A stretch of 64,000 bases of DNA from Solwaraspora sp. WMMD792 (lineage in GTDB: Bacteria; Actinomycetota; Actinomycetes; Mycobacteriales; Micromonosporaceae): contig NZ_JARUBH010000009.1 of assembly GCF_029626105.1 (NCBI RefSeq), positions 7,000,011 through 7,064,010 on the forward strand, read 5' to 3'. The position numbers and the translations under genes were made by a program. Positions within the stretch are counted from its first letter, which is position 1. The number at the start of each line of letters is the position of its first letter. Below the pieces are notes generated by a model, which made no database searches, had not been told where the DNA came from, and worked only from the letters and a program-made list of their open reading frames with translations. Positions 1 through 64,000 of the stretch are shown in pieces.

Positions 1-75
1 GCTGCCGTGCTCTCCTGCAAGGTATCGAAGGAGTTCCATCACGACCGGTGGTGGTGACCGCTGTCGGAGGCTGCT

Positions 76-114
76 GTCAGGAGCTGCTGTCAGGAGCTGC
101 TGTCAGGAGCTGCT
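76..114. repeat. 13-bp tandem repeat x3 spanning a stop codon
   Basis: Three perfect copies of GTCAGGAGCTGCT (minus strand AGCAGCTCCTGAC). The stop codon of the minus-strand gene that ends at 103 lies in the copy nearest the gene, so the two further copies repeat the last codons plus TGA downstream. A fourth, decayed copy may precede them at 64-75. Confidence 0.9.
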
Positions 115-543
115 GGCGGGGCGGCTGAGCACCGCCGAGGTGAGCCGCCGGCCGACGGTCGCCTGGACGATGTTCTTCTGGATGACGGCCTTCGTGGCCC
201 GGCTCGGCAACGCCACCCCGAGTTCGGTGGCCAGGGCCCGTAGCTCGGCGACCTTCAGCCCGAGATCGTCGAGGTAGCGTCCGGCGGCCACCCGGTCATC
301 GATCGCCGCCAGGTCGGCGCGGATCCGGTCGGTGTCGACGACGACCGCCGGCTTCGCCGCTTTGGCCCGGCTCCGGCGGGCCGGTGCCGGTGCCGCAGGC
401 TGCTGCGGCCCGGACGCGGCGGTGGCGACCGTCAGCTGCGCGGTGCCGTCAGCGAGTGCGGCCAACTGCTCCGGCGGCAGGGTGCGAAGGAAGTCCGCGA
501 CCCGGATCAGGACGGCGTGGGACAGGTCGGCGGCGCTGGTCAC
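103..543 (-). CDS. SAP/Rho_N-like small protein, probable ParA partner
   Basis: A 146-residue protein. An N-terminal helical segment (residues 1-35) is followed by an Ala/Pro/Arg/Lys-rich low-complexity linker (about 40-68) and a C-terminal helical segment. The stretch LKVAELRALATELGV (about 95-110), followed by PSRATKAVIQ, resembles SAP or Rho N-terminal helix-extension-helix domains, which bind nucleic acid. It starts 9 bases after the parA stop in the same direction, so it is probably co-transcribed and may be the DNA-binding partner of that ATPase. This role is inferred from position and composition; no ParB domain is visible. The end of the gene is tandemly duplicated. Confidence 0.75.
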   Translation of the reverse strand: MTSAADLSHAVLIRVADFLRTLPPEQLAALADGTAQLTVATAASGPQQPAAPAPARRSRAKAAKPAVVVDTDRIRADLAAIDDRVAAGRYLDDLGLKVAELRALATELGVALPSRATKAVIQKNIVQATVGRRLTSAVLSRPASSS

Positions 544-552
544 GTGACTCTC

Positions 553-1464
553 CTACGGGCGGATCTTGGCGAGGAACTCGCTGGCGAGCTGTTGCAACTC
601 GTACTGGACGTTGACGTTCGCGTCCGGCATCAGGACTGCGGGCAGGCCGTGCTCACCGGCGGAGGCGAACACCGTCTTGTTGTCGCGGATCATCTGCTGG
701 AAGCGCGGAATCTCGATGGTCGCAGGATGGCCGATGAAGTTGCGCAGCGCCAGCAGTGGCCCGTGCCCGGTGTACTGGACCATCGTGAAGACGATGCCGA
801 GGATCTCCGGGCTGATCTGGTCGGTCCGGCCCGCCGCGACCCGGTTGTAGTCGGTCACCAGCTCGGAGACCTTCTTCCGCAGATAGTCGATGCCGAGCGT
901 GGACAGGTAGTCCGGCCGGGCCGGGATCAGGATGTGGTCGCTGGCGACCACCCCGGTGCGGGTGACCATGGTGAAGTTCGGTGGGCAGTCGACCAGGACG
1001 ACCTGGTAGTCGGTGAACGCGGGTGCGGCGAGCGCCTCGGCGAGCGCGCGGTGCAGGGACAGGAAGCGCGGGCTGCCGTGCTGGAACCGCGATCCGCCCA
1101 GGCTGGCGGCGAAGTCGAGGTCGGCGTCGGTGAGCATCAGATGGGACGGCACCAGGTCGAGCCGACCTTCGCTGTGCTGACCGATCACTTCGTTGACGGT
1201 GGGCGGGGTGAGCACGTAACGGTCCAGCGGTGCGGCACCGCCACGGTCCAGCACGTCACCGAACCACTGCAGGATGGTCCGCTCGTCGGCCAGTTCCCGC
1301 TCCCACATGGTCGGTTCGACGAAGGAGAAGGTCAGGCTGGCCTGTGGGTCGAGGTCGATGAGTAGCACCCGGTGCCCGCGGTACGCGAGTTCAGCCCCGA
1401 TGTTGGCGGTGAGGGTGGTCTTCCCGACGCCACCTTTGTAGTTGATGACGGACACCACGGTCAT
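553..1464 (-). CDS. ParA-family ATPase (Walker-type partition ATPase)
   Basis: A 303-residue P-loop ATPase of the ParA/Soj/MinD class. The deviant Walker A motif KGGVGKTT is at residues 10-17, the switch I region IDLDPQASLT at about 37-46, and Walker B VVLVDCPPN near residue 155. The family forms ATP-dependent dimers that bind DNA non-specifically and segregate plasmids, chromosome origins or protein cargos. No parB or dnaA lies nearby, so this looks like an orphan or cargo-positioning ParA rather than the chromosomal Soj. Its likely partner is the SAP-like protein that follows at 543. The full motif set suggests an active enzyme; the cargo is unknown. Confidence 0.9.
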   Translation of the reverse strand: MTVVSVINYKGGVGKTTLTANIGAELAYRGHRVLLIDLDPQASLTFSFVEPTMWERELADERTILQWFGDVLDRGGAAPLDRYVLTPPTVNEVIGQHSEGRLDLVPSHLMLTDADLDFAASLGGSRFQHGSPRFLSLHRALAEALAAPAFTDYQVVLVDCPPNFTMVTRTGVVASDHILIPARPDYLSTLGIDYLRKKVSELVTDYNRVAAGRTDQISPEILGIVFTMVQYTGHGPLLALRNFIGHPATIEIPRFQQMIRDNKTVFASAGEHGLPAVLMPDANVNVQYELQQLASEFLAKIRP

Positions 1465-1528
1465 CGGCCGCTCCGCACACGCATGGTCAGCAGCATGCCA
1501 CGTGACCCGATGGTTGTGTGCGGTGAGC

Positions 1529-1568
1529 CTGATGCCACAGGTGCATCAAGATGCACCTGTGGCATCAG
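1529..1568. repeat. Perfect 18-bp inverted repeat with 4-base loop
   Basis: Left arm CTGATGCCACAGGTGCAT (1529-1546), loop CAAG, right arm the exact reverse complement (1551-1568). Almost the same element occurs at 24861-24898. It lies upstream of two divergent genes, so it is unlikely to be a simple terminator here. A small mobile or REP-like palindrome, or a protein-binding site, fits better. Confidence 0.85.
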
Positions 1569-1708
1569 CCTCGTCCAGATCAACCAGCCCATCAGCCGGG
1601 CTGCCCGACGGCTCTGGTGCGACCCGGTCTCCCGCCACGTCACCAGTGGGTTCAGGCTGTCGTTGGGCGCCAAAGGTGACGCTGCGCGCGCTGAGCGTGT
1701 GCGGTTCC

Positions 1709-1756
1709 TGAGGCTCAGCCCGGCTGAGGCTTAGCCCGGCTGAGGCTCAGGCCGGC
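1709..1756. repeat. 16-bp tandem repeat x3
   Basis: Three copies of TGAGGCTCAGCCCGGC, with one mismatch each in the second and third copies. Each copy carries in-frame-capable stop triplets on both strands. The stop of the doubtful minus-strand frame 1747-2043 lies in the copy nearest that frame. Confidence 0.85.
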
Positions 1757-2119
1757 GCGGAATGATCCGGTGGGCGGGGTCGTTGTGCATGGTCGCGCCA
1801 CGCACTCCGGCCCGCAGCCGCCGGGCGGTAGTCAGGCTCCGGCCCGGCCGGGCGGGCAGCCTGGTTGGTGGACTTGGTCGGCCCGGTCAGTGGGTCGGGT
1901 CGGTGGACCCGGTCGGGAATCGTCGGCGGGTCGGCGTGGTTGTACATGGTCACGGCGCGCAGCAGCGCACCCGCGCCCCACCCCCCTTCGGGGCGTGCCG
2001 GAGCCGCCCGCGAGCCGACATCGCACGTCTCACCCCGTACCACCCGGACGACCGTTTACCGCACACCCGCCCGTGACAGGTGTGGTGTGCCCCCTCGGCA
2101 AACGGAAGGTGGACCCCCC

Positions 2120-2725
2120 ATGACCACGATCATCACCCGTACCCTGCGTACCAGCCTGCGCACCACCGCCCTCGGCATCGCCGGGCTGACCCTGGCCGGC
2201 GGCGCGATCGCCGCCCCCGCCCTGGCCGCCGACCACGCCCCCACCGCCCTCGCCGCACCCGTGGCCGCCGCCAGCAGCGTGGACGCCGGCAAGCTGACCC
2301 CGCACGGGGTGCAGGGCGAGCAGTCCCGAATCGACCTGTCCGGCGAGCAGACCGACAACGTCAAGGGCATCATCGCCGCGACGAAGAAGGCCGGCATGGA
2401 CGAGCGGGCCGCCGTGGTCGCGATCGCCACCGCCCTGCAGGAGTCGAAGCTGGAGAACCTCGGCCACCTGGGTGACCGCAACGACCACGACTCGCAGGGC
2501 CTGTTCCAGCAGCGCCCGTCGTCGGGCTGGGGCACCGTCGAGCAGATCACCGACGTCGAGTACTCCACCACCGCGTTCCTGAACGCCCTCAAGGCCGTCG
2601 ACGGCTGGCAGGACATGCCGCTGACCGAGGCCGCCCAGACCGTCCAGGTGTCGGCGTACCCGGACCACTACGCGCAGTGGGAGACCCAGGCCGCCGAACT
2701 GGTCGCCCAGCACTGGAACAGCTGA
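2120..2725 (+). CDS. Secreted protein with lysozyme-like/transglycosylase-type fold
   Basis: A 201-residue protein with a signal peptide (residues 1-36, twin basic start, hydrophobic core, cleavage near ALA-ADHAP). The mature part contains VVAIATALQESKLENLG and DSQGLFQQRPSSGWGT, which resemble the catalytic-Glu helix and the following loop of lytic transglycosylase or lysozyme-like domains common in actinobacterial secreted proteins. E109-E112 in LQESKLE are candidate catalytic residues. I chose the ATG at 2120 because AAGGTGG lies just upstream and the signal peptide starts there; longer in-frame starts would bury it. The role is probably cell-wall remodelling outside the membrane, by family resemblance only. 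Confidence 0.75.
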   Translation: MTTIITRTLRTSLRTTALGIAGLTLAGGAIAAPALAADHAPTALAAPVAAASSVDAGKLTPHGVQGEQSRIDLSGEQTDNVKGIIAATKKAGMDERAAVVAIATALQESKLENLGHLGDRNDHDSQGLFQQRPSSGWGTVEQITDVEYSTTAFLNALKAVDGWQDMPLTEAAQTVQVSAYPDHYAQWETQAAELVAQHWNS

Positions 2726-2765
2726 CCCACCGCACCAACCCCAACAGCACAGAGCAGCTCAGCGT

Positions 2766-2799
2766 GAGGGCCGGACCCCGTACCCGGGGTCCGGCCCTC
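2766..2799. terminator. Strong hairpin between convergent genes
   Basis: A perfect 15-bp stem (GAGGGCCGGACCCCG, 2766-2780, and its complement, 2785-2799) with loop TACC lies between two convergent genes. It is probably a bidirectional terminator. Confidence 0.85.
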
Positions 2800-2817
2800 G
2801 ACGCATGCCCGGCCAGG

Positions 2818-4086
2818 TCAGCCGGGGCCGGCCCCTCCACCGGTGAACGGGTCCGGCAGGTTCCGCCAGCCGGCCTCGCCGTCGGCGAGTTCGGCGTCGG
2901 TGAGCAGGCAGCCTGCCAGCCGCCGGTGCAGGTCGACCGGATCGAAGTCGACGCCGACGAAGACCAGGTTGCTGTGCCGGTCGCCGTAGTACGGGTCCCA
3001 GTCCAGCGCGGCCGCCAGCCGGCGCTGCGGGCTGGCCTGCTCCCACTGCTCGTCCGGCAGGTCGACCAGCCATCGGCCGAGGGTGTGCAGGGTGAGGCCA
3101 CCCCCGGCGGACTCCCAGCCGATCACCGTCTCCGGCCGGCTGGCCAGCCAGAGGTGCCCGCGGGACCGCAGCGGACCTGCCGTGACGTCGGCCAACGCGG
3201 CGTGCAGCCGGGCGGGGTGCAGCGGGCGGCGGGCGCGGAACACCGCGGAGACGACGCCGCAGTCGGCGACCGGCTCGTGCACGCCGATCAGGTGACCCTC
3301 GACGCCGCGATCCAGCACCGCCGGCGTTTCCGGCCGGTGCCGGTCGGTGTGCCGTAGCTGGCCGGCGAGCCGGGTGGCGTCGATCGTCGGCTGATCGCCG
3401 GCCCGCAGCTGCACCGCCCACGGGGCCATCCGGGACAGCAGCACACCGAGCCGGTGCGTCTCGAAGGCCTGGTCGGTCGACCCACCCCAGAGCACGACAG
3501 TGTCGGCGTACTCGATCTGCCGGGCGATCACGTCGGCGAGCCGACGGTGGTCGCCGGGGGCGGCGGCGATGCCCAGTTGACTCAGGTCGTCGGTGCTGGC
3601 CAGGCCGTCGAGCAGGTGGTCCGCGGCGACGACCGTGACGTACGAGTCGAACCGGACCAGGTCGCCGACTGGTGGCCCGGCGGGCTGGTCGGTCAGCTGG
3701 CCGGGTGCGCAGGCGGCGGCGAGCGTCGCCGGTTCGACCACTTCGGGCAGGACCAGCACGATGTCCCGGCCGGGTCGGGCGGCGGCGAGCCGGACCAACG
3801 TGGCCGGTGCGTCCGCGCGCAGCGTGCAGCAGACGCAGCCGTCGACGAGGTCGAGCCGGACGTCCTCGACCGGGCCGGTGCCGTCGCGGAGCACCCGGTG
3901 CGGGACGCCGTCGTGTGCCGGGCCGACGTCGTAGCGGACGACGAGCAGGGACGGGTCGGCGGCGAGCAGGGTCCGGGCGACGGCCATCGTGGCGGCGGGC
4001 CAGAAACCGGACAGTACGGTGACCGCCGGGCGGGTGGTGGTGGCCCGGTGGGTGGTACGGCCGGCCGGAGCTGACGGTGACGGCAT
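2818..4086 (-). CDS. CobW/COG0523-like protein without a Walker A motif
   Basis: A 422-residue relative of the COG0523 metallochaperone GTPases. The family metal-binding motif CxCC is present (GCVCCTLR). The N-terminal P-loop, normally GFLGAGKTT, is replaced by GFWPAATMA, so GTP binding is probably lost. The C-terminal half (about 270-420) matches the CobW C-terminal domain, with HLWLASRPE and GDRHSNLVFVGVD. A candidate Zur operator lies about 20 bases upstream, so the likely context is zinc starvation rather than cobalamin. I chose the ATG at 4086 because CGAGGGGG precedes it; a start at 4122 would read through the operator. P-loop-less paralogs are known in mycobacteria (Rv0106-type). Confidence 0.82.
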   Translation of the reverse strand: MPSPSAPAGRTTHRATTTRPAVTVLSGFWPAATMAVARTLLAADPSLLVVRYDVGPAHDGVPHRVLRDGTGPVEDVRLDLVDGCVCCTLRADAPATLVRLAAARPGRDIVLVLPEVVEPATLAAACAPGQLTDQPAGPPVGDLVRFDSYVTVVAADHLLDGLASTDDLSQLGIAAAPGDHRRLADVIARQIEYADTVVLWGGSTDQAFETHRLGVLLSRMAPWAVQLRAGDQPTIDATRLAGQLRHTDRHRPETPAVLDRGVEGHLIGVHEPVADCGVVSAVFRARRPLHPARLHAALADVTAGPLRSRGHLWLASRPETVIGWESAGGGLTLHTLGRWLVDLPDEQWEQASPQRRLAAALDWDPYYGDRHSNLVFVGVDFDPVDLHRRLAGCLLTDAELADGEAGWRNLPDPFTGGGAGPG

Positions 4087-4105
4087 GCACGCCCCCTCGA
4101 CTGAA

Positions 4106-4122
4106 ATGAAAACGGTTGTCAT
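4106..4122. promoter_or_regulatory. Candidate Zur box
   Basis: ATGAAAACGGTTGTCAT is an 8-1-8 inverted repeat with one mismatch, very close to the actinobacterial Zur consensus TGAAAATGATTTTCA. It lies directly upstream of the CobW-like gene, in the only AT-rich stretch nearby. Zinc-dependent repression is the likely function. Confidence 0.7.
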
Positions 4123-4143
4123 TATAGCCGAATGGGCGCCACC

Positions 4144-4421
4144 CTTCGAGCCCGCCTCATGGACCTGCTGGAGCACCTGGCCGGCGAGCAGGTGCCGACC
4201 GGATCTGGGGGCACCGGCGATCCGGGCCGCGCTGCATCGACGTACACATCCGCCGGCTGCGGGCCAAGCTCGGCGACGGCCTCCCCGTGGTGCGGACAGT
4301 CCACGGAGTGGGACACCGCCGGGACGGCGGCTCTCCGGTCATCATCGCCCGACTGGCCGGCCCCGACGACCCGATCGGGAGCCACGCCGGTGACAGTCGG
4401 GTAACGTGGGGATTTGACTGA
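4144..4421 (+). pseudogene. Remnant of an OmpR/PhoB-type response-regulator DNA-binding domain
   Basis: The plus-strand frame ending at the TGA 4419-4421 encodes CIDVHIRRLRAKLGDG followed by VVRTVHGVGHR, the recognition helix and wing of OmpR-type winged-helix domains. Upstream, a second frame gives LMDLLEHLAGEQVP, which corresponds to the preceding helix, and DRIWG continues in the first frame. The domain is therefore split by a frameshift near 4195-4210 and has no receiver domain. After the wing the frame runs on for about 30 codons of unrelated sequence. This is a decayed gene fragment; its parent two-component system is not in the window. Confidence 0.75.
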
Positions 4422-4620
4422 TTGGTGGATCTCCGGCACGGTGGGCCGTAGACGGCCGCTGACCGACCCAGTCCCTGGAGCTTCCGCCGCCCGCCCTGAC
4501 CGCCCGCCGCGCACTGTCCGCCGCGCCGTCAGCCCCAAACCCGACATTGCCGCTGAGCCGCCTCGCCGCGTCAGCCATCACCTGTTTCCGGTAGTTCCAA
4601 AATCCGATCAAGGAGTTGTC

Positions 4621-4908
4621 ATGCTGACCATGACCGACAACGCGGTCTTCGTGATTCGCGAGATCACCACTCAGCAGCAGGCACCGGAGAGCGCCGGCCT
4701 GCGGATCTCGGCCGACCCGACCGCCGGGTCGCTCACCCTGACCGTCGCCGAGCAGCCGATCGCGGGCGACCAGGTGGTGGATTCGTCCGGCGCCCGCGTC
4801 TTCCTCGACGCCGAAGCAGCCAACCTGCTGCAGGACAAGTCGCTCGACGCCGCAGTGGACGACGACGGCGGTGTGCGCTTCGGGATCGCCGAGCAGCCGG
4901 CCGGCTGA
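4621..4908 (+). CDS. HesB/IscA-like protein lacking the cluster-binding cysteines
   Basis: A 95-residue protein with the A-type carrier pattern MLTMTDNAVFVIREI, then GLRIS, GDQVV and GARVFLDAEAANLL. Genuine IscA/HesB proteins bind Fe-S clusters through three cysteines (C, and CxC at the end). This protein has no cysteine at all, so it cannot act as a classical carrier. Short cysteine-free members are often annotated as HesB in actinobacteria, and their job is unknown. The start is supported by AAGGAG five bases upstream of the ATG. It is a single gene followed by a hairpin terminator. Confidence 0.8.
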   Translation: MLTMTDNAVFVIREITTQQQAPESAGLRISADPTAGSLTLTVAEQPIAGDQVVDSSGARVFLDAEAANLLQDKSLDAAVDDDGGVRFGIAEQPAG

Positions 4909-4926
4909 GCGACCAGGACGTCGCAG

Positions 4927-4969
4927 AGCCGTTGGCGGGCACCGTACCGACGGGTGTCCGCCAACGGCT
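4927..4969. terminator. Hairpin terminator after the HesB-like gene
   Basis: A 17-bp stem (AGCCGTTGGCGGGCACC, 4927-4943, with 4953-4969) with one G-T wobble and a 9-base loop begins 18 bases after the stop codon. Confidence 0.8.
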
Positions 4970-5064
4970 GACCGGCCGTGATGGAAGGTCCACCTGGTCA
5001 GGTCCCTTGTAAACTCGCCGACAGCCTGCCTTGCGGTATCCGTCACGGACGATAGATTCCGCCG

Positions 5065-7302
5065 GTGGCAGCAGACAGACCTGGCGGGGCGCGTCGATGG
5101 GCCGTCGTCGCCGGGGTCCTGACAATCACCGTCGAGGCGGGGTGGCTGCTGGCGACCGGCCCGGCCGCCGCGCTGGTCAGCGACCTCGGCGCGATCATCG
5201 TCGCCAGTTGCGCCGCCACCGCCTGTGGGATCGCTGCCCGCCGCCATCCGCCGCAGCTGCGCCGATTCTGGGTGCTGCTGGCGACGACCATGGCCCTCGC
5301 CGCCATCGGCCGGGTCGTCTGGACCGTTGGCCGGCTCACCGCCAACGCACTGCCACACACCCCACTGATCGGCCTGATCTTCTTCGCCGGCCTCGTCACC
5401 GGAACCGCTGCGCTGCTCAGCGCGGTCTCCGCACCGCGTAGCGCGGTCGGCCGGGCCCGGGTGCTGCTGGACGGGGTGATCGTCGGGCTGGCGCTGCTCC
5501 CGGTCGCCTGGGTGGTGGTGTATCGAGAGATGGCCAGCGCCGAACTGGACGGCACGGCGACCGCGCTCGGCATGCTCTACCCGATGCTGGACCTGATCCA
5601 GCTCGCCGTACTGATCTCGGTCGCCGGACCGGCCCGACCGCTGTGGCCGGCGCTGACCCTGCTCGGGGCCAGCCTCGCGGTGCGGGCCGGGGCCGACGCC
5701 GTCTACGTTTCGATGATCGCCCAGGGCACCTACCAGCCCGGTCACCCGGTGGACGTCTGCTGGCCGCTCAGCTACCTGCTGGTGGCGATGGCCAGCCGGC
5801 ACCCGCCCCCGGCCGACCTCGATCAGGTCGACGAGACCGCCGAGCCGCCGCCGCTGCCGTGGTGGCGGGTCGCGCTGCCGTACCTGACTGTCGGCGCGGC
5901 GATCGCAGCGGTCCTCACCGCCGGCGAACCGTCGTCGGTGATCTACGCCAGCGGTGTCGCGCTGCTCGCCGCGCTGGCCGTCCGGCAGGCCCTGGCCGCG
6001 AACGAGAACCGCCGGCTGGCCGCCCGGCTGCGCCGGCTCGCCTACACCGACCAGTTGACCGGGCTGCCGAACCGGCTGCTGTTCACCCGCCGGCTGCGCC
6101 AGTCGATCGCGGCGTTGACCGAGCCGAGCCGCGTCGCCGTCCTGCTGCTCGATCTCGACGGGTTCAAACAGGTCAACGACCGGTTCGGTCACGCCACCGG
6201 GGACGCGATGCTCAGCGAGGTGGCGGCCCGGATGCGGTCCGCCGTCGGGGATGCGGGGCTGATCGCCCGGCTCGGCGGCGACGAGTTCGCCGTCCTGCTC
6301 GACCCGGCCCACGACCCGGCTCACGACCCGGCCCGGCTGGCCGACCGGCTGCTGGCGGTGCTCGCCGACGGCACGGTCACCTCGGCGAGCATCGGCATCG
6401 CCGAGTACGGTCCGCACCACTGCGGCGACGCCGATCTGCTGCGCGACGCCGACATCGCGATGTACGCGGCGAAGGCGGCCGGCAAGTCCGCGTACCGGTT
6501 CTGCACGCCGCAGCTGCGGGAGGCGGCGGTGGACCGGGCCGAACTGATCGCCGACCTGCGCCGGGCGGTCGACGACGGCGGCCAGTTCGAGCTGGCGTAC
6601 CAGCCGATCGTCGACGTCGGCACCGGCCGGATCCGGGGCGCGGAAGCGCTGGTGCGGTGGCGGCACCCCCGGCTCGGGCTGCTCAGTCCGGCCCGGTTTC
6701 TGCCGCTGGCCGAGGAGACCGGCCTGGTGCTGCCGCTGGACCGCTGGGTGCTGGCCACCGCCTGCCACGACGCGGCAGACTGGCAGCAGCTGGCGCCCGG
6801 CACCGCGGTGGCGGTCAACCTGGCGCCGGCCCAGCTGCGCCGTGCAGATCTGATCGCCATGGTGGACGGCGCGGTGTCGGCGGCCGGGCTGGCCGCCCCC
6901 CGGCTGACCCTGGAGCTGACCGAGACTGCGCTGATCGACAGCACCGACGAGGTGCTGTCCCGGCTCGCCCAGCTGCGTGAACTCGACGTACGGATCTCGA
7001 TCGACGACTTCGGCACCGGCTACTCGTCGCTGAGTTACCTGCACCGGTTGCCGGCCACCGACCTGAAGATCGACCGTTCGTTCGTGGACCGGCTCGACTC
7101 GCCCGACCCGAAGGCCTACGCCACGGTCGAGATGGTCACCCGGCTGGCCGACGCGTTCGGGCTGGTGGTGGTCGCCGAGGGGGTGGAGACCGAGGTGCAG
7201 CACGGCGCGGTCGCGGCGATCGGCTGCCCGCGGGCACAGGGCTACCGGTACGGCCGGCCGCAGCCCGTGGCCCAGCTCCGCGAGCTGATCGTCGCACGGT
7301 GA
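5065..7302 (+). CDS. Membrane-bound GGDEF-EAL c-di-GMP enzyme
   Basis: A 745-residue protein. Residues 10-310 hold about eight hydrophobic membrane segments that form an unassigned sensor region. A GGDEF domain follows (about 325-490, signature GGDEF intact at 404-408), then an EAL domain (about 505-745, EAL intact at 527-529, with DDFGTGYSSL and a downstream VVAEGVET). Both catalytic signatures are complete, so it may synthesise and degrade cyclic di-GMP; the dominant activity cannot be told. No RxxD inhibitory site is visible in front of GGDEF. A small in-domain repeat (DPAHDPAHDPA) sits just after the signature. c-di-GMP controls development through BldD in actinomycetes. The start is GTG and the gene stands alone. 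Confidence 0.92.
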   Translation: MAADRPGGARRWAVVAGVLTITVEAGWLLATGPAAALVSDLGAIIVASCAATACGIAARRHPPQLRRFWVLLATTMALAAIGRVVWTVGRLTANALPHTPLIGLIFFAGLVTGTAALLSAVSAPRSAVGRARVLLDGVIVGLALLPVAWVVVYREMASAELDGTATALGMLYPMLDLIQLAVLISVAGPARPLWPALTLLGASLAVRAGADAVYVSMIAQGTYQPGHPVDVCWPLSYLLVAMASRHPPPADLDQVDETAEPPPLPWWRVALPYLTVGAAIAAVLTAGEPSSVIYASGVALLAALAVRQALAANENRRLAARLRRLAYTDQLTGLPNRLLFTRRLRQSIAALTEPSRVAVLLLDLDGFKQVNDRFGHATGDAMLSEVAARMRSAVGDAGLIARLGGDEFAVLLDPAHDPAHDPARLADRLLAVLADGTVTSASIGIAEYGPHHCGDADLLRDADIAMYAAKAAGKSAYRFCTPQLREAAVDRAELIADLRRAVDDGGQFELAYQPIVDVGTGRIRGAEALVRWRHPRLGLLSPARFLPLAEETGLVLPLDRWVLATACHDAADWQQLAPGTAVAVNLAPAQLRRADLIAMVDGAVSAAGLAAPRLTLELTETALIDSTDEVLSRLAQLRELDVRISIDDFGTGYSSLSYLHRLPATDLKIDRSFVDRLDSPDPKAYATVEMVTRLADAFGLVVVAEGVETEVQHGAVAAIGCPRAQGYRYGRPQPVAQLRELIVAR

Positions 7303-7395
7303 CCGGAACTTCCACATGCGAGCATGGTCATGTTGATCTGCCGTGGTTATGCTGGCAAGCCGTCGAATACGCCCGATCCGTGAGGGATACTACAG

Positions 7396-8205
7396 ATGGT
7401 CGATGAATCCGCTGGCGGCTCGCGCCCGGTGCCCAGGTTGGACACCTCGGTGCCGCAGACGGCCCGGATCTGGAATCATTGGCTGGGCGGCAAGGACAAC
7501 TACGCCGTCGACCGTGCGGTCGGTGACCAGATCAAGGCGGCGTTCCCGCAGATCGTGGAGAATGCCCGGCTCTCCCGGGGCTTCCTGGTCCGGTCGGTGC
7601 GCTACCTGACCGGGCAGGTCGGGATCCGGCAGTTCCTGGACATCGGCACCGGCCTGCCGACCGCCGACAACACCCACGAGGTGGCCCAGGCGGTGGCTCC
7701 GGAGACCCGGATCGTCTACGTCGACAACGACCCGCTGGTCCTGGTACACGCCCGGGCGTTGCTGACCAGCACGCCGCAAGGCGCAACCGACTACGTCGAC
7801 GCCGACCTGCGCGACCCCGCGTCGATCCTGCGCGAAGCCGGCCGTACCCTCGATTTCAGCCAGCCGATCGGTCTGATGCTGATGGGCATCCTCGGGCACA
7901 TCGCCTCCGACGACGAGGCCCGCGACATCGTGCGCAGCCTGCTCGATGTCCTGCCGTCCGGCAGCCACCTCGCGCTCTACGACGGTGGCGACACCAGCCC
8001 CGGGGTGGTCGAGGCCGCCCGGATCTGGAACCAGTCCGCGAACCCGCAGTACCATCTGCGCAGCCCGGATCGGATCGAACGGTTCTTCGACGGGCTCACT
8101 CTGGTGGAGCCGGGGGTGGTGTCGGTGACCCGGTGGCGGCCGGAGCCGGAGCAGGCGCACGTGCCCGTCATCGACCAGTACTGCGGCGTCGGCCGTAAGC
8201 CGTGA
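7396..8205 (+). CDS. DUF574 SAM-dependent methyltransferase
   Basis: A 269-residue member of the DUF574 (Methyltransf_19) family, almost restricted to actinomycetes. The hallmarks are RIWNHWLGGKDNYAVDR near residue 30, the SAM-binding loop FLDIGTGLPT (about 80), IVYVDNDPLVL (about 110), and a late GDTSPGVVEAARIWN. The family has a Rossmann methyltransferase fold; its substrates are not known. It is followed by a DUF5753 helix-turn-helix gene only five bases downstream. This pairing is frequent in actinomycete genomes and probably forms a regulatory unit. Confidence 0.88.
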   Translation: MVDESAGGSRPVPRLDTSVPQTARIWNHWLGGKDNYAVDRAVGDQIKAAFPQIVENARLSRGFLVRSVRYLTGQVGIRQFLDIGTGLPTADNTHEVAQAVAPETRIVYVDNDPLVLVHARALLTSTPQGATDYVDADLRDPASILREAGRTLDFSQPIGLMLMGILGHIASDDEARDIVRSLLDVLPSGSHLALYDGGDTSPGVVEAARIWNQSANPQYHLRSPDRIERFFDGLTLVEPGVVSVTRWRPEPEQAHVPVIDQYCGVGRKP

Positions 8206-8209
8206 GCCG

Positions 8210-9088
8210 ATGAGCGTCGTCGGGCACCAGGAGTACGCCGCCGGCGGACCGACGGTCCGCCGGATGCAGCTCGGTGCCCGGCTGCGCCGACTACGCGAGG
8301 CCAAGGGGATCAGCCGGGAGGACGCCGGCTGGACCATCCGGGCCTCCGAGTCGAAGATCAGTCGGATGGAGCTGGGCCGGGTCGGGTTCAAGGAACGCGA
8401 CGTGGACGACCTGCTCACCCTCTACGGCGTCGCCGACCACATGGAACGCGGCGAGCTGATCACCCTTGCCCGGGAGACCAACCAGCCGGGCTGGTGGCAT
8501 CCGTACGGCGACCTGCTGCCCACCTGGTTCCAGTACTACCTGGACCTGGAGTCGGCGGCCAGCCTCATCCGCACCTACGAGATCCAGTTCGTGCCAGGGC
8601 TGCTGCAGACCGAGGAGTACGCCCGCGCGGTCATCGACATCGGATTCAGTGAGTCCGGTGTCCGTGAGGTGGACCGGCGGGTCGAGCTGCGGATGGCCCG
8701 CAAGCGGGTGCTGGACCGGGCCGGCGCACCCCGCGTCTGGGCGGTGGTCGACGAGGCGGTGCTGTGCCGGCCGATCGGCGGGCCGCAGGTGCTGCGCGGG
8801 CAGATCGAGGCGCTCGCCGAGGCGAGCGAGCAGCCGGGCGTACGGCTGCAGGTGGTCCGGTTCCGCAGCGGCGGGCACGCCGCCGCAGGTGGGGCCTTCA
8901 GCATCCTGCGCTTCCCGGAGCAGGAACTGCCCGACGTGGTCTACCTGGAGCATCTGACCAGTGCGCTCTACCTGGACAAACGGGAAGAGGTCGACCGGTA
9001 CGCGGCCGCCGTCGGGCGGCTGTTCATCGAGGCCGACCCGCCGGACCGGACCCGGGACGTGCTGCACCGCGCGCTGCGTGACCTGTGA
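8210..9088 (+). CDS. Scr1-family XRE-type regulator (DUF5753)
   Basis: A 292-residue regulator. The N-terminal helix-turn-helix (about 20-75) includes LGARLRRLREAKGISRE and SESKISRMELGRVGF. The DUF5753 domain (about 105-285) includes the typical QFVPGLLQTEEYARAV and PDVVYLEHLTSALYLD. Such proteins control development and antibiotic production in Streptomyces (the whiJ and bldB neighbourhoods) and normally act with a small DUF397 protein. No DUF397 gene is adjacent here; the DUF574 methyltransferase directly upstream is the apparent partner. The 3' end overlaps the convergent DUF2071 gene by 65 bases. Confidence 0.88.
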   Translation: MSVVGHQEYAAGGPTVRRMQLGARLRRLREAKGISREDAGWTIRASESKISRMELGRVGFKERDVDDLLTLYGVADHMERGELITLARETNQPGWWHPYGDLLPTWFQYYLDLESAASLIRTYEIQFVPGLLQTEEYARAVIDIGFSESGVREVDRRVELRMARKRVLDRAGAPRVWAVVDEAVLCRPIGGPQVLRGQIEALAEASEQPGVRLQVVRFRSGGHAAAGGAFSILRFPEQELPDVVYLEHLTSALYLDKREEVDRYAAAVGRLFIEADPPDRTRDVLHRALRDL

Positions 9089-9833
9089 CGGTGACCGGCC
9101 GCCCGAACCGGACCGGCACACCCGGGGAGTAGAGGACACTCACCGGTGGGCCGTCCGGTGCCGGTAGCCCGCCGGCGGCGACCAGGTCGTCGGCCAGCTC
9201 GACCAGCTCGGCCCGGTGCAGCGGCCAGCGCGGATGTTCGTTGGGCAGATAGCGGGTCGCGCCGTAGACCCGTTCGTGCAGCCCCCACCGGGCGGTGAGG
9301 AAATGCTCCAACGGGGTCGGCTCGGCAATCGGCGCGCCGACCCGGACCACCATCCGGTTGTGCGCGCCGCGCGGCCCCGGCCAGCGCCGCCGGCTGTGGT
9401 ATGTCATCGTGTCACCGTCGCGGTCGAGCCGCATCCGCGACCACAGGTACGGCAACCGCAGGCTGGCCATCGCCACCAGAACCGGCAGCAGCCGGGCCGC
9501 GTCCAGGGAACGGAACACCACCCCGCGCCGACCGGCGTCGTCGACCGAATAGAGCCGCACGTTGGTCTCGCAGAAGGTGCCCAGGTACGGGATGCCCGGA
9601 CCGGGACCGAAACCGACGCCGACCATCCGGAACCCGATCAGCCCGACGTAGCTGGTGCCGTCGAAGGTGTCCGGCCGGGTGCCCGGCGGCAGCAGTGGGG
9701 CGACCACCGCCGGGTCCACCGGCCAGTGCAGGAACGTCAGATCGTGCCAGCCCTGCACCAGGACCGGCCGGCGGACCGGGCGCGGCGCGGTGACGGTGAC
9801 CGGCTCCGGCGGCGGCATCTCGGTACGGCTCAT
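9024..9833 (-). CDS. DUF2071 (YqjF-like) protein
   Basis: A 269-residue protein of the DUF2071/acetoacetate-decarboxylase-like superfamily. It has the diagnostic opening VLVQGWHDLTFLHWPVDP, then GTSYVGLIGFRM, and NVRLYSVDDAGRRGVVFRSLDA in the middle. The biochemical function is unknown. The start at 9833 gives MSRTEMPPP with AGGATGATC upstream; a longer frame to 9908 is possible but adds only unconserved sequence. The last 65 bases overlap the end of the convergent regulator gene, and the last 20 residues are Gly/Ala/Arg-rich and probably disordered. Confidence 0.78.
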   Translation of the reverse strand: MSRTEMPPPEPVTVTAPRPVRRPVLVQGWHDLTFLHWPVDPAVVAPLLPPGTRPDTFDGTSYVGLIGFRMVGVGFGPGPGIPYLGTFCETNVRLYSVDDAGRRGVVFRSLDAARLLPVLVAMASLRLPYLWSRMRLDRDGDTMTYHSRRRWPGPRGAHNRMVVRVGAPIAEPTPLEHFLTARWGLHERVYGATRYLPNEHPRWPLHRAELVELADDLVAAGGLPAPDGPPVSVLYSPGVPVRFGRPVTVTGHAARGAARPGSGPAGRPR

Positions 9834-9901
9834 ATGATCATCCTGGCAGCCCCGCACACCCGCGTCCGCAGCTGACTGCGGCGAACCCGAGGAGCCGTAC
9901 C

Positions 9902-10369
9902 GTGGCACGCGCCATCGCGACGAACACCCGCGTCGACCGGGCCGGCCTGGTCGACTTCCTGCGGACCCGGCACCGGGCGGTCCTGATCACCACCCGCGCC
10001 GGCGGCCGCCCGCAGGCGTCGCCGGTCACCTGCGGGGTCGACGCCGACGGTCGGCTGCTGGTCGCCACCTACCCGGACCGGGCGAAAGCGGTGAACATCC
10101 GCCGGGCCCCGACGGTGTCCGCCTGCGTCGTCTCCGACGATTGGAACGGTCCGTGGGTGCAGCTGGACGGGGTGGCGGCGGTGATCGACATGCCGGACGC
10201 GCTGGACGGTCTGGTCGACTACTACCGCTGCGTCGCCGGCGAGCACCCGGACTGGGACGAGTACCGCGCGGCGATGCGCCGGCAGGACAAGTCGTTGATC
10301 CGGATGGTCGTGGACCGGTGGGGGCCGATCGCCACCGGCGGTTTCCCGCCGCGCCTCGCCGACGACTGA
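9902..10369 (+). CDS. PPOX-class F420-dependent oxidoreductase
   Basis: A 155-residue split-barrel flavin/deazaflavin-binding protein. The motifs FLRTRHRAVLITTRAGGRP, SPVTCGVDADGRLLVAT and RAKAVNIRRAPTVSACV follow the typical order of actinobacterial F420-binding FDOR-B proteins. These enzymes reduce small substrates with F420H2 or sequester the cofactor; the substrate is not evident. The GTG start is preceded by GAGGAG. A 17-bp repeat array begins soon after its stop but belongs to the next, convergent gene. Confidence 0.85.
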   Translation: MARAIATNTRVDRAGLVDFLRTRHRAVLITTRAGGRPQASPVTCGVDADGRLLVATYPDRAKAVNIRRAPTVSACVVSDDWNGPWVQLDGVAAVIDMPDALDGLVDYYRCVAGEHPDWDEYRAAMRRQDKSLIRMVVDRWGPIATGGFPPRLADD

Positions 10370-10383
10370 CAGCGCACCGTGCC

Positions 10384-10451
10384 GGTCACGCGGACAGCCC
10401 GGTCACGCGGACAGCCCGGTCACGCGGACAGCCCGGTCACTCGGACGGCTC
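10384..10451. repeat. 17-bp tandem repeat x3 plus a diverged copy spanning a stop codon
   Basis: Three perfect copies of GGTCACGCGGACAGCCC (10384-10434) are followed by the diverged copy GGTCACTCGGACGGCTC (10435-10451), which is the 3' end of the minus-strand gene with its stop at 10437-10439. Read on the minus strand, the last codons plus TGA are repeated three more times downstream. Confidence 0.92.
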
Positions 10452-10643
10452 GGGGAGGTCGCAGTCGATCTTCGGGTTGACGCCGATGTAGTTCAACGGT
10501 CCGGCGATCACCGTCACGATCGTGGTGCCGGCGTGGGCACAGTTGGTGTCGTCGCGTTCGAAGTAGCCGCGTTGCACCGCCGCGACCACCCCGATCACCA
10601 GCCAGATGAGCACGATCACGCCGGATATCGAACCGCCACGCAT
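10437..10643 (-). CDS. Small single-span membrane protein
   Basis: A 68-residue protein with one clear N-terminal membrane segment (residues 7-25, SGVIVLIWLVIGVVAAVQ), a short charged stretch RGYFERDD, and a second weakly hydrophobic stretch (GTTIVTVIAGPLNYIGV). Two cysteines (C34 and C61 approximately) could form an extracytoplasmic disulfide. GAGGAGG six bases upstream fixes the start at 10643. I do not recognise a named family. Its terminal codons seed the 17-bp repeat array. Confidence 0.7.
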   Translation of the reverse strand: MRGGSISGVIVLIWLVIGVVAAVQRGYFERDDTNCAHAGTTIVTVIAGPLNYIGVNPKIDCDLPEPSE

Positions 10644-10757
10644 CACTGCCTCCTCAACTCGTCGACGCCGTACCGGCCCCGCCGCACCTGCTGGCAACGG
10701 GATCCGGTCGGCGGATGGGCAACCTGGTACCCAGTGACGTCGCCGAGGTAACCGTCC

Positions 10758-11474
10758 TCACGGCCCGGCCCGGCGCCAGAACTGCCGCCGCCCGGCCTGC
10801 GGCACCTGCTCGTCGCGGACCACGACGTCGAGCCTGCCCAGTTCGGCGCGGAGCAGTTCGGCCTCGGCCCGGTCACCGCGCTCGACCGCCCGCTGCCGGG
10901 CCGACAACAGCGGATCCGCGCCGTCCGGCAGCTCGGGCAGGCCCGGCACCCACAGCCGGTACGCCGCACGGTACGGGTCGCCCTCGGGCCGCCACCGGTA
11001 GCCGTGCCGACGCAGCGCCGTGCCGAGCCGCTCAGCCGGCAGGTCGCCGGACCGGGAGCAGAGCTCCTCGCCGCGGTGACCAAGCACCACCAGGCGGGCG
11101 CCGTCCAGAAAGACCGCGGCGACGGCGGTACGCGCGATGGCCACCCGGCGCTGCCCCTGCCGTACGGTCAACTCGTCGCGGTCGACCGTGACGAACAGTT
11201 GCTCATCGGCGGCCATCCCGGCCAGCACCAGCCCGGCGAGCAGGCCGACCGCCGTACCACCGGTCAGGGCCGGTAGCCACGGCACCGCGTCGATCAGCCG
11301 CAGCGGGCCGGCCAGCGGCACCCAGGCCAGACTCAACGCCCAGCCGGCGAACGGCTTCAGTGCCGCGCCGAGCCCGGCACCGGCCGCGACGAACAGGGCC
11401 GGCACCCCGTACCGCTCGATCGCGCCCGGACCGACGACCACCCGGTCACCGCCGGTCGGATCAGGCGATGTCAC
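10758..11474 (-). CDS. YqeB-like membrane protein
   Basis: A 238-residue protein. It has two hydrophobic segments (about 22-45 and 65-90), a PH-like beta-rich region (LFVTVDRDELTVRQGQRRVAIAR, then VFLDGARLVVLG, about 92-135) and a C-terminal helical, charged tail. The layout matches the Bacillus YqeB-like family found across actinobacteria; its function is unknown. It overlaps the end of the ABC permease gene by 14 bases, so it is probably the third gene of that operon and could be an accessory to the exporter. Confidence 0.7.
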   Translation of the reverse strand: MTSPDPTGGDRVVVGPGAIERYGVPALFVAAGAGLGAALKPFAGWALSLAWVPLAGPLRLIDAVPWLPALTGGTAVGLLAGLVLAGMAADEQLFVTVDRDELTVRQGQRRVAIARTAVAAVFLDGARLVVLGHRGEELCSRSGDLPAERLGTALRRHGYRWRPEGDPYRAAYRLWVPGLPELPDGADPLLSARQRAVERGDRAEAELLRAELGRLDVVVRDEQVPQAGRRQFWRRAGP

Positions 11475-12195
11475 GGCGCTCGATCCGCAGCATCCCGGCG
11501 ACCAGCGGCAGCAGCACCCAGACCGCCACCGACGTGGCCAGCCGTGCCCACTGCCCGGCGGTGACGTCGGGGGAGAGCAACGGCTCGGTGGTCAACGACA
11601 GGTCCAGCCACTGCGCCACCGGTCGCAGCCGCTCGACGACGCCGCCGAGGACCGTCCAGGCCGTCGGCAGCAGCAGGAGCAGCACGATCGCGACCGGCGT
11701 GTTCAGCAGCAACATGCCGAAGGCCAACCCCATCACCACGTTGATCACCTGGAAGAGCGCCGCGTAGCCGATCAGCGCCGCTTCGATCCGCCAGCCGCCG
11801 GTCCCGCCGGTGGCCGCCGCGACGGCCGTGCCGGCCGCGGCCGCAGCCAGGCTGGCCGGCACCGAGGCGATCGCCGCGACCAGCGCCGCGACCAGCTTCG
11901 CCGCCAGCACCCGACGCCGCACCGGTTCCAGCGCGAAGGTGGTCAGCGCGGTCCGCTGCGACCACTCGGTGGTGACCAGCATTACCCCCAGCACCGGCAG
12001 CAGGAACGCGACCGGCAGCGACGCCAGCACGAAGAACGTCCCGAAGGTCTGCTCGGCCGGGTCGGCGAACAGCACCAGCACGGCGACGATCGCCGCCGTC
12101 GACAACCCGATCGCCCCCAGCAGCCAGGCGCCGGCCCGGGTGTCCAGCATCTTGCGCAGCTCGACGAGGATCAGCCGCCACCATCGGATGCTCAC
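11461..12195 (-). CDS. ABC-2 type transporter permease
   Basis: A 244-residue membrane protein with about six hydrophobic segments: LLGAIGLSTAAIVAVLVLFA, TFFVLASLPVAFLLPVLGVMLV, LVAALVAAIASVPASLAAAA, ALFQVINVVMGLAFGMLLL, AIVLLLLLPTAWTVLGG, and one near the end. TTEWSQRTALTTFALEP between segments 2 and 3 is a typical ABC-2 cytoplasmic loop. Its start overlaps the stop of the ATPase gene in ATGA. It is the membrane half of an export system of unknown cargo. Confidence 0.88.
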   Translation of the reverse strand: MSIRWWRLILVELRKMLDTRAGAWLLGAIGLSTAAIVAVLVLFADPAEQTFGTFFVLASLPVAFLLPVLGVMLVTTEWSQRTALTTFALEPVRRRVLAAKLVAALVAAIASVPASLAAAAAGTAVAAATGGTGGWRIEAALIGYAALFQVINVVMGLAFGMLLLNTPVAIVLLLLLPTAWTVLGGVVERLRPVAQWLDLSLTTEPLLSPDVTAGQWARLATSVAVWVLLPLVAGMLRIERRDIA

Positions 12196-13091
12196 TTGAC
12201 CGCCTCCCGTACCGACTCGCCCGCCGTCAGGGCGAGGAACATCTGCTCCAGTCCACCGGTGTCGGCCGGCCGCAGCTCCAGCAGGACGGCGCCCGCCGCC
12301 GCCGCGACCTCGCCGACCGTCTCCGGCGGGGCCGACACCAACAGCCGGCCGTCGACCGTGCCGACCTGGTGGCCGGCCCGGTCCAGCGCCGCCCGCAGCG
12401 CCTGCTGGTCCCGGGCCCGGACCAGGGTGCCGCCGTCGCCGGCCAGCAGTTCGTCCTTGTCGCCGGCGGCGACGACCCGGCCACCCCCGATCACCACCAG
12501 CCGGTCCGCCACCGCCTCCACCTCGCGCAGCAGATGCGACGAGAGCAGCACCGTGCCGCCCCGGTCGGCGAAGTCACGCAGCAGTCCGCGCATCCAGAAG
12601 ATGCCCTCCGGGTCCAGCCCGTTCGCCGGCTCGTCGAGGATCAGCACCTGCGGCTCGCCGAGCAGCGCGTGCGCCAACCCCAGCCGCTGGCGCATGCCGA
12701 GCGAGTAGGCCCGCACCCGCCGGCCGGCCGCCGCCCGGTTCAGCCCGACCAGGTCGAGCAGTTCGCCGACCCGGGCCCGGGACACCCCCATGGCGAGCGC
12801 CGCGACGGTCAGCGTCTCCCGGCCGGTGCGGCCCGGGTGCATCGCGGCCGCGTCCAGCAGTACGCCGACCACCCGCCCCGGGTCACGTAGCCGCCGGTAC
12901 GGCAGCCCACCGACGGTCGCGGTGCCGGCCGAGGCGGTGGCCAGGCCACAGATCATCCGCAGCGTCGTCGACTTGCCGGCCCCGTTGGGCCCGAGGAAAC
13001 CGGTGACGGTGCCGGCGGCGCAGCTGAACGACACGTCGTCGACGGCGAGCTGCCGTCCGTACCGTTTGGTGATATTGCGTACCTCGATCAC
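12192..13091 (-). CDS. ABC transporter ATP-binding protein
   Basis: A 299-residue ATPase. Walker A GPNGAGKST (about 34-42), signature YSLGMRQRLGLAHAL (about 130), Walker B VLILDEPANGLDPEG (about 152), and SSHLLREVEAV with the switch His. The C-terminal 80 residues form the extra domain common in ABC-2 drug or lantibiotic exporters. It is first gene of a minus-strand operon with the permease and the YqeB-like protein. A two-component system is transcribed divergently from the same intergenic region and may control it. Confidence 0.92.
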   Translation of the reverse strand: MIEVRNITKRYGRQLAVDDVSFSCAAGTVTGFLGPNGAGKSTTLRMICGLATASAGTATVGGLPYRRLRDPGRVVGVLLDAAAMHPGRTGRETLTVAALAMGVSRARVGELLDLVGLNRAAAGRRVRAYSLGMRQRLGLAHALLGEPQVLILDEPANGLDPEGIFWMRGLLRDFADRGGTVLLSSHLLREVEAVADRLVVIGGGRVVAAGDKDELLAGDGGTLVRARDQQALRAALDRAGHQVGTVDGRLLVSAPPETVGEVAAAAGAVLLELRPADTGGLEQMFLALTAGESVREAVK

Positions 13092-13156
13092 CGCTTCAGC
13101 GTCGTGCCCCGGCGACCGGCGGCGCAGCGGCCGTCGGTCGGTGCCGGCCGGACTCC

Positions 13157-13189
13157 GGTCGATCGTCGGATGATCCTTGGTCGATCGTC
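13157..13189. promoter_or_regulatory. Direct repeats GGTCGATCGTC, 22-bp spacing
   Basis: Two perfect 11-base copies (13157-13167 and 13179-13189) start exactly 22 bases apart, about two helical turns, between the ABC operon and the divergent sensor kinase. This arrangement would suit a dimeric NarL-type regulator such as the one encoded at 14512, but that is inference. Confidence 0.45.
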
Positions 13190-13243
13190 AGTACCGACTT
13201 TGGTAGCTGTCCGCGACCGCCACCCCTTCCGTACGCTGGCCGG

Positions 13244-14515
13244 ATGAGTGCGGTGCCGGCTCCCGACAATCCCTGGCTGCTGCCCGGCGCGCTGGTCGCC
13301 GAGTCGCCGGGGACCGGTCGGCGCAGCACCCGCGACTGGATCGTCGATGGTGTCGCGTTCGGGCTGGCGGTCAGTTATCTGCTCTTCGCGGCCTGGGATC
13401 TGCGCCAGCCGCAGCCCAACCTGACGGCGACCGGTACGAGCCAGCCCTGGCTGCTCCGGCTGGATCTGCTGCTCGGGCTGGTCTGCTGCGCGCTGGTCTG
13501 GCTGCGTCGCCGATGGCCGGTCGCCGTCGCCCTGGTCGCGCTGCCCGCCGGGGTGCTGTCGGTGAGCGCCGGGATCGCCATCGTGATCCTGCTGTTCAGC
13601 GTCGCGGTGCACCGCCCGTTCCCGGTCGCGGCGGCGGTGAACGCCGCGCACGTCGCTGTCGCGCCCGGGTACTACCTGCTCTACCCGGACCCGGACCTTA
13701 ATCTGCCGGGCGCGGTGCTGTTCACCGGGATCATCCTCGGCACGGTGCTGGCCTGGGGGATGTTCGTCCGCGCCCGCCGGCAGCTGATCGTGTCGCTGCG
13801 GGACCGGGCCCACCGGGCGGAGGCGGAGCAGCAGCTGCGGGTCGGCCAGGCCCGGCAGCTGGAACGCACCCGGATCGCCCGGGAGATGCACGACGTGCTG
13901 GCCCACCGGATGTCGCTGCTCAGCCTGCACGCCGGGGCGCTGGAGTTCCGCCCGGACGCTCCCCGCGAAGAGATCGCCCGGGCCGCCGGAGTGATCCGGG
14001 TGACCGCACATCAGGCGTTGCAGGAGCTGCGTGAGGTGATCGGCGTGCTGCGGGCCGAGCCGCCGGCGACCGGCGTCGTCGACACCGACCCGGGGCCGGG
14101 CGACCGACCGGCCGAACCACCCCAGCCGACCCTGGCCGACCTGCCGGCCCTGGTCGACGAATCCCGCCAGGCCGGTGCCCGGGTGAGCCTGGTCAGTCGG
14201 ATCGACCACGCGCAGGCGCTGCCGGCCGGGCTCGGCCGGGCCGCGTACCGGATCGTGCAGGAGGGTCTGACGAACGCCCGCAAGCATGCGCCGGGCGCGG
14301 CGGCGAGCGTCGCGGTCACCGGTCGGCCGGGTGACGGGCTGACCGTCGAGGTCGTCAACCGCCGCCCGGTGGCCCCTGCGGCGGCGATCCCGGGAGCGGG
14401 GACCGGCCTGGTCGGACTGGCCGAACGCGCCAGCCTGGCCGGTGGGCGGTTGAGCCACGGCCCGACCGAGTCCGGCGACTACCGGCTCACCGCCTGGCTG
14501 CCGTGGCCGACATGA
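13244..14515 (+). CDS. NarL/DesK-type sensor histidine kinase
   Basis: A 423-residue HisKA_3-family kinase. Four to six membrane segments span residues 35-180. The dimerisation/phosphoacceptor helix ERTRIAREMHDVLAHRMS carries the predicted phospho-His at 216. The ATPase domain (about 320-423) has an N-box (IVQEGLTNARKHAPG) and a G-box (GTGLVGLAERASLAGG). There is no extracytoplasmic sensor domain, so it probably senses the membrane or a partner ABC transporter, as intramembrane-sensing kinases do. It is coupled to the response regulator by an ATGA overlap, and divergent from the exporter operon. Confidence 0.92.
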   Translation: MSAVPAPDNPWLLPGALVAESPGTGRRSTRDWIVDGVAFGLAVSYLLFAAWDLRQPQPNLTATGTSQPWLLRLDLLLGLVCCALVWLRRRWPVAVALVALPAGVLSVSAGIAIVILLFSVAVHRPFPVAAAVNAAHVAVAPGYYLLYPDPDLNLPGAVLFTGIILGTVLAWGMFVRARRQLIVSLRDRAHRAEAEQQLRVGQARQLERTRIAREMHDVLAHRMSLLSLHAGALEFRPDAPREEIARAAGVIRVTAHQALQELREVIGVLRAEPPATGVVDTDPGPGDRPAEPPQPTLADLPALVDESRQAGARVSLVSRIDHAQALPAGLGRAAYRIVQEGLTNARKHAPGAAASVAVTGRPGDGLTVEVVNRRPVAPAAAIPGAGTGLVGLAERASLAGGRLSHGPTESGDYRLTAWLPWPT

Positions 14516-15252
14516 CCGCAGAGCCCGGCGTCACCGACCCGGCCGGCGGGTCCGATCGGGCCCAGGTGCGGGTCCTGATCGTGGACGACGACCCGCTGGT
14601 CCGGGCCGGCCTGTCGATGATCCTCGGCGGCGCGGCCGACCTGCTGGTGGTCGGCGAAGCCGGCGACGGCGGTGAGGTGCCGGCGGCGGTCGCCGCGTGC
14701 ACGCCGCACGTGGTGCTGATGGACATCCGGATGCCGCGGGTCGACGGACTGACCGCCACCGAGGCGCTGCGCGCCCGGCCCGACCCGCCGCACGTGGTCG
14801 TGCTGACCACGTTCGACGCCGACGAGTACGTGCTGCGCGCGCTGCGGGCGGGGGCCAGCGGTTTCCTGCTCAAGGACACCCCGCCGATGGAGATCGTCAC
14901 CGCGGTTCGTCGGGTGCATGCCGGTGAGCCGATCCTCTCCCCGGCGGTCATCCGACGGTTGATCACCCACGTGGCGGGCCAGCCGCCGGCCCCGGCCGAC
15001 GTGCGGCCGGGACCGGACGCGGACCAGGTCAGGCGCCGGGACCGCGCCCGCCGGGTCCTCGACGGGCTGAGCCCACGGGAACGTGACGTGGCCGTCGCGG
15101 TCGGCCAGGGATGGTCGAACGCGGAGATCGCCGCCGAGCTGTTCATGGGCGTCGCCACCGTCAAGGCGTACGTGTCGCGGCTGCTGTCCCGGCTGGAGCT
15201 GAACAACCGGGTGCAGATCGCCGTACTGGTGCACGACGCCGACCTGACCTGA
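14512..15252 (+). CDS. NarL/FixJ-family response regulator
   Basis: A 246-residue regulator. The receiver domain runs from about 14 to 130, with acidic pocket VDDD, predicted phospho-Asp in VVLMDIRMP (D71), then TTFDADEY and the conserved Lys in FLLKDT. The LuxR-type helix-turn-helix is at the end (about 180-240): LSPRERDVAVAVGQGWSNAEIA and VATVKAYVSRLLSRL. I chose the ATG that overlaps the kinase stop (ATGA); an upstream GTG at 14503 is also possible. It probably regulates the adjacent ABC exporter operon. Confidence 0.92.
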   Translation: MTAEPGVTDPAGGSDRAQVRVLIVDDDPLVRAGLSMILGGAADLLVVGEAGDGGEVPAAVAACTPHVVLMDIRMPRVDGLTATEALRARPDPPHVVVLTTFDADEYVLRALRAGASGFLLKDTPPMEIVTAVRRVHAGEPILSPAVIRRLITHVAGQPPAPADVRPGPDADQVRRRDRARRVLDGLSPRERDVAVAVGQGWSNAEIAAELFMGVATVKAYVSRLLSRLELNNRVQIAVLVHDADLT

Positions 15253-15267
15253 GTACGGGGTCGGCGG

Positions 15268-15978
15268 TCAGGCGTCGAGGACCCGGCCGGCGAGGTCACC
15301 CCGGTCGAAGGAGACGAACACGTCGCCGAGCCGGTCCAGCAGGTACCGCCGTTCGTCGGCGGTGAGACCACCGACGAAGTCCTGCACCGTCTCGGCGATC
15401 ACCGCGGTCTGCTGGTCGCCGCCACCGGTCAGCTTCGCGGCGACCTGTTCGAAGGTGTCGTCGAGCAGCGAGGTCAACGCGTCCGGGTGGTGCATGAACC
15501 AGTAGGACCGGGCGGTTGCCGGGTCGGTGAGCACCTTGTCCCGCAGGTAGCCCATCTGCTCCTGCTCCAACTGCTGCCGCAGCCGCTGCATCCGCAGCTC
15601 CCGGGTCAGCTTGTCGACCGTCTTCGTGTCCTGCTCGGCCTGGGCGTCCACCACCAGGCTGACCGTGCAGCCCAGCAGCCGCAGGTGCGAGGCGGTCAGA
15701 TCCATCTGCGGCAGCCGGGTGTTCAGCTCGGCCTCCAGCATGGTCCGCTCGGTGACCTTGCGCGGGGCGGCGATCCGGCGGGCCGCGTCCAGCATGCACC
15801 AGCGGACCGTGGCGGCGGCCCGGTCATGCTGGCGCAGCGGCTGCCACGCCGTGGTGAACGTGGCGACGAACTCGGTGCCGGGCAGCGCGGCCGGCAGCCG
15901 GTCGGTGAACACGTCCTGGTCCGGACCGGGCAGCACCGGTACGGGGTTGCTACGGAACACGTCGAAGAAACCGGGCAT
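15268..15978 (-). CDS. SPFH/stomatin-like coiled-coil protein (third gene of the cyclase-NTPase set)
   Basis: A 236-residue protein starting MPGFFDVFRSNPVP. A beta-containing region (about 20-120) with AELNTRLPQMD and GCTVSLVVDAQAEQ is followed by a charged helix DKLTRELRMQRLRQQLEQEQ (about 127-150) predicted as coiled coil. Then come VLTDPATARSYWFMHHPDAL and a helical tail. The strand-then-coiled-coil layout recalls SPFH/band 7 proteins, which scaffold membrane assemblies, but this is a weak structural guess and no membrane anchor is seen. It is coupled to the NTPase gene by a TGATG overlap with GAGGAG ahead of it. The GC-rich frame continues far upstream, but the overlap fixes the true start. 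Confidence 0.7.
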   Translation of the reverse strand: MPGFFDVFRSNPVPVLPGPDQDVFTDRLPAALPGTEFVATFTTAWQPLRQHDRAAATVRWCMLDAARRIAAPRKVTERTMLEAELNTRLPQMDLTASHLRLLGCTVSLVVDAQAEQDTKTVDKLTRELRMQRLRQQLEQEQMGYLRDKVLTDPATARSYWFMHHPDALTSLLDDTFEQVAAKLTGGGDQQTAVIAETVQDFVGGLTADERRYLLDRLGDVFVSFDRGDLAGRVLDA

Positions 15979-18293
15979 CACAACTCCTCGGCGGCACTGG
16001 GAAGCAGAGACGACAGCAGCGGTGCGGACCGTGGGCGGGCCGCGATCGGGTCCGCGCGGCGCAGCTGGTCGACGAGGTGCCGGCGGAGTTCCGCCTGACG
16101 TGCCGGGTCGTCGGTGGCCGGCCAGGCGGTCAGCAGTGCGCGCAGCCGGGCCACCCGCCGGGCGGCGGCGGGACCGGCGGTGACGGTGCGGCCGAGGACG
16201 TGGGTGAGCGCGTCGACCAGCCCGGGGTCGGCCGCCGCGTCGTCGAACCACCGGTGCAGCAGGGTTTCGACGCTGCCCGGCAGCTGCCGGACGTCCAGCG
16301 CGCGGCCCAGCGCCACCCCGATCGCGTCCTGGACCACCGGGGTGGCCGCGACGAGTTCGGCGAGCACCCGGTCGGGCTGCCGGACCAGCGTCTGCGGCCC
16401 GGCGAGCTGGTCGGCCGGGCGGTGAGCCGGGGCGTCGGCCGGGTCGACTGGGCCGTGCGTCAGGCCGTCGCCGGCCCGAGGCAGCTCCGGCCGGCCGAGT
16501 AGATTCAGCGCGACGGCGGCGAGCGCGGCCCGCCGGGGCTGGTCGTCGGCCAGCCAGTACGCCAACCGCAGCAGCACCGGCTGGCGCAGCGCCGGCCGCC
16601 GCCACAGTGCCGCCAGCGCGGTGAGCACCGCCTCGTCGACCTCGGCGATGTCGTGCCGGGCCAGGTGGCCCAGCCGGACCATCGCCTGTTCGACGTAGAA
16701 GTCGGCGAACTCGCCACCGCAGACCTCGGCCACCGCGATCAGCACGGCCGGGTTGCCGCTGCCCTGCGCCCAGCGGTAGAGCTGCTGGCGGACCGCGGCA
16801 CCGATCTCCGGGCTGAGCGCGGCGATGCCCAGCACGTGCACCAGCGCGCCGCGCAGCCCGGCGCGTCGGCTCCAGGCCGGTGCCACCTGGCTGAGGATCT
16901 CGGGGGTACGCCGCCGGAGCGCGGTGTGCAGCACCAGCTCGGCGCTGCGGGTGGCCAACGCACGGTCGACGGGACCGCGTCGCTGGCCGCCCCGCAGCGG
17001 CAGCTCGGACACCCACCGCCACAGTTCGCGCTGGAACGTGTCGGCCCGGTCGGTGATGACGAAGTCGAGCACCGCCTCGGCGTACCGGGCCCGGCGGTAG
17101 CGGACGGTGTGACCGTCGTCGAGGTAGGCGTCGACGGCCTCGACGAGGGTACGGACGCCGGCGTGTCCGAGGCCGGCCGGTGGCGCGTCGGTGCCGGCGA
17201 GCCGGGCGTCGAGCGCCTCGGCGGCGCCGAGTACCCGTCCCGCCGGGGCACCCTCCAACGCTGCGGCGGCGACCAGGAACGCCCGGTGGCGCGGGTCGGG
17301 ATGGTGGTGGAACCAGGCGGTCAGCTCCACCTCCCAGTTGTGGTACGCCGAGACCAGCGCCTCGACCAGTTGCCGGCCGGCGTCGGATTCGGCGGTGACC
17401 GGCGGTCCGGCCGGGCCGGGCTGGGTGGTCAGCACGTCGGCGGCGAGCTGGGCCAGCCGGACCGCTTCGGCGGGTGACGCGTCGACCAGCAGCTCGGCGA
17501 TCTGCGGCTGACCGGCCAGCCAGTCGAGCGCCAGATCCGGCCGGAGCTGACGCAGCCGCCGGCCGAGGACCAGGTCGGCGGGTGGCGCTGCCACCTGCAG
17601 CACCGGACCGTCGCGTACCGCGCCGAGCTGCTCCCACGTCGTACCGGTGACGGTGACCGCGATGGCCGAACCCCGCCGGGCCAGGCTGTCGCAGTAGGCA
17701 CCGATGTCCCGGGCGAAGCCGTACTGGATGTGCGGCGCGTGTTCGGGCAGTTCAAGTAGGTACGCGTAGCCCGGCGCGACCGGCAGCTCCGCGATGGTCA
17801 GCTGTTCGCCGCGGGCGGGGTCGAAGGTCGGCCGGATCTCCCGCAGCCGTAGCCCGGTGCCGTGCAGCAGCCGCAGCGCGGCCGTGTACCGCCCGGTCCC
17901 GGGGCCGCCGACCAGGATCACCCCGCCGCTGCGGCGGATCCGGGCGACCGCAGTCTCGGCGGTCAGCCGGTCGCCTGCGAGGGTGCGGTAGCCGGGGTCG
18001 ACGAATCCGGCGAGCCGGTCCCGTACGTACTCCGCGCTGAGCTCGTGGTAGTCCCGTACCCGCTGGACGTACTGGTGCAGACCGCCGTAGACGACGTTGG
18101 CGACCTGCCCGTCGTTGTGGTCGATGGTCACGGCGGCACCGGTGCCGCCGGCCGGCAGGTCGGGACCGCCGCCGTCGAGGTCGTCCAGCGCGTCGAGGTC
18201 GTCGAGGTCGGCCAGCTCCGGCAGGTCCCGGTCGGCGAGCTCCGACCGGGCGGGCTCGGCGAGGTCCGGCAGGTCTTGGTCGGTACGGATCAT
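15978..18293 (-). CDS. STAND-like P-loop NTPase with degenerate Walker A
   Basis: A 771-residue protein. The N terminus is very acidic (DL-rich, residues 5-45). It is followed by a short motif DGQVANVVYGGLHQ (61-74), then a nucleotide-binding region with GGPGTGRYT at 129-137, where the P-loop Lys is Arg and the following Ser/Thr is Tyr. YAYLLELPE near 185 is a candidate Walker B, and VTVTGTTWE near 220 a sensor-1-like strand. The last 500 residues are alpha-helical, with repeated Leu/Ala-rich pairs suggesting HEAT or TPR-like solenoids. It overlaps the cyclase-like gene in ATGA. The architecture is that of STAND-type signal-transduction NTPases found in bacterial conflict systems; the trigger and output are unknown. 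Confidence 0.75.
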   Translation of the reverse strand: MIRTDQDLPDLAEPARSELADRDLPELADLDDLDALDDLDGGGPDLPAGGTGAAVTIDHNDGQVANVVYGGLHQYVQRVRDYHELSAEYVRDRLAGFVDPGYRTLAGDRLTAETAVARIRRSGGVILVGGPGTGRYTAALRLLHGTGLRLREIRPTFDPARGEQLTIAELPVAPGYAYLLELPEHAPHIQYGFARDIGAYCDSLARRGSAIAVTVTGTTWEQLGAVRDGPVLQVAAPPADLVLGRRLRQLRPDLALDWLAGQPQIAELLVDASPAEAVRLAQLAADVLTTQPGPAGPPVTAESDAGRQLVEALVSAYHNWEVELTAWFHHHPDPRHRAFLVAAAALEGAPAGRVLGAAEALDARLAGTDAPPAGLGHAGVRTLVEAVDAYLDDGHTVRYRRARYAEAVLDFVITDRADTFQRELWRWVSELPLRGGQRRGPVDRALATRSAELVLHTALRRRTPEILSQVAPAWSRRAGLRGALVHVLGIAALSPEIGAAVRQQLYRWAQGSGNPAVLIAVAEVCGGEFADFYVEQAMVRLGHLARHDIAEVDEAVLTALAALWRRPALRQPVLLRLAYWLADDQPRRAALAAVALNLLGRPELPRAGDGLTHGPVDPADAPAHRPADQLAGPQTLVRQPDRVLAELVAATPVVQDAIGVALGRALDVRQLPGSVETLLHRWFDDAAADPGLVDALTHVLGRTVTAGPAAARRVARLRALLTAWPATDDPARQAELRRHLVDQLRRADPIAARPRSAPLLSSLLPSAAEEL

Positions 18294-19159
18294 CCGTGAC
18301 GTCCGCCCCGGGACTGCCACATCCCACCGTTGACCTGGTTGGCCGCCTGCCCGGAGTTGCTGCGGATCCGCAGCTCGCCGGTCTGCGCGGGCAGTCGGCC
18401 GCCAGCGTTGCCGGTGGGTGTGCGCCCGCTGTCCGGTGCCGCCGGGCCGGCCGCTGACTCGGCAGCCGGTTCGGCCGTCGTCGGCTGCGGCGCGAACCGT
18501 GGCACCGCCAGTAGGCTGCCGGACGGCTCCGGCACGTACAGCCAGGCCTGCTGGCTGAAGCTCTTGCCCGGCACGGCCGCCGCGACCTCGATGAAGTGGT
18601 CCGGATGCCGGCTGGTGTAGCCGGCCCGGACGACGTCGGTGAAGACCCGGTCGGACAGGATCGCCGCGACGTGGGTGATCGTCGGCTGGGCCGAGTCGAG
18701 CATGATCCGGACCGCGTCGGAGTCGAGCAGCCGGTGCGTCTCGTTGCGGGCGGTGCCGTTGCCGGCCCGCTCCGGCCGGTCCGGGTCGACCGGCAGCGGC
18801 CCGACATGCAGGCTGGCGCGCAGCCGGATGACCGGCTGGCCACGTGGGACACCGGCGTTGTGCTCGGCCAGCACGTGCTGCAGCACCGTCAGGAACGGGT
18901 GCACCAGGGCGGGGAGCAGCCGGGTCGGTACGCCGATCGCGAGCCCGTCGCCGCTGTCGCCGTAGAACAGTGGGTCCTGCCAGGCTTCGCCGATCGCCGC
19001 CGCCTCGAAGGCCTGCCGGACCAATTGGGGAATGAGCTGGTTGATGTCCTGATGGGTGCCGCCGGGCTCGGCGGTGAAACCTTTGGCGTCGACGGCGAGG
19101 ATGCCGGTGTACGGCGGCAACTCCCGGGTCACGGTGAATGGCGGAGGTGAGACGACCAC
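18290..19159 (-). CDS. Class III nucleotide cyclase-like protein
   Basis: A 289-residue protein. Residues 15-190 match the class III adenylate/guanylate cyclase fold: LAVDAKGFT with metal Asp D24, FYGDSGDGLAI with second metal Asp D71, RASLHVGPL, and the transition-state pair N139/R143 in RNETHRL. All four key positions are filled, so activity is possible, although spacing and flanks are divergent. A Pro/Ala-rich linker (about 215-260) leads to a C-terminal tail with SNSGQAANQVNGG that resembles a motif in the NTPase. I preferred the GTG at 19159 because CAGGAG precedes it; the frame is open to 19252. A Crp-type regulator lies 216 bases upstream on the same strand. Confidence 0.72.
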   Translation of the reverse strand: MVVSPPPFTVTRELPPYTGILAVDAKGFTAEPGGTHQDINQLIPQLVRQAFEAAAIGEAWQDPLFYGDSGDGLAIGVPTRLLPALVHPFLTVLQHVLAEHNAGVPRGQPVIRLRASLHVGPLPVDPDRPERAGNGTARNETHRLLDSDAVRIMLDSAQPTITHVAAILSDRVFTDVVRAGYTSRHPDHFIEVAAAVPGKSFSQQAWLYVPEPSGSLLAVPRFAPQPTTAEPAAESAAGPAAPDSGRTPTGNAGGRLPAQTGELRIRSNSGQAANQVNGGMWQSRGGRHG

Positions 19160-19375
19160 CGGTGCTCCTGTCGAGGTCGAGTTTCGTCGGCTCCGCATCG
19201 TGCCCTGGTTACCCGGCGTTTTCTGCCAACCAGTGGGCAACACGGCCATCAATGGACCAAGGCGGTCGTCGGATGGCCGGTCCGCGACCCGGACCGAACT
19301 GATCGCGGTCCCGGCCCGACAATCGGTTTCCCGCCGTCTGCTGTTCGGTCGACAGGCATTCAGGCCGGCGGATAC

Positions 19376-20080
19376 TCAGGTCGACGAGTGGCTGCCGGAC
19401 CGTGGTCCGCTGTATCCGATCCGGGCGAGCCGGCCGAGGTCGAGCAGCACGAACCGGCGGGGTGCGGTTGCGATCAACCGGTCGTCGCGGAACCGGGTGA
19501 TCGCGGTCACCACCGCGTTGCGGGACGCCCCGATCAGCTGGGCCAGGCCGTCCTGAGAGAGGCCGAGGTCGAGCGAGGCCTGGTTCGGGCCGTCCGGGGT
19601 GGCCTTGGCGAGCCGGAGCAGCGCCCGGGCGAGCCGTTGCGGCACCGGCAGCGAGGCGATCTCCACCCGCTGTTCGTCGGATTCGCGCAGCCGGGCATTG
19701 GTGTAGCGGCGCAGCGCGGGGTGCAGGTCGCGGTCGTCGACCAGCTTGAGGAACTGTTCGGTGGTCAGCTTCCGGGCGGTGACCGGGCGCAGCACCGAGA
19801 CGCTGGCCGACCGGGGCGTGCCGTCCAGCGCCGCGATGTCACCGAGCAGATCCCCAGTAGACCGTACGGTCAGCATTGTTTCGCTGCCGTTGGCCTCGGT
19901 CCGGTACACCTTGACCGCACCGTGGAGCAGCACGAACACGTCGCGGCTCTGCTCGTCCTGAAGGAAGAGCCCATGTTTGCGGCCCAGCTGGACCGGCTGT
20001 CCGGCCTGTTGCAGTGCCTGCCAGTCGGCGGCGGTGACGTGATTGGTGAAGCTGACCCGGACCGGGTACGCGGCGGTCAT
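19376..20080 (-). CDS. Crp/Fnr-family transcription regulator
   Basis: A 234-residue protein. The N-terminal cNMP-binding beta-barrel (about 15-130) includes GAVKVYRTEANGSETML and GDLLGDIAALDGTPRSAS, the phosphate-binding-cassette region. The C-terminal winged helix (about 165-225) includes LGLSQDGLAQLIGASRNAVVTAITRF. It is the nearest upstream, co-directional gene to the cyclase-like protein, so it may sense the nucleotide that protein makes. That link is inference from position. The ATG at 20080 has no strong ribosome site but gives the normal length. Confidence 0.88.
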   Translation of the reverse strand: MTAAYPVRVSFTNHVTAADWQALQQAGQPVQLGRKHGLFLQDEQSRDVFVLLHGAVKVYRTEANGSETMLTVRSTGDLLGDIAALDGTPRSASVSVLRPVTARKLTTEQFLKLVDDRDLHPALRRYTNARLRESDEQRVEIASLPVPQRLARALLRLAKATPDGPNQASLDLGLSQDGLAQLIGASRNAVVTAITRFRDDRLIATAPRRFVLLDLGRLARIGYSGPRSGSHSST

Positions 20081-20149
20081 GGGGACAATGTACCGATGTG
20101 GACCGTGCGGTGGGAATCACGGTGACGGATGTCCCGATGCGCCGGACGG

Positions 20150-20217
20150 TCAATGCCACCGGACGGTCAATCCCGCTGGACGGTCAATGCCGCCGGACGG
20201 TCAATCCCGCTGGACGG
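20150..20217. repeat. 17-bp tandem repeat x4 duplicating a stop codon
   Basis: On the minus strand, the last codons of the LCP gene plus TGA (CCGTCCAGCGGGATTGA, 20217-20201) are followed by three further copies with one to three changes. Copies 1 and 3 are identical and copies 2 and 4 nearly so, which suggests a 34-bp higher-order duplication. A fifth, partial copy follows (to about 20137). Confidence 0.92.
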
Positions 20218-21331
20218 CGTCCGGGTTGGCCAACAGGTAGTCGTCCAGTGTGCCGGTCCGTACCGCGTCGAACATCTCCAGGCTCTCCGGCGTGAGCCGT
20301 TCGGCCGCCGTACTGCTGAATCCGGCCGGATTGAACTCGCCGCCGTTGGTCTTCACCATGATGAGGTCGTTCGAGGTGATCCCGCGCAGGGTGAATACGA
20401 AATCGGCGATCGGGACGCCCCCGGTGTCCAGTACGAAGGCCTTGCCGGCTGCGGTGATCACCCGGTCGATCTTCGCCGGGTTGGTCAGTACGCCGGTACT
20501 GCTCGCCTCCTGCACCATGGCCTTCAGCAGCTGCCGCTGGTGACGCTGCCGGTCGTAGTCCCCGTTCGGCAGGCCGTAGCGCTGGCGGGAGTAGTCCAGC
20601 GCCTCCCAGCCGGCCATCCGCTTGCAGCCCTCCTCGTGCCACAGTTCCTCGCCGCCACCGACCTCGCGGGCCTCGGCCAGCCAGGTGGGCTCGCCGTCGA
20701 CCAGCCGCATGTGCTGCGACTTCACCCGCTGGTCGACGCAAATCCGGACCCCGCCGAGCGCGTCGATGACGTCCCGGAAACCGCCGAAGTCGATGATCGC
20801 CGCGCCATCGAACTCGATGCCGGTCAGGTCGTTGAGGGTGAGTGCGACGAGTTGCGCGCCGCCGGACCGGCCGACTCCGTTGCGCGAGCCGGCCCGGAAC
20901 ACGTCGGTGATCTTCGACTCGCCGCCGGGGTATCCGCTCGGCTCGAACGCCGGTGCCTCGACCCAGGTGTCCCGGGGGACCGACACCAGGTACGCCTGGT
21001 CGTGGGTGGCCGGCACGTGCAGGATGATGATCGTGTCGGAACGCATCTCGCCAGGCCGGCTGCCCCGTTCGTCCACGCCGAGCAGCAGCATGGTGATCGG
21101 GCCGTCCAGCGCCTCGCCCCCCTGCTCCTGCGGGACCTTCGCGGCACCGGCCAGCAGGTCCTGCTGCTGGATTCGACTCGTGTACCGGTCGATCAGCAGC
21201 TTGCCGCCGACAACCGCGGTCGCGCTGGTGGCCATCAGCAGCGCGCCGACGGCGATGGTCAGCACCGCCCAGATCGGGGTGCGGCGGCCCGGTCGGGAGG
21301 CTGTCGTGGCGGGTGCGTCCGGTGCCGACAT
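20201..21331 (-). CDS. LytR-CpsA-Psr (LCP) family cell-wall glycopolymer ligase
   Basis: A 376-residue membrane-anchored enzyme with one N-terminal transmembrane segment (about 20-45). The extracytoplasmic LCP domain (about 75-300) has the diagnostic motifs ITMLLLGVDERG, MRSDTIIILHV, SVPRDTWVE, KITDVFRAGS and DYSRQRYGLPNGDYDRQRHQ. LCP enzymes transfer polyprenyl-linked polymers such as teichoic acids, arabinogalactan or other glycans to peptidoglycan. The arginines and aspartates that bind pyrophosphate are present. It is a single gene, and its 3' end is expanded by a 17-bp repeat. Confidence 0.92.
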   Translation of the reverse strand: MSAPDAPATTASRPGRRTPIWAVLTIAVGALLMATSATAVVGGKLLIDRYTSRIQQQDLLAGAAKVPQEQGGEALDGPITMLLLGVDERGSRPGEMRSDTIIILHVPATHDQAYLVSVPRDTWVEAPAFEPSGYPGGESKITDVFRAGSRNGVGRSGGAQLVALTLNDLTGIEFDGAAIIDFGGFRDVIDALGGVRICVDQRVKSQHMRLVDGEPTWLAEAREVGGGEELWHEEGCKRMAGWEALDYSRQRYGLPNGDYDRQRHQRQLLKAMVQEASSTGVLTNPAKIDRVITAAGKAFVLDTGGVPIADFVFTLRGITSNDLIMVKTNGGEFNPAGFSSTAAERLTPESLEMFDAVRTGTLDDYLLANPDAVQRD

Positions 21332-21568
21332 GCCGATGCTCCAGTCGAGGGGTGACGAAGGGAGGACAGCTTTGTCTTACCCGAGAGATTATCGCGTCAT
21401 GCTGCGAATCTGCTGAGAAGATCCAGCTCAGCGCGACTATCTACTGTGATTCATCGATGGCTGTCCGGTGCTTGACGCGATGGGCGTCGTTGCCCGGTTC
21501 TGGCATGGTGGTGGCAGAGGGTCGACAGTGCGGTAGGGCGGCCGACCGACCGGAACAGGGGGTATACG
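21332..21568. other. Divergent intergenic region
   Basis: 237 bases between the LCP gene and the small membrane-protein gene. The stretch 21370-21460 is less GC-rich than its surroundings and probably holds both promoters. I see no gene or clear operator in it. Confidence 0.5.
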
Positions 21569-21835
21569 GTGGAAATCGACGGAATCTTCTCGGCGCTGAT
21601 CATCGGTCTCATCGTCGGAGCGCTCGGGCGGCTGGTCGTCCCGGGCAAGCAGAAGTTGAAAATCTGGGTCACCCTGCTGATCGGTGTGGTGGCGGCGTTG
21701 CTCGGCACTCTGGTCGCCAGCCTGTTCGGGGTGGCCGAGACCCGGGGTGTCGACTGGATCGAGCTCGCATTGCAGGTGGCGCTCGCCGCACTCGGCGTGG
21801 CGGCCATCTCCGGCGCGGCCGGCAAGCAGGGGTAG
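21569..21835 (+). CDS. GlsB/YeaQ/YmgE-type small membrane protein
   Basis: An 88-residue protein with three hydrophobic segments: GIFSALIIGLIVGALGRLV, IWVTLLIGVVAALLGTLVASL, and ALQVALAALGVAAI. This is the transglycosylase-associated (Transgly_assoc, PF04226) family pattern, with the characteristic GLIVGALGRLVVPG. Members are induced by general or envelope stress; the name is historical and no enzyme activity is implied. The start is GTG, with a purine-rich GGGGG upstream. Confidence 0.82.
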   Translation: MEIDGIFSALIIGLIVGALGRLVVPGKQKLKIWVTLLIGVVAALLGTLVASLFGVAETRGVDWIELALQVALAALGVAAISGAAGKQG

Positions 21836-21868
21836 CAGTCGGCAGGCCGCAAGGCGGCAGGCAGAAAG

Positions 21869-23026
21869 TCAGCAGGGCCGGCCGGTCAGCCAGGTGCGTT
21901 CGATGGCCCCGAGATAGCGGTCCCGGTGCTCCTCGCGAGCCAGTGACCGCAACAGGAAGTCCATGTGGTCGCAGATCTCCCGCGCCCGCCGACTCGACTG
22001 GCAGGTCTGGTAGAGCACCGCGGCGTGCAGGTCGGCCTCGGCGTAGTTGCCGCGCAGCACCTCGTCGGTCCACCGGATCAACGACGCCCACATGGGCTTG
22101 ATCTTGGCCCGTCGTTCGCTGGAGTCGAGCCGGCTGATGGCTTCGGCGGAACGGTCCCGGGCATGTGGCAGCGCCTGGCCGTGGGCGGCGAGCAGCGCCA
22201 GGAAGAACGGGGTGGAGACGAGTTCCTGGTCCAACCGGTTGGCCTGCTGGTGGGCGTCCCGGGCGGCGGTGAAGTCACCATTGTCGCGCAGCAGCAGCCC
22301 GAGACAGTTCCAGTTCTGCGCGTCGTGCGGGCCGTGCTTGGTCGAGTTGCGGGCGTAGGCCAGCGCCCGGTCCGGCCGCGCGTAGCGGTGCAGCAGGGCC
22401 AACGCCCGGTCGGCGGCGTCGGCCGGCAACCGGTGCGACATGGCGGTGGTCAGCTCCTGCTCGGCGGCGGCGTCCTCGCCGAGGTTGGTCAGCGATCGGC
22501 CCAGCCGGTAGCGCACCCGGGGGTTACGCGGATCGAGTTCGACCGCCCGGCGCAGGCATTCCACCGCCTTCTCGTAGTAGCCCTCCCAGTACGCGGCCTC
22601 TCCCTGGTTGAACAGGTAGGAGACCTCGACCTGGGTGGTCAGCCGGTGATCGAAGTCGCTGAGCCGGGACCGCATGTCCTCGATCAGCAGGTGTACCTGC
22701 TCGGACTGGCGTTCGGCTCGGCCGACCGCCGTCTCCACCCGGCCGACCAGCGTGTCGGCCTGCTCGGAGAGGGTCTCCGCCTGGTCTATGGCCCGGTCGG
22801 CCTGTGCGACGATCTCCTCGGCGACCACCCGTTGGCGGTCGAGTTCCAGCCGGGCGCGGGCACCGGTGCGCCGGATGGTGCGCAGTTCACGGACACCGAC
22901 GAAACCCGCGAAGACGAAGACCACCGTCAACGCAGTGACCAAAAGGGCAAAAGCCGCGATTATTCCACCGGACCAGGCGATCACCAGTTCGGCGATCTGG
23001 ATCGGGTCGGGGGAGTCCGGCTCCAT
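21869..23026 (-). CDS. Membrane-anchored TPR protein
   Basis: A 385-residue protein. An N-terminal transmembrane helix (about 15-40, IIAAFALLVTALTVVFVFAG) is followed by a long charged helix (about 45-125, repeated EQADTLVGRVETAV-like heptads) predicted as coiled coil. About five tetratricopeptide-type repeats follow (about 140-330), for example YLFNQGEAAYWEGYYEKAVE and RVRYRLGRSLTNLGEDAAAE. Such proteins are scaffolds. I chose the ATG at 23026 with AAGGTGG some distance upstream; an ATG at 23056 would add ten residues. The neighbours give no clue to its partner. Confidence 0.75.
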   Translation of the reverse strand: MEPDSPDPIQIAELVIAWSGGIIAAFALLVTALTVVFVFAGFVGVRELRTIRRTGARARLELDRQRVVAEEIVAQADRAIDQAETLSEQADTLVGRVETAVGRAERQSEQVHLLIEDMRSRLSDFDHRLTTQVEVSYLFNQGEAAYWEGYYEKAVECLRRAVELDPRNPRVRYRLGRSLTNLGEDAAAEQELTTAMSHRLPADAADRALALLHRYARPDRALAYARNSTKHGPHDAQNWNCLGLLLRDNGDFTAARDAHQQANRLDQELVSTPFFLALLAAHGQALPHARDRSAEAISRLDSSERRAKIKPMWASLIRWTDEVLRGNYAEADLHAAVLYQTCQSSRRAREICDHMDFLLRSLAREEHRDRYLGAIERTWLTGRPC

Positions 23027-23141
23027 GTACCCAGAGTAACCACCTTGTGCGCCCATTTGACTACCCTGAGTGGTGGAAATCTGTTTCGGTCGGGTGGCGC
23101 GGGCGTGGCGATCGGGTCACCCTGGCCATAAGCTGATCATT

Positions 23142-24770
23142 ATGAATATGAGAGATCCTCGATCTTTTGTGTTGGCTGGTTGGCGGGTCGTCGCGACGAC
23201 ACTCGCCGCTACCGCGCTGGTGCTTTCCGCAACCATGGCCCATGCCGCGCCGTACACCGACCCACACGCCGAGCCCGCCGACCTCGCCTCGGCGGCGACC
23301 TCGGCGGCCGCCGAGGTGCCGCTCGACCAACTCTCCGTCACCAGCACCCAGGTCGCCTTCGGGCTGCAACGACCGACCGCGATGGTGGCTCCGGACGACG
23401 GCAGCGGCCGGCTGTTCATCACCGAGAAGGCCGGCCGGGTGCGGGTCTACCATCCGGCCTCCGGCCTGGCCGAGACGGCTCTGCTGGACATCGGCGACCG
23501 GGTCGACACCTCCGGCAACGAACGTGGCCTGCTGGGCATCGCCACGACCCCCGGATTCGCCGCCGACCCGGCGATCTACCTGGCGTACACCGCGCTGCCC
23601 GACGGCGCGGTCACCCTGTCCCGGCTGCCGCTGGACGCCGCCGACCAGCAGCCGGTGCCGGCCGACCGGGAGGAGATCCTGCTCAGCCAGCCGCACGCCG
23701 AGTACGCCAACCACAACGGCGGGCAGCTCGCCTTCGGCCCGGACGGCCACCTCTACTGGAGCATCGGCGACGGCGGCGGCGCCGACGACGTGCTCGGCAC
23801 CGGACAGGACCTCGGCACCCTGCTCGGCAAGATCCTCCGGCTGGACGTTTCGGCCGCCTGCGGCGACCTTGCGTACTGCGTACCGGCGGACAACCCGTTC
23901 GTCGGCGAAGCCGGCGCCCGCGCCGAGATCTGGGCGTACGGCCTGCGCAACCCGTGGCGGTTCTCGTTCGACCCGGCGGACGGCTCGCTGTGGATCGCCG
24001 ACGTCGGACAGGGCAGCTACGAGGAGGTCAACCATCTGCGCGGGGTGGCCGGGGCCAACCTCGGCTGGTCCTGTCGGGAAGGTCCGGTCGAGTTCGACCC
24101 GCAGCGGTGCGACCCGGCGGCCGAGTACGTCGACCCGGTGTTCCACTACCAGACCTCGGTCGGCGGCTGCGCGGTGATCGGCGGCCACGTCTACCGGGGC
24201 AGCGAATCCGCCGCTACCGGCACCTACCTGGCCACCGACTACTGCTCGGCGACCGCGTACGCGATCCGGCCCGACGCGGACGGTGGGTACGACACTGCGG
24301 TCATCGGCGAGCTGCCGATCCAGCCGACCACCCTCGCGGTGGCCGCGGACGGCGAGTTCTACCTCGCCAACGACCTGCCCGGCCAGCTGCACCGGATCAC
24401 CTTCGAGGCCGACGAACCGGATCCGGTCGCCGAGTGCCTGGTCGACTACCGGGTGGACAGCGACTGGGGGTCGGGTTTCACCGTGACGGTCGGCGTCACC
24501 AACACCGGTGACGAGCCGATCGACGGCTGGTCGCTCGGTTGGTCGTTCGCCGGCGCACAGCAGGTAGCGGTCGCCTGGAACGCGGTGATCACCCAGGACG
24601 CGGCGACGGTGACCGCCACCAACGCCGCCTGGAACGCGTCACTGCCGGCTGGCGGCCGGGTCGAGTTCGGCTTCCTCGGCGGCGGCGGGGCAGGCGCCGG
24701 ACCGGTGCCGGCCGGGTTCACCCTCAACGGCCTGCCCTGCGACCCGGCGCCGGCGGTGACCACCGGCTAG
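23142..24770 (+). CDS. Secreted PQQ-type glucose/sorbosone dehydrogenase with CBM2
   Basis: A 542-residue protein with a signal peptide (1-35, ending TMAHA-APY). The GSDH beta-propeller (about 65-430) has PTAMVAPDDGSGRLFITEKAG, NERGLLGIA, HNGGQLAFGPDGHLYWSIGD and YGLRNPWRFSFDP, the family signatures that form the PQQ and calcium site. A C-terminal family 2 carbohydrate-binding module (about 440-535) has the sequence SDWGSGFTVTVGVTNTGDE and three conserved Trp. The enzyme probably oxidises a sugar end of a bound polysaccharide outside the cell, possibly feeding electrons to lytic polysaccharide monooxygenases. The start ATG at 23142 leads straight into the signal peptide. Confidence 0.88.
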   Translation: MNMRDPRSFVLAGWRVVATTLAATALVLSATMAHAAPYTDPHAEPADLASAATSAAAEVPLDQLSVTSTQVAFGLQRPTAMVAPDDGSGRLFITEKAGRVRVYHPASGLAETALLDIGDRVDTSGNERGLLGIATTPGFAADPAIYLAYTALPDGAVTLSRLPLDAADQQPVPADREEILLSQPHAEYANHNGGQLAFGPDGHLYWSIGDGGGADDVLGTGQDLGTLLGKILRLDVSAACGDLAYCVPADNPFVGEAGARAEIWAYGLRNPWRFSFDPADGSLWIADVGQGSYEEVNHLRGVAGANLGWSCREGPVEFDPQRCDPAAEYVDPVFHYQTSVGGCAVIGGHVYRGSESAATGTYLATDYCSATAYAIRPDADGGYDTAVIGELPIQPTTLAVAADGEFYLANDLPGQLHRITFEADEPDPVAECLVDYRVDSDWGSGFTVTVGVTNTGDEPIDGWSLGWSFAGAQQVAVAWNAVITQDAATVTATNAAWNASLPAGGRVEFGFLGGGGAGAGPVPAGFTLNGLPCDPAPAVTTG

Positions 24771-24823
24771 AACCGGCTGACTGCCGGTCGTAACCGGTTG
24801 GAGCCGATTGAAGCCGATTGGAG
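24763..24823. repeat. Degenerate 10-bp repeat x6 across a stop codon
   Basis: Successive units CCGGCTAGAA, CCGGCTGACTG, CCGGTCGTAA, CCGGTTGGAG, CCGATTGAAG and CCGATTGGAG begin at the last codons of the dehydrogenase gene and run past its TAG. The first units each carry a stop triplet (TAG, TGA, TAA) but in different frames. Confidence 0.7.
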
Positions 24824-24860
24824 GCCAACACCGTCCCGGGGTGGGGGTACCGGTCGAGCT

Positions 24861-24898
24861 TGATGCCGCAGGTGCATTCTGATGCACCTGCGGCATCA
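24861..24898. repeat. 17-bp inverted repeat, second copy of the 1529 palindrome
   Basis: Left arm TGATGCCGCAGGTGCAT (24861-24877), loop TCTG, right arm its exact complement. It differs from the copy at 1529-1568 by one A to G in the left arm and the matching T to C in the right arm, so pairing is preserved. Here it sits between convergent genes and could also work as a terminator. Confidence 0.85.
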
Positions 24899-24914
24899 GC
24901 CCTGGCAGGTGCGG

Positions 24915-25388
24915 TCAGTTCAGTGGCCGGGCGACCACCGGCTCGCCGGGCGGGAACTCCTCCGGGTCGACCACGGCGATCGCCCCGCCGCCGAAGAAAC
25001 CGTGGTTGACCAGGACCAGCCGGTGACAGTCCGGGTCACCGGTGCGGTCCGGCAACTGGCCGGCCAACGCCCGTACCTTGGTCGCGGACGTCTCGTCGAG
25101 GGTGAAGCCGTCCGGCCCCCACACCCCACGCACCTGGAAGAACTCCTGCTCGCTGCGCTGCACGTCGCCGTTGAGGACGATCATCCGGTCGGAGCCGGTC
25201 AGCGCGCTGGACGCCTCGTTCAGCCCCCACGCCGAGTAGGTCGCGCTGCCGGATTCGGGTGCTTCGCCGATCCCGATCCCGGTGCACCCGGCGATCGACA
25301 GCACGGCGACGGCCGTCGCCAGCCAGGCGGCGAGCCGCACCGCGACGGCGCCATGCGCGATATGCCCGTGATGCCGTTTGGCAACCAT
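24915..25388 (-). CDS. Lipoprotein of unknown function
   Basis: A 157-residue protein with a lipoprotein signal (basic start, hydrophobic segment VRLAAWLATAVAVL, lipobox SIAGC at about 33-37). The mature part is a small globular domain with no family I recognise (VRGVWGPDGFTLDETSATKV, HRLVLVNHGFFGGGAIAVVD). It lies 46 bases downstream of the DUF2470 gene on the same strand, so it may be the last gene of the heme operon. The start at 25388 gives a proper signal peptide; longer frames do not. Confidence 0.65.
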   Translation of the reverse strand: MVAKRHHGHIAHGAVAVRLAAWLATAVAVLSIAGCTGIGIGEAPESGSATYSAWGLNEASSALTGSDRMIVLNGDVQRSEQEFFQVRGVWGPDGFTLDETSATKVRALAGQLPDRTGDPDCHRLVLVNHGFFGGGAIAVVDPEEFPPGEPVVARPLN

Positions 25389-25434
25389 TTCGCGATCGTC
25401 GCACACGCCAGCGGGCCCCCGCTCGCTTGCCGGT

Positions 25435-25746
25435 CTACCGCGTCTCCGCCGGCCGGGGCGTAACGCCCAGTTGGGCACAGGCCTCCTGGTACATCCGGAC
25501 CACCTCGTGGCGAACCTGGACCCGTTCGGTGAGCCGGTACGCGAACGGCACCCGGACCGGCACCTCGACGCCGGCCACGGTGGCGGTGAACTCGATGCCG
25601 TCGGCGTCCAGGCCGGTCATCCGGGCCGCCGTCGCCTGCGGGGTGCCACCTAGCGACCGGCAGATCAGCAACGAGTCGGCCGCGTGGTCGTCGTTCATGT
25701 GCCGAGCCACCTGGGCGACCACCTCGGCGGTGAACGGGCCGGTCAC
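25435..25746 (-). CDS. DUF2470 heme-utilization protein
   Basis: A 103-residue protein, all of it one DUF2470 domain: VAQVARHMNDDHAADSLLICR (with the conserved HMNxDHxxD), MTGLDADGIEFTATV, VRVPFAYRLTERVQVRHEVVRM. This domain is found at the end of HugZ-type heme oxygenases and in plant glutamyl-tRNA reductase-binding protein, where it relates to heme binding. The start overlaps the heme oxygenase stop in ATGA, which fits a role in heme degradation. Confidence 0.88.
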   Translation of the reverse strand: MTGPFTAEVVAQVARHMNDDHAADSLLICRSLGGTPQATAARMTGLDADGIEFTATVAGVEVPVRVPFAYRLTERVQVRHEVVRMYQEACAQLGVTPRPAETR

Positions 25747-26420
25747 GCCGCCGACTCCATCGACTCCGGCGCCACCGGCTTCGGCTCCTGCTCCTGGCCC
25801 AGCTCGGCGAGGACCGCGGAGTTGTGCCGGTAGGCCACCGCCACCTCGCCGACCAGAGCCGCCTCGGCGGTGACGTCCAGCGGCAGGGCGTCCAGCCGGG
25901 CCCGGTACGCGTTCTTGTATCCACGCGGATCGTCGATGCCGGCGAAGTGGTAGAACGCCACGCCGCTCTCCTCGGTCAGCTCGTACGTCTGCGCCACCTG
26001 ACGGCCGATGAACAACCCGCCGGACAGGTCACCGAGGTACCGGGTGTAGTGGTGGGCGATGAACGCTGGCGCGAAGGTGAAACAGACCTCCTGCATCCGG
26101 GCGACGTAGCGGCGGGTCGCCAGGCTCGGGGCGATCCGGCCGGCCCAGTCCGGGCCGAGCAGGTACGCCAGGTCGGCCTCCAACGCCGGCAACCGGGTCA
26201 ACCGGTCGTCGACGAAACCGCCGGCCAGCGGATCGTCGCGCATCGCGTCGGCCGCCTCCTCCAGCACCTGGTAGATGAAGTAGTGCTGGGCGACCAGGTC
26301 GGCGTACCGCTGCCGGGGCAGCTCCCCGGCGACCAGCGCGGAGACGTACCGCTGGGACTCGGCCGCCTGGTGGTCCTGCCAACTTGCCGCCCGCAGCCGG
26401 GCGGAGAAGGTGTCACTCAT
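25743..26420 (-). CDS. hmuO: Biliverdin-producing heme oxygenase
   Basis: A 225-residue alpha-helical heme oxygenase. LRAASWQDHQAAESQRYV carries the proximal His ligand (His16 approximately), QHYFIYQVLEEAADAM is helix 2, and YLGDLSGGLFIGRQ is the distal glycine-rich helix over the heme. The enzyme opens heme to biliverdin, CO and iron in the cytoplasm. ATGA overlaps on both sides tie it to the heme ABC transporter upstream and the DUF2470 gene downstream, making one import-and-degradation operon. Confidence 0.93.
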   Translation of the reverse strand: MSDTFSARLRAASWQDHQAAESQRYVSALVAGELPRQRYADLVAQHYFIYQVLEEAADAMRDDPLAGGFVDDRLTRLPALEADLAYLLGPDWAGRIAPSLATRRYVARMQEVCFTFAPAFIAHHYTRYLGDLSGGLFIGRQVAQTYELTEESGVAFYHFAGIDDPRGYKNAYRARLDALPLDVTAEAALVGEVAVAYRHNSAVLAELGQEQEPKPVAPESMESAA

Positions 26421-27313
26421 GTCGGGGGTTCCTTTCCTTGCCGGGTGGGGTGCTGCCGTCGCGGAACAACCAGCGGGAGTCGGGTCTCGGGGTGCGGCAA
26501 CACCTCGATGTCGTGCCGGTACACCTCACTGAGCAGTGCACCGGTGAGGACCTGGTCGGGTGGTCCGACGGCCCGCAGCCGGCCGGCCGACAGCAACGCG
26601 ATCCGGTCCGCGTACGCACCGGCCAGACCGAGGTCGTGCAGCACCACCACGACGGCGTCACCGGCGGCGGCCCGCTGCCGGGCGAGCCGCAGCACCAGCT
26701 CCTGGTGGTGCAGGTCGAGGGCGGCGGTCGGTTCGTCGAGCAGCAGCGCGGCGGCCCGCTGGGCGAGCACCCGGGCCAGCGCCGCGCGGGCCTGCTCGCC
26801 GCCCGACAGCGAGGTGAAGGTACGGTCCGCGAACCGCGCCACGTCGGTGGCCGTCAGACACTCCTCGACGATCGGGTCGTCGGACTCCTCGGCGGGCAAC
26901 CCGGCCCACGGTGCCCGGCCCATCCGGACCACCTCGGCGACGGCGAACGGGAAGGACAGCACGCTGCGCTGGGTCAGCACCGCCCGACGCAGCGCCAGCT
27001 CGGTCGAGGTCCAGGCGGACTGCGGCGCGCCGTCGATCCGGATCGCGCCAGCGGCCGCCGCGACGTCGCCGCCGATGGCGGCGAGCAGCGTCGACTTGCC
27101 GGCACCGTTGGGACCGACCAGGGCGACCACCTCGCCAGTGTGAACCACCAGGTCGACCTGGTCGAGCACCGCCCGCCCGCCGAGTTCGACCCGCAGCCGG
27201 TCGATCTCGATCAGCGCGTTGCCGGCCGGCCGGGCGGCCGGCACCCGGACGGGCCTGCGCCGGCCGAGCAGCCGCCCCGGACGCCCGCCGAGCAGCCGCC
27301 CCGGCGGGCTCAT
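26417..27313 (-). CDS. hmuV: Heme ABC transporter ATP-binding protein
   Basis: A 298-residue ATPase of the iron-siderophore/heme type. Walker A GPNGAGKST (about 69-77), Q-loop LTQRSVLSFPFAVAEVV typical of HmuV, signature LSGGEQARAALARVLAQ, Walker B ALLLDEPTAALD and the switch HDLGLAG. An N-terminal Arg/Gly/Pro-rich extension of about 35 residues precedes the domain, so the real start could be a little later. ATGA overlaps join it to the permease and the heme oxygenase. Confidence 0.92.
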   Translation of the reverse strand: MSPPGRLLGGRPGRLLGRRRPVRVPAARPAGNALIEIDRLRVELGGRAVLDQVDLVVHTGEVVALVGPNGAGKSTLLAAIGGDVAAAAGAIRIDGAPQSAWTSTELALRRAVLTQRSVLSFPFAVAEVVRMGRAPWAGLPAEESDDPIVEECLTATDVARFADRTFTSLSGGEQARAALARVLAQRAAALLLDEPTAALDLHHQELVLRLARQRAAAGDAVVVVLHDLGLAGAYADRIALLSAGRLRAVGPPDQVLTGALLSEVYRHDIEVLPHPETRLPLVVPRRQHPTRQGKEPPT

Positions 27314-28359
27314 CCCCAACCTCCGGCCCGGCGCCGGGTACGGCGCAGCAGCCAGAAGAAGGCGGGTCCGCCGACCACCGCGGTGAGCACCCCGAGCGGC
27401 AGTTCCTGGTACTCGACCAGGGTCCGGGCGGCCAGATCGGCGGCGATCACCACTACCGCCCCGCCGAGCGCGCTGGCCGGTAGCAGCACCCGGTGCCCGG
27501 GTCCGGCGACCATCCGGACCAGGTGCGGCACCACCAGACCGATGAAGCTGATCACGCCGGTGAAGGCCACCGCGGCGGCACCGAGCAGCGCGGTGACGAT
27601 GATCATGCGTACCCGGAGCCGTTCCACGTCCACCCCGAGGTGACGTGCGGAGCGTTCGCCGAGGGCGAGCAGGTCCAGCTTGCCGGCCGAGGCGAGTGCG
27701 GCGGCCAACCCGACGACCAGGCAGGGCAGGGCGACCGCCACCGCGTTCCAGTTGGCCTGGGCCAGGCTGCCGAGGTTCCAGAAGGCGATCGCCTGCACCC
27801 CGGCCGCGTCGGTGACGAACATCAGCAGACCGATCGCGGCACCGGCGACCGCGTTGACCGCGATGCCGGTGAGCACCAGGGTGACCACCTCGGTACGTCC
27901 GTCGGCGCGGGACAACGCGTACACCAGGTAGGTGGTGGCCAGCCCGCCGGCGAACGCGGCAGCGGCCAGCGTCCAGCCGCCGAGCGTGGAGATTCCGGTG
28001 ACGATGGCCAGGGCGGCGCCGACCGCCGCACCGGAGGAGACCCCGATGACCCCGGGTTCGGCCAGCGGGTTGCCGAAGACGCCCTGCATGACGGCGCCGG
28101 CGCAGCCGAGCGACGCGCCGACGATTCCGGCCAGGACGACCCGGGGGAACCGGACGATCCACAGCGCGTTCTCGCCGTGCGGTGCGGCCGGCAGCGCGCC
28201 GATCTCCAGACCGAGCCGGTGCAGCACCGAGGCGACCACCTCGGCCGGGGCGATCTGCACCTGTCCGGAGCCGGCGGCGACCACGCCGACGACGAGCAGC
28301 GTGCCGGCGAGGCCGGTGAGCAGCAGCGGACGGCGGTTGGCGAGTACGGGAGCGGTCAC
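27310..28359 (-). CDS. hmuU: Heme ABC transporter permease (FecCD family)
   Basis: A 349-residue permease with about ten membrane helices. Family signatures include RFPRVVLAGIVGASLGCAGAVMQGVFGNPLAEPGVIGVSSGAAVG and, late in the protein, FTGVISFIGLVVPHLVRM with the coupling region. It forms the membrane channel for heme together with HmuV. It starts four bases after the hmuT stop. Confidence 0.93.
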   Translation of the reverse strand: MTAPVLANRRPLLLTGLAGTLLVVGVVAAGSGQVQIAPAEVVASVLHRLGLEIGALPAAPHGENALWIVRFPRVVLAGIVGASLGCAGAVMQGVFGNPLAEPGVIGVSSGAAVGAALAIVTGISTLGGWTLAAAAFAGGLATTYLVYALSRADGRTEVVTLVLTGIAVNAVAGAAIGLLMFVTDAAGVQAIAFWNLGSLAQANWNAVAVALPCLVVGLAAALASAGKLDLLALGERSARHLGVDVERLRVRMIIVTALLGAAAVAFTGVISFIGLVVPHLVRMVAGPGHRVLLPASALGGAVVVIAADLAARTLVEYQELPLGVLTAVVGGPAFFWLLRRTRRRAGGWG

Positions 28360-28363
28360 GCCG

Positions 28364-29407
28364 TCACCGGCATTCGTGGATGGCGCGGGCGAGAGCCTGG
28401 ATCGCCTTCCCGGTACGGGTGCCGAAGTTGAGCAGCACGGTGTCGTCCATGTCGATGATCCGTCGCTGCTGGCCGGCCGGGGTCTGGGCGACGCCGGGCA
28501 TGGCGACCAGGCCGTCCACCCCGCCGACCGATTCGAGGCCCTTGGTCATCACCAGGATGACGTCCGGTGCGGCGTTGATCAGACCCTCGCTGGTCAGTGG
28601 CCGGAACCGGGCCAGTCCGATGGCGGTGCCGGCGTCCTCGCCGCCGGCTGCGGCGATCATCGCGTCCGAGCCGGCACCTTCGCCGCCCATCAGGTAGACG
28701 CCGGCGGTGCCGCGCAGGTAGAGGAAGGCGACCCGGGGTCGCTCGGCGTCGTCCGCGATGCCGTCGCGGGCGGCGGCGATCTCGCCTTCGACCCGGGCGA
28801 CGAGTGCCTCGCCGGCGTCGGCGACGCCGAGCGCGGCGGCCACCTCACGGATGTGCACCGGTACGGCGGCCAGGCTCTGTTCGTCGCCGATCCGTACCAC
28901 CGGAATGCCGGCGGCGCGGAGCTGGTCGAGCACCTCGGGCGGGCCGATGCTGTCGTCGAGCAGCACCACGCTGGGGTCCAGCGCCATGACCGCCTCGGTG
29001 GACAGATCGTGTCCGCCGGGGGTGACCAGCGGCAGGTCGGCGGCGGCCGGGAAGTCGGTGGAGGTGTCCCGCCCGACGACCCGGTCACCGAGGCCGAGGC
29101 TGAAGACGATCTCGGCGATGGAGCCGTACAGGTTCACCGCGAGGATGCGGTCGGCGTCGGTCACCGTGACCCGGTCGCCGGCGGCGTCGGTGACGGTGAC
29201 CGGCAACGCCGGCTGCGGCGCCGGGTCCAGCGGGGTCACCGCGTCGTCGGCGACGACGGCGGTGACCGGCCCGCAGGTCGCCGGTTCCGGTGCCGCGCCT
29301 GGGTTGGCGGCGCTGTCGGCGCAGCCGGCCACCGGGCCGACGAGCAGCGCGGCGGCGAGCAGCCCGACCAGGGTCGGGCGGTTCACGACCAGCGTCGGGC
29401 GGTTCAC
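28364..29407 (-). CDS. hmuT: Heme-binding lipoprotein of the ABC importer
   Basis: A 347-residue periplasmic-binding-type lipoprotein with signal segment and lipobox LLVGPVAGC. The two-lobed binding domain (about 70-347) has AVNLYGSIAEIVFSLGLGDRVVGRD, VMALDPSVVLLDDSIGP, GEGAGSDAMIAAAGG and MDDTVLLNFGTRTGKAIQAL. It delivers heme to HmuUV. The start is GTG in a GTGA overlap with the gene upstream. A 21-bp repeat gives a second GTG at 29386 with the same seven codons (VVNRPTL twice), so either may be used. Confidence 0.9.
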   Translation of the reverse strand: MNRPTLVVNRPTLVGLLAAALLVGPVAGCADSAANPGAAPEPATCGPVTAVVADDAVTPLDPAPQPALPVTVTDAAGDRVTVTDADRILAVNLYGSIAEIVFSLGLGDRVVGRDTSTDFPAAADLPLVTPGGHDLSTEAVMALDPSVVLLDDSIGPPEVLDQLRAAGIPVVRIGDEQSLAAVPVHIREVAAALGVADAGEALVARVEGEIAAARDGIADDAERPRVAFLYLRGTAGVYLMGGEGAGSDAMIAAAGGEDAGTAIGLARFRPLTSEGLINAAPDVILVMTKGLESVGGVDGLVAMPGVAQTPAGQQRRIIDMDDTVLLNFGTRTGKAIQALARAIHECR

Positions 29408-29410
29408 GAC
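29369..29410. repeat. 21-bp tandem repeat x2 across a GTGA overlap
   Basis: Two copies, one mismatch apart (29369-29389 and 29390-29410). Each contains GTGA, that is, the stop of the upstream surface-protein gene and the start of hmuT. Because 21 is a multiple of three, the duplication adds seven codons to hmuT and provides a second start. Confidence 0.85.
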
Positions 29411-30312
29411 CGGCTCCGGCGGTGCCGGCGGCGGACAGCGGACAGCCCGGCCAGCGCCAGTACGCCGAGCGCCAGCAGGATCAGCGTGCTGCTCCACCAC
29501 CGGCCGGCCGGGCCGACGGTGCTGACCCGGGTGACCGCCAACCCGGTCGGTTCGGTGCCGGCGACGGCGGTCGGGCCGGCGGTGTCGTCGGTCGGTTGGC
29601 CGGTGGTGGCACCGGCGGCTGGTGCGGAGCCGCTGGGGTCACCGGCCGTACCGTCGGTGTCGGACGGGCCTGCGGCGTCGCCGGTTGCCGGGGCCGGTGG
29701 CGCGGTGGTCCGGTCCGGGCTGCCGGCAGCCGGGGCGGCGCTGGTGCGGGCGGGCGCGGCGGCGGCCGCGAAGCTGATCGGGACGCGTACGTCCTGACTG
29801 CGGTCGCTGGTCCGGGTGTGGTCGGCGCGGGTGACCACCGAGCAGGTGCGTACGGTGCAGTCGACGTCGCCGATCCTCGCGGTCAGCGGGACCCGGACCT
29901 GGAACGAGCCGCCGTCGCCGTACGGCACGGCCAGTCCTTCGCCGTACGACGGAGGGTTGCTGGAGATCCAGTGCGAGCTGCCGCTGCCGCCGGAGGTGTC
30001 CACCCCGCCGCCGCACGGTGTCGGCAGCGCCCCGTCGCCGTTGTCCACACAGAACCCGACGTAGATGCCCTTGTTGGTGTCGTACCCGGTGCCGGTAACC
30101 GTGACGGTCGCGCCGGAGCGACTGATGCCGGTGGAGTCGGAGACGGTGAGTCGCTGGCCGCCGGATCCGGTCGCGGAGGTGTCCGCGTGGGCCGGCGACG
30201 CCAACGGTGGTGCGGCGAGTACGGCGGCGGTCGCGACGACGGCGGTCGCGGCGGTGGCGGTTACGACCGCCAAGGTCGCGGTGACCCGGCCGCTGAGCAG
30301 CGGCGTTGGCAT
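29404..30312 (-). CDS. Surface protein with neocarzinostatin-like domain, first gene of the hmu operon
   Basis: A 302-residue secreted protein. Signal peptide 1-43. An Ig-like domain (about 50-185) has GATVTVTGTGYDTNKGIY, two cysteine pairs (FCVDN/PCGG; VDCTVRTCSVVT) and DRSQDVRVPISF, the layout of neocarzinostatin-type chromoprotein domains. A Pro/Ala/Thr-rich stalk (about 190-265) leads to a C-terminal membrane helix with an Arg-rich tail (LILLALGVLALAGLSAVRRR), so it is anchored in the membrane and crosses the wall. The domain is clearly related to one inside the HtaA protein encoded across the divergent promoter. GGAGGGATC supports the start. A heme-relay role is inference. Confidence 0.8.
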   Translation of the reverse strand: MPTPLLSGRVTATLAVVTATAATAVVATAAVLAAPPLASPAHADTSATGSGGQRLTVSDSTGISRSGATVTVTGTGYDTNKGIYVGFCVDNGDGALPTPCGGGVDTSGGSGSSHWISSNPPSYGEGLAVPYGDGGSFQVRVPLTARIGDVDCTVRTCSVVTRADHTRTSDRSQDVRVPISFAAAAAPARTSAAPAAGSPDRTTAPPAPATGDAAGPSDTDGTAGDPSGSAPAAGATTGQPTDDTAGPTAVAGTEPTGLAVTRVSTVGPAGRWWSSTLILLALGVLALAGLSAVRRRHRRSRS

Positions 30313-30350
30313 GGGTGATCCCTCCGACGATCGTCGGTTGAGTTCTCAAT

Positions 30351-30369
30351 GAAGGTTTGCCTAACCTAA
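30351..30369. promoter_or_regulatory. Iron box (DtxR/IdeR-type) for the hmu arm
   Basis: GAAGGTTTGCCTAACCTAA matches the 19-bp consensus TTAGGTTAGGCTAACCTAA at 15 of 19 positions. It lies 39 bases upstream of the minus-strand operon start, where a bound IdeR/DmdR1 would block transcription when iron is plentiful. Confidence 0.8.
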
Positions 30370-30441
30370 GTCACCGTCGCAGTTCGGGACAAGGGTCCGA
30401 CCGGGTCGAAGATCAGGTACCCCTGCCGGAACCGCTTCTGG

Positions 30442-30460
30442 TTAGGCATGGCTAACCTAA
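30442..30460. promoter_or_regulatory. Iron box (DtxR/IdeR-type) for the HtaA arm
   Basis: TTAGGCATGGCTAACCTAA matches the same consensus at 16 of 19 positions. It lies 70 bases upstream of the HtaA-WxL gene. With the site at 30351 it gives one iron box per divergent transcript. Confidence 0.82.
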
Positions 30461-30529
30461 CCTCGATCGCATGCCGTGTCCACAGCAGAAGTGGAACACG
30501 GTGAGTAACTATCCGGAAAGGACCAGTCG

Positions 30530-32038
30530 ATGATCACATCCAGAGCTGGTGCTCTGGGGCGACGGTCGGCGACCTGGGCGGCTGCGGCCGTGCTCGGCGC
30601 CGCGACCGCACTCGTCGGCGCCGCACCCGCAGTGGCTGCCCCTGCCGACATCACCGAGGGAAGCCTGAACTGGGGCTTCAAGGAGTCGTTCCGCAACTAC
30701 GTGTCGTCCGGCGACGGCAACCCGCCGATCGCGGTGAGTGACGGTGCGTCGATCAACGCCGATGGCACGTTCGCCTTTCCGTCCACCGGTGGCAGCTACG
30801 ACGCCGAGACCGGTGAGACGAACGCCACGTACGGCGGCACGGTCGTCTTCTCGTTCCCGGCGCACACGTTCACCATCACCCTGGCCAACCCGACGGTGGC
30901 CATCTCCGGCGGCACCGCCGTCCTCAAGGCAGACGTCGAACTGGAAAGCACCGCGTTCCCGTCGGTCGACGTCACCCAGGCGGTCATCGCCGACCTCACC
31001 ACCACCGACGCCAACCTGGCGGCTGGTGCGGACGGCATCACCGGCACCGACCTGACCGCCATTCTGACCGCTGAGGGCGCCACCGCCTTCGCCGGCTTCT
31101 ACCCGGCCGGCCAGGTCCTCGATCCGCTGTCGTTCGAGGCGGTCACCTCCGGCGGCGGTGGACCGACCGCTCCGTCGGTCGACGTCACCCCGGACACCGA
31201 CGTCGACCCGGCCGGCGCCACCATCACCGTCGACGGCAGCGGCTTCGACCCGCAGGCCAATGACGCCGCCGGGATCTACGTGTCGTTCGGCCCGAAGGTC
31301 GACGAACACTGGACCAACGCCAGCGTCCTGCAGGTCACCAAGTGGGTGAGCAGCACCAACGAGCCGACCGATGCCCGGGACACGATGAACCCGGACGGCT
31401 CGTTCAGCACCACGCTGCCGATCAGTGCCCAGTACACCGACCGCAACGGCAACGCGGTCGACTGCACCGTCACCCAGTGCTATGTGATCACCTTCGCTGC
31501 GCGCGGGTCCGCCGACCGCAGCCAGGACACCTTCACTCCGATCAGCTTCGCGGCCCCGGCCGGCGGCGGCGACGCCAGCCAGCAGATCGCCGCGACCGTG
31601 CTGGGCGGCGGCCCGCTCACGCTCAGCGTGGCCGGTTCCTCGGTCACCCTGCCGCCGACCGGCAACGGCGCCGTCACCAGCGGCGAACTGAACACCGCCA
31701 CCGTGTCCGACCTGCGCGGCACCAACGCCGGCTGGAGTCTGGTCGGTCAGGTGGGTGACTTCGTCGCCGCCGGCGGCGCGGTCATCGCGGCGGACAACCT
31801 CGGCTGGGCGCCCACCGCATCGGTGGTGGACGACCCGCTGGTCGGGCAGAGCGGCACGGTCACCCCGGGCGCGGTGGCCGACCCGGGTGCCGGACTCGGC
31901 ACCGCCCGGGCATTGTGCACCTCGGCGGCCGGCGCCAGCGCCGGCAGCTTCACCTGCGGCGCGCAGCTCAACCTCGGCGTACCCGCTGCGGCGGCGCCGG
32001 GCGACTACACCGCGACCCTGACGCTGACCCTGTCCTGA
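30530..32038 (+). CDS. HtaA heme-binding domain protein with neocarzinostatin-like and WxL-like domains
   Basis: A 502-residue secreted protein with signal peptide 1-37. An HtaA domain (about 42-205) begins EGSLNWGFKESFRNYV and ends in VDVTQAVIADLTTTD; HtaA domains bind hemin in Corynebacterium. A middle Ig-like, neocarzinostatin-type domain (about 213-345) has VDCTVTQCYVITF and SADRSQDTFTPISF. The C-terminal domain (about 347-502) has DLRGTNAGWSLVGQVGDF (W402 approximately) and DNLGWAP, the two Trp signatures of WxL domains, which bind peptidoglycan. No transmembrane anchor is present, in contrast to classical HtaA, so the WxL-like domain probably holds it on the wall. AAAGGA and an iron box precede it. 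Confidence 0.85.
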   Translation: MITSRAGALGRRSATWAAAAVLGAATALVGAAPAVAAPADITEGSLNWGFKESFRNYVSSGDGNPPIAVSDGASINADGTFAFPSTGGSYDAETGETNATYGGTVVFSFPAHTFTITLANPTVAISGGTAVLKADVELESTAFPSVDVTQAVIADLTTTDANLAAGADGITGTDLTAILTAEGATAFAGFYPAGQVLDPLSFEAVTSGGGGPTAPSVDVTPDTDVDPAGATITVDGSGFDPQANDAAGIYVSFGPKVDEHWTNASVLQVTKWVSSTNEPTDARDTMNPDGSFSTTLPISAQYTDRNGNAVDCTVTQCYVITFAARGSADRSQDTFTPISFAAPAGGGDASQQIAATVLGGGPLTLSVAGSSVTLPPTGNGAVTSGELNTATVSDLRGTNAGWSLVGQVGDFVAAGGAVIAADNLGWAPTASVVDDPLVGQSGTVTPGAVADPGAGLGTARALCTSAAGASAGSFTCGAQLNLGVPAAAAPGDYTATLTLTLS

Positions 32039-32109
32039 GGATCAGCCCCACCGGCCGGTGCGGGGCCGCGACGGTCCCGCACCGGCCACCGGCCCGACTG
32101 GAGCGCCCG

Positions 32110-33132
32110 ATGTCCGCCCCGCCCACCCGTCGCCCGCACCGCCGCCGCGCCGCCACCGGCCTGCTGGTGGCCGGACTGCTCGCGTTGCCCGGCGCCACCC
32201 CGGCCGCCGCTCAGCCGGCCGGTCCGGCTCCGGCCGACGCGGTCACCTGGGCGGTGCAGCCGTCCAGCGTGGACGGGCCGACCGGACGCAACTACTTCGT
32301 CTACGACCTCGCCCCAGGCGCGGAGATCACCGACCACGTCGCGGTGCGCAACCTCGGCGACCAGGACCGGACGTTCACCGTGTACGGCACCGACGGGTTC
32401 CTCACCGACGACGGCGCGTTCGCCCTGCTCCCGGCCGACGAACCGGCCACCGACGTCGGCACCTGGATCCACTTCGACCAGCGGGAGTACGCGGTGCCGG
32501 CCGGGGAACGGCTGGACATCCCGTTCCGCCTGACGGTGCCGGCCAACGCGACACCCGGTGACCACGCCGGCGGGGTGATCGGCTCCATCGCCCAGCTCCG
32601 TACCGACGCCAGTGGCCAGCAGGTCAACGTCGACCAGCGGGTCGCCGCCCGGGTCTACCTGCGGGTCGACGGCCCGGTCCGGCCGGCGGTCAACGTCGAA
32701 TCGATGAGCATCAGCTACGACGACCCGGTCAACCCATTGGGCGACGGTGACGTGGAGGTCACCTACCAGGTGCGCAACACCGGAAACATCCGCGTCGGTG
32801 GTACGGGTGCGGTGCTGCTGGACGGCCCGCTGGGCTGGGAGCTGGCCCGCACCGATCCGGTCGACCTGCCCGAACTGCTGCCCGGCAGCACCTTCACGGT
32901 GACCGAGCGGATCACCGGCGTACCGCCGGCGCTGCGGCTGACCGCCACCGTCGACCTGGCCCCGACCACGGTGGACGAGGCGTTGCCACCGGTCACCCGT
33001 ACCGCCGGTGTCTGGGCACCGCCGTGGTTGCTGCTCGCCGCGATCGCCGTCCTCGCCGGGTGGTTCGGGGTACGCCGCTGGCGTACCCGCCGCACGGTCT
33101 CCGGCACCGCCCCGACCAGCACCGCGCCGTGA
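32110..33132 (+). CDS. DUF916/WxL-partner surface protein
   Basis: A 340-residue protein with signal peptide 1-35 and a C-terminal membrane helix followed by an Arg-rich tail (about 300-330, LLLAAIAVLAGWFGVRRWRTRR). The ectodomain has VTWAVQPSSVDGPTGRNYFVYDLAPG and ITDHVAVRNLGDQDRTF, the DUF916 (WxL-protein peptidoglycan-binding) start, then GDHAGGVIGSIAQL and a second Ig-like domain similar to DUF3324. In firmicutes these proteins are encoded with WxL proteins and bind them and peptidoglycan. Finding it directly downstream of the HtaA-WxL gene supports the WxL call and suggests a wall-bound complex. Confidence 0.83.
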   Translation: MSAPPTRRPHRRRAATGLLVAGLLALPGATPAAAQPAGPAPADAVTWAVQPSSVDGPTGRNYFVYDLAPGAEITDHVAVRNLGDQDRTFTVYGTDGFLTDDGAFALLPADEPATDVGTWIHFDQREYAVPAGERLDIPFRLTVPANATPGDHAGGVIGSIAQLRTDASGQQVNVDQRVAARVYLRVDGPVRPAVNVESMSISYDDPVNPLGDGDVEVTYQVRNTGNIRVGGTGAVLLDGPLGWELARTDPVDLPELLPGSTFTVTERITGVPPALRLTATVDLAPTTVDEALPPVTRTAGVWAPPWLLLAAIAVLAGWFGVRRWRTRRTVSGTAPTSTAP

Positions 33133-34016
33133 CCGGCCGGCGAACCTCGGTGTGCGCCCTGGCCCTGGTCCTGGTCGCCGGGGCCGGCGGCCTGCGGTCG
33201 GCACCCGCGACCGCCACCGCGCCCCAGGTCGCCGTCGCACCGGCCGACGCCCCCGTCGGTGCGCCGGTGAGCGTCACCCTGACCGGCTGGCCGACCGGCA
33301 CCGTGCAGCTGGAGGTCTGCGGCAACCAGGCCCGCCGGGGCGCGCTCGACTGCGCCACCGGATCGGCCCGACAGCTGTACGTCGCCGACCCGCAGCCGGT
33401 CGCCGCCCAGCTCACCGTTGCCGCACCGCCGGTGGCCTGCCCCTGCGTGGTTCGCGCCCGGGCCCTCGCCCCGGACACGGAGGACGCGGTGGCGGTACCG
33501 GTGACCGGCACCGCCGCGATCGACGTCACCGACCTGACCGCGCCGGTTGCCCCGGCCGGGCTCGATCGGGCCGGGCTCCGGCTGGCCGGGGTGAGCGTGG
33601 CACCGGCCGAGCGGAACTGGTCGGCCCTGTTCGCCCTACGCGGCGAGATCGCCATCGACGTCGACCTGCGCAACGACGGCACCGCCGAGGTCGGTGCGGC
33701 GCAGCTGTCCCTGCTGACCGGCCGGCCCGGTCGCGCGACATCAGTGGTCGAGGCGACCGACATCGCGCCGCTGCCGGCGGGGCAGGCCACCACCGTCCGG
33801 ATCGTGGTGCCGGTCGACGGACCGCTGTACGGCCGGTACGCCGTACTGGGGCGGTTGACCACGGCGGAGATGGTTGGCGGCTCCGCCGCGGTGGAGTTCG
33901 AGGTGCAGACCGAGCGGTACCCGTGGGGCTGGGTCGCCCTGGCCGGCCTGCTGATCCTGGTGCTGCTGGTACGGCAGTTCGTCGGGTGGCGGCGCGACGG
34001 TCACCTGAGCGGCTGA
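33129..34016 (+). CDS. Membrane-anchored surface protein, neocarzinostatin-like N-terminal domain
   Basis: A 295-residue protein with a signal peptide, an Ig-like domain (about 33-130) that carries cysteine pairs LEVCGNQARRGALDC and ACPC, and a second beta domain (about 160-255). A C-terminal membrane helix and Arg-rich tail follow (GWVALAGLLILVLLVRQFVGWRR). The start GTG overlaps the stop of the DUF916 gene (GTGA), so the genes are translated together. It is probably the third component of the wall-bound heme-capture complex; no enzymatic motif is visible. Confidence 0.78.
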   Translation: MTGRRTSVCALALVLVAGAGGLRSAPATATAPQVAVAPADAPVGAPVSVTLTGWPTGTVQLEVCGNQARRGALDCATGSARQLYVADPQPVAAQLTVAAPPVACPCVVRARALAPDTEDAVAVPVTGTAAIDVTDLTAPVAPAGLDRAGLRLAGVSVAPAERNWSALFALRGEIAIDVDLRNDGTAEVGAAQLSLLTGRPGRATSVVEATDIAPLPAGQATTVRIVVPVDGPLYGRYAVLGRLTTAEMVGGSAAVEFEVQTERYPWGWVALAGLLILVLLVRQFVGWRRDGHLSG

Positions 34017-34045
34017 GCCGGCCCGGCGGCCAGCTGGCGGGGTGA

Positions 34046-34083
34046 GCCGGCGCGGCGGCACCCGCCGGTGCCGCCGCGCCGGC
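34046..34083. terminator. Perfect 17-bp hairpin between convergent genes
   Basis: GCCGGCGCGGCGGCACC (34046-34062), loop CGCC, and its exact complement (34067-34083) lie between the HtaA operon end and the convergent beta-helix gene. Probably a bidirectional terminator. Confidence 0.88.
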
Positions 34084-34090
34084 CGGCCGG

Positions 34091-35713
34091 TCAACAGCGG
34101 TTGATGGTCGAGTTGTTCAGCGCGATGTTGCGGATCACGATGTTCTGCCCGCACGGGTTTTCGTTGATCTGCGAATTGGTCAGCGTCAGGTTCTGCAGGG
34201 TGATGTCGCGCGACACCGGGAACTCGGTGCGCGAGGCGATCCGCACGTCCGAGCCGTTGACCGAACCGGAGACCGCCGCGATGTTCACGTTGTAGCAGTT
34301 CTCCAGCAGGATCGAGTTGCTGCCGGTGCCGGAGATGTCGATCCGGTCGATGACCGCGCCGCCGGACTCCGACACGCAGAAGATGCCCCGGCCGCCGCCC
34401 CGGGCGATCACCGTGCCGACCCGGATGTTCGTCGGGTAGCTGTCGCCGACCCGGCCGTTGCGGTTGGCCATCCGGAACCCGGCGTAGCCGGTGCCGGTGC
34501 CGGCGCCCTGCGCGTCGACGGTGCCGACGGTCGCGTTGATGGTGTCGTTGAGTATCAGGCCGGAGTAGCCGGTGTTGCGGGCGGTGACGGTGCCGACCGT
34601 CAGCCCGTCGACCCCGTACGTCTCGACGCCGTGCGCGCTGGTGCCCTGCACGTACACGTTGTCGATCCGCACGTTGCGGGACCGCTGGCTGCGGTCGCCG
34701 TGGTTGTCGATCCGGATGCCCAGGCCGGCGGTGACCCGGATGTCGATCTGGCCGAGGGTGATGTTGTTGCCGTTGCGGATGAAGATCCCGTACAGCGGGT
34801 TGCCGGTGATGTTGAGCCGGGTCACCTCGACGTCGGTGACGCCGCGGGCGTATACCACCGCCTGGTCACCGGAGCCGGAACCGGTCACGTTGACCGTGCC
34901 GCAGACCTCCAGGACGGTGTACGACGGCAGCGACAGCCGGGAGCCGGCGCTGATCGACCCGGAGCCACGCACGATCACCTTCTGCTTGCTGTTGCGCCCG
35001 GCGGACAGGCTGTTCACCGCCGCCTGCATGGCCGACAGCATGCTGGAGCCGGTGTAGACGGTGCTGCCGCCGTTGCGCGCCGTCCAGGTCGAGCCGTTCT
35101 GTACGGCCTCGGCGTTGAACGAGCCGGACCCGCAGCCGCCGGACGGCGGCGGGGTGGTCGGCGGCGGGCCGCCGCTGTCGACCCGGACCATCTGCCACTG
35201 CTGGTTCCAGCCGTTGAGGTCCTGGTACTGGGAGATGATCCCGCCGTCGGCGGTGGACCACTCCCACACGTCCAGCACCTTGCTGGTGTGCCGGTTGACG
35301 AACCGGACGTAACCGCTGTCCGAGTCCAGCACCCCGAAATGCTGGCGGGTGCTGCCGTTGTCGGGGTTCTGGACGAGCTGGGTGCCGTCGTTGGCGTTGG
35401 GCAGTTCCAGGTACTTGCCGCTGTGCCGGGACCGGATCTTGTAGTAGCCGTTGCCGGCCGCGACGAACTGCCACTGCTGAACGGTCTGGTCGTTGCGCGC
35501 CCACTGGACGATCGGCGCGCCGTCGTTGGTCGCCCAGTTGTACAGGTCGATCGCCTTGCCGCTGTGCCGGTTGACCAGCACGTACCAGGCGTTGGTGTCG
35601 ACGGTGGCAGCGGCCGCGTGCTGGATGCCGACCGCTGCGCCGGTGGCGACCATGGCGGTCGTGGCGAGCGCCACGACGCCGGTACGCCAGCGCCGCCATC
35701 TGGTGGCTGTCAT
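34091..35713 (-). CDS. Secreted ricin-lectin/beta-helix protein
   Basis: A 540-residue protein. Signal peptide 1-36. A ricin B-type trefoil (about 38-178) has repeated NRHSGKAIDLYNW, SRHSGKYLELPN and NRHTSKVLDVWEW blocks with QQW motifs, so it binds carbohydrate. A Pro-rich linker (about 180-193) leads to a right-handed parallel beta-helix (about 200-540) rich in N-I/V repeats (NITLGQIDIRV, NVRIDNVYVQG, NIRVGTVIARG), as in pectate lyases and polygalacturonases. I cannot assign catalytic residues, so the activity is open; an extracellular polysaccharide is the likely target. AGGAGG precedes the start. It is a single gene. Confidence 0.82.
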   Translation of the reverse strand: MTATRWRRWRTGVVALATTAMVATGAAVGIQHAAAATVDTNAWYVLVNRHSGKAIDLYNWATNDGAPIVQWARNDQTVQQWQFVAAGNGYYKIRSRHSGKYLELPNANDGTQLVQNPDNGSTRQHFGVLDSDSGYVRFVNRHTSKVLDVWEWSTADGGIISQYQDLNGWNQQWQMVRVDSGGPPPTTPPPSGGCGSGSFNAEAVQNGSTWTARNGGSTVYTGSSMLSAMQAAVNSLSAGRNSKQKVIVRGSGSISAGSRLSLPSYTVLEVCGTVNVTGSGSGDQAVVYARGVTDVEVTRLNITGNPLYGIFIRNGNNITLGQIDIRVTAGLGIRIDNHGDRSQRSRNVRIDNVYVQGTSAHGVETYGVDGLTVGTVTARNTGYSGLILNDTINATVGTVDAQGAGTGTGYAGFRMANRNGRVGDSYPTNIRVGTVIARGGGRGIFCVSESGGAVIDRIDISGTGSNSILLENCYNVNIAAVSGSVNGSDVRIASRTEFPVSRDITLQNLTLTNSQINENPCGQNIVIRNIALNNSTINRC

Positions 35714-36002
35714 GGAACCTCCTGGGTTGTCGGAGACTGCTTCTGCCTGGTCGCGCCCCCACGGCGACGCGGGGAAAGGGTTTTCCCATTGTTACGGCAA
35801 TGTATCGATCGCATTCAATAGAGTCAACAACGTCGATATTTTCCATGCCACGGCAAGCTGCTCCGGTGATCCCCCGAAGGGTTCCGCCGGGAGGTTTGCC
35901 GGGAGGGTCTGGGTCTGCAGGGAGGGCCCGTCGGGAGAAACCGTCGAGAGGATCTGGAAAAGCTGACGTCGGATGTCAGGTTTTGCTGGCACCGTCAGCG
36001 GC
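35714..36002. other. Divergent intergenic region
   Basis: 289 bases between the ricin/beta-helix gene and the SDR gene. The stretch 35785-35850 is AT-rich and probably carries the promoter of the secreted protein. A G-rich stretch (35890-35950) repeats GGGAGG four times. No gene is evident. Confidence 0.5.
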
Positions 36003-36917
36003 ATGACCACACCACTGAACGGCAGGACAGCACTGGTCGCCGGGGCGACCCGGGGCGCCGGCCGGCGGATCGCCATCGAACTCGGCGCCGCCGGCGCCAC
36101 CGTCTACGTCACCGGCCGCAGCACCCGACGGCAACGTTCCGAGATGGACCGCCCGGAAACCATCGAGGAGACCGCCGAACTGGTCGACGCCGCCGGCGGC
36201 ACCGGAGTCGCGGTGCCGACCGACCACCTGGAACCGGACCAGGTCCGCACCCTGGTGCAGCGGATCGACCGTGAACAGGGCCGGCTCGACGTGCTGGTCA
36301 ACGACATCTGGGGGGCCGACCATCTGACCGACTTCGAGTCGCCGATCTGGGAGCAGCCGCTGGACCGCGGCCTGCGGACGCTGCGGCTCGCCATCGACAC
36401 CCACCTGATCACCAGCCACTACGCGCTGCCGCTGCTGATCCGCCAGCCGGGCGGGCTGGTGGTGGAGATGACCGACGGCACCGCCGACTACAACGGCACC
36501 CACTACCGCGAGTCGGTCTTCTACGACACGGCCAAGAACGCCGTCATCCGGCTGGCCTTCGCCCAGGCCGAGGAGCTGCGGCCGTACGGCGCGACGGCGG
36601 TGGCGCTCAGCCCGGGCTGGATCCGGTCCGAGGCGATGCTGGACCACTTCGGGGTGACCGAGGCGAACTGGCGCGACGGCACCGCCAAGGACCCGCACTT
36701 CGCCATCTCCGAGACACCGGCGATGGTCGGCCGGGCAGTGGTCGCGCTCGCCGCCGATCCGCAGGTGTCCCGGTTCACCGGGCGGTCACTGTCCAGTGGG
36801 CAGCTGGCCCGCGAGTACGGCTTCACCGACGTCGACGGCAGCAGCCCGGACGCGTACCGCTACATCGTCGAGGTCGTCGAGACCGGCCGGCCGGCGGACA
36901 CCACCGGTTACCGCTGA
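36003..36917 (+). CDS. Short-chain dehydrogenase/reductase
   Basis: A 304-residue Rossmann oxidoreductase. The cofactor loop ALVAGATRGAGRRIA (about 10-24) is followed by TGRSTRR, whose Arg residues suggest NADP. NDIWGAD replaces the usual NNAG, and YDTAKNAVIRL (about 178) gives the YxxxK catalytic pair. VVEMTDGTADYN occupies the place of the catalytic Ser strand. The C-terminal extension is longer than in classical SDRs. The substrate is unknown. Its last 10 bases overlap the convergent WYL regulator gene. Confidence 0.88.
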   Translation: MTTPLNGRTALVAGATRGAGRRIAIELGAAGATVYVTGRSTRRQRSEMDRPETIEETAELVDAAGGTGVAVPTDHLEPDQVRTLVQRIDREQGRLDVLVNDIWGADHLTDFESPIWEQPLDRGLRTLRLAIDTHLITSHYALPLLIRQPGGLVVEMTDGTADYNGTHYRESVFYDTAKNAVIRLAFAQAEELRPYGATAVALSPGWIRSEAMLDHFGVTEANWRDGTAKDPHFAISETPAMVGRAVVALAADPQVSRFTGRSLSSGQLAREYGFTDVDGSSPDAYRYIVEVVETGRPADTTGYR

Positions 36918-37927
36918 CCGGCGTTGTCGCCGTACAGCGCGGCGAGCCGGCGGGCGGCGTCGCGCATCCGCTCCCGTAGCGCGGGCGGGGCGAGCACCTC
37001 CACCTCCGGACCGAGCGCCTGCAGTTGGCTGTACGCCACGTCGGGCGACTCGACCGGCAGCCGGGTGTGCACCCAGCCCTGACCGTCGGGTGGCCCGGCC
37101 GCCTCGTGCGCTGCCTGGGCGGCCGGTGCCTCCACCGCCCAGCGCAGCGCCCGCAGCCCGGCCGGACTCAGCCGTACGACGATCTCGTCGACCAGGATGC
37201 TGCGGACGAAGTCGGCGGTGCCGGCCGCCCACACGTCGGCCAGGTCGAAGCGGTGGTCGCGGTCGAAGACGTCGCCGGTGGCCTCGACTGCGGCGATCCG
37301 GTCCACCCGGTAGATCCGGTAGCCGTCGTTGACCTGGCCGACGCTGTTGACCTGGCCGACCTCGGGGACTCTGCCGACCAGGTACCAGGTGCCGTTCTTG
37401 AGCACCAGACCGTACGGCTGCACCGTTCTGACCACCTCGGTGCCGCTCCGAAGGTAGTTGAGTCGGACCACCTGGTCCTGCCAGGTGGCGCGGGCCAGGT
37501 CGGCCAGGGCAGGCGGCGGATCGGCCTGCCGGAACCAGCCGGGCGCGTCCAGATGGAACCGCTGCCGGGCTCGGCCGGCGGCGTCGCGCAGCCCGACCGG
37601 CAGCGCGGCGGTCACCTTGAGCTGGGCTACCCCGAGTACGTCGGCGAGGCCCATCTCATCGGCCGGTCCGGGCAGCCCGGACAGGAACAGCGTCTCCGCC
37701 TCGGCCCGGCTCAGCCCGGTCAGCCGGGTCCGGTAGCCGTCCAGCAGCCGGTACCCGCCGGCCCGGCCCTGGTCGGCGTAGACCGGCACCCCGGCGGCGG
37801 ACAGCGCCAGCACGTCGCGGTAGATGGTGCGCTCGGAAACCTCCAGCTCGCGGGCCAGCTCCGCGGCGGTCATCGTCTCCCGGGACTGCAGCAACAGGAC
37901 CAGGGAGATCAACCGGGCGACCCGCAC
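36908..37927 (-). CDS. WYL-domain transcription regulator
   Basis: A 339-residue YafY-type regulator. The N-terminal winged HTH (about 1-60) has RETMTAAELARELEVSERTIYRDV. The WYL domain (about 135-225) has VRLNYLRSGTEVVRTVQPYGLVLKNGTWYLVGR, then a C-terminal WCX domain (about 240-325). A short duplication (VGQVNSVGQVN) sits in the WYL domain. WYL domains bind nucleotides or other small ligands. Its GTG start lies two bases after the stop of the GntR gene, so both are probably in one operon with cobF. Confidence 0.9.
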   Translation of the reverse strand: MRVARLISLVLLLQSRETMTAAELARELEVSERTIYRDVLALSAAGVPVYADQGRAGGYRLLDGYRTRLTGLSRAEAETLFLSGLPGPADEMGLADVLGVAQLKVTAALPVGLRDAAGRARQRFHLDAPGWFRQADPPPALADLARATWQDQVVRLNYLRSGTEVVRTVQPYGLVLKNGTWYLVGRVPEVGQVNSVGQVNDGYRIYRVDRIAAVEATGDVFDRDHRFDLADVWAAGTADFVRSILVDEIVVRLSPAGLRALRWAVEAPAAQAAHEAAGPPDGQGWVHTRLPVESPDVAYSQLQALGPEVEVLAPPALRERMRDAARRLAALYGDNAGQR

Positions 37928-37929
37928 GG

Positions 37930-38718
37930 TCAGCGCCCGGCGGGTGAGCGCAGCGGGGATCCGTCAGCCACCCGCAACTGGTACGCCCGGTGCGGTGCCC
38001 AGCCGGCGACCAGGCTGAACCGGTCACCACGGACGAAGGTCTCCCGCCATTCGACGGGCCGCCCGTCGGCCCGGCCGATCCGTTCGACGGCGAGCAGACC
38101 GACGCCCCGGCCGATGCCCAGCCGCCGGCGCTGCTCGGCGGTGGGCACGATGGCATGGATGCGTTCCTCGCCGTCGGTGACCCGGACCCCGTGCCTGGCC
38201 AGCTCACTGTAGATGCCGGTACCGGTCAGGTCGGTGGTGAGCAGCGGCCGGGCCAGCTCGGCCAGCAGCCAGACCCGGTCGGTGGCCAACGGTTCGTCGT
38301 CGGCGAACCGGAGCCGCTCCAGATGTACGAAGCGGGTGTCCGCGTCCAGCCCGAGCCGGGCCGCGACGGCGACGTCGACCCGCAGGTCGCGGGCGAGTAC
38401 CTCGCTGCGCTGGCGCATTCCCCGCGCCTGCACCTCGTGGAAGAGCGAGTAGAGGGCACCGAGCGGCTGCTCGATCCGCTGTTGATGGACGGCGGTACGT
38501 CGGCCCCGGGCCGAGTCCAGCACCCCGGCCTGGCGTAGCCGGCGCAACGCCTCCCGTACCGTGTGCCGGCTGACGCCGTACTCGTCGACCAGCTCGTGCT
38601 CGCCGGGGAAGCCGGCGGCGAACCCGCCGGCGGTCAACCGGCGGACCAGGTCGTCGTGCAGCTGGGCCCACAGCGGCATCGGGCTGTCCCGGTCGACCGG
38701 CCGGGCCTGGTCAGTCAT
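37930..38718 (-). CDS. GntR/UTRA-family transcription regulator
   Basis: A 262-residue regulator of the HutC subfamily. The N-terminal winged HTH (about 15-80) has FPGEHELVDEYGVSRHTVREALRRLRQAG. The C-terminal UTRA ligand-binding domain (about 95-245) has FVHLERLRFADDEPLATDRVW and VERIGRADGRPVEWRETFVRGDRF. The effector is unknown. The start at 38718 overlaps the cobF stop by eight bases, which implies co-transcription with cobF. Confidence 0.88.
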   Translation of the reverse strand: MTDQARPVDRDSPMPLWAQLHDDLVRRLTAGGFAAGFPGEHELVDEYGVSRHTVREALRRLRQAGVLDSARGRRTAVHQQRIEQPLGALYSLFHEVQARGMRQRSEVLARDLRVDVAVAARLGLDADTRFVHLERLRFADDEPLATDRVWLLAELARPLLTTDLTGTGIYSELARHGVRVTDGEERIHAIVPTAEQRRRLGIGRGVGLLAVERIGRADGRPVEWRETFVRGDRFSLVAGWAPHRAYQLRVADGSPLRSPAGR

Positions 38719-39538
38719 CGTCTGCCCGATCGTCTCGCGTCTGGTGTCCGGTCTTCTGGTGCTGTCCGGTTGTCTGGACAAGGGTACGCCGCAGCAGGTA
38801 CGTGTCCATGATCCAGCCCTTGTGCCGCCGGGCCTCGGCGCGTGCGGTGACGATCCGGTCGGCGGTCTCATGCACCGGGCCGGCGATCAGGATCTCGTCC
38901 GGGGTGCCGAGGTACGCGCCCCAGTAGATGTCGATGCCGTCGGCGGCGGTGAATTGGGTGAAGGCGCACTGCGCGTCGAGCATCACCACCAGGTCGTCCA
39001 CGCCGGTCGGGAAGCCCTCGTCGGCGAGCCGACGGCCGGTGGTGATCTGCACCGGGCGGCCGATCCGGTTCAGCGCGATCCGGTGCCGGGCGGTCAGCAC
39101 GGCGACGCTGCTGATCCCCGGGATCACCTGGTGGTCGAACTCGACGACGTCGCGTTCCCGCAGGTCGTCGAGGATGGCGAGGGTGCTGTCGTACAGCGCG
39201 GGGTCGCCCCAGACCAGGAAGGCGCCGCAGCCGCCGTCGGGTAGTTCGTCGCGGATCAGCTGGGCGAAGCGGTCGGCGCGGCGGCGGCGCCAGTCCTCGA
39301 CCGCGGCCTGGTAGTCCGCCGCGGTCCGGTCCCGCTCCGGGTCGGCGATCTCGACCGCCCGGTACGCCCCGGTGGTGTGCCGGCGCAGGATCTCCTGCCG
39401 CAACGCCGCCAGGTCCTGCTTGACCGCGCCCTTGTCGAGCAGGAAGAACACGTCGACCCGACGCAGCGCCTCGATCGCCTGCACGGTCAGGTGGTCGGGA
39501 TCGCCGGCCCCGATCCCGATGATCAGTATCTCTCGCAC
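38711..39538 (-). CDS. cobF: Precorrin-6A synthase (deacetylating)
   Basis: A 275-residue tetrapyrrole methylase. REILIIGIGAGDPDHLTVQAIEAL is the N-terminal SAM-binding strand, FLVWGDPALYDSTL the GDP motif, and IPGISSVAVLTARHRIALN the central motif. CobF uses SAM to methylate precorrin-5 at C1 with loss of the acetyl group in aerobic cobalamin synthesis. The rest of the cob pathway is not in the window. The GTG start at 39538 gives the normal length, although no good ribosome site is seen. It is followed by two regulator genes. Confidence 0.88.
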   Translation of the reverse strand: MREILIIGIGAGDPDHLTVQAIEALRRVDVFFLLDKGAVKQDLAALRQEILRRHTTGAYRAVEIADPERDRTAADYQAAVEDWRRRRADRFAQLIRDELPDGGCGAFLVWGDPALYDSTLAILDDLRERDVVEFDHQVIPGISSVAVLTARHRIALNRIGRPVQITTGRRLADEGFPTGVDDLVVMLDAQCAFTQFTAADGIDIYWGAYLGTPDEILIAGPVHETADRIVTARAEARRHKGWIMDTYLLRRTLVQTTGQHQKTGHQTRDDRADDD

Positions 39539-39777
39539 CCGGGGGAGTGTGCCGCACCTCCATCGGGCGGCGGTAGTCGCGGGCAGCAGCGAGCAGCGCA
39601 ACGCGTGCCGGTGGGACTTTCGCCAAGATCTGCCCGTCTTAACCGTTTTCTTACGCCTCTTACGTATTTATTACCGATCATCACTGTCTGTGGGCTAATG
39701 ACCACTTGTGCGGTTCGATGGAGGGGAAGCGCACCGTCCTTCTTGGCCGGTGCCCCGACATCGAGAAAGGGGCAGTC

Positions 39778-42700
39778 ATGCCACAGCGAGGTTCCGCCCT
39801 CCCGGCGACCCGCTCCCGGGCCAGCGCCGTGCGGCAACGCGGCATTCCCGGCACCGCCGCCGTTGCGGTCGGCACCGGACCGTTGGTCAGCCTGTCCGAG
39901 CAGGACAGACAATTGTTCCGCCGATTCGGCTACGGCCCTGCTGGGCCGATCGGCTCCACCCACATCCAGCACGCGATCGAACAGTGGGCCGTCCTCACTC
40001 CTGACACGGTCGCCGTCGAACACCTCGACCAGCGAATCACCTACCGACAACTGGACCAGCAGGCGGACCGTCTCGCCGCCCGGCTGATCGCCCACGGGAT
40101 ACGTCCGGGCGACCGGGTCGGCGTGTTCATGCGCCGGTCGATCCCCATGGTGGTCGCGATCCTCGCCACCCTGAAGGCCGGCGCGGCGTACGTGCCCCAG
40201 CACGCCGGGGTGGCCACCGAGGCCCACCTGCGACACGTCACCGAGACCGCCGGGATCCGGATCGTGCTGACCAGCGCCGAGACGGTCGGTGAGCTGCCGC
40301 ACCTGCCGGGCCGGGCGCTGATCACCGTCGACGAACTGCTCACCGAACCGCTGACGGACTCGGCGTACCCGGTCGTCCCGGCCGGCCCGACCAGCCCGGA
40401 CGACGGCTGCTACGTGCTGTTCACCTCCGGTACCACCGGCCGGCCCAACGGGGTCACCGTCACCCACCGCAACGTGTGCAATCTGCTCCTGACCGCCCCC
40501 GGCGACCTGGGCATCCAGCCGGGATGGCGGGTCGGGCAGATTCTCAACATCGCCTTCGACATGGCCGCCTGGGAGATCCTCGGATGCCTCAGCCACGGCG
40601 GCACCCTGGTCGTCCGGGGACGGGACATCGCGGCGACGGTCGAGACGGTGGACGTGGTGATCGCCACCCCGAGCGTGCTGGGCACCGTCGACCCGGACCG
40701 GTGCCGCCGGGTCAAGACGGTCGCCGTGGCGGGTGAGCCGTGCCCACGGGAACTGGCCGACCGGTGGGCCCGGCAGGCGGTCTTCTACAACGGCTGCGGA
40801 CCGACCGAGACCACCATCGTCAACACCATGCACCGGCACGACCCCACGTCCGAACGGCTCACCATCGGCCGGCCGACCCCGAACAACACGGTGTACGTGC
40901 TGGACGCAGACCGCCGACCCTGTGCGATCGGCGAGGTGGGGGAGATGTGGGCGGGTGGTGACTGCGTGTCGGTCGGCTACCTCGGCGATCCCGAACTCAC
41001 CGGGCAGCGGTACGTCCCGGATCCGTTCCTCGGCGGTGGACGGATGATGTTCCGTACCCGGGACCTCGGGCGCTGGACCCCCGACGGTGAGCTGGAACAT
41101 CTCGGCCGCACCGACGACCAGGTCAAGGTCCGTGGGTTCCGGGTCGAGCTGGATTCGGTCTCCGCCGTCCTGGAAGCGGTGCCGGGGTGCCGTCGGGCGG
41201 CGACCATCAAGGTCGACGACCGTACGCTCGTGTCGTTCGTCGCACCGGCGACCGTCGACCCGACGGCGGCGCGTGACGCGGTCGCCCTGACCCTGCCGTA
41301 CTACTGTGTGCCCGAGCAGGTGCACGCCGTCGAGTCGCTGCCGGTGACCGATCGGGGCAAGATCGACAAGACGGCACTGCGCCGGCTGCTGGACCGCCCG
41401 ACTCCGTCCGACCTGCCGGCTCCGTCCGATCCACCGGCTCCGTCCGGCCCTTCGGCCCGCCCGGCTCCGTCCGACCTGCCGGCTCCGTCCGACCTGCCGG
41501 CTCCGTCCGATCTGCCGGCTCCGCTGCCGTGGCCGCGCCGGATCCTCAGCCACCCCAGGCTGATGCCGTACCACCGGCTGGCCGCCCTGGTCCTGGTCGG
41601 CAACGCCGCGCTGCTGTACTACGCGCTGACCACCGGCGGCTGGTGGCGGGCGGCCGACGGCGGCCTGGCGAACCTGTCCTACGCCGCTCTGGCCAACGTC
41701 GCCCTGGCCGTGGTGATCCGTCAGCAGTACGTGATCAACCTGCTGTTCTGGTTGGCGACCCGGGCACCGACCCGGTGGCCGCTACGGGTGCGGTGGAGCC
41801 TGGGCAAGGTCTACCACTTCGGTGGGCTGCACGTCGGTGGCGCACTCGCCGGCACCGCCTGGTTCGCCGGGTACGTCGCCGAACTGACCCGGCAGGCGCT
41901 GGCCGACCGGGCCGTCACCGCCGTACTGGTGCTGTCCTACCTGCTGGTCGCGCTGCTGCTGGCGTTGGTGGCGACCGCGCTGCCGCCGATCCGCGGCCGC
42001 CGCCACGACCTGTTCGAACGGGTCCACCGGTTCGGCGGGTGGGCCGCGTTGATCCTCCTGTGGGCCCAGACGGTGCTGGTCGTCGACGGGGCCCGCGACG
42101 GTACGTCGTTGGCCGCCGCGCTGCTGGCCTCGCCGGCGCTGTGGACCCTGGCCCTGCTCACCGTGAGCGTCGCCCTGCCGTGGCTGCGACTGCGTCGGGT
42201 ACCGGTGCAGGTGGACCGGCCGTCGAGCCACGTGGCCCTGCTGACGTTCGGCCACACCACCCCGTTCGCCGGCTCGTCCACCGCGATCAGCCGCCGCCCG
42301 CTGCTCGAATGGCACTCGTTCGCCAACGTGCCGGCACCCGGTGAGCGCGGCTTCCGACTGACCGTCTCCCGGGCCGGCGACTGGACCGGCGCGTTGATCG
42401 ACGACCCGCCGAACCGGATCTGGGTCAAGGGCATCACCACCGCCGGCGTGGCCAACATCGAGACCCTGTTCACCCGGGTGGTGTACGTCGCCACCGGCAG
42501 CGGCATCGGGCCGGTGCTGCCGCACCTATTGGCCGGCAAGGTGCCGGCGCACCTGGTCTGGTCCACCCGCAGCCCGCGGACGACCTACGGCGACCAGTTG
42601 GTGGACGAGATCCTGCGGGTGCAGCCCGACGCCACGATCTGGGACACCGCGCGGCGTGGCAAGCCGGACATGGTGGCCCTGGCGCTCCAGGCATGGCGGG

Positions 42701-42813
42701 CCACCGGCGCCGAAGCGGTGATCTGCATCGCCAACCAGAAGCTCACCCGGCAGGTGGTGCACGGGCTGGAGCGCCGGGGGATCCCCGCCTACGGCGCTAT
42801 CTGGGACTCGTGA
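39778..42813 (+). CDS. TmpL-like fusion: adenylation domain, membrane domain and NAD(P)-binding reductase domain
   Basis: A 1011-residue protein. An NRPS-type adenylation domain (about 70-540) has core motifs [12 protein letters not shown] from 214, [25 protein letters not shown] and catalytic Lys528 in GKIDK. No carrier-protein Ser motif follows. A PSDLPA repeat linker (542-582) leads to about six membrane helices (590-805) with His pairs at H680/H685 and H743/H750 that could bind heme. The end is a ferredoxin-reductase-like domain with [11 protein letters not shown] at 903. The same order is known from the fungal redox protein TmpL. A crotonase gene follows 50 bases downstream. AAAGGGG supports the start. 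Substrate unknown. Confidence 0.85.
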
Positions 42814-42863
42814 AACCGGGACCGGCCGACCCACCATCCTGCGACCCGACTGGAGGAACCGAC

Positions 42864-43628
42864 ATGCACCTGATGACCGAGCGGGACGGTGGCGTGGTCA
42901 CCGTACGGCTGCACCGGCCCGCGACCCGAAACGCACTCAGCACCGCACTCTGCGACGAACTCGTCTCCACCCTGCGACCACTGGACCGGGACCCGGACAT
43001 CGGCTGTTTCGTGATCACCGGGTCGGACGGCTTCTTCTCCGCCGGTGCCGACATCCGGGAGATGGCGGCGATGAGCCCGGTGCAGGCGATGACGGCCGAT
43101 CACTTCGCCGGCTGGGAGGAGTTCGCTGCGTTCCGGACACCGAAGATCGCCGCAGTCGCCGGCTACGCGCTCGGCGGCGGCTGCGAACTGGCCATGATGT
43201 GCGACCTGGTGTTCGCCGCCGAGGACGCCCGGTTCGGTCAGCCCGAGATCACCCTCGGGGTGATCCCCGGGATCGGCGGCACCCAGCGGCTGACCCGGTT
43301 GGTCGGCACGGCCAAGGCGATGGATCTGATCCTCACCGGGCGGATGATGCCGGCCCGGGAGGCGGAGCAGTGCGGCCTGGTGTCCCGGATCGTGCCGGCT
43401 GACCAACTGCTCGCCGAGGCCCGGTCGGCGGCGGCGGTGATCGCCGGGCACAGCCGGCTCGCGGTCACCGCCGCCCGCGAGGCGGTCCAGCGGTCGCAGG
43501 AGGTCGGACTGCGCGAGGGCCTGCTGTTCGAACGGAGGGTCTTCCACGGATTGTTCGCCACCGCCGACCGGGCGGAGGGGATGTCCGCGTTCCTGGAGAA
43601 ACGGCCGGCACGGTTCACCGGCAGCTGA
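42864..43628 (+). CDS. Enoyl-CoA hydratase/isomerase (crotonase) family
   Basis: A 254-residue crotonase. The oxyanion-hole segments are [11 protein letters not shown] and [19 protein letters not shown]. The two catalytic glutamates of true hydratases are present, in GGGCELA and in [23 protein letters not shown] and the C-terminal trimerisation helix follow. GGAGGAAC precedes the ATG. It lies immediately downstream of the TmpL-like gene, so both probably act on the same acyl substrate, which is inference. Confidence 0.92.
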
Positions 43629-43643
43629 GCCGACCGGGCTTCA

Positions 43644-43674
43644 CTGGCCGGCCGGGCTGTCACCGGCCGGCCAG
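43644..43674. terminator. Hairpin after the crotonase gene
   Basis: CTGGCCGGCCGG (43644-43655), a 7-base loop, and its exact complement (43663-43674) lie 16 bases downstream of the stop. Confidence 0.75.
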
Positions 43675-43767
43675 CCAGCCAGCTGCGACGGACGGATCCG
43701 GCGGGATTTGATAGTTATTGTGCGTACGGATGAGGCGCGGGCTGGCTGAACCGGCAAGGATCGGCAT

Positions 43768-43986
43768 ATGAAGGTTCTCTTCCTGGGTGGCCCGTGGCAT
43801 GACCAACGTCGCGAGGTGACGCCCCGCCGCCTCGCCGCTGCCGCGGACACCTTGCCAACGCAGTACACGGTGCCGCTCCGACCCGGGGTCAAGCCCGTCA
43901 CCTACACCCGCCGTTACGCCCGCAGTCAGGGCGAGCGGCTGCCGGTCTACGTCGCCCCCGACTATTCCGGCCCGGCCCGCGCCTGA
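43768..43986 (+). CDS. Small conserved-looking protein of unknown function
   Basis: A 72-residue protein beginning MKVLFLGGPWHDQRREV, with PTQYTVPLRPGVKPVTYTRRYAR in the middle and VYVAPDYSG at the end. The GGPxH opening is typical of short phage- and actinomycete-encoded proteins that I cannot assign a role. AAGGAT precedes the ATG, and codon use resembles its neighbours, so I consider it real. It is a single gene. Confidence 0.65.
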   Translation: MKVLFLGGPWHDQRREVTPRRLAAAADTLPTQYTVPLRPGVKPVTYTRRYARSQGERLPVYVAPDYSGPARA

Positions 43987-44019
43987 CAACTGCGGCGCCG
44001 GCGCCCGAGCCGGCCACCG

Positions 44020-44982
44020 TCACCGGTCGAGCCCTCGCAGCCGGTCGGCCAGCTCCCGCTCGAAGAAGTCCAGGAAACCGTCCGGGTCGGGCCCGGCGTT
44101 CTGCAGCACGATGTGGTCGAAACCGGCGTTGACGTACGGTTTGACCGCCTCGAGGTGCACCGCCGGGTCCGGCCCTACGCTGAAATGCGCGGCGATGTCG
44201 TCGGCGTCGACCATCGCCGAGGCCGCCTCGAAGTTGACCGGGTTGGGCAGCTCACTCATCACCTTCCAGCCGGTCAGCGCCCAACGGCTGGACTCCCAGG
44301 CCGCCTTGATTGCCTGCTCCTCGTCCACCGCCCAGGCCATCGGCACCTCGGCGTAGCGCGGTCCGGCGCCCCCGGCCCGCCGGTAGTGCTCGACGATCGA
44401 GCCCTTCGGCTCGGTGGCGAACAGCCCGTCGCCGAGCTCGGCGGCGAGCCGGGCGGACTCCGAGCCGCTGGCGGCCACCGCGATCACCGGCGGGGTCGGC
44501 GGCAGGTCGAACACCCGCGCGTCGTCGAGCTGCAGGTGCTTTCCCTGGTACGTGTGGTAGCCGCCGGACCAGAGCAGCCGGATGATCTCCAGCGCTTCGC
44601 GGAGCCGCTCGTGCCGCCCGTGCACACTCGGAAACGGCTCCCCGGTGACGTGTTCGTTGAGGCGTTCGCCGGCCCCCACCCCGAGGGTGAACCGGCCGTC
44701 GGACAGCAGCGCCACAGTCGCTGCGGCCTGGGCGACGATCGCCGGGTGGTAGCGCAGGCTCGGGCAGGTCACGCCGGTGGCCAGTCCGATCCGTTCGGTA
44801 CGGGCGGCGATCGCGCCGAGCACGCTCCAGGTGAACGGCGAATGGCCCTGGGAGTCCAGCCACGGGTGGAAGTGGTCGCTCATCTCGACGAAGTCGAACC
44901 CGGCCTGCTCGGCCCGGACCGCCTGGGCGATCAGTTCGGCCGGTCCGAACGCCTCGGTGGCCAACTTGTAGCCGATCCGCAT
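44020..44982 (-). CDS. F420-dependent luciferase-like oxidoreductase
   Basis: A 320-residue TIM-barrel enzyme of the TIGR03557/F420-dependent glucose-6-phosphate dehydrogenase-like group. Typical blocks are FDFVEMSDHFHPWLDSQGHSPF, RIGLATGVTCPSLRYHPA, GRFTLGVGAGERLNEHV and PPVIAVAASGSESARLA. These enzymes transfer hydride to coenzyme F420 from an alcohol or sugar substrate; the substrate is not deducible. It is a single gene, about as long as the family average. Confidence 0.9.
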   Translation of the reverse strand: MRIGYKLATEAFGPAELIAQAVRAEQAGFDFVEMSDHFHPWLDSQGHSPFTWSVLGAIAARTERIGLATGVTCPSLRYHPAIVAQAAATVALLSDGRFTLGVGAGERLNEHVTGEPFPSVHGRHERLREALEIIRLLWSGGYHTYQGKHLQLDDARVFDLPPTPPVIAVAASGSESARLAAELGDGLFATEPKGSIVEHYRRAGGAGPRYAEVPMAWAVDEEQAIKAAWESSRWALTGWKVMSELPNPVNFEAASAMVDADDIAAHFSVGPDPAVHLEAVKPYVNAGFDHIVLQNAGPDPDGFLDFFERELADRLRGLDR

Positions 44983-45313
44983 GTCTCTGCCCTCCCCATG
45001 CTGGTCCCACCACGCCCGGTGACCGTGGCGCCGTCCGAGGTTTTCGTACCCTTGCCCGACGGATCTATTCGCGGTGGCGGTCGATCTGCGGTTCCCGTCC
45101 GAGGCTGAGTCGGGGAGATGACGGCGGCGGATCAGGGCGCCGATCTTCGGCTCCGCGACGGTGGCGTCCTGGGTGACCTCGATCCGTCCCTCGCTGTCGA
45201 CCGGCCAGGCCGCGTAGGTGCTATCCGGCCGGACCGGCTATCGACACGTAGGGTCCGCCAGCGCAGCGGAGGCCGTTCGTCACGGGCACGAGGTCGCGCC
45301 GGCGATCTTGCCG
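44983..45313. other. Intergenic stretch without recognisable gene
   Basis: 331 bases between the F420 enzyme gene and the HxlR gene end. A plus-strand reading frame begins at 45118, but its codon use and product (Arg-rich) do not look like a gene. I see no repeats or operators. Confidence 0.5.
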
Positions 45314-46039
45314 CTATGGACAAGGGGCGGCCGACGTGGTGGACGGCGTGCTGTCACCTGGGGAGATCTTTAGCTGGGTGGCGTCGAGCAGGGCACGGAC
45401 CGCTGTGGAGTCGCCGATGATGGCGACCGCTTCGGCGCCCTCGATCGGAGCTCCACCGATGACCAGAGCCTTCCACGCGAGGGTCGTCGCCTCGACTCGC
45501 GCGTCGACGTCGTCGGGGATCGGTTCCTTCGACACCGTGGTGCCGCCTGGGCCTACTGTCGCGAGGTACTCGACCGGCTCTTGCCCGGCGGCGCGGGAGT
45601 CCGTCAGGGTCAACGCGACGCGGCGGACGGGCTCACCTGCTGGTGCCGGCGACGCATGCGCCCGCATGGCGAGGACGAGTGTGTCCGGGCTCATGTCCGC
45701 CTCCAACGGCAGTCGCGGCGAGCGCACGGCCCACCGTGACAGGGCTGTGTTGACGGCCTCGAGGTCGTATCCCCACTCGGTGAGGTCGTAGACGGTGACG
45801 TCGGCGGGGCGGGGCAGGGCGCGCCGTACAACGATGCCGGACTCTTCCAGGTCCTGGAGCCGGCGTGAGAGCGTTCCGGGGCCGATGCCTGGAATGTCGC
45901 GCTGGATGTCGACGAAGCGCTTCGGTCCCAGCAACAGCTCGCGCACGACGATGAGGGCCCACCGCTCTCCGATCAGGTCGAGCGCGTGGGCGGAAGCGCA
46001 GCCGTCGTTGTACGAGCCGTATGTCCTTCGTGTCGCCAC
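45314..46039 (-). CDS. HxlR-family transcription regulator with C-terminal extension
   Basis: A 241-residue protein. The HxlR winged helix (about 8-105) has CASAHALDLIGERWALIVVRELLLGP, FVDIQRDIPGIGPGTLSRRLQDLEESGIV and YDLTEWGYDLEAVNTALSRW. A C-terminal region (about 115-235), with VEYLATVGPGGTTVSKEP, resembles the SCP2-like or alkyl-binding tail in some HxlR proteins. It is divergent from a DinB-like gene over a 53-base gap with two operator-like repeats. Both genes look less GC-rich at third codon positions than the neighbourhood, which hints at separate origin. Confidence 0.85.
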   Translation of the reverse strand: MATRRTYGSYNDGCASAHALDLIGERWALIVVRELLLGPKRFVDIQRDIPGIGPGTLSRRLQDLEESGIVVRRALPRPADVTVYDLTEWGYDLEAVNTALSRWAVRSPRLPLEADMSPDTLVLAMRAHASPAPAGEPVRRVALTLTDSRAAGQEPVEYLATVGPGGTTVSKEPIPDDVDARVEATTLAWKALVIGGAPIEGAEAVAIIGDSTAVRALLDATQLKISPGDSTPSTTSAAPCP

Positions 46040-46052
46040 CGAGCCAGTGTAA

Positions 46053-46088
46053 CTACTTGCCTAGTAGCGCGGACTACTGTTTTAGTAG
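46053..46088. promoter_or_regulatory. Twin CTACT-N5-AGTAG operators
   Basis: Two inverted repeats CTACT-N5-AGTAG (46053-46067 and 46074-46088) start 21 bases apart, two helical turns, between the divergent HxlR and DinB-like genes. HxlR proteins bind as dimers to such sites, so autoregulation and control of the DinB-like gene are likely. Confidence 0.65.
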
Positions 46089-46092
46089 TGCC

Positions 46093-46734
46093 ATGGATGC
46101 CCGACACACCGATGTTTGGACTGCCGTTCACCGCGAACGCGCGGCTCTTGTCCACGACCTGGAGACTCTCGCGCCTGAGCAGTGGAACGCTCCGACCGCC
46201 TGCGGTGAGTGGGACGTGCACGATGTCGTGGCCCACCTCGTCGACACGGCGAAGACCACGAGAATCGGCTTCATCCGACACATGGTCACTGCCCGCTTCG
46301 ACTTCGACCGCCAGAACGCCGCCGGTCTCGCCCGCGAACGGTGCGACGACCCGAAGGACACTCTCGACGCGCTGCGATCCGTTCTGACCCGCACCAGCAC
46401 GCCGCCGGCGGCGATCGCCACACGCCTTGTCGAGGCCTTCGTCCATGGAGAAGACGTCCGGCGGGCGGTCGGGCTCACCGGCGACTACCCGGTCGACCAA
46501 GTGGCGAAGGCGCTGGAATTCCAACTTCGCACGACCGTGAAGATCGGCGGCGGCAAGGAGCGCGCGAGTGGCCTGCGGCTCATCGCCTCCGATGCACCCG
46601 TGGACGGTGGAACCGGACCGCTGGTGCACGGATCGGCCCTCGCCCTCCTGCTCGCGGTCTCCGGTCGCCCCGTTGAGCCCGATGAGCTCTCAGGCCCCGG
46701 CGCAGTGACTCTCGCCGAACGCGCTACCTCCTGA
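46093..46734 (+). CDS. DinB/mycothiol-dependent maleylpyruvate isomerase-like protein
   Basis: A 213-residue protein of the TIGR03083/MDMPI_N family. VWTAVHRERAALVHDLETL and WDVHDVVAHLVDTAKTTRIGF correspond to the helical-bundle core with the conserved His of the metal site (WDVHDVVAHL), and VEAFVHGEDVRRAVG gives the third His region. A C-terminal sterol-carrier-like domain follows. Such proteins use mycothiol or bind metals; the reaction here is unknown. The ATG at 46093 lies just after the twin operators. It is divergent from the HxlR gene. Confidence 0.82.
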   Translation: MDARHTDVWTAVHRERAALVHDLETLAPEQWNAPTACGEWDVHDVVAHLVDTAKTTRIGFIRHMVTARFDFDRQNAAGLARERCDDPKDTLDALRSVLTRTSTPPAAIATRLVEAFVHGEDVRRAVGLTGDYPVDQVAKALEFQLRTTVKIGGGKERASGLRLIASDAPVDGGTGPLVHGSALALLLAVSGRPVEPDELSGPGAVTLAERATS

Positions 46735-47014
46735 AGCCGCCGCGCCACCCGAATCTGCCGCTCCGGGTGGACTGGCGTTCATCACCGGCGGCGACGCACG
46801 GTGATATACGGCTGCTTCTCCGGTCACCTGGTCAGTGTGCGCCTCGCAACTCACCGGCCTACGGCCGGCCCGTTTCCGCCCAGACGCCGAACACTGGCCA
46901 ACGCTCAGAACCCGGTATGCCGACATCCGGACTTTGCCGCTGGTCGGTGTGCGTGTTGACTGGTCTCGTCGGTCAGCTCGGCCGGAGTTCCGACGGGTTC
47001 GTCGGGTCCGGAAA
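46735..47014. other. Intergenic stretch without a recognisable gene
   Basis: 280 bases between the DinB-like gene and the gene fragment at the end of the PKS cluster. Reading frames exist on both strands, but their third-position GC is low and no family is recognisable. It may be the junction of inserted and resident DNA. Confidence 0.4.
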
Positions 47015-47163
47015 GGCCATCGATAGCGAAGGGAGCCCCAGTCGGCGAGGAAGTCGTCATCGTCGACGGGACCCAGCAGCAGCGTCGCGGCGTCCCGGAT
47101 CGGCCACCGGTAGAGCTCGTCCTGTGCCTGGAACCAGCGGGCCTCGTCGGTCCCGTACCGGGT
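47015..47163 (-). pseudogene. Gene fragment directly after the chain length factor
   Basis: Immediately after the CLF stop, in the same frame, the minus strand encodes TRYGTDEARWFQAQDELYRW, followed by PIRDAATLLLGPVDDDDFL and ADWGSLRYRW. Third positions are almost all G or C over the first 45 codons and then become irregular near 47020. There is no start codon of its own, and the frame runs on without a stop in non-coding-like DNA to 46690. I do not recognise the family. It looks like a truncated piece of another PKS-cluster gene left at a recombination boundary. Confidence 0.5.
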
Positions 47164-48453
47164 TCAGCCCCAGGCCGGGTCGCGGCGCAGCACCAGGGCG
47201 CTGTTGAAGCCGTCGAAGCCACGGGCGGCGACCAGCGCGGCGTGCCCCGCGCACTCCCGTGGCGTACGGACGAAGTCCAGGTCGCAACCGGGGGCCGGGC
47301 GGCGTGGCGCGGCGGTCGGCGGCAACAGCCGGTGCCGCAGCGCCAGCAGCGCCGTCGCCACGTCCACCGCCGCACTGCCCTGGTGCGCCCGCCCGGTCAG
47401 CGGCTTCGGCGTGGTCACCGGCGGCGGCGTCGGACCGAAGACCGCCCGCACCGCGCCGGCCTCGGCCCGGTCGAAACGCGGTACGCCGAGCGCGTCCGGC
47501 AGGCAGACGTCCACCTGCGCCGGAGCCACCCCGGCGGTCGCCAGCGCCCGGCGCATCGCCCGGGCGTACTGGTCGGCGTCCCCGCCGGTGTGCCGGTCGG
47601 TGTGCCGGGCGTCGTGGCTGGCCCCCCAGCCGGCGACCTCGCCGTAGATCACCGGGGCGCCCCGGGCCAACGCGTGCCCCAACTCCTCGACGACCAGCAC
47701 CGCGCCGCCCTCGCCCGGCAGGTAGCCGGCGGCGTCGACGTCGAACGGCAGGTACGCCGACTCCGGGTCGGTGCCGGTGCTGAGCAGCCCGCTCCGCAGC
47801 TGGCAGGCCAGCGCGTACGGGCTCAGCGCGCATTCGGTGGCACCGGCCAGCACCACGTCGGCGCCCCGGCGGATGGTCCGGGCGGCGTGCGCCAGGCTGT
47901 CCAGCCCACCGGCCGCCTCGGCGACCAGCACCCCGCAGGCGCCCTTGAACTGGTGGGCGATGGAGAGCTGGCCGACACTGGCGGCGTAGAACCAGGCGAT
48001 CGACTGGTACGCCCCGACGGTACGGCCGGGCCGGCTCCACAGCCGCTGCAGCTCGCGCTGGCCGAACAGGTTGCCGCCGGACGAGCTGGCCAGCGCCACC
48101 GCGTACCGGTCGGGGTCGTCGGCGGTGTCCGGCAGCCCGGCGTCGGCCAGCGCCAGCCGGGTGCCGGCGAAACCGAGATGGGTCCACCGGTCGGTCTGCA
48201 CCGCCCGCCGGTTGTCGGTCCACTGCAGCGCGTCGAAGTCGGCCACCTCGCCGGCCAGGGTGACCGGGTACGGCGCCGGGTCGAACAGGGTGATCCGCCC
48301 GGTGCGGACCTGCCCGGCCAGGGTCGCCTTCCAGTGCGCGTCGGCACCGAGTCCGGTCGGCGCCACCACGCCGATCCCGGTGACCACCGCCCGCCGGCCG
48401 GGCACCGCGGCCCGCTGACCGGGCACCGCAGCCCGGGGGCCGTCGGCGCTCAC
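47164..48453 (-). CDS. Type II PKS chain length factor (KS-beta)
   Basis: A 429-residue ketosynthase-like protein that pairs with KS-alpha and sets chain length. It has [59 protein letters not shown] and [13 protein letters not shown]. The active Cys is absent; where most CLFs have Gln (AEQAGG), this one has Ala (AEAAGG). The start is GTG in a GTGA overlap with the KS-alpha stop. It is the last intact gene of the cluster. Confidence 0.93.
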
Positions 48454-49729
48454 CGTACTGTCCTTTCCGGTCGGGCGAAGACCATCGCCGACTGGAATCC
48501 GCCGAATCCGCTGCCGACCGACAACGCGACGTCGACCGGTAGCTCACGAGCGGTGTTCGGGACGTAGTCCAGGTCGCATTCCGGGTCGCGGGTGCGCCAG
48601 TTCGCGGTCGGCGGGACCACCCCGTGCGCCATGGCGAGCGCGCAGGCCGCCATCTCGATCGAGCCGATCGCGCCGAGCGAATGCCCGATCATCGACTTGA
48701 TCGAACTGACCGGCACCCGGTACGCCGCGTCCCCGAGCGCCCGTTTGAACGCGGCTGTCTCATGCCGGTCGTTCTGCCGGGTGCCGGAGCCGTGTGCGCT
48801 GACGTACGACACGTCGTCCGGGTTGAGCCGGGCCTGGTTCATCGCGTCCACGATGGCCAGCGCCATCTCCGCGCCGTCCGGGCGCAGCCCGGTCATGTGG
48901 TAGCCGTTGCTGCGGGTGGCGTATCCGCCGATCTCGCAGTAGATCCGCGCGCCGCGCCGCCGCGCGTGGTCCAGCTCCTCCAGCACCAGCACGGCGGCCC
49001 CTTCGGCGAGGACGAAGCCGTGCCGGTCGTTGTCGAACGGCCGGCTGGCGTGCGCCGGGTCGTCGTTGTCCGGGCTGGTCGCCCCGATCGCGTCGAACGA
49101 CGCGACGGTGACCGGGGAGATCGGCGAGTCGGCGGCACCGGCGAGCATCACGTCCGCGTCCCCGTCGACGATCAACTGGTGGGCGTAGCCGATCGCGTCG
49201 ATGCCGGAGGTGCAGCCGGTGGAGATCACCTGCGCCGGCCCGTGCAGCCCGTGCCGGCAGGCCACGTCGGCGGCCAGGCTGCTGGGCACCAGCGCCTGAT
49301 AGAGGTACGGCATGGTGCAGTCCGGGTCGACCAGCCAGTGGCTGCCCGCGTCGCTGGCCACCACGTACTCCTGCTCCAAAGCCACGGTGCCGCCGACCGC
49401 CGAGCCGAGCGCCACCCCGGCCCGCTGCCGGCCGGCGTCGTCGAGGCACAGCCCGGCGTCGGCGACCGCCTCGATCGAGCAGGCGAGAGCGAACTGGACG
49501 TACCGGTCGGCCCGTCGCCGCTCGCGCGGGCCGAGCCCGGCGTCCGCCGGGTCGAAGTCGCATTCGGCGGCGATCTGGGACCGGAACGGGGACGGGTCGA
49601 AGACGGTGATCCGGCGGGTCGCGGTACGCCCGGCGGTGATCGTCGCCCAGAACGCCTCCCGGGTGGCGCCGCCCGGGGCGACCACCCCGACCCCGGTCAC
49701 GACGGTCCGCCGGGGCGACCCGGCCGCGG

Positions 49730-49733
<4 letters not shown>
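48450..49733 (-). CDS. Type II PKS ketosynthase (KS-alpha)
   Basis: A 427-residue beta-ketoacyl synthase. The catalytic triad is complete: Cys174 in [10 protein letters not shown], His in [11 protein letters not shown] and His in [10 protein letters not shown]. It condenses malonyl units on the ACP together with the [17 protein letters not shown] and [14 protein letters not shown]-like stretches match spore-pigment and aromatic KS-alphas. GTGA overlaps on both sides. With no ketoreductase gene in the cluster, the nascent polyketide is probably fully unreduced. Confidence 0.95.
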
Positions 49734-51042
<1,309 letters not shown>

Positions 51043-52419
51043 TCAGGCCGTACGGGTCTGCGACGGCTCGTCGAGCAGCCGGCCGACCAGGCCGGTCGAG
51101 AGCCGTCCTTTGCGGAACATGGCGTCGTCCAGCACCCGGCGCAGGAACGGGATGGTGGTGTGGACGCCGGGGCCGCGTACCTCGAACTCGCTCAGCGCGC
51201 GTTCCATCCGGTTGAGTGCCAGTTCCCGGTCCGGTGCCCAGACGACGACCTTGGCCAGCAGCGGGTCGTAGTGCGGTCCGACGACGTACCCGGTGTGGCC
51301 GTGGGTGTCGACCCGGGTGAACGGGCCGCCGGGGATCTCGAAGCGGTCCAACCGGCCAGGTGTCGGGGTGAACCCGCGCTGCGGGTCCTCGGCGTTGACC
51401 CGGCATTCGACCGCGACGCCCCGGGGCCGGATGTCCGGCTGGCGCAGCCGCAGCGGGGTGCCGCAGGCGATGTGGATCTGTTCCTGCACCAGGTCCACCC
51501 CGGTGATCATCTCGGTGACCGGGTGTTCCACCTGGATCCGGCAGTTGATCTCGATGAAGTGGAACTGGTCGTTCTCGTCGACCAGGAACTCGAAGGTGCC
51601 GGCGCCGACGTAGCCGACCGCGAGCGCGCCGCGCAGCGCCACCGCGGCCATCTCGTCGAGCATCGCCGCCGGCAGCGTAGGCGCCGGACCCTCCTCGATC
51701 AGCTTCTGATGCCGGCGCTGTACCGAGCAGTCCCGGGTGCCCAGGTGCACCCCGTTGCCGTGGCCGTCGCAGAGCACCTGCACCTCGACGTGCCGGGCCT
51801 GGGTGAGGAACCGTTCCAGGTAGACCCGGTCGTCGCCGAAGACCGCCCGGGCGGTCTGCCGGGTCCGGTGGTACGCCGGCGCCAGGTCCGCCTCGTCGGT
51901 GACCACCGTCATGCCCCGGCCGCCACCACCGGCCGCCGCCTTGATGATCACCGGATAGCCGATCTCGGCGGCGACCGTGGCGGCATGGGCACTGCTGGGC
52001 ACCGGCTCCCGGCTGCCCGGCGGCAGCGGCAGACCGGCCGCGCCGAGCACGTCCCGGGCCTTGGCCTTGTCCCCGAGGGCAAGCATGACCTGCGGCGGTG
52101 GGCCGATGAAGACCAGGCCGTTCTCCGCGCAGATGTCGGCGAAGTCGGCGTCCTCGGACAGGAAGCCGTATCCGGGATGGACAGCCTGGGCACCGGTGCG
52201 CCGGGCCGCTTCGACGATCGCCGCCGCGTTGAGGTAGCTGGCCCGGCTCGGCGGGGGGCCGATCTGCACCGCCTCGTCGGCGAACCGGACCACCGCCGAG
52301 TCGCGGTCCGCGGTGGAGTGCACCGCTACGGTCCGTACGCCGAGTTCCCGGCAGGCCCGGGCGACCCGCAGCGCGATCTCTCCCCGGTTGGCGATCAGAA
52401 TCTTCTCGAACAAGGTCAC
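51043..52419 (-). CDS. accC: Acetyl-CoA carboxylase biotin carboxylase subunit
   Basis: A 458-residue ATP-grasp enzyme. It has FEKILIANRGEIALRVARAC, the glycine-rich ATP loop KAAAGGGGRGM, HVEVQVLCDGHG, and EINCRIQVEHPVTEMITGVD. It carboxylates biotin on AccB with bicarbonate and ATP. Together with AccB and the fused AccDA it would form a complete acetyl-CoA carboxylase inside the PKS operon, supplying malonyl-CoA. The GTG start has GAGGAGG upstream, within the end of accB. Confidence 0.94.
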   Translation of the reverse strand: MTLFEKILIANRGEIALRVARACRELGVRTVAVHSTADRDSAVVRFADEAVQIGPPPSRASYLNAAAIVEAARRTGAQAVHPGYGFLSEDADFADICAENGLVFIGPPPQVMLALGDKAKARDVLGAAGLPLPPGSREPVPSSAHAATVAAEIGYPVIIKAAAGGGGRGMTVVTDEADLAPAYHRTRQTARAVFGDDRVYLERFLTQARHVEVQVLCDGHGNGVHLGTRDCSVQRRHQKLIEEGPAPTLPAAMLDEMAAVALRGALAVGYVGAGTFEFLVDENDQFHFIEINCRIQVEHPVTEMITGVDLVQEQIHIACGTPLRLRQPDIRPRGVAVECRVNAEDPQRGFTPTPGRLDRFEIPGGPFTRVDTHGHTGYVVGPHYDPLLAKVVVWAPDRELALNRMERALSEFEVRGPGVHTTIPFLRRVLDDAMFRKGRLSTGLVGRLLDEPSQTRTA

Positions 52420-52426
52420 CGCCTCC

Positions 52427-52933
52427 TCAGCCCGGTGCCACGGTGATCAGCGGCTGGTCGAACTCGACCGGTTCGCCGTCGCCGGCCAGGATCTCCACGA
52501 CGACCCCTGGCCGGTCGGTGGTGATCTCGTTCATCAGCTTCATCGCCTCGACGATTCCGATCACCTGACCCGGCTCGATCGAGTCGCCGACATCGACGAA
52601 CGGCGTTCCGCCGGGCTCTGCGGCCCGGTAGAACGTGCCGACGATCGGTGACCCGATCCGGTGCCCGGCCGCCGGTGCGGCCTGGCCGGGTGCGGCCGGG
52701 CTGGGTGCCGGTGCGGCCGCCGGCGGGTCGGCCGGGGACGACGGCGCGGCCGCGACCGGCGTAGTCCGGTCGTGCCACTCGATCTCGATCACCGTTTCGC
52801 CGTGCCGGACCTGAATCCGGCGCAGCGGACCGGTGATTTCGCCGACCAGCGCCCGGGTCTGCTCGGCGATCCGGCGCAGCTGACTGGCCGGCTCCGGCCC
52901 GGCCGGGGTTCCGTTGGCGGCGGCACTGGTCAT
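52427..52933 (-). CDS. accB: Biotin carboxyl carrier protein
   Basis: A 168-residue protein. The N-terminal AccB-type region (about 15-55) is followed by an Ala/Pro-rich linker (about 58-92) and the biotinyl domain (about 93-168) with GSPIVGTFYRAAEPG, the biotinylation site EAMKLMNE (Lys132) and GEPVEFDQPLITV. It is of the E. coli AccB type, unlike the fused AccA3/AccBC proteins normally used by actinomycetes. ATGA overlap with accDA. Confidence 0.93.
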   Translation of the reverse strand: MTSAAANGTPAGPEPASQLRRIAEQTRALVGEITGPLRRIQVRHGETVIEIEWHDRTTPVAAAPSSPADPPAAAPAPSPAAPGQAAPAAGHRIGSPIVGTFYRAAEPGGTPFVDVGDSIEPGQVIGIVEAMKLMNEITTDRPGVVVEILAGDGEPVEFDQPLITVAPG

Positions 52934-54669
52934 CGCGGCATCACCTGGATCGTCCGGTCGGTGTCGGGCTGCGGTACGCCGGCGTCGACGATGCCCGCCC
53001 CGTACCGGCGGAACCGTCGGGATCGTCGACGCAGCAGGTCGGTGATGGGTACGGCGAGCAGGTCGGACAGCGCGGCGGTCAGCGCCGCCCGTACCCGGTC
53101 GGCGGCGCCGGCCGGATCGCGCTGCGCGCCGCCGGGTGGTTCGCCGACGATGCCGTCGGCGACGCCGAGGCGTACCAGGTCGGGCGCGGTGAGCTGGAGC
53201 GCGGCGGCGGCCCGGGGCGCGGCGGCCCGGTCGTGGAACAGGATCGCGGCGCAACCCTCCGGGCTGATCACCGAGTAGACGGCGTTCTGCAGCATCAGCA
53301 CCCGGTCGGCGACGGCCAGCGCGAGCGCCCCGCCGCTGCCACCCTCGCCGGTGACGACGGCGACCACCGGGGTGGGCAGCCGGGCCAGGGTGCGTAGGCA
53401 GGTGGCGATCGCGGCGGCCTGGCCCTGTTCCTCGGCGTCGATCCCGGGGTGCGCGCCCGGGGTGTCGATCAGGGTGACCACCGGCAGTCCGAGCCGGGCG
53501 GCGAGCCCCATCACCCGCAACGCCTTGCGGTAGCCGGCCGGGCTGGCCATGCCGAAGTTGCGGGCCAGCATCTCCCGGGCGTCGTGGCCTTTCTGCTGCC
53601 CGATGACGGCGACCGGCTGGTCACCGAGCCGGGCCAGGCCGGCGACGATCGCCGGGCAGTCCGTACCGAGCCGGTCGCCGTGCAACTCGACGAAGCCGTC
53701 GAACGCGGTCCGCAGATAGTCCAGAGTGGTCGGCCGGGCCAGGTCCCGGGCGGTACGCACCGACTGCCAGGCGGTCGGCGTCGGTCCGGTGCGGGGCGTC
53801 GGCGCCGTGCGGTGTGCGGGCTCGGCCCGGCCGGCGGGCGCGGCCGGCGGACCTGCTCCGGCCCGGCCACCCGCGGCCAGCGCGAGCAGGGCGCGCAGCC
53901 GGGGGCGTAGGTCGTGCCGTTCGACGACCATGTCGACCTGGCCGTGCCGGAGCAGGAACTCCGCGGTCTGGAAACCGGCGGGCAACGCCTGGCGGATCGT
54001 CTCCCGGATCACCCGGGGGCCGGCGAACCCCATCCGGGCGCCGCGTTCGGCGATCACCAGGTCGGTGTTGGTGGCGAACGAGGCTGCGACGCCGCCGTAC
54101 GTCGGATCGGTGACGACGCTGACGGTGAGCAGTCCGGCGGCGCGCAGTTCGGCGATCGCGCAGCTGACCGTCGCCATCTGCATCAGCGCCAGGACGCCCT
54201 CCTGCATCCGCGCCCCGCCGGAGGCGGTGACCAGCACCAGCGGATCCCGGGCGGCGAGTGCCTCCTCGGCGGCGCGGGTGATCAACTCGCCGGTGGCGCA
54301 GCCGAGGCTGCCACCGAGGAACCGGAAGTCCATCACCGCCAGGACGGCCCGATGTCCGCCGATCCGGGCGGTGCCGCACACCACCGCCTCCGCCAGGCCG
54401 GTCGCCGCGCGCGTCTGGGCCAGCCGTCGCCGGTACGGCATCGAGTCGACGAACCCCAACGGGTCCACCTCGGCGGCGCGGTCGGCGAGCCTGGTGAAGC
54501 TGTCCGGGTCGACCAGCTGTCCGATCCGTTCCGCCGCGGTCAACCGCTGGTGGTGTCCACACTCGGGGCAGACCTCCAGGTTGCGGTGCATCCGTCGCCG
54601 GTAGACCAGTGCGTGGCAGGCGCGGCAGCGCAGCCAGCGGTTGCGGCCCGGGGCCGCCACGGTGGTCAT
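52930..54669 (-). CDS. Fused AccD-AccA carboxyltransferase
   Basis: A 579-residue fusion. The AccD half (1-285) has the zinc finger CxxC-x15-CxxC (CRACHALVYRRR and CPECGHH), then GGSLGCATGELITRAAEEAL and ASGGARMQEG. A Pro/Ala linker (about 285-310) joins it to the AccA half (about 320-570) with DRLGTDCPAIVAGLA, LPVVTLIDTPGAHPG and VTGEGGSGGALALAVADRV. It transfers the carboxyl group from biotin to acetyl-CoA. Both halves carry their CoA and biotin loops, so the fusion should be active. ATGA overlaps on both ends. Confidence 0.93.
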   Translation of the reverse strand: MTTVAAPGRNRWLRCRACHALVYRRRMHRNLEVCPECGHHQRLTAAERIGQLVDPDSFTRLADRAAEVDPLGFVDSMPYRRRLAQTRAATGLAEAVVCGTARIGGHRAVLAVMDFRFLGGSLGCATGELITRAAEEALAARDPLVLVTASGGARMQEGVLALMQMATVSCAIAELRAAGLLTVSVVTDPTYGGVAASFATNTDLVIAERGARMGFAGPRVIRETIRQALPAGFQTAEFLLRHGQVDMVVERHDLRPRLRALLALAAGGRAGAGPPAAPAGRAEPAHRTAPTPRTGPTPTAWQSVRTARDLARPTTLDYLRTAFDGFVELHGDRLGTDCPAIVAGLARLGDQPVAVIGQQKGHDAREMLARNFGMASPAGYRKALRVMGLAARLGLPVVTLIDTPGAHPGIDAEEQGQAAAIATCLRTLARLPTPVVAVVTGEGGSGGALALAVADRVLMLQNAVYSVISPEGCAAILFHDRAAAPRAAAALQLTAPDLVRLGVADGIVGEPPGGAQRDPAGAADRVRAALTAALSDLLAVPITDLLRRRSRRFRRYGAGIVDAGVPQPDTDRTIQVMPR

Positions 54670-55001
54670 CGGGGCCGACCGGTGGGTGCGTCCCAGTGGT
54701 AGAACCGGTGCGCCATCGCGTCCCGGGGCGACCGCCAGGTCGCCAGGTACGGGCTGATGTAGGTCGCGAGCCGGCGGCTGACCTCGTCGAACTCGGGGTG
54801 TCGCCGGGCGGCGGCCACCGCGTCCGGTCCGGTCTCGTCGGTCTCGATCAGGTGCACGTACAGGTCGTGCAGCCGGTAGAGCGACCGGTGTCGTACCCCG
54901 GCCAGGTGGGGCAGGTCGGTCAGGTCCGATTCGGCGAAGATCTCCGCGACCTGCTGCTCCGCGTCGGGGACCACCTTGGCGATGATCAGCGAGCGATCCA
55001 T
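54666..55001 (-). CDS. TcmI-type polyketide cyclase
   Basis: A 111-residue ferredoxin-like-fold cyclase (polyketide cyclase, SnoaL-unrelated TcmI family): RSLIIAKVVPDAEQQVAEIFAESD, VRHRSLYRLHDLYVHLIET and AMAHRFYHWD. These enzymes direct the later ring closures of unreduced aromatic polyketides; WhiE-ORFVII belongs here. It is the first gene of the operon, and its stop overlaps the accDA start in ATGA. Confidence 0.93.
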   Translation of the reverse strand: MDRSLIIAKVVPDAEQQVAEIFAESDLTDLPHLAGVRHRSLYRLHDLYVHLIETDETGPDAVAAARRHPEFDEVSRRLATYISPYLATWRSPRDAMAHRFYHWDAPTGRPR

Positions 55002-55337
55002 GGTTCCTCCCAGCGGCGTCGGGCCCGGTCCTGGCCAACCTTGCCGCCGTCGGCGTCACCGGCGCGTTGTCCGTACCGCCCGGGTCATCGCCCGTCGGTG
55101 ACGCCGACGTGACGGGCTATGAGTACAGTGCGTGATCGTTCTCGATGTGCGTCGGGATCACCGGCGGTCGTTGAGATTGACAAAATCCCAGTTCAGACGG
55201 GATTTAATCGATGGGTCGAGCGAATCGGGTAGCCGACTGCATGTTGACTGAGAGTAATCGTGATTGATAATCTTCGTGACGCGATGACGTGATGCAAGGG
55301 CGGCGACCGGTGACTGACGTGTGCAGGGGGTTCGGCC
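55002..55337. promoter_or_regulatory. Divergent promoter region of the PKS operon and SARP gene
   Basis: 336 bases with an unusually AT-rich middle (55160-55290). It contains the inverted repeat AAATCCC-N9-GGGATTT at 55183-55205. I do not see an unambiguous SARP-type heptamer repeat. It probably holds both promoters and the SARP binding site. Confidence 0.6.
55183..55205. promoter_or_regulatory. Inverted repeat AAATCCC-N9-GGGATTT
   Basis: A perfect 7-bp dyad with a 9-base spacer (arms 16 bases apart) in the AT-rich part of the divergent promoter region. It is a candidate operator for a dimeric regulator of the PKS cluster. Confidence 0.5.
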
Positions 55338-56144
55338 GTGACGTCAGAGGCAGGCAACGCGGGGGCATCATTCCGACTGCTGCTCCTCGGCGGCTTCCGT
55401 TTGATCCACCAGCACGAGACCGTGTCGATCCCCCGTGGACTGCAGCGGATCGTCGCGGTGATCGGGCTGCGACCCGGCGCCACCCGTGCCCACCTGGCCG
55501 GTCTGCTCTGGCCGGAAGCCGCCGAGGACCGCGCACTCTCCTCGCTGCGTACCGCACTGTGGCGGCTGCGTCAGGAGCCGAACTGCCCGCTGCGGACCGC
55601 CGGCGACACCGTCCGGCTCGACCAGCGGGTCCAGGTCGACGTCGACGACCTGGTCCGGACCGCCGCGCGGGTACGCGACGGTGGGGACCCGCGGCTGGCC
55701 GACGCGGTGCTCACCGCCGCCCGGCACGACCTGCTGCCCGGCTGGTACGACGACTGGGTGCTGCTGGAACGGGAACGGCTGCGGCAACTGCGGCTGCACC
55801 TGCTCGAGCACATCGCCCGCTCCCATCTGGACGCCGGTCGGCACGACGAGGCGCTGCAGGCCGCACTGGAAGCGGTCGGTGCCGAACCGTTGCGGGAGAC
55901 CCCGCACCGGCTGATCGTGCAGATCCATCTCGCCGAGGGCAACGCCTACGAGGCGCTGCACGCCTTCTACGCGTACCGCGATCTGGCCCTGCGGGAGCTA
56001 CAGCTGGAACCGTCCCCGGCGATGGCCGCGCTGATCGGCGACATCCTCACCCCGATCCGGGACGCGCCGGCCCGGCGCACACTCGACCGGCGTCGGCCGG
56101 GTGAGTCGGCGTCCGGCCCGGTCAGCCCTCGCCCGGCCCGCTGA
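55338..56144 (+). CDS. SARP-family transcription activator
   Basis: A 268-residue regulator. The N-terminal OmpR-like DNA-binding domain (about 12-95) has RLLLLGGFRLIHQHETVSIP and LLWPEAAEDRALSSLRTALWRL. The bacterial transcriptional activation domain (about 100-245) has LPGWYDDWVLLERERLRQLRLHLLEHIA and YEALHAFYAYRDLALREL. SARPs switch on antibiotic and pigment clusters, and this one is divergent from the type II PKS operon. The start is GTG with AGGGGG upstream. Its last 23 bases overlap the convergent HhH-GPD gene. Confidence 0.9.
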   Translation: MTSEAGNAGASFRLLLLGGFRLIHQHETVSIPRGLQRIVAVIGLRPGATRAHLAGLLWPEAAEDRALSSLRTALWRLRQEPNCPLRTAGDTVRLDQRVQVDVDDLVRTAARVRDGGDPRLADAVLTAARHDLLPGWYDDWVLLERERLRQLRLHLLEHIARSHLDAGRHDEALQAALEAVGAEPLRETPHRLIVQIHLAEGNAYEALHAFYAYRDLALRELQLEPSPAMAALIGDILTPIRDAPARRTLDRRRPGESASGPVSPRPAR

Positions 56145-56772
56145 CCCGTCCGGCGTCACCGCCGAGCGAGACCCGGACCAGGGCAGCGGCGAACCGGGGC
56201 AGGTCGCGCTCACCCACCAGGGCGGCCAGCCGCTGCGGCGAGGTCGGCAGATCCAGCTTGCGGGCCCCGGTCACCACCCGCTTGTCCAGGTACGGACGCA
56301 GTCCGGGCCAGACTGCCTGCGCCTCGCGCAGAAAAATGTCCGCTCCGGTCGGGCCGATGCCGGGGAACGCGGTGAGCAACCGGCGCAGCGCGGCCGGGTC
56401 GTCACCGCCCTCAGCGTGCAGCCGCCGCAGGTCACCGCCCCACCGCTGGTGGCACAGCTCGGCTCCGTCGCCGAGCATCGTGGCGGTCCGTTCGTCGTAC
56501 CGCCGGTAGTGGCCCCGGCCGAGCGCGTCGACCCGGTCCTGCCAACTGGCCCCGCACATCGCCGCCGGTGTGCGGTAGCCGGCCGCGAACAGTTCCCGGG
56601 CGCCGGCGACCGCGACCCCGGCCGAGATCCGGGCGCTGAGCAGGGTGGCCAGCACCAGCAGCTGGTACAGCGGTGCCGGTCGGTCGGCCAGGGCGATACC
56701 CGCCTCGGCGCTGAACGTCCGGCCCTGCCGGTCGAGCAGCGCGTCGACCGCGCGTACCTGCCGATCCGCCAT
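56122..56772 (-). CDS. HhH-GPD/endonuclease III-like protein
   Basis: A 216-residue helix-hairpin-helix protein. ATLLSARISAGVAVAGARELFAAG corresponds to the first helices, and LLTAFPGIGPTGADIFLREAQ is the hairpin with PGIGP. The Lys and Cys residues that define endonuclease III (catalytic Lys, Fe-S cluster) are missing; a late Asp (PYLDKR) may correspond to the catalytic Asp. It resembles actinobacterial endonuclease-like proteins of unproven activity. The start at 56772 gives MADRQVRAVD; the longer frame adds an unconserved stretch. Confidence 0.78.
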   Translation of the reverse strand: MADRQVRAVDALLDRQGRTFSAEAGIALADRPAPLYQLLVLATLLSARISAGVAVAGARELFAAGYRTPAAMCGASWQDRVDALGRGHYRRYDERTATMLGDGAELCHQRWGGDLRRLHAEGGDDPAALRRLLTAFPGIGPTGADIFLREAQAVWPGLRPYLDKRVVTGARKLDLPTSPQRLAALVGERDLPRFAAALVRVSLGGDAGRVSGPGEG

Positions 56773-56877
56773 CGTGGCACCCCCGTTCCCGGCCGACGAG
56801 GTACCCCCGGCGGCGCGGACCAAACGGAAGCAGCACGCCGCGCCCCCGACGGCGTCGTCGGTCAGTTCGGCGTCGGG

Positions 56878-58788
56878 TCAGCCCACGTCGCTCGGCACCA
56901 GATCCCCGGTGCCGACGCCGTCACCGTTCACCGGCCCGCCGACGCGGCCACCGTTCACCGGCCCGCCGGCTTGGGCGATCCGCAGCGCCTCCACCAGGTC
57001 GCGGTACAGCTCGTCGGTGGCCAACAGCGTCCGGTGGTCGCCGTACGCCCGGATCCGCCCGCTGTCCATCACCACGATGGTGTCGGCGTCGATGACGGTG
57101 GAGAGCCGGTGCGCGATGGTGACCACCGCGCCGTTGCCGGCCTGCTCCCGGATGCAGTCGTGGATGGCCGCCTCGGTGAGTCCGTCGACCTGGGCTGTCG
57201 CCTCGTCGAGCAGCAGGACGTCCGGCCGCCGCAGGATCGCCCGGGCCAGTGCGATCCGCTGCCGCTGCCCGCCGGACATCGACGACGGGGTGAGCGGAGT
57301 GTCCAGCCCGTCGCCGAGCGAGTCGATCTTCTCGGTCAGCCGGACCGCGTGCAGCGCGCGGCGGATCTCCCCGTCGGTGGCGTCCGGATGGGTGAACAGC
57401 AGGTTCTCCCGGATGGTGCCGGGGATCACCGGGGTGTCCTGCTCGACGTACGCCAGCCGGCTCCGGACCTGCTCGTGGCCCAGCGACGGGTACGGTCGAC
57501 CGTCGAGCAGCAGCTCGCCCCGCTGCGGTACGAGGAACCGCAGGATCAGCGAGAAGAGGGTGGTCTTGCCGGCGCCGGACGGGCCGACGATGGCCAGGTG
57601 CCCACGGCGCGGCACGGCGAGGTCGATGTCGCGTACCGCGGCCGGTAGGTCGGGTCCGTAGCCGGCGGTGACCTGCCGCAACTCCAGCACCGGTCGGGCG
57701 GTGTCGGCGGTCGCCCGACCAGCCCGGCCGGCCGCCGGCTCCGGGCTTGTCCCCGGCTCCGGGCGGGCCGTCGGCGCCGGTGTAGCGGTCGGGTCGGCCT
57801 CGGCCGGCATCGCCTCGACCTGCCGGATCCGCCCGGCGGCGGCGATCCCGGACTGCAGCGCGGTGAGGTGCCGGCTCAGCGTGGTGACCGGCTCCATCAG
57901 CCCGAACGCGTACAGCAGGAACGCGATCAGGCTGGAGACCGGCAGTGCGCCGGTGCCGACCCGCCAGGCACCGAGACCGAGGATCGTGATGATGGCCAGC
58001 TGGATGCCGGCCCAGGCGACGGTCCAGGCCAGGGCTTCGCGGCGGATGGCCCGGATGCTCTGCCGGGCCGACTCGCGGGCCTCGCCGACGATCCGCTCCG
58101 ACTGGCGCTGCTCGGCCCGGCTCACCTTGACCGTGCGGATCGCCCGCAACGTGCCCTCCAGCGCCGCGCCCAACTTGCCGACATGCTCCTGGGCGCGTTC
58201 GCGCGCCTTGGCGATACCCGGCAGCAACAGGCTGAACAGGACGGTCATCCCGGCGACCGAGGCGACGGTGGCGCCGAGCAGTACCAGGTCCAGCACGGCC
58301 ATCAACACCAGCGTGCCGACGAGCCGCACCGAGCCGTTGATCAGGCCGATCACGCTCGACGAGGCGGCTTCGCGCAGCAGCACCGTGTCCGAGGTGACCC
58401 GGGTGACGAACTCGCCGGTGGGCCGGGCGGTGACGGCCGGCACGGTGGCCCGGAACAGTCGGCGCACCATCGACTGGCGGGCGTCGAGGATCACCCGTTC
58501 ACCGACGGTGCCGAGCAGGATCCACTGCCACAGCCAGATCACGACACCCAGGACGAGCAGCCCGAGCAGCGCGAGCACCGGGCCGCGCAGCGACGCCGCC
58601 CCGGTCAGGGTGTCCAGCACCCATTTGGTGACCATCGGGGTGGCGAGGCCGGCGGCGGAGCCGACCAGAGCGAGGAACAGGCCGAGGCCCAGCGCGCGGC
58701 GGTGCGGCCGGGCGAACGACCAGAGCAGGCGTAGCCGGGGCAATCGGCGGTCGGCGACGGGGGGTTCGGCGGTCTGCGCGACGGTCAC
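56878..58788 (-). CDS. ABC exporter, fused permease and ATPase
   Basis: A 636-residue half-transporter. Six membrane helices (about 25-300) include ALGLGLFLALVGSAAGLATPMV and VLALLGLLVLGVVIWLWQWIL. The ATPase domain (about 365-600) has Walker A GPSGAGKTT, signature SSMSGGQRQRIALARAI and Walker B DVLLLDEATAQVD with the His switch IAHRLSTV. It is of the MsbA/LmrA multidrug type and should homodimerise. The C terminus contains a 27-bp in-frame duplication (GGPVNGGRV then GGPVNGDGV). The start is GTG. The next gene upstream, in the other direction, is the molybdate regulator. Confidence 0.92.
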   Translation of the reverse strand: MTVAQTAEPPVADRRLPRLRLLWSFARPHRRALGLGLFLALVGSAAGLATPMVTKWVLDTLTGAASLRGPVLALLGLLVLGVVIWLWQWILLGTVGERVILDARQSMVRRLFRATVPAVTARPTGEFVTRVTSDTVLLREAASSSVIGLINGSVRLVGTLVLMAVLDLVLLGATVASVAGMTVLFSLLLPGIAKARERAQEHVGKLGAALEGTLRAIRTVKVSRAEQRQSERIVGEARESARQSIRAIRREALAWTVAWAGIQLAIITILGLGAWRVGTGALPVSSLIAFLLYAFGLMEPVTTLSRHLTALQSGIAAAGRIRQVEAMPAEADPTATPAPTARPEPGTSPEPAAGRAGRATADTARPVLELRQVTAGYGPDLPAAVRDIDLAVPRRGHLAIVGPSGAGKTTLFSLILRFLVPQRGELLLDGRPYPSLGHEQVRSRLAYVEQDTPVIPGTIRENLLFTHPDATDGEIRRALHAVRLTEKIDSLGDGLDTPLTPSSMSGGQRQRIALARAILRRPDVLLLDEATAQVDGLTEAAIHDCIREQAGNGAVVTIAHRLSTVIDADTIVVMDSGRIRAYGDHRTLLATDELYRDLVEALRIAQAGGPVNGGRVGGPVNGDGVGTGDLVPSDVG

Positions 58789-58877
58789 ACCATCAAGTGG
58801 ACCACGGCCCGTTCCAGCTGGACCCCGGCGGTTGCTGGCGCGGTGCCGCCCGGCCGGCGTTCAGGCGCCGCCCTTGA

Positions 58878-58921
58878 CTCGCATCTGCGAGCTGAAATGG
58901 TCTTTCGCATCGCATGTGCGA
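58878..58921. promoter_or_regulatory. Twin palindromic operators of the molybdate operon
   Basis: CTCGCATCTGCGAG (58878-58891) and TCGCATGTGCGA (58910-58921) share the palindrome TCGCAT-S-TGCGA pattern. Their centres are 31 bases apart, three helical turns. They lie 19-62 bases upstream of the HTH-Mop regulator start, so autoregulation and control of modABC are likely. Confidence 0.7.
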
Positions 58922-58939
58922 GAGGATAACGTCTGGTTC

Positions 58940-59332
58940 GTGACGACCTACCGAATCGGCGACGCCGCCGACCTGCTCGGCGTCAGCGTCGACACCGTGC
59001 GGCGCTGGGTGGACGCCGGCAAACTCGCCGCTGCCCGGGACGGCAACGGTCACCGGATGATCGCCGGCGTCGATCTGGCGGCCTTCGCCCGCGCCCTCGC
59101 CGACGACCCCGACGAGGGCGTCGGCCGGTCGTCGGCCCGAAACCGGATGCGCGGCATCGTCACCGCGGTCACCCGCGACACCGTGATGGCCCAGGTCGAC
59201 ATCCAGGCCGGCCCGTTCCGGATCGTCTCGCTGATGAGCAGCGAAGCCGTCGACGAACTCGGCCTGACCGTCGGCACCACCGCCACCGCCGTCGTCAAAT
59301 CCACCAACGTCGTCGTCGAACGGAGCACCTGA
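58940..59332 (+). CDS. HTH-Mop molybdate-responsive regulator
   Basis: A 130-residue protein. A MerR/excisionase-type HTH (about 3-50) has YRIGDAADLLGVSVDTVRRWVDAGKL and GNGHRMIAGVDLAAF. A Mop domain (about 68-130) has RNRMRGIVTAVTRDTVMAQV and MSSEAVDELGLTVGTTATAVVKSTNV, the molybdate-binding oligosaccharide-fold. It is smaller than E. coli ModE and carries one Mop copy. The GTG start at 58940 lies 18 bases after the second operator. A TGATG overlap couples it to modA. Confidence 0.9.
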   Translation: MTTYRIGDAADLLGVSVDTVRRWVDAGKLAAARDGNGHRMIAGVDLAAFARALADDPDEGVGRSSARNRMRGIVTAVTRDTVMAQVDIQAGPFRIVSLMSSEAVDELGLTVGTTATAVVKSTNVVVERST

Positions 59333-60132
59333 TGCGCCGCCGCGCGGACTCCCTCACCCTGGTGGCCGCCACCGCGCTGCTGGCCGCCGGCTGCGCCACC
59401 GGCACCGGCACGGGATCAGTCTCCGACGGTGCTCGGGACGACGCCGTAGCCGGCGTCACCGGCCCACTCACCGTGCTGGCCGCCGCCTCGCTCACCGACG
59501 CGTTCACCCGGATCGGGGCCGACTTCGAGGCGGCCAACCCCGGGGTGTCCGTCACCTTCAGCTTCGCCGGCAGCTCCCAGCTCGCCCAGCAGATCACCGC
59601 CGGGGCACCCGCCGACGTGTTCGCCGCCGCCAGCCCGGCCACCATGGCAACGGTCATCTCCGCCGGCGAGGCAGCCGGCGAACCCGCCGTCTTCGCCCGC
59701 AACCAGTTGGTCATCGCGGTCCCAGACGGCAACCCGGCCGGGGTCACCGGGCTGGCTGACCTCACCAGGTCCGGCGTCAAGGTCGCCCTCTGCGCCGAGC
59801 AGGTGCCATGCGGGGCGGCCGCCCGTACCGCGCTCGACGCCGCCGGCAGCGACCTCGTCCCGGTCACCTTCGAACGGGACGTCCGCGCCGCGCTGTCCAA
59901 GGTCCGCCTCGGCGAGGTCGACGCCGCCGTCGTCTACCGCACCGACGCGGCCGTCGCCGCCGACGAGGTCGACGCCGTCGAGTTCGCCGAGTCCGGCCAG
60001 GCGATCAACGACTACCCGATCGTCACCCTGGCCGCCGCCGCCAACCCGCCGGCCGGGGAGGCCTTCGTCGGGTACGTCCGCTCCGCCGCCGGCCAGGCCG
60101 TCCTGACCGACGCCGGCTTCCAGAGTCCGTGA
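59332..60132 (+). CDS. modA: Molybdate-binding lipoprotein
   Basis: A 266-residue lipoprotein with lipobox LLAAGC. The binding domain (about 42-266) has LTVLAAASLTDAFTRIGADFEAANPGV, FAGSSQLAQQITAGAPADVFAAAS, GVKVALCAEQVPCGAAAR and VYRTDAAVAADEV, all typical of ModA. It captures molybdate or tungstate outside the membrane. TGATG overlap with the regulator and GTGA overlap with modB. Confidence 0.94.
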   Translation: MRRRADSLTLVAATALLAAGCATGTGTGSVSDGARDDAVAGVTGPLTVLAAASLTDAFTRIGADFEAANPGVSVTFSFAGSSQLAQQITAGAPADVFAAASPATMATVISAGEAAGEPAVFARNQLVIAVPDGNPAGVTGLADLTRSGVKVALCAEQVPCGAAARTALDAAGSDLVPVTFERDVRAALSKVRLGEVDAAVVYRTDAAVAADEVDAVEFAESGQAINDYPIVTLAAAANPPAGEAFVGYVRSAAGQAVLTDAGFQSP

Positions 60133-60959
60133 CCGTGACCGCGCCGCCCGCCGTCAGCCGGCGACGTCGCCGCACCGACCGGCGGCCGCCGGTCTTCCTC
60201 GCCCTGCCCGCCCTGGCCGGACTGGCCTTCCTGACGCTGCCGCTGGCCGGCCTGCTGCTGCGTACCCCGTGGGGGCAGCTGCCGGCCCGGCTCACCGCGC
60301 CCGGCGTCCTCGACGCGCTTCGGCTGTCGCTGCTCACCGCCACCGCCGCCACCGTCCTGTGCCTGCTGCTCGGCGTACCGCTGGCCTGGCTGCTGGCCCG
60401 CACCCGGTTTCCCGGCCGGGGTCTGATCCGCGCCCTGGTCACCGTGCCGCTGGTGCTACCGCCGGTGGTCGGCGGCGTCGCGCTGCTGCTCGTCTACGGC
60501 CGGCGCGGCCTGGTCGGCGGCTGGCTGGACAGCGCATTCGGGGTGACCCTGCCGTTCACCACCACCGCCGTCGTGCTCGCCGAAGCGTTCGTTGCCATGC
60601 CGTTCCTGATCATCGCGGTCGAGGGCGCGCTGCGCGGTGCCGACCCCCGATACGAGGAGGCCGCCGCCACCCTCGGGGCCAGCCGGTGGACCACGTTCCG
60701 CCGGGTCACCCTGCCGATGGTCGGCCCCGGGATCGCCGCCGGTTCAGTGCTGTGCTGGGCGCGGGCGCTCGGTGAGTTCGGCGCCACCATCACCTTCGCC
60801 GGCAACTTCCCCGGCCGTACGCAGACCATGCCGCTCGCCGTCTACCTCGCCCTGGAGCAGGACCTCGACGCCGCGATCGTGTTGAGCCTGCTGCTGCTGA
60901 CCGTCTCCGTGGTGATCCTCGCCGGGCTGCGCGACCGCTGGGTCGGTGGTCTGCGGTGA
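60129..60959 (+). CDS. modB: Molybdate ABC transporter permease
   Basis: A 276-residue permease with about six membrane helices. LRLSLLTATAATVLCLLLGVPLAWLLART opens the transport domain, and the coupling motif EAAATLGASRWTTFRRVTLPM is in place, followed by GEFGATITFAGNFPGRTQTMPLAVY, the ModB signature. GTGA overlaps at both ends; a second GTG at 60135 is possible. Confidence 0.94.
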   Translation: MTVTAPPAVSRRRRRTDRRPPVFLALPALAGLAFLTLPLAGLLLRTPWGQLPARLTAPGVLDALRLSLLTATAATVLCLLLGVPLAWLLARTRFPGRGLIRALVTVPLVLPPVVGGVALLLVYGRRGLVGGWLDSAFGVTLPFTTTAVVLAEAFVAMPFLIIAVEGALRGADPRYEEAAATLGASRWTTFRRVTLPMVGPGIAAGSVLCWARALGEFGATITFAGNFPGRTQTMPLAVYLALEQDLDAAIVLSLLLLTVSVVILAGLRDRWVGGLR

Positions 60960-62152
60960 CCACCCGGCGACGGGCCGACGACCCCGTCCCCGACCCGGGG
61001 CCGGCGGCGGCGCTCGACGCGCATCTGGTGGTCCGCCGCGCCGGGTTCACCCTCGACCTGCGGCTGACCGTCGCCGCCGGGGAGGTGGTCGCGCTGCTCG
61101 GGCCCAACGGCGCCGGCAAGACCACGGCGCTGCGGGCCCTCGCCGGACTGCAGCCGCTGCACGCCGGCCACCTGCGCCTCGGCGACCGGACGCTGGACCA
61201 GCCGGACACGGGGTTGCTGATGGCACCGGAGCACCGGCCGATCGGCGTGGTCTTCCAGGACTATCTGCTGTTTCCGCACCTGACCGCGCTGGACAACGTG
61301 GCGTTCGGGCCGCGTAGCCACGGCGTGCCGCGTCGCGTCGCGCGCGACACGGCGGCTGGCTGGCTGGACCGGGTCGGGCTGACCGGGCACGCCCGCCGCC
61401 GGCCCCGGGAACTGTCCGGCGGGCAGGCGCAGCGGGTCGCGTTGGCCCGGGCGCTCGCCGTACGCCCGCAACTGCTGCTGCTCGACGAGCCGCTCGCCGC
61501 GCTCGACGCCCGGACCCGCGCGGAGACCCGCGCCCACCTGCGGCAGCACCTCGCCGCGCACACCGGCGTCGCCGTGCTGGTCAGCCACGATCCATTGGAC
61601 GCGATGATGCTCGCCGACCGGCTGGTGATCGTCGAGGACGGCCGGCTGGTGCAGTCGGGTGACGCTGCCACCGTCACCGCCCGCCCGCGCAGCGACTACG
61701 TGGCCCGGCTGGTCGGGCTCAACCTCTACCGGGGCAGCGGGGACGGGACCAGCATCACGCTGCCCGGCGGCTTCCGGCTGGTCGCCGCCGAGCCGCAGCG
61801 CGGCGACGTGTTCGTGGCGTTCCCGCCGTCGGCGGTGGCGCTCTACCGGCAGCGTCCGGACGGCAGCCCGCGCAACTCGTGGCCGGCCACCGTCAGCAGC
61901 GTCGCCCGCAACGGCGACCGGCTGCGGGTCGAGCTGGCCGGGCCGTTACCGGTCGGAGTGGACGTCACCGCGGCGGCGGCCGCCCACCTCGACCTGCGTC
62001 GCGGCGAGCAAGTGTGGGCGACACTCAAGGCGACCGAGGTGGCCGGATATCCGGCGGACCCGGACCGTACGATTCTCGGTGGAAGCCAGGCTTCCGACGG
62101 CAATTCGTCTCCAGGAGGGAATCCAGGTGAGCACCGGGGTCGAGACGCGTGA
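60956..62152 (+). CDS. modC: Molybdate ABC transporter ATP-binding protein
   Basis: A 398-residue ATPase. Walker A GPNGAGKTT (about 45-53), signature LSGGQAQRVALARALA, Walker B LLLLDEPLAALD, and switch SHDPLDA. A C-terminal TOBE domain (about 290-365) has ARNGDRLRVELAGPLPVGVDV and LDLRRGEQVWATLKATEV. The last 20-25 residues are Gly/Ser-rich. The gene overlaps the start of htpG by 26 bases. Confidence 0.93.
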   Translation: MTTRRRADDPVPDPGPAAALDAHLVVRRAGFTLDLRLTVAAGEVVALLGPNGAGKTTALRALAGLQPLHAGHLRLGDRTLDQPDTGLLMAPEHRPIGVVFQDYLLFPHLTALDNVAFGPRSHGVPRRVARDTAAGWLDRVGLTGHARRRPRELSGGQAQRVALARALAVRPQLLLLDEPLAALDARTRAETRAHLRQHLAAHTGVAVLVSHDPLDAMMLADRLVIVEDGRLVQSGDAATVTARPRSDYVARLVGLNLYRGSGDGTSITLPGGFRLVAAEPQRGDVFVAFPPSAVALYRQRPDGSPRNSWPATVSSVARNGDRLRVELAGPLPVGVDVTAAAAAHLDLRRGEQVWATLKATEVAGYPADPDRTILGGSQASDGNSSPGGNPGEHRGRDA

Positions 62153-64000
62153 GTTCCAGGCCGAGGCGCGCCAGCTCTTGCAGCTGATGGTCCATTCGAT
62201 CTACTCGAACAAGGACATCTTCCTGCGCGAGTTGATCTCGAACGCCTCCGACGCGCTGGACAAACTGCGCTTGCAGGCGCTGGTCGACAAGGATCTCGAC
62301 GTCGACACGTCGGACCTGCACATCGAGATCGAGGCCGACCGCGAACAGCGCACCCTCACCGTGCGGGACAACGGCATCGGCATGTCCCGTGACGAGGTGG
62401 TCAGCCTGATCGGCACGATCGCCAAGTCCGGCACGGCCGAGTTGCTGCGCAAGATGAAGGAATCCAAGGAAGCCGCCGCGCAGGAGCTGATCGGGCAGTT
62501 CGGCGTCGGCTTCTACGCCACCTTCATGGTCGCCGACCGGGTCGTGCTGACCACCCGGCGGGCCGGGGAGACCGAGGCGACCCGCTGGGAGTCGTCCGGC
62601 GAGGGCACCTACACCATCGAGACGCTCGACGAGGCGCCTCAGGGCACCACGGTCACCCTGCACCTCAAGCCCGAGGACAAGGACGACCAGCTGCACGACT
62701 ACACCGACGAGTGGAAGATCCGGGAGATCGTCAAGCGGTACTCGGACTTCATCGCCTGGCCGATCCGCACCACCACCGAGCGTCCCGGTGAATCCGACGG
62801 CGAGACCACCAGCGAGGTGGTCACCCTCAACTCGATGAAGGCGCTGTGGGCGCGGCCCCGTTCCGAGGTCACCGACGACGAGTACAAGGAGTTCTACAAG
62901 CACGTCAGCCACGACTGGAACGACCCGCTCGACATCATCCACATGAAGGCCGAAGGCACCTTCGAGTACGAGGCGTTGCTGTTCGTGCCGGCGCAGGCGC
63001 CGTTCGACCTGTTCATGCGGGACGCCCGGCGCGGCGTACAGCTGTACGTCAAGCGCGTATTCATCATGGACGACTGCGAGGCGCTGATTCCGGAGTACCT
63101 CCGGTTCATCAAGGGTGTCGTCGACGCGCAGGACCTGTCGTTGAACATCAGCCGGGAGATCCTGCAGCAGGACCGGCAGATCCAGCTGATCCGGCGCCGG
63201 CTGGTGAAGAAGGTGCTCTCGTCGCTCAAGGAGCTGATGGACAACGACGCCGACCGGTACCGCACGTTCTGGACCCAGCTCGGCCGGGCGGTGAAGGAAG
63301 GCCTGCTCAACGACTACGAGAACCAGCGGGCGATCCTGGACATCTCGTCGTTTGCCTCGACCCACGACCCGGAGCAGCTGACCACCCTGGCCGGGTACAT
63401 CGAGCGGATGAAGGACGGTCAGGAGGACATCTACTACATGACCGGCGAGTCCCGGACGATGATCGAGAACTCGCCGCACATGGAGGCGTTCAAGGCCAAG
63501 GGGTACGAGGTCCTGCTGCTCACCGACCCGGTCGACGAGATGTGGGTCGAGTCGGTCGCCGACTACGACGGCAAGAAGCTGCGGTCGATCGCCAAGGGCC
63601 AGGTCGACCTGGCCGGCGACGACGACACCGCCGAGTCCGACCCGGAGCGGGAACAGCAGAAGGAAACGTACGCCCCGCTGCTGTCCTGGCTGGGCCAGAC
63701 GCTCGACGAGCAGGTCAAGGAGGTACGGCTGTCCACCCGGCTGACCACCTCGCCGGCCTGCCTGGTCGGCGACGCCGCGGACATGACCCCGGCGCTGGAA
63801 CGGATGTACCGGGCGATGGGTCAGGACGGGCCGAAGATCAAGCGGATCCTGGAGCTGAACCCGACCCACCCGCTGGTCACCGGCCTGCGGGAGGCGTACG
63901 GTGCCCGCTCCGACGATCCGGCGCTGGCCGAGACCGCCGAGCTGCTGTACGGCACCGCGCTGCTCGCCGAGGGCGGTGAACTCGACGACCCGGCCCGGTT
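62127..64000 (+). CDS. htpG: Hsp90 chaperone HtpG (cut by the window edge)
   Basis: The first 624 codons of HtpG, reading out of the window. The GHKL ATPase domain has FLRELISNASDALDKLR, the Mg-binding loop VRDNGIGMS and GQFGVGFYATF. The middle domain has SRTMIENSPHMEAFKAKGYE, with the catalytic Arg in NISREILQQDRQ. HtpG folds and remodels stress-sensitive proteins in the cytoplasm. The GTG start has AGGAGG upstream. Unusually, it starts inside the last codons of modC, although the two have unrelated functions. Confidence 0.95.
   Translation, partial: MSTGVETREFQAEARQLLQLMVHSIYSNKDIFLRELISNASDALDKLRLQALVDKDLDVDTSDLHIEIEADREQRTLTVRDNGIGMSRDEVVSLIGTIAKSGTAELLRKMKESKEAAAQELIGQFGVGFYATFMVADRVVLTTRRAGETEATRWESSGEGTYTIETLDEAPQGTTVTLHLKPEDKDDQLHDYTDEWKIREIVKRYSDFIAWPIRTTTERPGESDGETTSEVVTLNSMKALWARPRSEVTDDEYKEFYKHVSHDWNDPLDIIHMKAEGTFEYEALLFVPAQAPFDLFMRDARRGVQLYVKRVFIMDDCEALIPEYLRFIKGVVDAQDLSLNISREILQQDRQIQLIRRRLVKKVLSSLKELMDNDADRYRTFWTQLGRAVKEGLLNDYENQRAILDISSFASTHDPEQLTTLAGYIERMKDGQEDIYYMTGESRTMIENSPHMEAFKAKGYEVLLLTDPVDEMWVESVADYDGKKLRSIAKGQVDLAGDDDTAESDPEREQQKETYAPLLSWLGQTLDEQVKEVRLSTRLTTSPACLVGDAADMTPALERMYRAMGQDGPKIKRILELNPTHPLVTGLREAYGARSDDPALAETAELLYGTALLAEGGELDDPAR

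What the first reader, a model, noticed from the sequence alone, without database searches (positions are those of the whole stretch)
30530..34016. Wall-bound heme-capture system: HtaA domain combined with a WxL-like domain and a DUF916 partner
HtaA hemophores are known from Corynebacterium, where they are membrane-anchored. Here an HtaA domain, an Ig/neocarzinostatin-like domain and a WxL-like domain (GWSLVGQVGDF, LGWAP) are fused with no membrane anchor, and the next gene encodes a DUF916 protein, the usual partner of firmicute WxL proteins. A third GTGA-coupled surface protein follows. The operon faces hmuTUV and heme oxygenase across two iron boxes. This suggests heme caught at the wall by a WxL complex and handed to HmuT, which I have not seen described.
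Basis: partly seen in the sequence, partly recalled or inferred. Interest (0 to 1): 0.75.

Follow-up and report, generated by a model that had tools for sequence, protein, structure and literature searches.

The report
Heme-binding protein docked by WxL partner
Soil bacteria related to Micromonospora appear to hold an iron-scavenging heme-binding protein on their surface with a two-part docking module (WxL plus its partner protein) best known from lactobacilli and enterococci, instead of giving it its own membrane anchor.

Summary
The protein at 30530-32038 is a secreted HtaA (heme-binding) domain, a neocarzinostatin-like stretch and a C-terminal WxL domain, without a membrane anchor. The next gene (32110-33132) encodes a DUF916/WxLIP protein with two Ig-like domains and a membrane helix. 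Across the window's only two iron boxes lie hmuTUV-like genes and heme oxygenase.

The WxL call is under Pfam's cut-off for this protein, but two orthologues pass it, and profile-profile comparison with 13 Enterococcus and Melissococcus WxL domains gives 94-95% (six control pairs: 3.1% or less). The second WxL tryptophan is lost. The DUF916 model's best PDB hits are enterococcal WxLIP.

DUF916 stands beside HtaA-WxL in 26 of 26 named loci and was detected in 0 of 53 HtaA loci without WxL. C-terminal membrane helices: 0 of 27 HtaA ORFs with WxL, 61 of 88 without. WxL proteins of other DUF916 loci carry peptidase, glycosidase or phosphatase domains, so HtaA looks like one cargo of a wider display platform.

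Heme binding, wall binding and hand-over to HmuT are inferred. I found no description in the papers searched. New variant of a known kind.

The parts
30351..30369 (+). iron box 1 (DtxR/IdeR-like), in the divergent promoter region
   Evidence: 3 mismatches to the recalled consensus; only 2 hits in 64 kb, 0.00 expected
30442..30460 (+). iron box 2 (DtxR/IdeR-like; one search reports it on the minus strand)
30530..32038 (+). secreted HtaA / neocarzinostatin-like / WxL protein, 502 aa, no C-terminal membrane helix
30659..31135 (+). HtaA (CR) heme-binding domain, residues 44-202; S53, Y57, H112, Y191 invariant in the 24 aligned sequences (window and 23 relatives)
   Evidence: PF04213 1.2e-41; PDB HtaA CR structures by sequence and fold; conservation
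31175..31558 (+). neocarzinostatin-like Ig domain, about residues 216-343; missing in 9 of 23 aligned Micromonosporaceae relatives, which have a linker instead
   Evidence: (weak)
31559..32035 (+). WxL domain, residues 344-502; motif 1 W402-S-L404 kept, motif 2 reads L499-T-L501
32110..33132 (+). WxLIP-like protein: signal peptide (by eye), DUF916, second Ig-like domain, helix 306-330 (transmembrane by its make-up), basic tail
   Evidence: PF06030 2.6e-8, profile match to EfmWxLIP1, AF2 model and Foldseek
33129..34016 (+). third secreted protein with C-terminal hydrophobic stretch (by eye) and four invariant Cys; found in 16 of 23 relatives' loci
29404..30312 (-). secreted neocarzinostatin-like protein with C-terminal hydrophobic stretch (by eye), first gene of the divergent heme-import run
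   Evidence: PF00960 5.2e-5, 23.7 bits, cut-off 25; relative present beside HmuT in 23 of 23 loci
28364..29407 (-). HmuT-type binding lipoprotein (lipobox by eye; start inferred; heme specificity by context)
27310..28359 (-). HmuU-type FecCD permease
26417..27229 (-). HmuV heme ABC ATPase
   Evidence: NF010068 318 bits, cut-off 261
25743..26420 (-). heme oxygenase
   Evidence: PF01126 1.3e-52

Best explanation
This is an iron-regulated heme-uptake locus of a Micromonosporaceae bacterium in which the surface heme-binding protein is held by a WxL-WxLIP docking module instead of its own membrane helix. The HtaA domain binds ferric heme through the conserved tyrosine (Y57). Its C-terminal WxL domain docks on the DUF916 domain of the membrane-anchored partner and probably on peptidoglycan. 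The captured heme then passes to the lipoprotein HmuT, is imported by HmuUV and opened by heme oxygenase. Iron starvation lifts a DtxR/IdeR-type repressor from the two boxes and switches on both arms. Shown here by computation: domain identities, gene pairing, iron boxes, lack of an own anchor. Inferred: heme binding, WxL-WxLIP contact, wall contact, transfer, repressor action.
For: HtaA by profile, PDB sequence and fold. The residues that bind heme in the solved CR domains (axial Tyr, propionate Ser and Tyr; PMC12494546, passages) are invariant in the 24 aligned sequences. WxL homology by hhalign, 94.3%, E 1e-7, against 13 annotated Enterococcus and Melissococcus WxL domains (95.0% when repeated); six control pairs gave 0.10-0.53% and, for one, 3.1%. 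DUF916 profile over cut-off, profile match to EfmWxLIP1 at 2e-5, and Foldseek ranks 1-3 all WxLIP, the top one from the entry titled 'WxLIP ... bound to long WxL'. DUF916 follows HtaA-WxL in 23 of 23 Micromonosporaceae loci and in 26 of 26 named loci, and was detected in 0 of the 53 named HtaA loci without WxL (7 loci are in both sets). C-terminal membrane helix in 0 of 27 HtaA ORFs with WxL and 61 of 88 without. Iron box upstream in 47 of 47 loci scanned (40 distinct), against 10 hits in the remaining 689 kb. Class-wide: 80 of 136 WxL domains have DUF916 within 400 bases downstream.
Against: The window protein itself scores under Pfam's WxL cut-off, and the second WxL motif has lost its Trp in all 24 aligned HtaA-WxL sequences (Leu in 21, Val in 3). 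Of ten relatives scanned, only two pass the WxL cut-off and three (L047, L097, L123) have no WxL match at E 0.01. The actinobacterial WxL profile found no WxL chain in the PDB, and Foldseek of the whole model listed none in its top 50. Ig-like folds match widely (266 PDB hits at E 0.001 or better for the DUF916 model), so the fold match alone is not specific, and its TM-scores are moderate. No member of 30 matched DUF3324, the second domain of the standard WxLIP. The invariant His does not fall on the helper His of the corynebacterial domains in the pairwise alignments. Heme binding, docking and wall binding were not tested.
Confidence: 0.72

Rival explanations
1. The HtaA-WxL protein is mainly a released, diffusible hemophore; the DUF916 membrane protein is a surface receptor to which the loaded protein returns through its WxL domain, rather than a fixed wall anchor.
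For: The protein has no anchor of its own. In C. diphtheriae ChtA and HtaA are partly secreted (PMC12494546, passages). The DUF916 protein ends in a hydrophobic helix.
Against: WxL proteins of other DUF916 loci carry enzyme domains (peptidase, glycosidase, phosphatase), which suits display better than return; WxL domains are reported to recognise peptidoglycan in Firmicutes (PMC9772566, first part read).
Confidence: 0.17
2. The C-terminal domain and DUF916 protein form a surface complex in which the HtaA domain has lost heme binding and serves another role such as adhesion or sensing.
For: The helper His is not aligned with that of corynebacterial CR domains; no binding was measured.
Against: Axial Tyr, propionate Ser and Tyr are invariant in 24 aligned sequences and at least 90% conserved in a wider set of 27; hmuT-, hmuU- and hmuV-like genes stand beside it in 23 of 23 loci fetched, with iron boxes.
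Confidence: 0.06
3. The C-terminal domain is an unrelated Ig-like domain and the resemblance to WxL is chance.
For: Below curated cut-off in the window protein; the second motif lacks Trp; three of ten relatives have no Pfam WxL match.
Against: Profile-profile match with controls, orthologues above cut-off, DUF916 present in 55 of 57 WxL-bearing genomes.
Confidence: 0.03

Closest known systems
HtaA / ChtA / HtaB conserved-region (CR) hemophore family of Corynebacterium with HmuTUV and HmuO
   Same: Same heme-binding domain, same kind of importer and heme oxygenase, control by iron.
   Different: Those carry a C-terminal nonpolar segment that presumably tethers each protein to the membrane (PMC12494546, passages); here anchoring seems handed to a WxL domain and a DUF916 partner gene.
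Firmicute WxL clusters (Csc; small WxL, large WxL, WxLIP)
   Same: Large WxL protein with an N-terminal functional domain and C-terminal WxL, next to a WxLIP with signal peptide, two Ig-like domains and C-terminal helix.
   Different: Actinobacterial; one WxL gene instead of two in the window (Nocardiopsis L072 has three); second motif L-x-L; no DUF3324 match; cargo is a heme-binding domain under iron boxes. I did not find HtaA named as WxL cargo in the literature searched.
Ang-2 HupE/UreJ-2 metal-binding proteins of Actinomycetota, whose neighbours include DUF916 genes (PMC12537917)
   Same: DUF916 beside a metal-handling surface protein in Actinomycetota, already in print.
   Different: A different metal protein (Cu, possibly Fe); the word heme does not occur in its main text, and the part read names no HtaA and no WxL partner gene.
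NEAT-domain Isd heme uptake of Firmicutes (recalled)
   Same: Wall-held heme binder relaying to an ABC importer.
   Different: NEAT fold and sortase anchoring; unrelated domains.

Membership tests
HtaA / CR heme-binding domain (PF04213) | Profile match above curated cut-off | tested here: met
   143.5 bits, cut-off 24
HtaA / CR heme-binding domain (PF04213) | Fold of solved CR domains | tested here: met
   Foldseek 6jsc_A E 5.3e-11, TM 0.89 by target length
HtaA / CR heme-binding domain (PF04213) | Axial Tyr plus propionate-binding Ser and Tyr | tested here: met
   S53, Y57, Y191 invariant in 24 aligned sequences; roles from PMC12494546
HtaA / CR heme-binding domain (PF04213) | Helper His beside the axial Tyr | tested here: inconclusive
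   H112 invariant but not on the helper His column, two columns off for HtaA CR2
HtaA / CR heme-binding domain (PF04213) | Binds hemin | not testable with these tools
   needs protein
HtaA hemophores of Corynebacterium | C-terminal membrane segment | tested here: not met
   no hydrophobic C-terminal segment in window or in 26 relatives
WxL domain (PF13731) | Profile match above curated cut-off | tested here: not met
   18.5 bits whole, 22.2 bits domain, cut-off 25; orthologues L054 54.1 and L050 30.4 bits pass
WxL domain (PF13731) | Homology to Firmicute WxL domains | tested here: met
   hhalign 94.3-95.0%, E 1e-7 to 4e-8; six control pairs 3.1% or less
WxL domain (PF13731) | Two Trp-x-Leu motifs | tested here: not met
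   motif 1 W402-S-L404 present; motif 2 is L-T-L
WxL domain (PF13731) | C-terminal position in a secreted protein | tested here: met
   residues 344-502 of 502; signal peptide by eye
WxL domain (PF13731) | Binds peptidoglycan | not testable with these tools
   needs pull-down
WxLIP | DUF916 (PGBD) profile above cut-off | tested here: met
   34.4 bits, cut-off 27.3; 30 of 30 aligned sequences match at E 0.1 or better
WxLIP | Second domain DUF3324 (HBD) | tested here: not met
   not among the 17 families that the 30 sequences match; 27 match NPCBM_assoc instead; Foldseek to WxLIP over 272 columns
WxLIP | Signal peptide, two Ig-like domains, C-terminal membrane helix | tested here: met
   AF2 pLDDT 86.9, strands 47-186 and 194-303, helix 306-330; signal peptide and hydrophobicity by eye
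[quoted passage not shown]
   one WxL in the window locus; three WxL ORFs in Nocardiopsis L072 and two in L155, L156, L172
WxL gene cluster as defined in PMC10599100 | Small LPXTG protein, often present | not tested
   no sortase-motif scan was run
HmuTUV-type heme importer | Binding lipoprotein, FecCD permease, heme ABC ATPase, heme oxygenase in one run | tested here: met

The most novel reading that the evidence does not exclude
Actinomycetes have a general cell-surface display platform made of a WxL domain and a membrane-held DUF916 docking protein, onto which unrelated cargos are mounted (HtaA heme binder, X-Pro peptidase, GH18, GH43 plus lectin, purple acid phosphatase). In Micromonosporaceae its heme version, with neocarzinostatin-like domains as intermediate heme carriers, forms a relay across the wall to HmuT that replaces the membrane-tethered HtaA chain of Corynebacterium and Streptomyces.
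Probability: 0.4. Interest if true: 0.75.

Novelty: new variant of a known kind. Interest (0 to 1): 0.62.

Why it matters
[quoted passage not shown] Here the cargo has a likely small ligand and a known kind of importer, so the module's purpose becomes testable by a colour assay and by growth on heme. It would also be a second way in which Gram-positive bacteria hold a hemophore, and would explain how HtaA proteins without a membrane anchor stay on the cell. The pairing seen across actinomycetes suggests a display system for exoenzymes that I did not find described.

Tried and rejected
Rejected: chance resemblance of the C-terminal domain to WxL.

Led nowhere or counted against: the actinobacterial WxL profile against PDB sequences gave nothing believable, and the enterococcal WxL protein found no PDB chain either. 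The full-length AF2 model (pLDDT 77.8, pTM 0.41) gave no WxL hit in the top 50. Of ten WxL proteins or domains scanned, two pass the Pfam cut-off, five match below it (16.9-24.6 bits) and three (L047, L097, L123) do not match at E 0.01, so these three rest on my own profile or on tblastn. Of ten WxL proteins scanned, four match PF13731 at E 0.001, one above cut-off. The DUF916 tree (68 rows; L033, L034 and seven duplicates left out) needs 6 changes of the HtaA label, but well-supported branches force only 2, so repeated origin is suggested, not shown. In L055 no heme oxygenase was found in the stretch fetched. The membrane-helix count without WxL (61 of 88) looks only at the last 60 residues and includes fragments. 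The 0 of 53 for DUF916 holds for the stretches fetched, some of them cut by contig ends. In one search several minus-strand loci were translated on the wrong strand; those translations were not used. One search used the DUF916 rows down to E 1.7e-53 (111 rows), so adjacency is a lower bound. Literature searches returned 325 and 1,438 papers, of which 6 and 8 were listed, so they exclude little.
Full report
What is there. Three co-directional genes lie at 30530-34016. The first encodes 502 residues: signal peptide (by eye), HtaA domain (44-202, PF04213 E 1.2e-41), a neocarzinostatin-like stretch, and a C-terminal domain that Pfam aligns to WxL (PF13731) at E 0.0022, below its cut-off. The second, 340 residues, matches DUF916, now called WxLIP_PGBD (PF06030, 34.4 bits, cut-off 27.3). 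The third overlaps it by GTGA and ends in a hydrophobic stretch (by eye). On the other strand, from 30312 down to 25743, run a secreted neocarzinostatin-like protein, an HmuT-like binding protein, a FecCD permease, a heme ABC ATPase and heme oxygenase. Between the two arms are two 19-base iron boxes, the only two in 64 kb at up to 3 mismatches to the recalled consensus, with 0.00 expected. That the host is a Micromonosporaceae bacterium is inferred: genomes with its family code include contigs whose lengths equal those of named Micromonospora, Actinoplanes and Dactylosporangium records.

Is the C-terminal domain really WxL? On its own it is borderline (22.2 bits, cut-off 25). Of the 32 aligned domains (window, same bacterial family, same genome), 31 match PF13731 at E up to 1, the best at 7.8e-8. 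Of ten relatives scanned, L054 and L050 score 54.1 and 30.4 bits (the first includes a proline-rich linker that may add to it), five match below the cut-off and three do not match at E 0.01. As an independent test I took 13 annotated WxL domains from Enterococcus and Melissococcus plasmids (one, twelve of the 29 records). Profile-profile comparison gave probability 94.3%, E 1e-7 and, repeated in a script, 95.0%, E 3.7e-8. Six control pairs between these two profiles and the HtaA, neocarzinostatin-like and DUF916 profiles gave 0.10-0.53% for five and 3.1% for the sixth, actinobacterial WxL against DUF916. The alignment pairs the first motif (GW-x-L) and the C-terminal strand (TWEFV/TWELS with TLTLS). 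So it is homologous, with the first motif kept (W402-S-L404) and the second Trp replaced by Leu (21) or Val (3) in the 24 aligned HtaA-WxL sequences.

Is the second gene a WxLIP? All 30 aligned sequences match PF06030 at E 0.1 or better. The family profile finds the solved Enterococcus faecium WxLIP at E 2e-5. The AF2 model (pLDDT 86.9, pTM 0.67) shows two beta domains and a helix at 306-330, and Foldseek's first three PDB hits are WxLIP, the first titled as bound to long WxL, E 7.9e-12. TM-scores are moderate (0.43 by target), with 10 A rmsd over both domains, and 266 PDB chains match at E 0.001 or better, as Ig-like folds do. DUF3324, the usual second domain, was not found by sequence in any of the 30.

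Is the HtaA domain likely to bind heme? Sequence and fold match the solved CR domains. The axial Tyr and the propionate-binding Ser and Tyr described in PMC12494546 (passages seen) correspond to Y57, S53 and Y191, invariant in 24 aligned sequences and at least 90% conserved in a wider set of 27 that includes Nocardiopsis and two MAGs. The invariant H112 does not fall on the helper His in the pairwise alignments (two columns off in HtaA CR2), so its role is open.

Survey. Of 150 genomes of the family searched, own included, 14 others hold full-length homologues and 9 a shorter HtaA-linker-WxL form in the part of the match list shown. I fetched all 23 neighbourhoods: DUF916 follows WxL in 23 of 23; the neocarzinostatin-like gene and hmuT-, hmuU- and hmuV-like genes are present in 23 of 23, heme oxygenase in 22, the third gene in 16. 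Among 79 named loci with an HtaA relative (the best 80 of 331 candidates), 26 have HtaA and WxL in one ORF and all 26 have DUF916; none of the other 53 has DUF916 at the profile's threshold in the stretch fetched. The 26 comprise 23 Micromonosporaceae loci (Micromonospora, Actinoplanes, Paractinoplanes, Dactylosporangium, Virgisporangium, Catenuloplanes), Nocardiopsis ansamitocini, a Microbacteriaceae MAG and a Dehalococcoidia MAG. Nocardiopsis has three WxL proteins (one with a neocarzinostatin-like domain, one with HtaA) and one DUF916 gene in a row. HtaA pairs without WxL occur in Streptomyces, Glycomyces and others and in three more genomes of the window's own family.

Anchoring. A C-terminal hydrophobic helix (mean hydropathy 1.6 or more in 19 of the last 60 residues) is present in 0 of 27 HtaA ORFs with WxL (26 plus the window) and in 61 of 88 without. 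WxL thus stands where the membrane anchor would be. This is the strongest hint at function that sequence alone gave here.

Regulation. An iron box (4 or fewer mismatches to the recalled consensus) lies in the 400 bases upstream of the HtaA domain's gene in 47 of 47 Micromonosporaceae and Nocardiopsis loci scanned (40 distinct), against 10 hits in the other 689 kb of the same loci; in Nocardiopsis the box has 4 mismatches, and 4 of the 10 outside hits are there. L097 and L123 were not scanned.

A wider platform. The window's genome has a second WxL-DUF916 pair without HtaA. In 296 genomes drawn from the class, 57 have a WxL match and 92 a DUF916 match at E 1e-8. Of the 136 WxL domains listed, 80 have DUF916 within 400 bases downstream on the same strand and 105 within 10 kb; 55 of the 57 genomes have both. 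Ten WxL proteins from such loci were scanned: GH18 in one, X-Pro peptidase S15 in two, GH43 with lectin in one, purple acid phosphatase in one, and no cargo domain in five, four of these without any match at E 0.001. HtaA is then one cargo among several. A tree of 68 DUF916 proteins needs 6 changes between HtaA-linked and other, but only 2 are forced by well-supported branches.

What is known. WxL domains are reported mostly from Firmicutes (over 91% of 938 sequences; PMC9772566, first of four parts read), and WxLIP was proposed to bind WxL through DUF916 (PMC10599100, abstract and first part of the results read). PMC12537917 (passages and first part of one section) notes DUF916 genes beside Actinomycetota-only Ang-2 metal proteins, so DUF916 beside metal handling in this phylum is partly in print. 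No paper in the library holds both HtaA and WxL. Further searches showed no description of actinobacterial WxL with heme (listings only apart from the papers named, and searches listed only a few of many). The library lacks most subscription journals.

Verdict. The finding is real, conserved and coherent: a hemophore family with a borrowed docking module. Binding and transfer steps remain inferred. I rate it a new variant of a known kind.

Noticed in passing
window 29404-30312 (-), 31175-31558 (+): Neocarzinostatin-like domains recur beside or fused to HtaA in actinobacteria without WxL (Prauserella, Jiangella, Amycolatopsis, Leifsonia, Kibdelosporangium); they may be heme carriers or an unrecognised part of heme uptake.
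   Followed up: partly
L072 7794-12900: Nocardiopsis ansamitocini carries neocarzinostatin-like-WxL, HtaA-WxL, a third WxL protein and one DUF916 gene in a row near hmuTUV, which fits the published definition of a WxL cluster.
   Followed up: partly
L097 1-8936: A Dehalococcoidia (Chloroflexota) MAG has HtaA-WxL, DUF916, heme oxygenase, neocarzinostatin-like gene, hmuTUV and another HtaA; possible transfer between phyla, or misbinning.
   Followed up: no
L057-L061: WxL-DUF916 pairs without HtaA lie downstream of an ABC ATPase weakly like HmuV (27-32% identity), so a second transport-linked version may exist.
   Followed up: no
window 33129-34016 (+): Third gene: secreted family with four invariant Cys and a C-terminal hydrophobic stretch, little or no Pfam match; a relative also sits behind a WxL-DUF916 pair that lacks HtaA (L057).
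   Followed up: partly
L175 435-6927: An Enterococcus faecium plasmid from fermented soybean has a lytic polysaccharide monooxygenase gene between its WxL and WxLIP genes.
   Followed up: no
window 23070-24770 (+) and 34091-35713 (-): Flanking genes: a sugar dehydrogenase with a cellulose-binding domain and a ricin-lectin protein with a weak beta-helix match, apparently unrelated to heme.
   Followed up: no
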